Positions 1 to 21,452 of a stretch of 21,452 nt of DNA are shown one piece after another. The stretch is from IMG/VR virus record IMGVR_UViG_3300008116_000434, positions 1 through 21,452 of that record; one strand, 5' to 3'. Every line of letters begins with the position of its first letter. Position 1 is the first letter of the stretch. A model generated the notes under the pieces. The model was not told the origin of the DNA. It was given only the letters and a program-made list of their open reading frames with translations, and did no database searches. The DNA is from a virus. A program made the position numbers and the translations under genes.

Positions 1-30
1 TGTTGCTCTATCCTGCTGAGCTACGGGACC
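1..30 (-). tRNA. tRNA gene, 5' half only (cut by window edge)
   Basis: Read on the minus strand from 30 down to 1, the sequence gives acceptor 5' strand GGTCCCG (30-24), TA, D-stem GCTC (21-18), D-loop AGCAGGATA containing the GG pair, D-stem GAGC (8-5), then the first bases of the anticodon stem. The anticodon lies outside the window, so the amino acid cannot be read. The 5' half resembles bacterial tRNA-Arg types, but that is only an impression. It lies downstream of the tmRNA terminator, so it probably belongs to a phage tRNA cluster continuing to the left. Confidence 0.85.
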
Positions 31-56
31 ATATTAGTATTATACGCTATAAACAC

Positions 57-94
57 AAAAAAGCAAGTCTTTTCTGTTTCGAGGTAAGACTTGC
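57..94 (-). terminator. Rho-independent terminator of the tmRNA gene
   Basis: On the minus strand GCAAGTCTT (94-86) pairs perfectly with AAGACTTGC (71-63), a 9-bp stem, followed at once by six U residues (62-57). It sits 14 bases after the tag stop codon of the tmRNA coding piece and before the next tRNA. It probably both ends transcription and forms the 3' hairpin of the coding RNA. Confidence 0.85.
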
Positions 95-397
95 AGAACC
101 CAATGAACTTACGCTGCTAGAGCGAAGTCAAATGGTGCGTAGTTATCGTTTGCACCTATACTTGCCTTTGGTCTCCTTGAACCCTTACTACACCAGTCGA
201 TCCTAGTTCGCCCCCATCATAAAACGAGATGGCCCCACGCCCTCTAGCCTCAAGGATCGTCCAGTAAATTCTGGACTGTTGGTGCGGTCAGTAAACTGAT
301 CCCGTACGGAGCCTTATTCTCGGTTTATGGTGGAGGCGGTGGGAGTCGCACCCACGTCCTCAGTGTCTATGCCGTTCCTCTCAACGACCTCGGCAAT
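62..397 (-). ncRNA. ssrA: Circularly permuted (two-piece) tmRNA gene
   Basis: The transcript order is acceptor piece (about 397-328), intervening segment (327-216), coding piece (215 to about 62). The acceptor piece ends with T-stem GTGGG (355-351), loop TGCGACT and CCCAC (343-339), acceptor strand CGCCTCC (338-332), discriminator A331 and encoded CCA (330-328). The coding piece begins GGGGGCG (215-209), which pairs with CGCCTCC and places a G3·U70 wobble (213 with 334), the alanyl-tRNA synthetase identity pair. Positions 195-190 (TGGTGU) pair with 366-361 (ACACUG) as helix P2. The segment after the acceptor matches the usual tmRNA 5' consensus (AACTAGGATCGAC). The acceptor piece also has a TGCCG/CGGCA hairpin at 395-370. 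The intervening segment contains a GTCCAG/CTGGAC hairpin and would be removed by processing. The permuted layout is the alphaproteobacterial form. It lies beside phage tRNAs and is read as a phage gene. Confidence 0.93.
109..153 (-). other. tmRNA proteolysis-tag reading frame
   Basis: Read on the minus strand from a GCA resume codon at 153-151, the frame encodes ANDNYAPFDFALAA and stops at TAA (111-109). With the alanine carried by the tmRNA the complete tag would be A-ANDNYAPFDFALAA. The ANDN start is typical of alphaproteobacterial tags, and the ALAA end is the hydrophobic C-terminus recognised by ClpXP-type proteases. The sequence around the resume codon (AGGTGCAAACGA) resembles the bacterial consensus. 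Confidence 0.92.
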
Positions 398-404
398 CTA
401 TTTA

Positions 405-530
405 TTCGCCTTCATCAAAGTAACACCTGTTTTATAGTCTTTCGACTAATGGTTATTCGAACCGTAACTCAATACGGCATCTTTAATCTGGATACCAACC
501 CAAGACAGATGTTACCGTGATGAAGGCGAA
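405..530 (-). ncRNA. Structured RNA element A (first of three tandem paralogues)
   Basis: Perfect 13-bp closing helix: 405-417 (TTCGCCTTCATCA) with 518-530 (TGATGAAGGCGAA). After an internal loop, GTAACA (420-425) pairs with TGTTAC (510-515). After a 1x1 mismatch, CTGT (427-430) pairs with ACAG (505-508). Inside, the minus-strand RNA has a TAGTC-GAAA-GACTA hairpin with a GNRA tetraloop and a CCGTA/TACGG or GGTT/AACC hairpin. There is no coding signal. The GNRA loop forms only on the minus strand, the direction of the neighbouring tmRNA. The element shares its conserved core with the elements at 541 and 656. No known family is recognised. Confidence 0.7.
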
Positions 531-540
531 CTTACTGATA

Positions 541-657
541 CGGATTCATCAAAGTAACACCGACTGTTACCTGCGCTTCTCACTATGCGCTTTTCGGGCC
601 ATGGTCCCTAGATAACCCCGTGGCGTTATTGGTGTCGATGTTACCATGATGAATCCG
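541..657 (-). ncRNA. Structured RNA element B (second of three tandem paralogues)
   Basis: Closing helix CGGATTCATCA (541-551) with TGATGAATCCG (647-657), 11 bp perfect. Its outer four pairs differ from those of element A on both strands at once. The conserved GTAACA (554-559) / TGTTAC (639-644) helix follows. Then CGAC (561-564) pairs with GTCG (634-637) where element A has CTGT/ACAG, a fully compensatory change. The interior can form GCGC/GCGC, GGG/CCC and ATAAC/GTTAT hairpins on the minus strand. The spacing from element A is 10 bases. Confidence 0.7.
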
Positions 658-777
658 CCCCATCAAAGTAACACCGAATTTACCTTTCGGATGGTTATTA
701 AGTGGGTCATACCTTATGTGGAAAATACCACAGCCACGGGATGCCAGCCCTGATCCGATGTTACCATGATGAAGGCG
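656..777 (-). ncRNA. Structured RNA element C (third of three tandem paralogues)
   Basis: CATCA (661-665) pairs with TGATG (767-771), with outer CGCC (656-659) / GGCG (774-777) around a small bulge. The conserved GTAACA (668-673) pairs with TGTTAC (759-764). Then positions 675-679 and 753-757 pair as CGGAU/AUUCG on the minus strand, with one G·U that becomes an A·C mismatch on the plus strand, which supports minus-strand transcription. The interior has TGTGG/CCACA, GGG/CCC and CC-GAAA-GG hairpins. Its outer helix shares bases 656-657 with element B, so the two units overlap slightly. It ends 9 bases before the stop codon of the exported-protein gene at 786. Confidence 0.65.
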
Positions 778-785
778 AACTTTAC

Positions 786-1079
786 TCATAACGGAGCAAA
801 TGTTTTTGTATGTCCGTCAATCGATAATGTTACTGCTCCAACATAAGAGCAGTCTTTTGTTCCTGGTATGGCGAACTTACCTTCACCATGCCAGTGAAAT
901 GAAGGAGCGTTACACTCACCACCATTAATGCTAACCAGCGAAACATCCATCACCTTCTTTGTCTTACAGTGAACAATGTGATCCTTCTTGACATCCTTTT
1001 CGCAAGTGATATCGTCAGAAGCATATGCTATATTAGCAAATAACAGACTACTTGTCAAGAGTATTTTCAAAGTCTTCAA
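786..1079 (-). CDS. Small exported protein, unknown function (97 aa, TTG start)
   Basis: The protein opens with a Sec signal peptide of the form MKTLKILLTSSLLFANIAYA, cleaved before SDDITC. The mature part is about 77 residues with four cysteines (ITCEKD, VHCKTK, GECNAP, KDCSYV), probably two disulfides in the periplasm. A longer reading from ATG at 1100 adds seven residues, but a strong AAGGAG (1092-1087) lies seven bases before the in-frame TTG at 1079, which also gives a normal signal-peptide N-terminus, so TTG is preferred. It is the last gene of a cassette of exported proteins and is followed by the three RNA elements. The family is not recognised. Confidence 0.7.
   Translation of the reverse strand: MKTLKILLTSSLLFANIAYASDDITCEKDVKKDHIVHCKTKKVMDVSLVSINGGECNAPSFHWHGEGKFAIPGTKDCSYVGAVTLSIDGHTKTFAPL
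1030..1058 (-). promoter_or_regulatory. Candidate sigma-70-like promoter inside the exported-protein gene
   Basis: TTGACA (1058-1053), a 17-base spacer and TAATAT (1035-1030) on the minus strand. It has the same architecture as the clear intergenic promoters of this window. It lies within coding sequence, so it could be chance, but it would place a start near 1023 and could drive the RNA elements and the tmRNA. Confidence 0.35.
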
Positions 1080-1090
1080 TCCAAGGCTCC

Positions 1091-1213
1091 TTACTGGCAT
1101 GGTCTATTAGAACTGTCCCGTACAGAGCACTTGACGACCGTTGCCAATTCGGCGCAGCCCACCAAGCTAAGAAAGGATAACCCCGCTAAAATTACTAGTA
1201 AATATTTCTTCAT
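1091..1213 (-). CDS. Tiny lipoprotein (40 aa)
   Basis: The predicted product begins MKKYLLVILAGLSFLSLVGC, a textbook lipoprotein signal with lipobox LVGC at residues 17-20. It continues 20 residues (AELATVVKCSVRDSSNRPCQ). The residue after the lipidated Cys is Ala, which does not signal inner-membrane retention, so an outer-membrane lipoprotein is likely. The start ATG overlaps the previous stop (TAATG) and is preceded by GAGGTGA. Its 3' end overlaps the leader of the next gene. Small phage lipoproteins include Rz1-type spanin subunits and superinfection-exclusion proteins. Rz1 proteins are usually proline-rich and nested in Rz, which is not seen here, so no function is assigned. Confidence 0.7.
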   Translation of the reverse strand: MKKYLLVILAGLSFLSLVGCAELATVVKCSVRDSSNRPCQ

Positions 1214-1452
1214 TATTTCACCTCTGGATTAAAATCGTGTTTCTCTGTTTCTACAACAGCGACAGAAAACCATTCATCTGATCCCTGACGCTTATACTGT
1301 AAGTCCTGCATTGGAACCATCACCATTTCCTTAGTCTGTGGATGAACCATCATCTTAGGAAACATCACCATACGAACATCTTCAATTGGATGCTTCTTGA
1401 CTAATCCACCTGTAGGAAAACTCAACCCACCATCTGGTCCCAAAATACTCAT
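1213..1452 (-). CDS. Unknown protein, Met-rich (79 aa)
   Basis: No signal peptide or recognised domain. The middle is rich in methionine and valine (MVMFPKMMVHPQTKEMVMVP) and the C-terminus is charged (ETEKHDFNPEVK). The start ATG overlaps the TGA of the preceding gene (ATGA), and its own stop overlaps the start of the lipoprotein gene (TAATG). It is therefore translationally coupled inside the exported-protein cassette and may encode a cytoplasmic or membrane-associated partner. Function unknown. Confidence 0.6.
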   Translation of the reverse strand: MSILGPDGGLSFPTGGLVKKHPIEDVRMVMFPKMMVHPQTKEMVMVPMQDLQYKRQGSDEWFSVAVVETEKHDFNPEVK

Positions 1453-1799
1453 GCTTTTTGCCCCTTGGACTTTTCTAATAGATTAAAAAGAAATTCTACA
1501 ACAGAATCATTAAATGTGATACCTGTTAAAATATTGGTCACACAATATTGCTTTGCTCCTAGAGCATTACCATCTGCCATCTTATCATATTCTACAGTAG
1601 CAAGACGGCGATCCTTAGTCATAAGAATATCATTCATTTTTGTATCTGACTTGTGACCATTATATACAGTAACAAGGTCCATATCGTCAATAATCTTCAT
1701 AAACTCTTTGTTCTCATAACACTTCAATTCTAGGTCTGCTGCAAGAGCAGACCCAGATAACATTGAAGCAACGATCACACTAAACATAACCTTCTTCAT
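1449..1799 (-). CDS. Exported protein, unknown function (116 aa)
   Basis: Begins MKKVMFSVIVASMLSGSALAA, a clear Sec signal peptide with cleavage likely after ALA. The mature domain of about 95 residues has two cysteines (LKCYEN near the N-terminus, KQYCVT in the second half), consistent with one disulfide. The longest frame opens with GTG at 1805, but AAGGA lies only two bases before that GTG and seven before the ATG at 1799, so 1799 is used. The stop overlaps the start of the downstream gene. Predicted periplasmic; family not recognised. Confidence 0.72.
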   Translation of the reverse strand: MKKVMFSVIVASMLSGSALAADLELKCYENKEFMKIIDDMDLVTVYNGHKSDTKMNDILMTKDRRLATVEYDKMADGNALGAKQYCVTNILTGITFNDSVVEFLFNLLEKSKGQKA

Positions 1800-1801
1800 G
1801 T

Positions 1802-1993
1802 TCACTTCCTTGTGGTTACTTCCTGTACCTTTTGAGCGATCTTCTGATTATCGAGTTTACCGAAATTAGTAGGACGCTTTGGAGGAATAGGAGCCTCTAC
1901 ATACTTTGAAATTGGCGGTGCAATAACATCGCCAGCAATTGCACTACCACCCATAAGCATGGCAGCGACGGTTGATAAGATAATCTTATTCAT
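1802..1993 (-). CDS. Small exported proline-rich protein (63 aa)
   Basis: MNKIILSTVAAMLMGGSAIAGD is a Sec signal peptide with probable cleavage after AIA. The remaining 42 residues are proline-rich (VIAPPISKYVEAPIPPKRP) and then basic and polar. AAGGAAG precedes the ATG by five bases. It is the first gene of the cassette of small exported proteins running to 786. An extended, proline-rich periplasmic peptide could span the envelope or bind a partner, but that is inference only. Confidence 0.7.
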   Translation of the reverse strand: MNKIILSTVAAMLMGGSAIAGDVIAPPISKYVEAPIPPKRPTNFGKLDNQKIAQKVQEVTTRK

Positions 1994-2009
1994 CTTACTT
2001 CCTTTCTTT

Positions 2010-2171
2010 TTAGTTTATGATGTTCTTCAATAAAGCAACATCATATCCTGAGATACGAGAAAAAGCTTCTAATGCTTCTTCTCTCGATACTCCTTCTTTT
2101 TCAAGAAGGAACTGTGCTACGATCTTTATATCATTAAAGTCTTCGTAGAATTCTATATCCTGTGTCTTCAT
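2010..2171 (-). CDS. Small unknown protein (53 aa)
   Basis: Reads MKTQDIEFYEDFNDIKIVAQ and continues as a predicted all-helical acidic protein (LLEKEGVSREEALEAFSRISGYDVALLKNIIN). The start ATG overlaps the TGA of the upstream gene (ATGA), and AAGGG lies seven bases before it, so both coupling and a ribosome site support it. No domain recognised; the C-terminal half looks like a small helical bundle or UBA-like segment, which is only an impression. Confidence 0.6.
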   Translation of the reverse strand: MKTQDIEFYEDFNDIKIVAQFLLEKEGVSREEALEAFSRISGYDVALLKNIIN

Positions 2172-2938
2172 GAGACCACCCTTAGTAGAATTGTATTCTC
2201 ATTAATCCGGTGTGCCAAAGGAGCATCATATTTAAGAGTATCCATCATCTTTCTTAAGACAATCTTACCCCCATTAAGAACATTTTTTACATGTTCCTCT
2301 GAACGTCTTCCTGTCCTTTTTGTGATAGATGTGTTTTCATCGTAATTAATAATGCTAGTCCCTTTCACTTGTAAACCTGCACGATCTTTTGCACGAAAAA
2401 CTGTTATTGTCTTATATTTAGTATTGAATGTCCATAGCTCCTGAGAACCGATGATTTTCTCTGGTTGAATAGAAGCAATTTTAAATGTAGGGTCTTCTTT
2501 TTGCCATTTAAGATTTTTGATTTTTCTATCAACAGAAATAATCTTTTTCTTTCTTGGTTTACGAGTCTTCTTTGTATTAGAAGAATAACTTTCAGCGTCT
2601 TCGATCATTGAATTAAAAAAATTAATACGAGATTGAAGATCGCTTCTTTTTAAATAAGAATAACCTTCTTTTATCTGCTCATCATTTCCTTTTAATGCTT
2701 GCATTAGTTCATCACGTATAGGTTTCAGTTTACTAACAATTGAATTAACATATACTGATGAAATCTGATGTTGTTTCAACCATTCATAAAAAGAAAATTT
2801 ATTATCCCCGATACAATCATCAATCAGACCTTCTACTTCACCAAGAATATCATGAAGCTTTTCATTCATTCTATCACGAACCGTTAGTTTTTGTACATCT
2901 TCTACTTCTGCCTTTACAATATTAGAAAGGATATCCAA
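2168..2938 (-). CDS. Conserved T4-like phage protein, C-terminal part of a split gene (256 aa)
   Basis: Contains a block EVEGLIDDCI near residues 35-44, a lysine/arginine-rich stretch (KKTRKPRKKK, about residues 122-131), ELWTFNTKYKTITVFRAKDRAGLQVKGT near 167-194 and the C-terminus PLAHRINENTILLRVVS. From memory this matches the C-terminal two thirds of a conserved structural or unknown protein of T4-like cyanophages (about 370 aa), whose N-terminal part matches the next ORF (2914-3195). The only early start is TTG at 2938, with no ribosome site. The open frame overlaps the upstream ORF by 25 bases in the -1 frame. The intact family carries about 40 extra residues at the junction. It may be a deletion-split gene or be made by frameshifting. 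Function unknown. Confidence 0.6.
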   Translation of the reverse strand: MDILSNIVKAEVEDVQKLTVRDRMNEKLHDILGEVEGLIDDCIGDNKFSFYEWLKQHQISSVYVNSIVSKLKPIRDELMQALKGNDEQIKEGYSYLKRSDLQSRINFFNSMIEDAESYSSNTKKTRKPRKKKIISVDRKIKNLKWQKEDPTFKIASIQPEKIIGSQELWTFNTKYKTITVFRAKDRAGLQVKGTSIINYDENTSITKRTGRRSEEHVKNVLNGGKIVLRKMMDTLKYDAPLAHRINENTILLRVVS

Positions 2939-3195
2939 ATATCTGATACGGTGTTGAGTTTTTCAACATAATCATTACGACCTGTTAGTGTCAAATATTC
3001 ATTAAGAAACTCTCTTGCATCAGATGTTGAACACATATAATTATACCAATTCAACGCATTGATATAATCAATATTAGACAGTGGTGTAGTGAATACAGGC
3101 TCGTCACCCAAGTATTTCTTGTTTACAAGATACTGTTCTGTTTTATTTACACGAACAGTTTTTGTTTTATTCATAACAATTGAGCGACGAGCCAT
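2914..3195 (-). CDS. N-terminal part of the same split conserved phage protein (93 aa)
   Basis: MARRSIVMNKTKTVRVNKTE, then YLVNKKYLGDEPVF and INALNWYNYMCSTSDAREFL. The NWYNY..DAREFL block and the basic start agree, as I recall, with the N-terminus of a single T4-like cyanophage protein whose remainder is encoded by 2168-2938. The frame leaves the family at about residue 85 (NTVSD) and ends after an unrelated tail IWISFLIL. AAGGAA four bases before the ATG supports the start. GATAT occurs twice at the junction, which would suit a deletion between short repeats. Confidence 0.6.
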   Translation of the reverse strand: MARRSIVMNKTKTVRVNKTEQYLVNKKYLGDEPVFTTPLSNIDYINALNWYNYMCSTSDAREFLNEYLTLTGRNDYVEKLNTVSDIWISFLIL

Positions 3196-3210
3196 TTTAT
3201 TCCTTATTGT

Positions 3211-4167
3211 TTATGTTTCAGCCATTTCTAATGCAAGTTCAAGTGCCTTGATCTTCAAATTCTTATTCACACCATACCATGAAGATGCAAGACGACCGTC
3301 ATTTGAACGACCAATAATATGATCTGTCATGAATGTAACAGCATTAAAAGGTTGCCACCATGAACCTTCTGCATATTCATGACCAGGTTGTGTATGAAGA
3401 ATATCGAGAGCAATCTTGGCATTACGAGATTGCTTAACTGTATCATTTTCCTTCTTGCTTGTCAAGGGGAAAATACGTTCAAAATATTCAACAACACTTT
3501 CATGCTTGGCCTTTTTAGAACCAAGAAATTCAGCCATCTCCTTATACTTCACCAACTTGTCAGTAGCAATACCAAGCATATCCTTTACGTTAGAAGGATC
3601 AAACTGCTTGCGATGTGAAATCTTAACCATACGTTCAATTGCAGTGCTAAGAGATAGAGTAAGAGTATTATTACAGACAACACGAATAGGTGTGAACCTT
3701 ACGTCTGTTGAGAATCCATACTTGTGAAAATTAGTAAAAAGAAGATAAGAATCGATTTGATCGCCTTTGAACAATTCAAAAGATTCCTTAATCTTTGCAA
3801 GACCCCAAACAATCTGTCCATCACGAAGAGAACCAGCAGTATGCATCTCCATATCACCAGCCATTACGAATTCATCAAAGAAATCAAATGCCTGTGAATT
3901 CTGAACGGGGTTCCAATCATTAGACACCACATCCAAAACCTTGTTATCATTAGACCGCACAAGAGCAGAATGACCAACATCAACATCAACACCATCGATA
4001 TTCGCAAATGCGGGTGCCTTATAAACATTCCAATCAAGACCAGCAGCCTGAAGAATCTGTTCAGGAGTAAGATCAGAAGGAACCTTTACACCAAGACCAT
4101 GCCACGGGGTATCACCGGAATAGGCCATTTGAGCCTTACCATTAACCATTTCAATCATATGAGACAT
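3211..4167 (-). CDS. DUF932 / phage-plasmid-like protein (318 aa)
   Basis: Family match by motif: N-terminal GDTPWHGLGVKV (residues 18-29), a central WNPVQNSQAFDFFDEFV segment, FTPIRVVCNNTLTLSL and a C-terminal WWQPFNAVTFMTDHI...SSWYG. These are hallmarks of DUF932 (also called phage/plasmid-like protein), widespread in phages and plasmids, with no settled function. Length is normal for the family. A GAGGAAA ribosome site lies before the ATG, and a strong sigma-70-like promoter is just upstream (4212-4240), so this gene probably heads an early transcript running left into the conserved phage proteins and the exported-protein cassette. Confidence 0.88.
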   Translation of the reverse strand: MSHMIEMVNGKAQMAYSGDTPWHGLGVKVPSDLTPEQILQAAGLDWNVYKAPAFANIDGVDVDVGHSALVRSNDNKVLDVVSNDWNPVQNSQAFDFFDEFVMAGDMEMHTAGSLRDGQIVWGLAKIKESFELFKGDQIDSYLLFTNFHKYGFSTDVRFTPIRVVCNNTLTLSLSTAIERMVKISHRKQFDPSNVKDMLGIATDKLVKYKEMAEFLGSKKAKHESVVEYFERIFPLTSKKENDTVKQSRNAKIALDILHTQPGHEYAEGSWWQPFNAVTFMTDHIIGRSNDGRLASSWYGVNKNLKIKALELALEMAET

Positions 4168-4211
4168 TTTTTATTTCCTCAAAATCAGAGTTAAGATTAA
4201 CTTACCCACAC

Positions 4212-4240
4212 AATCTATAACATATTAAAAACCGTGTCAA
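4212..4240 (-). promoter_or_regulatory. Sigma-70-like (early) promoter for the DUF932 operon
   Basis: On the minus strand TTGACA (4240-4235), 17-base spacer, TAGATT (4217-4212); a TATAGA reading two bases upstream is also possible. It lies in the 90-base gap before the DUF932 gene and is preceded by an A/T-rich stretch. Same layout as the promoters at 10945, 14497, 14575 and 16603. Confidence 0.7.
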
Positions 4241-4257
4241 CTGTTTTTTTAAAAAAA

Positions 4258-4911
4258 TTAGTCTATGAAAAATCTTTTTACATCTTGATAATAGTCTTTT
4301 GTTTTCTTTACAAAAAGTTGCGCCGGATCATTATCAACAGCAATCATGATTGCAATTTGAGGAACTTTTACAGAATACATTTCTTCATACATTAAAGCAT
4401 ATGCAGTTGTTTGAATGAAATAATTCCTAATCCACTCTTCTTTTTTTTCCTTTTTTGATGTCTTGAAATCTACAATTGACAAGGTACCATCAAAATCCGC
4501 CACAACGTCTGTTCTTCCAGCAGCATTTAAAAGATCAGAATAAAGAGGCAACTCTATACCATATATAGTTCCGATATATTTGTCAATAAAAGGTTTTATG
4601 GAATTAAACGTGTCAAGATTTATAGGCGAGACATTTTTAGAATAATCATCTTCATTTAAAACATATTTTTCAGCTATCGCATGAACAGCAGTTCCTCTAG
4701 AAGAAGCTACCGCAGATATTCTTTTGGCCTCTTCTTCTCCTACTCTTTTTTTCCATTCCAATAAAGAAGTTTTGTCAGATTTCTGACTAATGATAGTCGT
4801 TACTGATCTATATTTTTTTCCATTTTCAAGAGTATAGTAACGACTACCATCTACTATTTCAGAGGATATTTTTATCTCTGGAACCAAACTATGTTTGAAA
4901 TATTTTCTCAT
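4258..4911 (-). CDS. PD-(D/E)XK family nuclease (217 aa)
   Basis: Core signature of the RecB/Cas4-like exonuclease superfamily: GRTDVVADFDGTLSIVDFKTSKK (residues 132-154), with D135 and D148-x-K150 as metal and catalytic residues. Upstream are SSRGTAVHAIAEKY (70-83) and a possible E120. Downstream is the Q167 motif (QTTAYALMYEE). Single-domain length, as in T4-like phages. Expected to act as a DNA exo- or endonuclease in replication or recombination. The ATG at 4911 has only a distant AAGG, so initiation may be weak. It follows the PhoH gene by 20 bases in the same transcript. Confidence 0.82.
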   Translation of the reverse strand: MRKYFKHSLVPEIKISSEIVDGSRYYTLENGKKYRSVTTIISQKSDKTSLLEWKKRVGEEEAKRISAVASSRGTAVHAIAEKYVLNEDDYSKNVSPINLDTFNSIKPFIDKYIGTIYGIELPLYSDLLNAAGRTDVVADFDGTLSIVDFKTSKKEKKEEWIRNYFIQTTAYALMYEEMYSVKVPQIAIMIAVDNDPAQLFVKKTKDYYQDVKRFFID

Positions 4912-4931
4912 GATATAAATTTTAACCTTTT

Positions 4932-5690
4932 TTATACGATAATTCTCATTTTGTCTTTTAGTATTATATATTCTTTCACTAAAGCCGATCTAACAATATC
5001 AGAAGAATTGAATTCAATTAAATCAAAAGATTTCATACTTTTAACAATTCTCATGAAATCTGTCAACCCACTTTTCTCATGCTCTCTTGTAAAATCAGAT
5101 TGTCTAAAATCACCACAGAATATAACTTTACAATTGTGTCCAATTCTAGTAATAACAGAATCTAATTCGTGCAATGTTGCATTCTGCATTTCATCTACAA
5201 TAACTATGCAATCGTTAAGAGTAATACCACGTATAAAAGATGTAGAAATAAACTCAATAAGATTTTTATTTTTAAGATATTCGTATGCATCACCTCTACC
5301 AAATAATTCTGAACATATTGCATAATAAGGCGCTTCATATACTTTAGTTTTCTCATTTGTATTTCCAGGCAAAAATCCCATATCTCTAGTAGGAACTACG
5401 GTTCTAACAATAACTATTTTTTTATAGATACTATCAGGATCATTAAGAATTTGTTTCAAAGACAAATACATTGCCATAAACGATTTACCTGTTCCGGCAA
5501 TACCGTGAAGCATTAAATTTTTATCTTGACCAAAAGAATGAAATGTATGCTTTTGATTCAAAGTTAAAGGATCAAAATGTTTAAGATTGAAATTTAATTT
5601 TTCTTGGTAATTCTCTTTTGTTTTTCCTTGGCGAAGAAGTCTCTTTTCTCTACGAGTTAATCTTTTTGTTGTTGTATGTTCTTCTTCCAT
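4932..5690 (-). CDS. phoH: PhoH-family ATPase (252 aa)
   Basis: P-loop ATPase: Walker A GIAGTGKS at residues 63-70, Walker B CIVIVDEMQNAT at 161-172, and the PhoH/SF1-like motif VIFCGDFRQSD at 189-199. A basic N-terminal extension (TKRLTRREKRLLRQGK) precedes the domain. phoH is very common in marine and T4-like phages. The family is thought to be an RNA- or DNA-dependent ATPase/helicase-like protein, sometimes phosphate-regulated in bacteria; its phage role is unproven. A GAGGAACT site precedes the ATG. No phosphate-box was seen upstream. Confidence 0.92.
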   Translation of the reverse strand: MEEEHTTTKRLTRREKRLLRQGKTKENYQEKLNFNLKHFDPLTLNQKHTFHSFGQDKNLMLHGIAGTGKSFMAMYLSLKQILNDPDSIYKKIVIVRTVVPTRDMGFLPGNTNEKTKVYEAPYYAICSELFGRGDAYEYLKNKNLIEFISTSFIRGITLNDCIVIVDEMQNATLHELDSVITRIGHNCKVIFCGDFRQSDFTREHEKSGLTDFMRIVKSMKSFDLIEFNSSDIVRSALVKEYIILKDKMRIIV

Positions 5691-5710
5691 AGTTCCTCTT
5701 TTACTGTTAC

Positions 5711-5953
5711 CTAAAAAGTATTAATTGTTGAACGACTAATTCCTTTTTGATTTCCTTTCTTTATATGTTTTAAAAGATCACGGAAACCTTGGTCAGGTTT
5801 GCCCATGCCCCTACCAGAATGAATCATTGGAGCACCATTTACAAGTTGAGATATATGAGGGTTTTCTTGTAGATACGCATCAAGTTCAGATATTGACATA
5901 AAGTTTTCATACTCTTCGCCAGTATCATTATTAAGAAAGCGATATGTGGGCAT
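5711..5953 (-). CDS. Conserved phage protein, FmdB-like N-terminus without zinc ligands (80 aa)
   Basis: Begins MPTYRFLNNDTGEEYENFMS followed by SELDAYLQENPHISQLVNGAPM and ends KKGNQKGISRSTINTF. The MPTYRF start and following β-hairpin resemble FmdB-type zinc-ribbon regulators, but no cysteine is present, so no zinc site. I recall similar proteins in T4-like cyanophages. A longer frame exists upstream, but the ATG at 5953 has GGAGG four bases before it and sits right after the stop of the upstream gene, so it is chosen. Confidence 0.75.
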   Translation of the reverse strand: MPTYRFLNNDTGEEYENFMSISELDAYLQENPHISQLVNGAPMIHSGRGMGKPDQGFRDLLKHIKKGNQKGISRSTINTF

Positions 5954-5954
5954 T

Positions 5955-6155
5955 TTACCTCCACATATCGTCTGATACATCATCGATGAAGTCCTGATCT
6001 TCATCTTCGATCAAAGCGGAAATATCCTTTGTTCGTAAAGCACGTTCAACACGCTTTGCCTTACGCTTGTTTTCCTTCTCACGAGGATCATCGTGATATT
6101 CGTCGTGATCTGAATAATCGTTCTTCTTGAACTTCTTTAGTGCTGATTTACTCAT
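5955..6155 (-). CDS. Small highly charged protein (66 aa)
   Basis: Lys/Arg-rich N-terminal half (SALKKFKKND; KENKRKAKRVERALRTKD) and an acidic C-terminus (IEDEDQDFIDDVSDDMWR). No domain recognised; such bipolar peptides often bind nucleic acid or a basic partner, which is only inference. Its start lies inside the 3' end of the upstream gene (8-base overlap), with AGGA seven bases before the ATG. Its final codons ATG TGG AGG TAA supply the GGAGG ribosome site for the gene at 5953. Confidence 0.65.
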   Translation of the reverse strand: MSKSALKKFKKNDYSDHDEYHDDPREKENKRKAKRVERALRTKDISALIEDEDQDFIDDVSDDMWR

Positions 6156-6564
6156 TGATTAGTCCTGGATATGCCTCTTGAATTAGTGCCTTTGTTAATC
6201 CCTTATAGGGAAGTTTTTTATCCCTAATTGCTATAATCAATTTAGCATCATTAGGGTGTATTGTTTCTAGAAACGTTATATATAACATCTCTCTTTTAAA
6301 TGGAGTAAGATTTGGATTACCTCCTTTTAGAAAAAGATAAATCCTTCTTGCCTCTGTATAAAGCATACCATGTGAATCTGGAAATTCAGATGGTTTATAT
6401 GGTGGTTCGCCAGGTGGCAACTCCCATTCAAACTGTGGTTCATAGGTATACTTTAATATCTGTCCTAAAACAGGATTAAAATTATTTCTAAGATAATCTA
6501 ATTTATCTTGTTTTTTTGAAATCTTAGATGCATTTTCTAAAATTTCTGATATTCCTAGTCTCAT
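6148..6564 (-). CDS. DUF6433-like conserved phage protein (138 aa)
   Basis: N-terminal helix MRLGISEILENASKISKKQDK, a proline-rich central loop (ELPPGEPPYKPSEFPDS), then PNLTPFKREMLYITFLETIHPNDAKLIIAIRDKKLPYKGLTKALIQEAYPGLI. The last block (LTP.KRE..F...LE..HP.DA.L....KDKK....GLTK..V.EA.PGLI) is, as I remember, the signature of a family of unknown function common in T4-like cyanophages, close to Pfam DUF6433. GAGGTTAAC precedes the ATG. It lies directly after the RNase H gene, with a 7-base gap. Confidence 0.7.
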   Translation of the reverse strand: MRLGISEILENASKISKKQDKLDYLRNNFNPVLGQILKYTYEPQFEWELPPGEPPYKPSEFPDSHGMLYTEARRIYLFLKGGNPNLTPFKREMLYITFLETIHPNDAKLIIAIRDKKLPYKGLTKALIQEAYPGLINE

Positions 6565-6571
6565 GTTAACC

Positions 6572-7435
6572 TCAAAAATCGTTAATGTTTTCCATCAAAG
6601 TTTTCAATCTATGTTTCACAAAATAGTTAAAAATTTGATTTGTTGGTTTATTAGCATTATTTTCATACTCATTCATAATAATGTCTCGTAACTGTTGAGG
6701 TATGTTTCTAAGATCAATCAAAATAGAATTTCTATTATAATTTCTTTTCAACATTTCACTTTCAAAAAGTTCTGGTTCAGTATTTAGATAATAATCTATC
6801 TTTTTTTGTGTTAGCGATTTTTGTCTTTCGCCCACTACAAAACAATTATCATTAGACAAGAAATTTGGAATCCCATCACCAACATCACCCCTTAAGATAT
6901 GTTCTTTAAGGAAAGAAGTTGGCGCATGATGAGTCACGAACTTTTTCTTTACAGGATCGTATTGGTCTACATTGTGATAATTATGTAATTGAATAAAATC
7001 TTTATCACCAGACAAAATAAGAATTTTTTCTCCAGTATTAAATCCTTCAATACCATGATTAAATACTAATGTAGCAATAATATCGTCTGCTTCAGCAGTC
7101 TCGACATGCAAAACACGATATGGAAAAAAATCATTCAATTCTTGTCTGATCTTATTCAGACATTCAAAAATCTCATTCCAATTTAGTTCTGATTCTTTTC
7201 TTGTCTTTTTTCTATTAGCTTTATAATAGGGGAAAATATCCTTGCGCCAACAATTTTTATGATCACAAGCAATAACAAGTTCACCATACTCATTTGAGAA
7301 CTTGTTTTTCAAAGACCTGATAGAATTGAGGACCATATGACGAACCATATTTTCCTCAACCTTTGCATTCGTATGATTTCCAATCTGTGCCATTAAATTG
7401 GCAATCATAACTTGATTTAAATCAAGAATAATAAT
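6572..7435 (-). CDS. rnh: T4-type RNase H / FEN1-like 5' nuclease (287 aa, ATT start proposed)
   Basis: Flap endonuclease fold related to T4 RNase H, which removes RNA primers and 5' flaps during lagging-strand synthesis. Motifs: WRKDIFPYYKANRKKTR (helical arch), ETAEADDIIATLV, LILSGDKDFIQLHNYHNVDQYDP, and GDVGDGIPN near the H3TH region. The ATG at 7408 would miss the first catalytic aspartate. Reading upstream in frame gives ATT ATT ATT CTT GAT (I-I-I-L-D-LNQV), matching the usual MI(I/L)(L/I)D start of the family. GGAG (7446-7443) stands seven bases before the ATT at 7435, and an in-frame TGA closes the frame just above. I therefore propose ATT at 7435 as the start. T4 RNase H is 305 aa. 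Confidence 0.85.
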   Translation of the reverse strand: MIILDLNQVMIANLMAQIGNHTNAKVEENMVRHMVLNSIRSLKNKFSNEYGELVIACDHKNCWRKDIFPYYKANRKKTRKESELNWNEIFECLNKIRQELNDFFPYRVLHVETAEADDIIATLVFNHGIEGFNTGEKILILSGDKDFIQLHNYHNVDQYDPVKKKFVTHHAPTSFLKEHILRGDVGDGIPNFLSNDNCFVVGERQKSLTQKKIDYYLNTEPELFESEMLKRNYNRNSILIDLRNIPQQLRDIIMNEYENNANKPTNQIFNYFVKHRLKTLMENINDF

Positions 7436-7452
7436 GTTACTTCTCCATCATA

Positions 7453-7842
7453 TTAATTTTCAGATTCAACTTCATCTTTTTTGTCAACAAGTTCTAATTC
7501 TATCTTATCTACGATAGAAAGTAAACCGTCTTCTTCTATTTTAAACAGATTTTGTGAAAGTTTTTGAAAAGGATGATCTAAACCATAGTATTTACATAGA
7601 ATAGCTCTGATTGCCTCTACAAGAAATGCGCTTTCTTTTAAAGATTCATCACTATCGTCATCCTCAAAAATATCAAACCCTGCCAAACTGATATGTTGAA
7701 AAAGAATTGGAGCAACTAAAGATACCGTCTCTTGAATATGTGTATATTTAAAAGTATCTAAATTATCTTTGATGTCTTGCTCAGTAGGTGATACTCTACC
7801 ACCTACTTTTTCTCTTGGGAAAATTATTACGTTGTCCGACAT
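7453..7842 (-). CDS. Conserved acidic phage protein (129 aa)
   Basis: Begins MSDNVIIFPREKVGGRVSPT. A central HIQETVSLVAPILFQHISLAGF and a block ESAFLVEAIRAILCKYYGLDHPFQKLSQNLF follow, with a very acidic tail. I recall similar proteins in T4-like cyanophages, without known function. AAAGGAGA precedes the ATG. The leader holds a late promoter (7880-7873), a perfect palindrome and a distant CTCCTT that can pair with the ribosome site, so expression is probably late. The gene lies just upstream of RNase H. Confidence 0.72.
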   Translation of the reverse strand: MSDNVIIFPREKVGGRVSPTEQDIKDNLDTFKYTHIQETVSLVAPILFQHISLAGFDIFEDDDSDESLKESAFLVEAIRAILCKYYGLDHPFQKLSQNLFKIEEDGLLSIVDKIELELVDKKDEVESEN

Positions 7843-7846
7843 TTTT

Positions 7847-7888
7847 CTCCTTTATCGGTAATACCGATATACTATTTATATCAAGGAG
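7847..7888 (-). promoter_or_regulatory. Leader with anti-SD, late promoter, palindrome and SD
   Basis: In transcript order: CTCCTT (7888-7883), late promoter TATAAATA (7880-7873), palindrome TATCGGTA-T-TACCGATA (7869-7853), SD AAGGAG (7852-7847). CTCCTT is an exact 6-base complement of the SD, and the palindrome hairpin would bring them together. A transcript starting at the late promoter lacks CTCCTT, so its SD stays free. Confidence 0.55.
7873..7880 (-). promoter_or_regulatory. T4-type late promoter
   Basis: TATAAATA on the minus strand, 30 bases upstream of the ATG at 7842. Exact T4 gp55-sigma consensus; it lies immediately after the stop codon of the glycosyltransferase gene. Confidence 0.7.
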
Positions 7889-8864
7889 TTCTGTAAACAA
7901 ATGAAGGTGTTGGTAATTCCCTTGGTTCATTCACTAAACTCTTAAGTAGTGACTCCCACTGATTCTTTAACATATTCCAATTATAAAATACATCCATATA
8001 TGACTTCTGCGTTAGAAGTTTATTCTTGTATTCTTCTTCTGGTAATGACTTGATATTATCAATAACATCCTTAAGAATTGAATAAAACAATGATGCATGT
8101 GTCTGAACATCTTCATTCCACTGATACATATATGTCCAATTAGAAGCAGTCTCGTATAATGCCCCATAATTTGGATGAACACAAATGTTTCCTGCGCTCA
8201 TCGCTTCCATTAGACATAGACATGATGTCTCCTGCCAAATAGATGGATATGCGAAAATATGAGAATTCTGATATGCTTTTCTTACTTCTTCATTAGATAC
8301 AGAACCATAATAATTGATCTTTGGATGGTCCTCAAGAAGTTTAAACAATTCTTGATATGGTGTATCTCTTTCACCCCAACCATACAACTTAAACGAAGAA
8401 TATACATCTAGTTCGATGTCATCTCTTTCCTTCGAAAGACGATCAAATACAGCGTATAAAATATTCAAACCTCTATGTGGTGTTGAAGTATAGATCATTT
8501 TAATCTTATCACGTGGCTTGTCAATCAATTCAATTGGTTCTACACCATTATGAATAACAACACATTTTGACCATGGAATATTATATCTTTCAATATAACC
8601 ACGCATCTGCCAATGAGATGAAAAAATTAACTTATTAAACTTTTCCCAACCACCATTAGCTAAATGTTCTGATGCTGGATCACCAGCCAAATCTTGTAGC
8701 CATAGAAGTCTTACATGCTTATCCGATAATTCTTCTGTTACTCGTGAAACAAAAATCTGAAAATTTTCTAACAAATCCTTGTCAACAGAATTCATTAACT
8801 TATACTTCATAATTTCAGTACCACCCATGGCATTCTTTGCCATATCATCAACTGCAAAAGGCAT
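7881..8864 (-). CDS. GT4-like glycosyltransferase (327 aa)
   Basis: GT-B fold family 4 glycosyltransferase. N-terminal MGGTEIM (residues 13-19), then FSSHWQMRGYIERYNIP and VVIHNGVEP (102-110), the linker/UDP-binding region. The donor-binding EX7E motif is E212-TSCLCLM-E220 in YPSIWQETSCLCLMEAMSAG. The N-terminal acceptor domain is shorter than usual, and the annotated N-terminus starts within the nucleotide-fold approach. It probably transfers a sugar to a phage DNA base, virion protein or host glycan. It lies 12 bases after the sugar-nucleotide dehydratase gene, suggesting that the two form a small glycan pathway. AAGGAGA precedes the ATG. Confidence 0.85.
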   Translation of the reverse strand: MPFAVDDMAKNAMGGTEIMKYKLMNSVDKDLLENFQIFVSRVTEELSDKHVRLLWLQDLAGDPASEHLANGGWEKFNKLIFSSHWQMRGYIERYNIPWSKCVVIHNGVEPIELIDKPRDKIKMIYTSTPHRGLNILYAVFDRLSKERDDIELDVYSSFKLYGWGERDTPYQELFKLLEDHPKINYYGSVSNEEVRKAYQNSHIFAYPSIWQETSCLCLMEAMSAGNICVHPNYGALYETASNWTYMYQWNEDVQTHASLFYSILKDVIDNIKSLPEEEYKNKLLTQKSYMDVFYNWNMLKNQWESLLKSLVNEPRELPTPSFVYRTP

Positions 8865-8876
8865 TATATTTTCTCC

Positions 8877-9893
8877 TTACTTCAACCAAATTGGGTTATC
8901 AAAATACCACTTAGCCACTCTTGGAATATTATCAGAAACATTATACTTCTCACTCCATCCCAAACTACGTAGATAGTCACCGGAAATTAAATATTTAAAA
9001 TCATGTCCTGGTCTATCAATATTAGGATCAATAAGATCATATTCAAGTGGAACCCCTGTTCCCTGACTAATTAATTTAGCAACATATAAATTATCTAAAC
9101 TATCAGTAGCAGCAATATTAAACTTCGGACACTTACCACCATAATGGGGGTACTCTGGTTTAACATCTTTTAGATTTAAAATGAATAGTAAAGCAGACGC
9201 AACATCCTTGGCATAAAGATACGATCTTCCACCAATATTACCTGTATGACTATCGTAATGAATTGTCAACCTTTCATTATTGATCATCTTCTTTAATGAA
9301 AGAGGAATATATTTTTCTGTGGCCTGTCTTTCACCATACACATTCATTGTGTGTGTAATATATAGAGGAATTTTATACGTGTTTTCAAAAGCTACACACA
9401 TTTCCTCTGCTGCTGCTTTTGAAGCAGAATAAGGATTTGTAGCATTGTATCTATCATATTCAGTAAAATATGTAGCATCATCGATAGCAGGACCAAATAC
9501 TTCATCTGTAGAAAAGTAGATAAATCTAATTAAATTAGGAACAGTTTTAGCATACTCTAAAAGATTTACTGTACCAATAACATTACTCTCTACAAATTCC
9601 ATAGGATTGACAATAGAACGAGTAACATGAGATGCTGCTGCCAAATGAAGAATTATATCAACGTTTCCAATCATTTTGGAAACTTGTTCGTTGATTGGTG
9701 CTTTCAAATCATGAAAGACAGAACGGACTCTTTTCTTATCTGGTCTGTCTTTCATGATGTCGCTAAGTCTATTAAGATTGCCAGAAAAATCTAATCTATC
9801 TAAACTTATAACATTCCAATCTGTATTATCTAATATATATTCAATAACATGATGCCCGATAAATCCGGCACCACCAGTCACTAAAACATTCAT
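8877..9893 (-). CDS. dTDP-glucose 4,6-dehydratase-like NAD-dependent epimerase/dehydratase (338 aa)
   Basis: Extended short-chain dehydrogenase: Rossmann glycine motif GGAGFIG at residues 7-13, LAAASHV at 84-90, catalytic S/T-D-E (FSTDEVFG: T129, D130, E131) and YSASK (Y155, K159). The Thr-Asp-Glu triad is characteristic of RmlB-type 4,6-dehydratases rather than simple epimerases. Length is normal. It would make a 4-keto-6-deoxy nucleotide sugar from a nucleoside-diphosphate hexose in the cytoplasm. The adjacent glycosyltransferase may use the product. The substrate (dTDP-, UDP- or GDP-sugar) cannot be read from sequence alone. AAAGGTGAA precedes the ATG. Confidence 0.87.
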   Translation of the reverse strand: MNVLVTGGAGFIGHHVIEYILDNTDWNVISLDRLDFSGNLNRLSDIMKDRPDKKRVRSVFHDLKAPINEQVSKMIGNVDIILHLAAASHVTRSIVNPMEFVESNVIGTVNLLEYAKTVPNLIRFIYFSTDEVFGPAIDDATYFTEYDRYNATNPYSASKAAAEEMCVAFENTYKIPLYITHTMNVYGERQATEKYIPLSLKKMINNERLTIHYDSHTGNIGGRSYLYAKDVASALLFILNLKDVKPEYPHYGGKCPKFNIAATDSLDNLYVAKLISQGTGVPLEYDLIDPNIDRPGHDFKYLISGDYLRSLGWSEKYNVSDNIPRVAKWYFDNPIWLK

Positions 9894-9903
9894 ATGTTCA
9901 CCT

Positions 9904-10260
9904 TTATGCTTGTCTTGTTAGATATGTTTTCTTTACAGAAGATGCTTTGAAATAGGTTTTTACTAGATTAACAACAACTTCAATATCATAAGGTTTACAA
10001 GAAAAAACATCAAGATATACTGCATCAGATTCATTCACGAAATGACCACAGATATTAGATGTTTCAATTAATTGTACCAAAGAATAACCGGCTTTATTAC
10101 CTGAACCAAAATTAACAATTTGTGGTTCGCCGTAAGCAACCATATCAATATCTCTAACTAGTTGCTTAGTGAAATTATAAATTGTTTCATGACTTGTAAT
10201 CGCTTCATGATCACAACCAGAACAATCCAAAGCTAAATGATATCCCCAATAATCAGACAT
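9904..10260 (-). CDS. speD: S-adenosylmethionine decarboxylase homologue (SpeD-type, 118 aa)
   Basis: Prokaryotic class 1b-type AdoMetDC: GYHLALDCSGCD at the N-terminus, the self-cleavage region LIETSNICGHFVNESDAVYLDVFSCKP (residues 64-90) with S68 as the expected pyruvoyl serine, H73, and C88 as the expected proton donor. The usual E-S-H around the cleavage serine is T-S-N here. Length matches bacterial SpeD proenzymes. The canonical product is decarboxylated AdoMet for spermidine synthesis, but some virus-encoded homologues are reported to have changed substrate, so the activity is uncertain. No spermidine synthase is in the window. AAGGAG precedes the start by ten bases. Confidence 0.85.
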   Translation of the reverse strand: MSDYWGYHLALDCSGCDHEAITSHETIYNFTKQLVRDIDMVAYGEPQIVNFGSGNKAGYSLVQLIETSNICGHFVNESDAVYLDVFSCKPYDIEVVVNLVKTYFKASSVKKTYLTRQA

Positions 10261-10286
10261 TCTATTTAAACTCCTTATGATGAAAT

Positions 10287-10309
10287 ATAAGATAACATAT
10301 TTATCTTAT
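10287..10309 (-). promoter_or_regulatory. Hairpin with late-promoter-like GATAAATA upstream of speD
   Basis: ATAAGATAA (10287-10295) and TTATCTTAT (10301-10309) form a perfect 9-bp inverted repeat with a 5-base loop. The minus strand within it reads GATAAATA (10305-10298), one base off the T4 late consensus. It overlaps the TAA of the upstream gene (10308-10306). It could be a late promoter, an mRNA-stabilising hairpin or both; there is no U-run to make it a terminator. Confidence 0.4.
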
Positions 10310-10566
10310 AATACATCGACAATTTGAACATACTCAACATCTGAAATATTGAATGTAAACCACCCGCCTTGTCCATTAACATTAAACGCTGCAATATTCT
10401 CTGGATTAGTATTATGATATTCTTCTACATCTTTTTGTTCAGCGATGTATGTTGATGGTAATAGCTGCTTCTTTAATGAAGCTCTGATAACATCACCAGA
10501 AACCATTCTAAGTTCAATAATATTGTTTTTTAAATCCTTTAAAAGGTCATCTCTTACGTATGTCAT
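10306..10566 (-). CDS. SH3-like (DUF2693-type) small phage protein (86 aa)
   Basis: Begins MTYVRDDLLKDLKNNIIELR, then MVSGDVIRASLKKQLLPSTY and a C-terminal GGWFTFNISDVEYVQIVDVL. The pattern of a short N-terminal helix, a GDVI strand and a closing W.F...DVE.VQ strand resembles phage proteins assigned to DUF2693 with an SH3-like β-barrel, from memory. Role unknown. GGAG precedes the ATG by six bases. It follows the glutaredoxin gene closely in the same transcript. Confidence 0.65.
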   Translation of the reverse strand: MTYVRDDLLKDLKNNIIELRMVSGDVIRASLKKQLLPSTYIAEQKDVEEYHNTNPENIAAFNVNGQGGWFTFNISDVEYVQIVDVL

Positions 10567-10569
10567 GTC

Positions 10570-10827
10570 TCACTCCACTAAAAATGTTTTACCAATGTTT
10601 TCTCGTTCTTCGAAAATTCTCTGTTCTAGCTGTTCATAACCACCAACAAACTCACCGTTTATAACAACAATAGGGTATGACTTAGCAAAAGGGAATCTAC
10701 TGACAACTTCATCTCTCGTAAGATCAACATCAACCGTAAATGACGAATAATTCGCTTTTACAGAATTTAGAATTGTTTTAGCCTTTTCACAATGTGCACA
10801 ACCGCTTTTAGTATAAATTTCAATCAT
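10570..10827 (-). CDS. Glutaredoxin (85 aa)
   Basis: Thioredoxin-fold glutaredoxin: active site C10-A-H-C13 in TKSGCAHCEKAK, cis-proline loop YPIVVING (P52) and GGYEQL (62-67) for glutathione binding. Length fits small phage glutaredoxins such as T4 NrdC. The expected job is to reduce the ribonucleotide reductase large subunit, whose gene (18453-20714) is in the same window and ends in a CDSC shuttle motif. The ATG overlaps the end of the 37-aa gene, so it is coupled to it under the promoter at 10945. Confidence 0.93.
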   Translation of the reverse strand: MIEIYTKSGCAHCEKAKTILNSVKANYSSFTVDVDLTRDEVVSRFPFAKSYPIVVINGEFVGGYEQLEQRIFEERENIGKTFLVE

Positions 10828-10933
10828 TTAAACGTTCCTTCCAATATTCTTTGATATCTTCTATGTTAGATGGGTCATACCCGTTTACATACATGTCATA
10901 CTGAACCATAAGTTCAAGATCACTGAATTGCAT
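10820..10933 (-). CDS. Small unknown protein (37 aa)
   Basis: MQFSDLELMVQYDMYVNGYD followed by PSNIEDIKEYWKERLND. AGGAGG stands four bases before the ATG, and a good promoter (10973-10945) stands just upstream, so it heads the glutaredoxin transcript. Its stop overlaps the glutaredoxin start by 8 bases. Acidic and helical; no family recognised. Possibly a leader peptide for the redox gene, but the strong ribosome site suggests a real product. Confidence 0.65.
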   Translation of the reverse strand: MQFSDLELMVQYDMYVNGYDPSNIEDIKEYWKERLND

Positions 10934-10944
10934 TATGTCCTCCT

Positions 10945-10973
10945 ATTTTACGCTTGATTTTTAACTTTGTCAA
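10945..10973 (-). promoter_or_regulatory. Sigma-70-like (early) promoter for the glutaredoxin operon
   Basis: TTGACA (10973-10968), 17-base spacer, TAAAAT (10950-10945) on the minus strand, 12 bases before the start of the 37-aa gene. Six bases upstream of its -35 box, a late promoter on the plus strand begins (10980). Confidence 0.72.
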
Positions 10974-10979
10974 CACTGT

Positions 10980-10987
10980 TATAAATA
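10980..10987 (+). promoter_or_regulatory. T4-type late promoter for the SprT-like gene
   Basis: TATAAATA on the plus strand, 29 bases before the ATG at 11017. It is divergent from the early promoter at 10945-10973. Confidence 0.7.
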
Positions 10988-11016
10988 GTATGTATACCAC
11001 CCAAAAGGAGGGTTAA

Positions 11017-11514
11017 ATGATTTTAAAGGTTATAAATAGACCTTCAAAAATCGAAATGAAACTTTTAAGAAAAGCTGCCCATTGGTATGCTGAAAAATTA
11101 TTTTCTACAAGATTAAATAAAAATGTAACGATATATCTAAAATTCACTAAAAATCTTTTGAAAGAACAAAAGAGTTTAGGTTCTTGTATGTGGACAGAGT
11201 ATAATGATAGACCAAAAGAATTTGAAATAGAATTAGATGCGGATTTGTCACAAAAAAACATTTTAAAAACCCTTGCTCATGAAATGGTACATGTTAAACA
11301 ATATGCAACCGGTCAAATGAAAGATTATACTCGCAGTCATCATATTAAATGGGAAGGAAAACTTTTCGAAGATTCAGAATCCCACAATGATGATTATTGG
11401 TTTTATCCATGGGAAATAGAAGCCCATGGAATGGAAATTGGTTTATACGTCTTATTTAGAAAACACTTGAAAAAAGAAAAAGCAGCTAGAGAGAAAGATT
11501 CTCGTCTTGACTAG
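11017..11514 (+). CDS. SprT-like zinc metallopeptidase-like protein (165 aa)
   Basis: Zincin motif HEMVH at residues 88-92 (TLAHEMVHVKQYATGQM), with a third-ligand candidate E in the helix YPWEIEAHGMEIGLY (E133 or E135). SprT-like proteins in T4-type phages have this size, lack a zinc ribbon and have unknown targets; the Spartan relatives cut DNA-crosslinked proteins. One of only two plus-strand genes, behind TATAAATA and a strong AGGAGGG ribosome site, so expected late. Its 3' end overlaps the convergent nucleotidyltransferase gene by 29 bases. Confidence 0.82.
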   Translation: MILKVINRPSKIEMKLLRKAAHWYAEKLFSTRLNKNVTIYLKFTKNLLKEQKSLGSCMWTEYNDRPKEFEIELDADLSQKNILKTLAHEMVHVKQYATGQMKDYTRSHHIKWEGKLFEDSESHNDDYWFYPWEIEAHGMEIGLYVLFRKHLKKEKAAREKDSRLD

Positions 11515-12205
11515 ACTTTTCAAATTTATTTAATTTTTCTAAATAGCCTTTATTTCTTAATTCTTTGAACACTAAATTTTCTAGAGAATATTCACCACCT
11601 CTTTGGATTGCAGAACTTCTCATATCCTTTAATTTATTCTTGAATTGTTTTATATGAGAAACACTAACTTTATTTTTGATCATATGATCAATGACACTCA
11701 TATAATGTTTAACTTTTTGTTTTAATACTGTATCATTACCCAAATTACATTTATTAAATTCTGGCTTCTGAATCCATTCGTCTGTTTTTAATGAATAAAC
11801 ACCTTGTCCTTTAGGAAATGATACTCTATAGTCTTGAGCATATGGTTCAACAGAATAACCGACGATTTTTACATCATGTGTCAATGACCATAAAGTTTTC
11901 TTATCTTGCAAATATTCATCTACTAGTTGTTTATCAGTGCCTATAGAAAGTCTATCAATTATTAAATGGACATCCAAATCTGACTTAGATGTATAATTAA
12001 AATTAGCATTACCACCAGTAAAAATGATGTCTCTGACTAGACTTTTTGGAATCTTAGAAAATTCACGCCATGTATCGATAAATTTTAACAAAGCCTGTTT
12101 GACTTCTGGTTTAATTTTTTCGTTTTCCCAAATTTTTGGGTTCAATACATCATGACATTCTAAAGATATTTTTATTTCTGTTAAATATTGTTTAAAATTT
12201 ACCAT
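11486..12205 (-). CDS. Nucleotidyltransferase-fold phage protein (239 aa)
   Basis: Pol-β-like nucleotidyltransferase signature: IIFTGGNANFNYTSKSDLDVHLIID (residues 60-84), with the G64-G65 pair and metal-binding D76-x-D78. The C-terminal half is helical and basic. Similar stand-alone nucleotidyltransferases occur in T4-like phages; the substrate (protein, RNA or small molecule) is unknown. The start ATG is partly inside a hairpin whose loop holds the ribosome site AAAGGGA, just after a TATAAATA late promoter, so translation is probably limited to late transcripts. Confidence 0.75.
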   Translation of the reverse strand: MVNFKQYLTEIKISLECHDVLNPKIWENEKIKPEVKQALLKFIDTWREFSKIPKSLVRDIIFTGGNANFNYTSKSDLDVHLIIDRLSIGTDKQLVDEYLQDKKTLWSLTHDVKIVGYSVEPYAQDYRVSFPKGQGVYSLKTDEWIQKPEFNKCNLGNDTVLKQKVKHYMSVIDHMIKNKVSVSHIKQFKNKLKDMRSSAIQRGGEYSLENLVFKELRNKGYLEKLNKFEKSSQDENLSL

Positions 12206-12228
12206 TCTAAGCTCCCTTTGCCTAGAAT
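12204..12228 (-). promoter_or_regulatory. Hairpin with ribosome site in its loop, covering the start of the nucleotidyltransferase gene
   Basis: ATTCTAGGC (12228-12220) pairs with GCTTAGAAT (12212-12204), 9 bp including one G·U. The 7-base loop AAAGGGA is the ribosome site, and the stem takes in A and U of the AUG at 12205. The first base of the 5' arm is the last base of the late promoter, so a late transcript would lack most of that arm. Confidence 0.65.
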
Positions 12229-12235
12229 ATTTATA
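12228..12235 (-). promoter_or_regulatory. T4-type late promoter
   Basis: TATAAATA on the minus strand, 22 bases before the ATG at 12205. It includes the stop codon of the upstream membrane-protein gene. Confidence 0.72.
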
Positions 12236-12449
12236 CTTGTGAATAAATTAAACCTGTAACATATATGACAGTTATGACTGCCTGTAAAACTACCAGCGAC
12301 CATTTTCTCCATACATATCCTAAAATTATCCAAGCGAAGTTTCCTATTATACATACCGCAACGTTCAAAGGATAAACATTATATGATGTCAATAGTGAAC
12401 TTATTATTACAAGACCTGTAGCCAACCATTCAAATATCAAAATAAACAT
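12231..12449 (-). CDS. Small membrane protein (72 aa)
   Basis: Three predicted transmembrane segments: about residues 2-20 (ILIFEWLATGLVIISSLL), 30-48 (VAVCIIGNFAWIILGYVW) and 52-70 (SLVVLQAVITVIYVTGLI), separated by a short NVYPLN loop and a basic RK turn. The NVYPLN..IGNF.W...GY.W pattern recalls half-sized SWEET-like or other small phage membrane proteins, but no firm assignment. GGAG lies six bases before the ATG at 12449; an upstream TTG in frame overlaps that site and is less likely. Lies directly after a strong terminator, so its promoter is unclear. Confidence 0.65.
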   Translation of the reverse strand: MFILIFEWLATGLVIISSLLTSYNVYPLNVAVCIIGNFAWIILGYVWRKWSLVVLQAVITVIYVTGLIYSQV

Positions 12450-12459
12450 TAGATACTCC

Positions 12460-12488
12460 AAAAAAAGAGGGTGGCTTTCACCACCCTC
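12460..12488 (-). terminator. Rho-independent terminator after the peptidase gene
   Basis: On the minus strand GAGGGTGG (12488-12481), loop TGAAAG, CCACCCTC (12474-12467), then seven U (12466-12460). Perfect 8-bp GC-rich stem, 6 bases after the peptidase stop codon. Confidence 0.92.
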
Positions 12489-12494
12489 TACTAT

Positions 12495-13031
12495 TTATCT
12501 CTGAATGTGCATGTGATTAAAATGACCAGCAACTTTCCAGAGAACAGTATATCCTGCTGCTCTTGCAGATGCCGCAAGGCGGTCAAACTGTCCAGCATAG
12601 GATGATTTTGCCTCTACAACGCCACGACCGACATTAATGTCAATCGCACGTCCAGCATAATGTGCCCAACCATGATGAACATGATGAACACCACCGAAAG
12701 CTGGATGTTCGGATACTCTATAACCCATATTCTGCAACATATGTCCATATGATACTATAGATTTTGACATACCACCAGAATAATTTTTAGAGTAAGTGTG
12801 ATAACGACCATATGAATGGCCATGGTTTGAGACATGTCTATAATGAGGCTTATATAATGGAACAGCAGAAAAACTGTGACCAAAACCACCTAAAATATCA
12901 CCGATAGGATCATAAGACATGTCTTCATGCTTTGAATACTGAGTATTCTCGCTATAGCTACGTGCTCCTGCTATGTCGCAGAAAGCAAACATAGCAATTG
13001 CTGTAGAAACAGCTAAAATAATCTTCTTCAT
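12495..13031 (-). CDS. Exported M15-family-like peptidase (178 aa)
   Basis: Sec signal peptide MKKIILAVSTAIAMFAFCDI...AGA, then a His/Tyr/Ser-rich low-complexity region (about residues 50-85). The C-terminal domain matches DD-/LD-carboxypeptidase-type M15_3: LQNMGYRVSEHP, HYAGRAIDI with H124 and D131 as zinc ligands, and GHFNHMHIQ with H173/H175. Such domains cleave peptidoglycan stem peptides. Phage endolysins of this fold usually lack a signal peptide, so an exported version points to a Sec-dependent lysin or an envelope-remodelling enzyme. AAGGAAAG precedes the ATG, and a strong terminator follows. Confidence 0.8.
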   Translation of the reverse strand: MKKIILAVSTAIAMFAFCDIAGARSYSENTQYSKHEDMSYDPIGDILGGFGHSFSAVPLYKPHYRHVSNHGHSYGRYHTYSKNYSGGMSKSIVSYGHMLQNMGYRVSEHPAFGGVHHVHHGWAHYAGRAIDINVGRGVVEAKSSYAGQFDRLAASARAAGYTVLWKVAGHFNHMHIQR

Positions 13032-13155
13032 TTTACTTTCCTTTTTCTATATGCTACGAAGAAGTTTTCTTATTGTTTTTATATCTTAACGCACTAAACT
13101 ATATCCTATGGACACCTATTGTGCCGTAGCATTGTTTTCAATACTATCATGCTAA

Positions 13156-13202
13156 GTTTATGATTATAAACGATAAAGTTTAAAAATAGGATTATCGTTT
13201 AT
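13156..13202 (-). repeat. Nested inverted repeats (mutually exclusive hairpins)
   Basis: ATAAACGATAA (13166-13176) is a perfect complement of TTATCGTTTAT (13192-13202), 11 bp with a 15-base spacer. The same left arm also pairs in part with GTTTAT (13156-13161) through ATAAAC (13166-13171) around a 4-base loop. The two hairpins share bases and cannot form together, a layout typical of a switch or attenuator. They could equally be a protein-binding palindrome. Confidence 0.45.
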
Positions 13203-13234
13203 GTTTTATACCACCTATAAAAAGGCGGTAATTC

Positions 13235-13242
13235 TATTTATA
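13235..13242 (-). promoter_or_regulatory. T4-type late promoter candidate ahead of the peptidase leader
   Basis: TATAAATA on the minus strand (13242-13235), in the loop of an inverted repeat just after the tRNA-Ile gene and 204 bases before the peptidase ATG. Exact consensus, but the distance is unusually long. Confidence 0.5.
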
Positions 13243-13254
13243 TTTTATAGAATT

Positions 13255-13330
13255 TGGTCGTCGTGCCGGGGATCGAACCCAGATCGGACGCTTATAAGGC
13301 GTCTGCTCTAACCAATTGAGCTACACGACA
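13255..13330 (-). tRNA. tRNA-Ile (anticodon UAU)
   Basis: Full cloverleaf on the minus strand: acceptor TGTCGTG (13330-13324) with CACGACG, D-stem GCTC/GAGC, anticodon stem GACGC/GCGTC around loop CTTATAA, giving anticodon TAT, T-stem CTGGG/CCCGG with loop TTCGATC, discriminator A and encoded CCA (13257-13255). It reads AUA directly, a codon that is rare in GC-rich hosts but common in this AT-rich genome. It sits 6 bases after the tRNA-Leu gene. Confidence 0.95.
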
Positions 13331-13336
13331 TAAACT

Positions 13337-13413
13337 TGGTGCCCCCGGTCAGATTCGAACTGACACTGTAGCGATTTTAAGTCGCCTTTCTCTACCTGTT
13401 GGAATACGGGGGC
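13337..13413 (-). tRNA. tRNA with anticodon UAA (Leu), short variable loop
   Basis: Acceptor GCCCCCG (13413-13407) with CGGGGGC, anticodon stem GGCGA/TCGCT around CTTAAAA (anticodon TAA), T-stem GTCAG/CTGAC with loop TTCGAAT, discriminator A, encoded CCA (13339-13337). The anticodon and A73 fit leucine, but the variable region is only about five bases (ACAGT), whereas leucine tRNAs normally have a long variable arm. The D-stem (TTCC against GAGA) has a C·A mismatch. It begins one base after the stop codon of the preceding gene. Confidence 0.85.
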
Positions 13414-13414
13414 G

Positions 13415-13873
13415 TTAAGCTAGTAACCTATCTGCTGCAATAGAAGCAGCAAATGCTTTTGGCTTTACAAAAGGAACTACATTACACATACCTTTAATAT
13501 AACCAACAGCCTCTGAAATAACACATGAAGAACCATACTTTAAATCTGGGTTGATGTCAAGATGTATCTCTACATGCCGTTCGTTTATAGATTCTTCAAG
13601 ATTTATATACATATTCGCTGTTTTCATAACTTCTGTCATCAAACGCATACGAGGTTTATCTTTTTTCTGATCAAAATCCTTTTCAACTTCAAGAAACCCA
13701 AAAATTTTACATCCTCTACAACCATCATAATGAACAACAACTACTGTCGCATACTCCGCATACCAAATACCGTTTTTTAGAAATCTAGCAGAGTCTGAAC
13801 CAATGTAAATTTTAGTAGTATCAGATGTATTTTCAATATACCTTTTTACTTGATCCAGACTCGCTATTGTCAT
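13415..13873 (-). CDS. RNase H-fold protein, YkuK/DUF458-like (152 aa)
   Basis: IYIGSDSARF (D27) in the first strand, a central ATVVVVHYDG hairpin, helix residue E81 (MTEVMKTANMY) and HLDINPDLKYGSS (D106) follow the D-E-D order of RNase H-like nucleases. The overall pattern (IG.DS...VVV...G.G; the last part EAVGYIKGMC) resembles the YkuK/DUF458 family seen in Firmicutes and T4-like phages. A nuclease role is predicted, not shown. The start ATG overlaps the stop of the upstream exported-protein gene (TAATG). It lies directly before the two tRNA genes and is probably co-transcribed with them. Confidence 0.72.
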   Translation of the reverse strand: MTIASLDQVKRYIENTSDTTKIYIGSDSARFLKNGIWYAEYATVVVVHYDGCRGCKIFGFLEVEKDFDQKKDKPRMRLMTEVMKTANMYINLEESINERHVEIHLDINPDLKYGSSCVISEAVGYIKGMCNVVPFVKPKAFAASIAADRLLA

Positions 13874-14160
13874 TATAGACCTAGAACGCCCAGACCAACA
13901 AGACCACGCTTTTCACTTGGTCCGATATCAATCTGAATATCACCTTCATCATTATCAACATCAACGTCTGCTCCTGGTGGAGCAGTTACAACCATACCAT
14001 GTGGTGTTACCTGAACAGCAGGAGCTAGAACACCCTTACTCTTTGTTGGGCCAGGAACTGCAACAGTCTTACCATTATGAGTTTCATCATGAGTATGTAG
14101 AGCAAAAGCTGATCCAGTTAGACCAAACACAATAACAGTAGTTAGAAAAAACTTATTCAT
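13873..14160 (-). CDS. Small exported acidic protein (95 aa)
   Basis: MNKFFLTTVIVFGLTGSAFA is a Sec signal peptide with cleavage before LHTHDETH. The mature part has a His-rich start, a Pro/Gly/Val middle and an acidic run (ADVDVDNDEGDIQIDIGPSEK) that could bind Ca2+ or other metals, then a hydrophobic C-terminus GLVGLGVLGL. No family recognised. AAAGGTGA precedes the ATG. It is followed without a gap by the RNase H-fold gene. Confidence 0.65.
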   Translation of the reverse strand: MNKFFLTTVIVFGLTGSAFALHTHDETHNGKTVAVPGPTKSKGVLAPAVQVTPHGMVVTAPPGADVDVDNDEGDIQIDIGPSEKRGLVGLGVLGL

Positions 14161-14262
14161 TCATTCACCTTTCTTATATATTACTGCCCCTCACGTCTTG
14201 GAACGAATGTTGCCTAGCATTGCGACACTCTATAAAAGCTGTGTATCTAGATCAAACTAAAA

Positions 14263-14361
14263 TCACCTACGCTTACGGCCCTTCAAACGACGAGCCTTAC
14301 GCTTCTGACTGCCGACTTTACGGCGACCTTTACGTGGTCGATTCTTGTGTGGCCATGCCAT
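14263..14361 (-). CDS. Very basic 32-residue protein
   Basis: MAWPHKNRPRKGRRKVGSQK followed by RKARRLKGRKRR: more than half of its residues are Lys or Arg, with no acidic residue. AAGGGA lies seven bases before the ATG. It overlaps the 3' end of the upstream gene by 32 bases in another frame. A nucleic-acid-binding peptide is the obvious guess (protamine-, ribosomal- or anti-sigma-like). The intergenic region 14161-14262 below it holds only the leader of the next gene, with a weak TTGATC/TATAGA pair. Confidence 0.55.
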   Translation of the reverse strand: MAWPHKNRPRKGRRKVGSQKRKARRLKGRKRR

Positions 14362-14467
14362 TATTCAATCCCTTCTTTTGTAAAAGCCAAAGAGTCTTAC
14401 CTTCATTTTTACCAAGTTGATTCTGTAACTTAATAAGCATCTTACGCATTTTTTTATTAGGTTTCAT
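14330..14467 (-). CDS. Small basic protein (45 aa)
   Basis: MKPNKKMRKMLIKLQNQLGK, then NEGKTLWLLQKKGLNNGMATQESTT. GAGGT stands five bases before the ATG at 14467 (another ATG directly before it at 14470 is closer to the site). The N-terminal half is a basic amphipathic helix. A longer frame upstream reads through the promoter region and is rejected. No family recognised. It is encoded between the 31-aa membrane peptide and the 32-aa basic peptide. Confidence 0.55.
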   Translation of the reverse strand: MKPNKKMRKMLIKLQNQLGKNEGKTLWLLQKKGLNNGMATQESTT

Positions 14468-14475
14468 CATATACC

Positions 14476-14571
14476 TCAGATTATTGGGTTGAAGAGATAA
14501 TACACCACTACACATAATGGTGTCAATGCCATTAACCAAATAATAAAATTTGAAATAAACTGGTTAATCAT
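14476..14571 (-). CDS. 31-residue membrane peptide
   Basis: MINQFISNFIIWLMALTPLC continues VVVYYLFNPII: one long hydrophobic helix. The ATG overlaps the TGA of the GIY-YIG-like gene (ATGA), and its own TGA overlaps the GAGGT ribosome site of the next gene. The tight packing supports a real gene, but two promoter-like sequences lie inside or just above it, so part of the composition may reflect those. There is also an ATTAACCA/TGGTTAAT inverted repeat (14531-14538 with 14561-14568). Confidence 0.45.
   Translation of the reverse strand: MINQFISNFIIWLMALTPLCVVVYYLFNPII
14497..14526 (-). promoter_or_regulatory. Sigma-70-like promoter
   Basis: TTGACA (14526-14521), 18-base spacer, TATTAT (14502-14497) on the minus strand. 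It would start transcription near 14490, just before the ribosome site of the 45-aa gene. Confidence 0.6.
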
Positions 14572-14981
14572 AATATTTTACCATCCTGTTTTAAAGATGT
14601 CAAGTGAGATTTACTGACACGTAACAACATATATTCATTATAATATTCATCAAGCAACAAAGCATTTCTTTCAAATTGCTCTTTAGCTTCAAAATACGAA
14701 CACTCACCTTTGGTTCTACAAAGCCTAATAATTTCTCTTTTAAAGTTTCCTTTACCTAAAGATTCAACATCTTCATTTAAATTTTTATTAGAACCAAAAT
14801 ATTCTTTCCAATCACTTTCAACTTTTACACGTTTTTTCTTTTTCTTAACCTGTTTAGTTTTTGTGAAATGAAAAATCTTTTTACCAATATACTTTTTATT
14901 ATTAGTTAGGTTTGTTATTAGATAAACAAAACCTACATATTCGCCAATATCTTCAAATGGTTCATTATTATAATACCACAT
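14568..14981 (-). CDS. GIY-YIG-like nuclease family protein (137 aa)
   Basis: N-terminal MWYYNNEPFEDIGEYVGFVY, with the GIY-equivalent FVYLITN (residues 18-24) and YIGKK (31-35), followed by a Lys-rich loop, ESDWKEYFGS, FKREIIRLC and the acidic-residue helix SYFEAKEQFERNALL (E99 as the likely metal ligand). T4-like phages carry related stand-alone proteins; some GIY-YIG members are homing endonucleases, others act on DNA junctions. The GIY triad is degenerate (FVY). The start codon abuts a perfect hairpin whose loop contains the ribosome site, behind a late promoter. Confidence 0.75.
   Translation of the reverse strand: MWYYNNEPFEDIGEYVGFVYLITNLTNNKKYIGKKIFHFTKTKQVKKKKKRVKVESDWKEYFGSNKNLNEDVESLGKGNFKREIIRLCRTKGECSYFEAKEQFERNALLLDEYYNEYMLLRVSKSHLTSLKQDGKIL
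14575..14603 (-). promoter_or_regulatory. Sigma-70-like promoter in the 3' end of the GIY-YIG-like gene
   Basis: TTGACA (14603-14598), 17-base spacer, TAAAAT (14580-14575) on the minus strand. Predicted start near 14568, about at the ATG of the 31-aa peptide, so it more likely serves the genes further left. Tandem with the promoter at 14497. Confidence 0.55.
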
Positions 14982-15001
14982 CCGAAACTCCTTTGTTTCG
15001 G
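14982..15001 (-). promoter_or_regulatory. Hairpin with ribosome site in its loop, abutting the GIY-YIG-like start codon
   Basis: CCGAAAC (15001-14995) pairs perfectly with GTTTCGG (14988-14982). The 6-base loop AAAGGA is the core of the ribosome site AAAGGAG, whose last G opens the closing pair. The ATG at 14981 follows with no gap. The 5' arm lies at the position where a transcript from the adjacent late promoter would begin, so late mRNA should lack part of it. Confidence 0.7.
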
Positions 15002-15003
15002 AA

Positions 15004-15011
15004 TATTTATA
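15004..15011 (-). promoter_or_regulatory. T4-type late promoter
   Basis: TATAAATA on the minus strand, 22 bases before the ATG at 14981; same distance as at the nucleotidyltransferase gene. Confidence 0.72.
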
Positions 15012-15197
15012 TTAACAACCCGACTCTTCATCGAACCATTCTTCAGTTTCATCATGATAGCCTATAAGCTCACATATGTCAATAACAAATTTACCAAAAG
15101 TTTCACGATCCAAATCTTCTATGCTATCTTCATCAAGAAGTTTATTTTCTTTAATAAATTCTCTACAAATATCATAAAGTTCTGTATCAATTTTCAT
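15012..15197 (-). CDS. Small acidic protein (61 aa)
   Basis: MKIDTELYDICREFIKENKL, then DEDSIEDLDRETFGKFVIDICELIGYHDETEEWFDEESGC. Strongly acidic and helical; no family recognised. GAGGT lies five bases before the ATG. Small acidic phage proteins often inhibit or mimic nucleic-acid-binding host proteins, but nothing here proves it. The late promoter of the next gene begins one base after its stop codon. Confidence 0.6.
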   Translation of the reverse strand: MKIDTELYDICREFIKENKLLDEDSIEDLDRETFGKFVIDICELIGYHDETEEWFDEESGC

Positions 15198-15212
15198 TTT
15201 TACCTCTTATTA

Positions 15213-15500
15213 TTATTCGTTTAAAAGTTGTTTACCTGTTGTTGAATTAGTTGTATAACACGAAACGCTTGATGGACATTGTGGGTTACTGCAAACATAT
15301 CCCATAGGCATAAGTCTACCAAGAGAATCTGTAAATTTCATTCCACAAATTTTACAATATTCATTAGTTGAAATAGGCACATTTGGTATAGGTGTTGGTG
15401 AAAATGGATTTGGTTTATTATTATATAATTCTTTCTTGGCTTTCTCAAAACCATCTTCAAACCCGTCTTTATAACCACTTCTATAATCTTCATTTGTCAT
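15213..15500 (-). CDS. Zinc-ribbon protein (95 aa)
   Basis: An acidic helical N-terminus with a GYKDGFEDGFEKA pattern, a proline linker (KPNPFSPTPIPNVP) and a C-terminal zinc ribbon: C49-K-I-C52 and C70-SNPQ-C75, with another Cys at 81. The GYKDGFEDGF motif is like the short repeats seen in several phage and flagellar proteins. The ATG overlaps the stop of nrdB (4 bases), so it is translated with it. A small regulatory or binding role is likely, target unknown. Confidence 0.65.
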   Translation of the reverse strand: MTNEDYRSGYKDGFEDGFEKAKKELYNNKPNPFSPTPIPNVPISTNEYCKICGMKFTDSLGRLMPMGYVCSNPQCPSSVSCYTTNSTTGKQLLNE

Positions 15501-16576
15501 AGACTGAAACCCTTGAATGTATCGTTGTTAACATCTTTTTTTACACCACCAACTACATAACTTGTAATTTCTGTTTCCTGTGGTGCTACTTGAACTTCAC
15601 TACCAGAAATCCATTTCTGTGTCCATGGTAATGGATTGGAACCACCCTTGTATGGTGAATTTAAACCAACAGCGGTCATTCTTTTATTAGCAATCCATTC
15701 TATATAGTCATTCAATAATGTCTCATTTAGACCTATCATTGATCCGTCTTTGAACAAATAATTTGCCCATTTCTTTTCTTGTTCTACTGCATTTACAAAC
15801 ATTTGAGTACATTCGTCTTTTGTAAATTCTCTAATATCAACGAAATCACTATCATCAGAAGGTAAAACCTTTAACAATTGTTGAGTACCAGCAAGATGTA
15901 AATTCTCATCCCGTGCAATCAACTTAATAATCTTTGCATTACCTTCCATTTTCTTCAATTCGGCAAATGCCCAAGAACATGCAAAAGATACATAAAAGCG
16001 AATACCTTCAAGAATATTCACTGACATAAGCGCCATATATAACGTCTTCTTATGTTGATAAGAAACGTTATTAGATAGTTGATTATTCATTTCTAAAAGA
16101 TCATCATAATATTTGCTAATATCTTTAGCACAATCGACAATCTCTTTAATATCAAGCATTTCATCAAAAATCTTTGATGGGTCAGGATATATATTCCTGA
16201 TAATATGAGTATATGAACGTGAATGAATTGTCTCAGAAAATGTCCATGTCTGAATCCATGTTTCTAATTCAGGCAAAGAACAAATAGGTCCAAATGCAAT
16301 TGTTGGCGCACGACCTTGTACAGAATCAAGAAGAATCTGTCTTTTCAAATTAGAAGTAAAAATATGCTTCTCATGATCTGTTAAATTTTTAAAATCTTTA
16401 GAATCCCTGAAAATATCCACTTCTTCAGGTCTCCAGAAAAATCCCAACTGTTTATCAGTCAATTTTTCTAAAAATGCATACTTTTGCTTATCATACCTTG
16501 CAATAGTCACTGGAGAATCAAAAAAAGCTTTTCTATTAGTATGATCTGTTTTATCTTCTGTATTAAAAACGTTCAT
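15497..16576 (-). CDS. nrdB: Ribonucleotide reductase class Ia, small (radical) subunit NrdB (359 aa)
   Basis: Makes the tyrosyl radical that NrdA uses to reduce NDPs. Iron ligands D84 (LLDSVQG), E115 and H118 (FSETIHSRSYTHI), E190 (ILEGIRFY), E224 and H227 (RDENLHL). The radical tyrosine is Y122, within the conserved SRSYTHI. Spacing of the first ligands is the same as in E. coli NrdB. A longer frame begins at 16621, but the ATG at 16576 has AAAGGGC upstream and starts like the family, so it is used. Driven by the promoter at 16603-16631. It is separated from nrdA by the plus-strand orphan. No intron or intein seen. Confidence 0.96.
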   Translation of the reverse strand: MNVFNTEDKTDHTNRKAFFDSPVTIARYDKQKYAFLEKLTDKQLGFFWRPEEVDIFRDSKDFKNLTDHEKHIFTSNLKRQILLDSVQGRAPTIAFGPICSLPELETWIQTWTFSETIHSRSYTHIIRNIYPDPSKIFDEMLDIKEIVDCAKDISKYYDDLLEMNNQLSNNVSYQHKKTLYMALMSVNILEGIRFYVSFACSWAFAELKKMEGNAKIIKLIARDENLHLAGTQQLLKVLPSDDSDFVDIREFTKDECTQMFVNAVEQEKKWANYLFKDGSMIGLNETLLNDYIEWIANKRMTAVGLNSPYKGGSNPLPWTQKWISGSEVQVAPQETEITSYVVGGVKKDVNNDTFKGFSL

Positions 16577-16602
16577 TCTTTGCCCTTTGTTGTTTCTTTT
16601 AC

Positions 16603-16631
16603 AATATAAATAATTTAACACATTTTGTCAA
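16603..16631 (-). promoter_or_regulatory. Sigma-70-like (early) promoter for nrdB
   Basis: TTGACA (16631-16626), 17-base spacer, TATATT (16608-16603) on the minus strand, 27 bases before the nrdB ATG. Its -10 box overlaps a plus-strand late promoter (16605-16612). Confidence 0.75.
16605..16612 (+). promoter_or_regulatory. T4-type late promoter for the 535-aa gene
   Basis: TATAAATA on the plus strand, 31 bases before the ATG at 16644. Overlaps the -10 box of the nrdB promoter on the other strand, so polymerase on one would block the other. Confidence 0.72.
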
Positions 16632-16643
16632 GTAGGTATTAGA

Positions 16644-18251
16644 ATGGCAGCACCAAACACTAAAGAATTAGCACAATGTCTAGCTTTTGCATATTTTGCC
16701 GAAAATCCTTCATATAATAAAAATATTAAATCTCAAAACATAGAACTGCTTTCAGATGGAAGCCCCAATAAACATGCCATAGATTTCTTTTCATTATTTT
16801 CTGGAAGAGTAAACGTATCTAATCTGAAATCAAAATATTTATCATCAAATTTCCCAATAGATATTGTTAAAAAAGATTTCGAGGTAAAAAAACTCCCAAA
16901 AACTGAAAAATTATCTTATCATACGACTGCTAAAAAAGTATATATGGTAGCTAAAAAGTGTATGGAAAATAATTTATTTTCATCAAGCAATATATCATCT
17001 TATCAGTTTTTAGATCAAAATGATCCTTTTGTTTTATTATTAAAAGACAAACTATTAGACAAAATTATCAAAACTTTTCATTTACCATATAAAGTAGACG
17101 TTCTATCATCAGTAGACATAATAGTTGTAAACAAATTAAAAAAACAAACAATAAGATTAGAAGCGGAAAAATTATTAAAAAATGAAACCATTCTTATAGA
17201 CGAATATTATAATTTAATTTCTAAATATATGAAAAGTAAAGATTTATTTCCTATATCATTAAAATTACCAGAGTCAATAAGCGGTAACATTCATATAAGA
17301 CAAATACAACATAATGTAAAAAGTTCCGATATCGATATAGACCCATATATAAAATTTTTAGACGGTATATTAGATAACCCATCTAAAACTGTAGATCATG
17401 TAGAAAAATTAATAAAAATAAACTTTGAAAAATTTTCTACTGGTGAACGCTTGAATTGGGAGTTTCCTGTATCTTTTAATTATTCTAACATATTAGACCC
17501 TTCCACAAAAAAACCTTTAGCAAATTATAATTTAAACTTTAATCTATTCGCACAAGGTTATGGCGCTGGCTGGAATGGTCAATTCGATAAATCATCAAAA
17601 ACATATCAAGGAACACAATGGGTTGGTGGTATATCAATATCAACATTTGAAAATTTTGCAAAAACATATTCAGGCTATTCAATTTTCACAAATGAAATAG
17701 TTCAAATAAGAAAAAAAATATTCGAAGATATGTTTAGAGAGATAACAAAAACTTCTAATATAATTCAAACACTTTTCATGACAAAATATAATGATGTGTT
17801 ATCTCTTTTAAGTGAAAACAAAATTCTATATAACAAAAGAGACCTTTCAAGAATAGACACTTTCTTCGATAGTTTAGAAAAAGAAATAGGTAGCGGTTCT
17901 AATTATAAAATTATATTCTATAAAAAATTTATAGAAGAAGTAATTTCAAAAATAAATAGACAATTTAAAACAAACACAAAAGATATGAAAAAATTAAAAG
18001 CTCATTTTGTACATGCTCAAATTTCATATTTTCTATTTCATGGTGGTCAAAATTTTGAATTATTTTTTAAGAAAAGATTGTTTTTAACTATTTTCGGTAT
18101 AATAACTAAAAAATCTCATACAGCTTTTAGAGTTGATGATTACTCATCTATGAAAGTTGTAGTAAAAGATATAATAAAATTACAAACCGAAAAAGAAGGT
18201 CAAAAAATGGCACAATCTTTTAAAACATTACCTCACTTTATAATTAGTTGA
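16644..18251 (+). CDS. Large unknown protein, probably late/virion-associated (535 aa)
   Basis: No domain recognised. It has no signal peptide and no clear membrane segment. The sequence is Lys/Ile/Asn-rich, with a central β-type region containing LFAQGYGAGWNGQFDKSSKTYQGTQWVGGISIS (about residues 300-335) and helical stretches on both sides. It is on the opposite strand to nearly all its neighbours, inserted between nrdA and nrdB, and preceded by a late promoter, which fits a virion or assembly protein. Its wobble positions are very AT-rich. The ribosome site is weak (AGTAGGT). The last 8 bases overlap the convergent gene at 18244. A structural protein is inference only. Confidence 0.7.
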   Translation: MAAPNTKELAQCLAFAYFAENPSYNKNIKSQNIELLSDGSPNKHAIDFFSLFSGRVNVSNLKSKYLSSNFPIDIVKKDFEVKKLPKTEKLSYHTTAKKVYMVAKKCMENNLFSSSNISSYQFLDQNDPFVLLLKDKLLDKIIKTFHLPYKVDVLSSVDIIVVNKLKKQTIRLEAEKLLKNETILIDEYYNLISKYMKSKDLFPISLKLPESISGNIHIRQIQHNVKSSDIDIDPYIKFLDGILDNPSKTVDHVEKLIKINFEKFSTGERLNWEFPVSFNYSNILDPSTKKPLANYNLNFNLFAQGYGAGWNGQFDKSSKTYQGTQWVGGISISTFENFAKTYSGYSIFTNEIVQIRKKIFEDMFREITKTSNIIQTLFMTKYNDVLSLLSENKILYNKRDLSRIDTFFDSLEKEIGSGSNYKIIFYKKFIEEVISKINRQFKTNTKDMKKLKAHFVHAQISYFLFHGGQNFELFFKKRLFLTIFGIITKKSHTAFRVDDYSSMKVVVKDIIKLQTEKEGQKMAQSFKTLPHFIIS

Positions 18252-18453
18252 ATTCGCTTAACTTTTCTCTTCCTAAAGTTATGTTTTTTTGCATTCTTAT
18301 AAACTTGTTATCCCATGTCCAAGATTCGCCTGTTTCGTCTTGAAAACATACCCACTGAAGGTTATGCTCAACACCATAATCAATAAGAAAATGTGCATAA
18401 GCATAACCTTTAGGGGTAATAACAGGTAATGGTGGGTCTATCCTAGTTATCAT
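18244..18453 (-). CDS. Conserved small phage protein (69 aa)
   Basis: MITRIDPPLPVITPKGYAYA opens a β-rich protein with HFLIDYGVEHNLQWVCFQDETGESWTWDNKFIRMQKNITLGR. The TPKG.A.AHF.IDYG.E....WV.F.D.TGE.W...N..IR...N...GR pattern is, from memory, shared by many T4-like phages near nrd genes. Function unknown; a small β-barrel is likely. Its ATG overlaps the nrdA stop (TAATG), so it depends on nrdA translation. Confidence 0.72.
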   Translation of the reverse strand: MITRIDPPLPVITPKGYAYAHFLIDYGVEHNLQWVCFQDETGESWTWDNKFIRMQKNITLGREKLSEFN

Positions 18454-20714
18454 TAAATTTTACAAGAGTCACAGTCTTCTTCTGTCTTAACATCTATCTC
18501 TCCTGCTCCATCATAAGTATTAAAATAATATAGTGTCTTACCACCATACTTATAATGCATTAAAAGGTCCTGTAACATGACACTCATAGGAATCTTTTCT
18601 TCCTCAAAATGTTTAGGGTTATATGAAGTATTAACAGAAATACATTGGTCGATGAACTTCTGTAAAACTGCACAAATCTTCAAATACCCAGTTGGTGATT
18701 TCTGATCCCAAAGAAGATCATATTTATTTTTTAATTTACGAACCTCTGGAACTACTTGTTTTAAAACACCATCTTTACTTTGTTTTACAGAAACTAATGA
18801 TCTTGGTGGTTCAATACCATTTGTAGCATTACTTATCTGTGCAGACGTTTCTGATGGCATTAGCGCCATAACTGTAGAATTCCTAATACCAACTTTTTTA
18901 GCTCTATCACCTAAAGCTTTCCAATCATATCTATACGTTGGTTTTACCAGTTCGTCAACACTTTCTTTATATGTATCTACTGGCATAATACCTTTTCCAT
19001 ATTTTGTCTCATTGGATTTAGGACATGCGCCTTTTTCTTCAGCTAAATCTACAGATGCCTTAATCAAGTAATATGACCATGCCTCCGCAAAATCATGAAG
19101 TTTATTTAAACCATCATGATCTATATTTTGATACGTTAAATCATTTTTAGCTAACCAATATGCTAAATTAATAATACCAACACCTAAAGGTCTACGAGCC
19201 ATAGTAGAATTTTTAGCTGCTAATACAGGATAATCTTGATAATCAAGAAGTTCATCTAATGCACGAATAATCAAGTTACATGACTTCTCAAAATCGGAAG
19301 GATCACGTACCTTACCCCAATTAATAGCAGCTAATGTACACAAAGAAATTTCACCATCTGGATCATTAACATCATTCAATGGTTTTGTAGGTAATGAAAT
19401 TTCAGCACAAAGATTCGATTGTCTAATAGGTGCAACATTACTATCAAATGCGCCATGCTCATTTACATGGTCAACATTCATTAGATAGATACGACCCGTA
19501 TCCTTTCTCTCTTGCATAAAAGAAGAAAACAAATCTATAGCAGATAAAGTCTTCTTTCTAATTTTAGTCGAACGTTCATATTTTTCATAAAGTTCTCTAA
19601 ATTTATCTACATCAACAAAAAAAGCATCATAAAGATCAGGAACATCATTTGGGTTAAACAAAGTAATATTACCTCCAGACAATAGTCTTTCATACATCAC
19701 TTTATTGAATTGTACACCATAATCCATATGTCTAATACGGTTATCCTCTGTACCTTTATTGTTCTTTAAAACTAAAAGGTCTTCAACTTCTAAATGCCAA
19801 ATAGGATAATACAATGTCGCAGCACCACCACGAACACCACCTTGTGAACACGATTTTACTGCCGATTGAAATAATTTATAGAACGGAATAACTCCCGTAT
19901 GTGTAGTGTCACCATTACGTATAGCAGAACCAATAGCACGAATCCTACCAGCACCAACGCCAATGCCCGCCTTTTGAGATACATATTTAACAATCGAAGA
20001 CGTAGTAGCATTAATTGAATCTAAAGAATCGTCTGTTTCGATAAGAACACAAGATGAAAATTGTTTCTGTGGAGAACGTAGACCTGCCATAATAGGTGTA
20101 GGAAGAGAAATTTCAAAATTACTAATAGCATCATAAAAATCCCTAACCCATTGAAGCCTTGTTTGTTTTGGATAATTACGAAACAATACCATAGAAATTA
20201 ACATATATGCCATTTGTGGTGTTTCGTAAATCTGACCAGATACACGATTTTTAATTAAATACTTACCACGGAATTGTTCCATACCAACATAAGCAATATT
20301 AAAATCACGATCATGATCAATATATCCATTAAGAATATTTATTTCGGCATCATTATACCATTCACGAATATCAGAATCATAATAACCTTTATTTACCACA
20401 TTTACAATATGTTCATTTAAATTAGGAATTACATGACCACCATAAACTTCTTTACGAATATGGTAATTAATAAGTCGCCCTGCCACATACTGATACCCTG
20501 GTGCTTCTTCTGAAATTAATTCAGCAGCAGCCTTAATTAAGGTTTCTTGTACATCATATGTTTTGATACCATTATAGAATTGAATATGTGATTTGATTTC
20601 AATTTCAGATTCTGAAACACCATTAATTCCTTCACAAGCACACTCTACAACCCTATGGAATTTATTCAAATCTAATGGCTCTTTTACTCCATTTCTTTTA
20701 GTTACTAAAATCAT
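18453..20714 (-). CDS. nrdA: Ribonucleotide reductase class Ia, large (catalytic) subunit NrdA (753 aa)
   Basis: Reduces ribonucleoside diphosphates to dNDPs. An N-terminal ATP-cone (residues 1-93) provides allosteric control. Active-site residues follow E. coli NrdA: the first redox Cys in QFSSCVLIETDDS, N-L-C-A-E with the thiyl-radical Cys in SNLCAEISLPT, the second redox Cys in GEISLCTLAAINWG and the radical-transfer Tyr pair in KTLYYFNT. The C-terminal shuttle is CDSC (C-x2-C), against C-x4-C in E. coli, and is the part reduced by glutaredoxin (encoded at 10570). Full length, without intron or intein. Starts inside the 3' end of the gene at 20711, with GAGGG before the ATG. Confidence 0.96.
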   Translation of the reverse strand: MILVTKRNGVKEPLDLNKFHRVVECACEGINGVSESEIEIKSHIQFYNGIKTYDVQETLIKAAAELISEEAPGYQYVAGRLINYHIRKEVYGGHVIPNLNEHIVNVVNKGYYDSDIREWYNDAEINILNGYIDHDRDFNIAYVGMEQFRGKYLIKNRVSGQIYETPQMAYMLISMVLFRNYPKQTRLQWVRDFYDAISNFEISLPTPIMAGLRSPQKQFSSCVLIETDDSLDSINATTSSIVKYVSQKAGIGVGAGRIRAIGSAIRNGDTTHTGVIPFYKLFQSAVKSCSQGGVRGGAATLYYPIWHLEVEDLLVLKNNKGTEDNRIRHMDYGVQFNKVMYERLLSGGNITLFNPNDVPDLYDAFFVDVDKFRELYEKYERSTKIRKKTLSAIDLFSSFMQERKDTGRIYLMNVDHVNEHGAFDSNVAPIRQSNLCAEISLPTKPLNDVNDPDGEISLCTLAAINWGKVRDPSDFEKSCNLIIRALDELLDYQDYPVLAAKNSTMARRPLGVGIINLAYWLAKNDLTYQNIDHDGLNKLHDFAEAWSYYLIKASVDLAEEKGACPKSNETKYGKGIMPVDTYKESVDELVKPTYRYDWKALGDRAKKVGIRNSTVMALMPSETSAQISNATNGIEPPRSLVSVKQSKDGVLKQVVPEVRKLKNKYDLLWDQKSPTGYLKICAVLQKFIDQCISVNTSYNPKHFEEEKIPMSVMLQDLLMHYKYGGKTLYYFNTYDGAGEIDVKTEEDCDSCKI

Positions 20715-20992
20715 TCTTTATCCCTCTTGTAAATAAAACTTTTCTTCTGTTCTGGCGTCCATAACTTCAAATAACCATTCAACTCATCGAACAACTTTAT
20801 ATATTCTTCCTCTGTAATCTCTCTATGAGAAAAGATATCTTCGCTAATATGTTTTTGCGAAAATTCATCTAAACCTTTTTCCATCGATGTAACATCATCA
20901 AGTGCATACTCATTCGGTTCATCATCATTTAGTTCGACTGCATAAACATGACGAAACATGGAAACGGTTTCAACTAATACAATTTTAGGCAT
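20711..20992 (-). CDS. Conserved small phage protein (93 aa)
   Basis: MPKIVLVETVSMFRHVYAVE starts a β-hairpin, followed by an acidic linker (NDDEPNEYALDDVTSMEK), FSQKHISEDIFSHREITEEEYIKLFDELNGYL and LWTPEQKKSFIYKRDKE. As I recall, proteins with this F.H.YV.E...EFSQ.....I...RE....E order accompany nrdA in T4-like cyanophages; function unknown. GAGGTGAAAG precedes the ATG. Its stop overlaps the nrdA start by 4 bases, indicating coupling. Confidence 0.68.
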   Translation of the reverse strand: MPKIVLVETVSMFRHVYAVELNDDEPNEYALDDVTSMEKGLDEFSQKHISEDIFSHREITEEEYIKLFDELNGYLKLWTPEQKKSFIYKRDKE

Positions 20993-21173
20993 CTTTCACC
21001 TCAATAAGTAAATATCTCTTACAATTAAAATTATCATATATTGGATAGGCATACCATCCTGCTTGTAGATCAAGTAGCCATGACTGTGGTTTTTTGAAAT
21101 TAACTGGTACATTAGAATAAAGTGTTACATGCTTATGTATATTTGATATACCACCAGCAAGTTTATAACTCAT
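20985..21173 (-). CDS. Small unknown protein (62 aa)
   Basis: MSYKLAGGISNIHKHVTLYS continues NVPVNFKKPQSWLLDLQAGWYAYPIYDNFNCKRYLLIEVKDA. β-rich with many aromatic residues; no family recognised. A longer frame adds an upstream TTG, but the ATG at 21173 overlaps the TGA of the upstream gene (ATGA), and the Trp/Lys codons there (GGTGGAAG) supply a G-rich ribosome site, so 21173 is chosen. Its end overlaps the gene at 20711 by 8 bases. Confidence 0.6.
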   Translation of the reverse strand: MSYKLAGGISNIHKHVTLYSNVPVNFKKPQSWLLDLQAGWYAYPIYDNFNCKRYLLIEVKDA

Positions 21174-21361
21174 GACCAGAACTTCCACCAAGGTTTATTA
21201 TTATTTCTATCTGATAGTTCACCCGCTTCTTCGGATGCTTTTTCCAAGGCTTCTGAAATATGTTTTCTCCAAATATTTTTTAACTCTTCGTTTGTGGTAG
21301 AGTCCCACCAATCGTGAAGACTTCTACACACAGTTTCAACATATCTTTTTGAGTATATCAT
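21170..21361 (-). CDS. Small protein with Trp-rich tail (63 aa)
   Basis: MIYSKRYVETVCRSLHDWWD, a helical acidic middle (EALEKASEEAGELSDR) and the tail NNNKPWWKFWS. The tail matches in type the C-terminus of the gene before it (DWWWKWWS). The start ATG at 21361 overlaps the TGA of that gene; the longer upstream frame runs through its Trp codons and is rejected. Function unknown; an aromatic tail could dock on a membrane or a partner protein. Confidence 0.6.
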   Translation of the reverse strand: MIYSKRYVETVCRSLHDWWDSTTNEELKNIWRKHISEALEKASEEAGELSDRNNNKPWWKFWS

Positions 21362-21452
21362 GACCACCACTTCCACCACCAATCTCTTGGTTGCTTCTCT
21401 AAAGTTTCTTTGATTTCCTGTTCGAACCAGTAATCACTCAACGATGGAAACC
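21358..21452 (-). CDS. C-terminal end of a gene with Trp-rich tail (cut by window edge)
   Basis: The minus strand reads in frame FPSLSDYWFEQEIKETLEKQ then PRDWWWKWWS, and stops at TGA (21360-21358). Only about 30 residues are inside the window. The stop overlaps the ATG of the next gene. The six tryptophans in the visible part, five of them in the last seven residues, are remarkable. The rest of the protein and its function cannot be seen. Confidence 0.65.
   Translation of the reverse strand, partial: FPSLSDYWFEQEIKETLEKQPRDWWWKWWS

Follow-up and report, generated by a model that had tools for sequence, protein, structure and literature searches.

Three structured units upstream of a permuted tmRNA gene

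The window, by which we mean the whole stretch of 21,452 nucleotides that was analyzed, is a 21-kb IMG/VR fragment of a freshwater phage. Its first positions hold, on the minus strand, a permuted (two-piece) tmRNA gene, called as tmRNA* by ARAGORN and matched by the Rfam models RF04321 (90 bits) and RF01849 (81 bits). The acceptor piece (328–400, 5′ boundary approximate), identified by both models and by ARAGORN, contains the T arm and a CGCCUCCA-CCA 3′ end. It is followed by the intervening segment (ITS) of the real tmRNA (216–327), 108 nt with a closing stem of UAAACCGAGA/UCUCGUUUUA and then UGAU, and by the coding piece (62–215, 3′ boundary approximate), which opens with 5′ GGGGGCG and encodes the tag ANDNYAPFDFALAA (codons 153–109). 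A tRNA gene (1–31, minus strand) is represented by its 5′ part, cut by the contig end; a tRNA-Arg(UCU) stands at this place in L349 and L354 (L-numbers are labels of relatives' loci or contigs). Elsewhere, the window encodes a SegE-type GIY-YIG endonuclease (14568–14981, minus strand; Pfam PF19835, E 8e-39) that may promote the exchange of genes nearby. A 535-aa protein encoded on the opposite strand beside the ribonucleotide reductase genes (16644–18251, plus strand) matches nothing in Pfam or PHROG.

Between the tmRNA gene and the gene at 786–1100, a reading made from the letters alone had described three tandem structured RNAs on the minus strand, and three such units are indeed present, with refined coordinates. 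Unit 1 (405–530), closest to the tmRNA, consists of CGCCUUC-A-UCA, an ITS-type cassette (418–517) and UGAU-GAAGGCG, its helix being lengthened by UU/AA. Unit 2 (541–657) has the arms CGGAUUC-A-UCA and UGAU-GAAUCCG around a cassette at 552–646, and unit 3 (655–777), furthest upstream, has CGCCUUC-A-UCA and UGAU-GGGGCGG around a cassette at 666–766. Positions 655–657 are common to units 2 and 3, belonging both to the 3′ arm of unit 3 and to the 5′ arm of unit 2. Relative to dinucleotide shuffles, the minimum free energy has a z-score of −9.8 for unit 1, −6.9 for unit 2 and only −1.95 for unit 3, whose outer arm is damaged (five of seven acceptor pairs), and of −6.9 for the whole 421-nt stretch. 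The proposed minus sense is supported by an excess of G-U over A-C among the non-Watson-Crick cells of the arms and by the better fold of that strand (−156 vs −135 kcal/mol for plus). Of the GNRA loops that had also been invoked, that of unit 1 stays GNRA among relatives, its GAAA tetraloop being GUAA in L189 and L203.

No Rfam family covers the units, in agreement with the original description of the family as unknown. At the gathering threshold, Rfam returned no family for the units or their contents (Y RNA, ribozymes, riboswitches, CRISPR and ToxI-like RNAs included), and at E up to 10 only chance-level matches besides tmRNA. The Rfam tmRNA models cover only 62–449 and 109–389 and leave units 2 and 3 unmatched. 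Where it extends into unit 1, the RF01849 match consists of unpaired flank; this match and that of ARAGORN run into unit 1 because of either the likeness of unit 1 or the model flank. Searches by blastn against 50,697 phage records with positions 1–1200 and the unit 2 and unit 3 interiors gave no match. A protein-coding reading of the units was rejected: the 68-aa ORF at 583–789 has no PHROG match and the signal is structural. T-loop or tRNA mimicry in unit 1 (GGUUCGAAUAACC) was likewise set aside, since the L144 homologue is a plain GGUUA/UAACC hairpin, as was a promoter-like site, TTGACA-17-TAATAT (1058–1030, minus strand), which is no more than expected by chance.

The unit arms correspond to the tmRNA acceptor-stem junction

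Relatives of the units were sought with a pattern built on both core arms; in its loose form this yielded mostly chance matches, which were sorted out by requiring complementarity of the outer arms. True homologues were obtained in L115, L126, L137, L160, L181, L189, L203, L205 and L144, while L145, L204 and L363 were discarded as chance matches or coding sequence. Units were absent from the loci neighboring PhoH, which mostly carry other tRNA arrays. Apart from L144, the homologues all have the upstream gene seen here, and on contigs that are long enough the unit precedes a tmRNA. L144 has this hairpin, its interior homologous to that of unit 1, as the ITS of the tmRNA (junction CGCCTCCACCA-CG-GTAACA...TGTTAC-TT-TGAT-GGGGGCG); the unit arms are therefore the counterparts of the acceptor stem, the CCA and the UGAU in a permuted pre-tmRNA. 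The architecture of a unit is that of this junction, a 5′ acceptor arm with CCA, the ITS, and UGAU with the 3′ acceptor arm, and the units accordingly show the features of an ITS module: an acceptor-like arm, YCA/UGAU, a 2-nt step, a closing stem and a loop cassette.

Two positions separate the copies from the originals. At acceptor pair 3-70, a G-U wobble is present in 99/99 distinct phage tmRNA junctions vs 2/18 distinct units, and position 74 is C in 98/99 junctions vs 3/18 units, 15 of the 18 reading UCA. Tested as permuted tmRNAs, the units show neither a G3-U70 acceptor stem with a 3′ CCA nor a T arm with a tag reading frame. U74 pairs with A(−2) in the units, so that the acceptor and closing stems become a single helix with one U-U or C-U mismatch. 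Alanine identity in tmRNA is specified by G3-U70; with this pair lost the unit should not be chargeable, and the unit arm should be a non-chargeable closing helix.

The helices of this arm covary, as had been noticed within the window: across the 18 distinct homologous units, double changes occur at 9 of 21 arm pairs. Arm cells are paired in 91.8% of cases vs 81.6% in shuffles (0/500 shuffles equal the observed score), and pairing falls to 31–53% when the arm registers are slid. Outer arms occur as CGCCUUC/GAAGGCG, CGGAUUC/GAAUCCG, CGCCACC/GGUGGCG and CGUCUUC/GGAGACG, and inner arms as GUAACA/UGUUAC, GAUACA/UGUAUC and GGCACA/UGUGCC.

The phage tmRNA ITS is a hypervariable slot

Two further scans gave at least 120 permuted tmRNA loci and at least 43 contigs with the acceptor-piece motif of the window tmRNA; as pattern scans are exact, these counts are lower bounds. 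Phage ITSs have a median length of 82 nt (IQR 62–118), the smallest being a 25-nt hairpin (L216), whereas the same pattern in bacterial (alphaproteobacterial) genomes returned 119 distinct ITSs that are short hairpins with a median of 34 nt (28–42). All 107 distinct phage ITSs, chosen by their flanks alone with no stem criterion, have at least eight of ten terminal pairs, and 934 of 990 ITS stem cells are paired vs 657 ± 11 with the 3′ arms shuffled. At least 15 of the 107 contain an ORF of 22 aa or more preceded by a Shine-Dalgarno-like motif, vs 2.0 ± 1.3 in shuffles, and phage ITSs without such an ORF are mostly RNA-like. The sequences show the phage ITS to be a slot whose closing stem covaries and whose contents, structured RNAs or small ORFs, are interchangeable.

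The tmRNA ITSs of L222, L225, L237, L240, L250, L304 and L484 (Melnitz), among others, contain such short reading frames behind a Shine-Dalgarno-like motif; the one in Melnitz is unannotated. Several of the peptides are hydrophobic (membrane-like), and the stop codon of some ORFs is the TGA of the TGATGGGG junction. Pfam matches to ITS ORFs were all below the curated cut-offs, the best being DUF2061. Separately, the real tmRNA of L340, L341 and L348 has UCA for the encoded CCA and would either depend on CCA addition or lack activity; its ITS is the same as that of the CCA-bearing L351. The tmRNA ITS of L432, a Rhodobacteraceae MAG, is nearly identical to the ITS of phage L321, which may reflect either a phage contig in the bin or exchange.

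The same cassettes recur across phages and slots

Interiors were compared all-vs-all with the stems trimmed off. The unit 3 interior is 98.6% identical over 73 nt to that of a unit in L349 (E 3e-33), which is closed by GAUACACUAG/CUAGUGUAUC; unit 3 is closed by GUAACAUCGG/UCGGUGUUAC. The unit 2 interior matches the ITS of L268 (83% over 71 nt, E 1e-17) and a unit of L349 (86%). It forms the tmRNA ITS in L268, L359, L360, L361 and L362 and an upstream unit in L349, and a 19-mer from this interior, searched in all IMG/VR contigs, occurs at six loci, of which five are tmRNA ITSs and the sixth is an upstream unit. Further, the ITS of L160 is a unit of L349 (100%), the first unit of L342 is the ITS of L340, L341, L348 and L351, and the ITSs of L181, L206 and L334 have a common core of 42–44 nt that is 98–100% identical in different stems. 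Unit 1 is near-identical and in the same place in L115, L126, L137, L160, L181, L189, L203 and L205, remaining almost invariant across relatives with wholly different true ITSs. Contents homologous to a bona fide tmRNA ITS are thus found for unit 1 (L144) and unit 2 (L268 and L359–L362); the tie for unit 3 is only through the L349 upstream unit and a distant likeness to unit 1.

RNA units outside the tmRNA occur in at least 22 of the 40 contigs with enough upstream sequence, the most being in L349, whose tmRNA is preceded by five RNA units and two ORFs; cassettes that are ORFs are found in L342, L349 and L351. L338 has no insert, and L340 has one insert between 13-nt direct repeats (ATAAATAGAATTG) of which L338 has a single copy; this points to a tandem duplication from which the acceptor domain was later deleted. 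The sequences show that the same cassettes also form tandem rows 5′ of the tmRNA, each enclosed by a disarmed acceptor-stem copy that makes one long helix, and that the contents recur across phages and slots in different closing stems, with compensatory changes in at least two families.

Structure inside the cassettes

For the unit 2 family, RNAalifold gives three inner helices, in which two of the pairs show double changes. A covariance-model search for homologues, as the sequence-only reading had proposed, was run with the family model R1 over about 1.5 Mb; at E < 1e-5 it returned only known family loci, the window unit and, as new matches, L329/L337/L345 (one sequence, E about 1e-6), where the match sits exactly in the tmRNA ITS and the helix GUUACC/GGUAAC is GCUAAC/GUUAGC. 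The apical loop hexamer of the family (L268, L349, L329 and window positions 552–646) is CUGCAG, CCAUGG or UGCGCA, all palindromic. These three palindromes, a post hoc observation on three variants, suggest a kissing dimer, and a kissing-loop dimer of the apical loops is possible; a CACCA/UGGUG pseudoknot in the family is weakly supported. A second cassette family (L160/L349 vs L271/L272) has an H-type pseudoknot with both-sided changes in both helices.

Units 1 and 3 both carry GGGYUGGYAUCC and AAUAACCAU, and, with interiors that are only distantly alike, are probably distant relatives; their joint model R2 is no independent test because it was built from both. The interior covariation is based on 6 + 1 sequences for the unit 2 family, four for the pseudoknot family and five for units 1 and 3. 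The three units had been called paralogous, which holds for the arms but not for the interiors, as that of unit 2 belongs to a different RNA family from those of units 1 and 3. T-arm-like hairpins, perhaps tRNA-derived, were also seen in cassettes (ITS or unit) of L203, L233, L300 and L340, e.g., GACGGUUCAAUUCCGUC and GAUGGUUCAAGUCCAUC.

Interpretation and alternatives

The origin of the units from the tmRNA ITS module is well supported by these sequence comparisons, and we consider it reasonably probable that the three units are displaced copies of this module that are swappable, co-transcribed, excised and active in trans. The units would be transcribed together with the tmRNA on the minus strand, and a long helix of about 20 bp would hold each cassette folded. 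Host RNases of the RNase III type, joined at the real ITS by tRNA-processing enzymes, could then cut this helix and release small stable RNAs, and the cassettes are probably excised in this form. The released RNAs might act in trans during infection, most plausibly facing the host as decoy, anti-defence or regulatory RNAs; host-facing modules would explain the rapid exchange of cassettes, and this exchange, like the presence of ORFs in place of RNAs, resembles what accessory functions directed at the host would show.

The main rival is a role in cis alone, in which the ITS stem and the units just fold the pre-tmRNA and align it for processing; the contents would be neutral filler, and the upstream units tandem duplications in decay. 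The existence of 25-nt minimal ITSs means that the contents are dispensable for tmRNA, the L340 insert with its 13-nt direct repeat is what tandem duplication predicts, and the broken outer arm of unit 3 is relic-like, which counts against the reading we prefer. We nevertheless judge a purely cis role unlikely: interiors are 83–100% identical in unrelated stems with helices kept through double changes, and such conservation argues against mere filler. Bacterial ITSs make do with short hairpins (median 34 nt), and unit 1 is near-invariant though the true ITSs of its relatives wholly differ, where neutral filler would not be kept.

Swapping of contents between positions and phages, the cassettes that are ORFs (L342, L349, L351), the SegE-type nuclease gene at 14568–14981 and the common use of tmRNA genes as integration sites (PMC11915505) would also fit a mobile or selfish DNA cassette, inserted in the manner of an integron, a recombinase or a GIY-YIG nuclease at an att-like acceptor-stem junction, with the RNA fold secondary. 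This seems improbable to us, as one content has differing closing stems among its copies and the unit boundary is therefore no fixed DNA site; in addition, G-U exceeds A-C in the arms, the array has no adjoining recombinase and the arms have no attC R-box (GTTRRRY/RYYYAAC), and ordinary homologous recombination with duplication is enough. The reading with which the locus was first described, independent phage small RNAs unrelated to the tmRNA and merely beside it, retains very little probability. Discrete, stable folds with no Rfam match are what it expects, but the arms are the tmRNA junction save for the identity elements, all unit 2-type homologues found are located either within the ITS of a tmRNA or in an upstream unit, and L144, L268 and L360 contradict it. 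The associated claim of an undescribed phage RNA family stands as to structured RNAs with homologues, compensatory changes and no Rfam match; what it missed was the link to the tmRNA junction and ITS.

With the units taken as displaced ITS modules, three orphan RNAs become one example of a general phenomenon, in which the phage permuted-tmRNA ITS, normally treated as a discarded spacer, is a hypervariable cargo slot. This gives a search rule, between CCA and UGAU-GGGG, for many undescribed RNA families and small ORFs, and a possible reason for two-piece tmRNAs in phages; isolates with a structured ITS, Rhodobacter phage RcSimone-Hastad (L485; host R. capsulatus SB1003) and Mesorhizobium phage Cp1R7A-A1 (L486), make the idea open to testing now. 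More tentatively, aquatic phages may use the split-tmRNA spacer and its non-chargeable junction copies as a platform for excised, host-acting RNAs and micro-ORFs, with the unit 2 family homodimerizing by a kissing loop. The cassette contents are in no Rfam family, and no report of them was found in the open-access literature. The same search, with subscription papers outside its scope, found no report of exchangeable ITS cassettes or tandem units, and the available portions of PMC9004378 and PMC11915505 mention neither.

Comparison with known systems

T4 stable RNAs 1 and 2 are likewise small structured RNAs of a phage tRNA region; no sequence or context link to the units has come to light. 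For a possible kinship with type III antitoxin or other anti-defence RNAs, the one observation is an H-type pseudoknot in one cassette family. An integron cassette array resembles the locus in combining a slot with exchangeable cassettes in tandem and an imperfect inverted repeat around each, but here the unit arms are derived from an acceptor stem and show compensatory changes, and the cargo is mostly non-coding. The attC boxes GTTRRRY...RYYYAAC are absent, the arms reading GTAACA/TGTTACTT or GATACA/TGTATCTT, and no integron tyrosine integrase (IntI) was present among the proteins scanned in the window, a contig fragment, or beside the array.

RNA genes nested within a tmRNA gene offer a further parallel. 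A group I intron located in the tmRNA T loop is another case of such cargo; Rfam detected no self-splicing intron in the cassettes. The 2025 tmRNA database paper notes a tRNA-Ala within one permuted tmRNA ITS (PMC11915505), and the survey of Melnitz-type phages and phage tmRNAs places 50 of 53 phage two-piece tmRNAs in aquatic settings (PMC9004378). The present locus differs from such cargo in that many unrelated RNAs and ORFs are involved, swapped between phages and duplicated outside the gene. Differing from permuted tmRNA (RF01849/RF04321) in standing in tandem outside the gene without T arm, tag, G3-U70 or CCA, the units resemble it in the order of acceptor arm-CCA, ITS stem and UGAU-acceptor arm, and share its loop cassettes.
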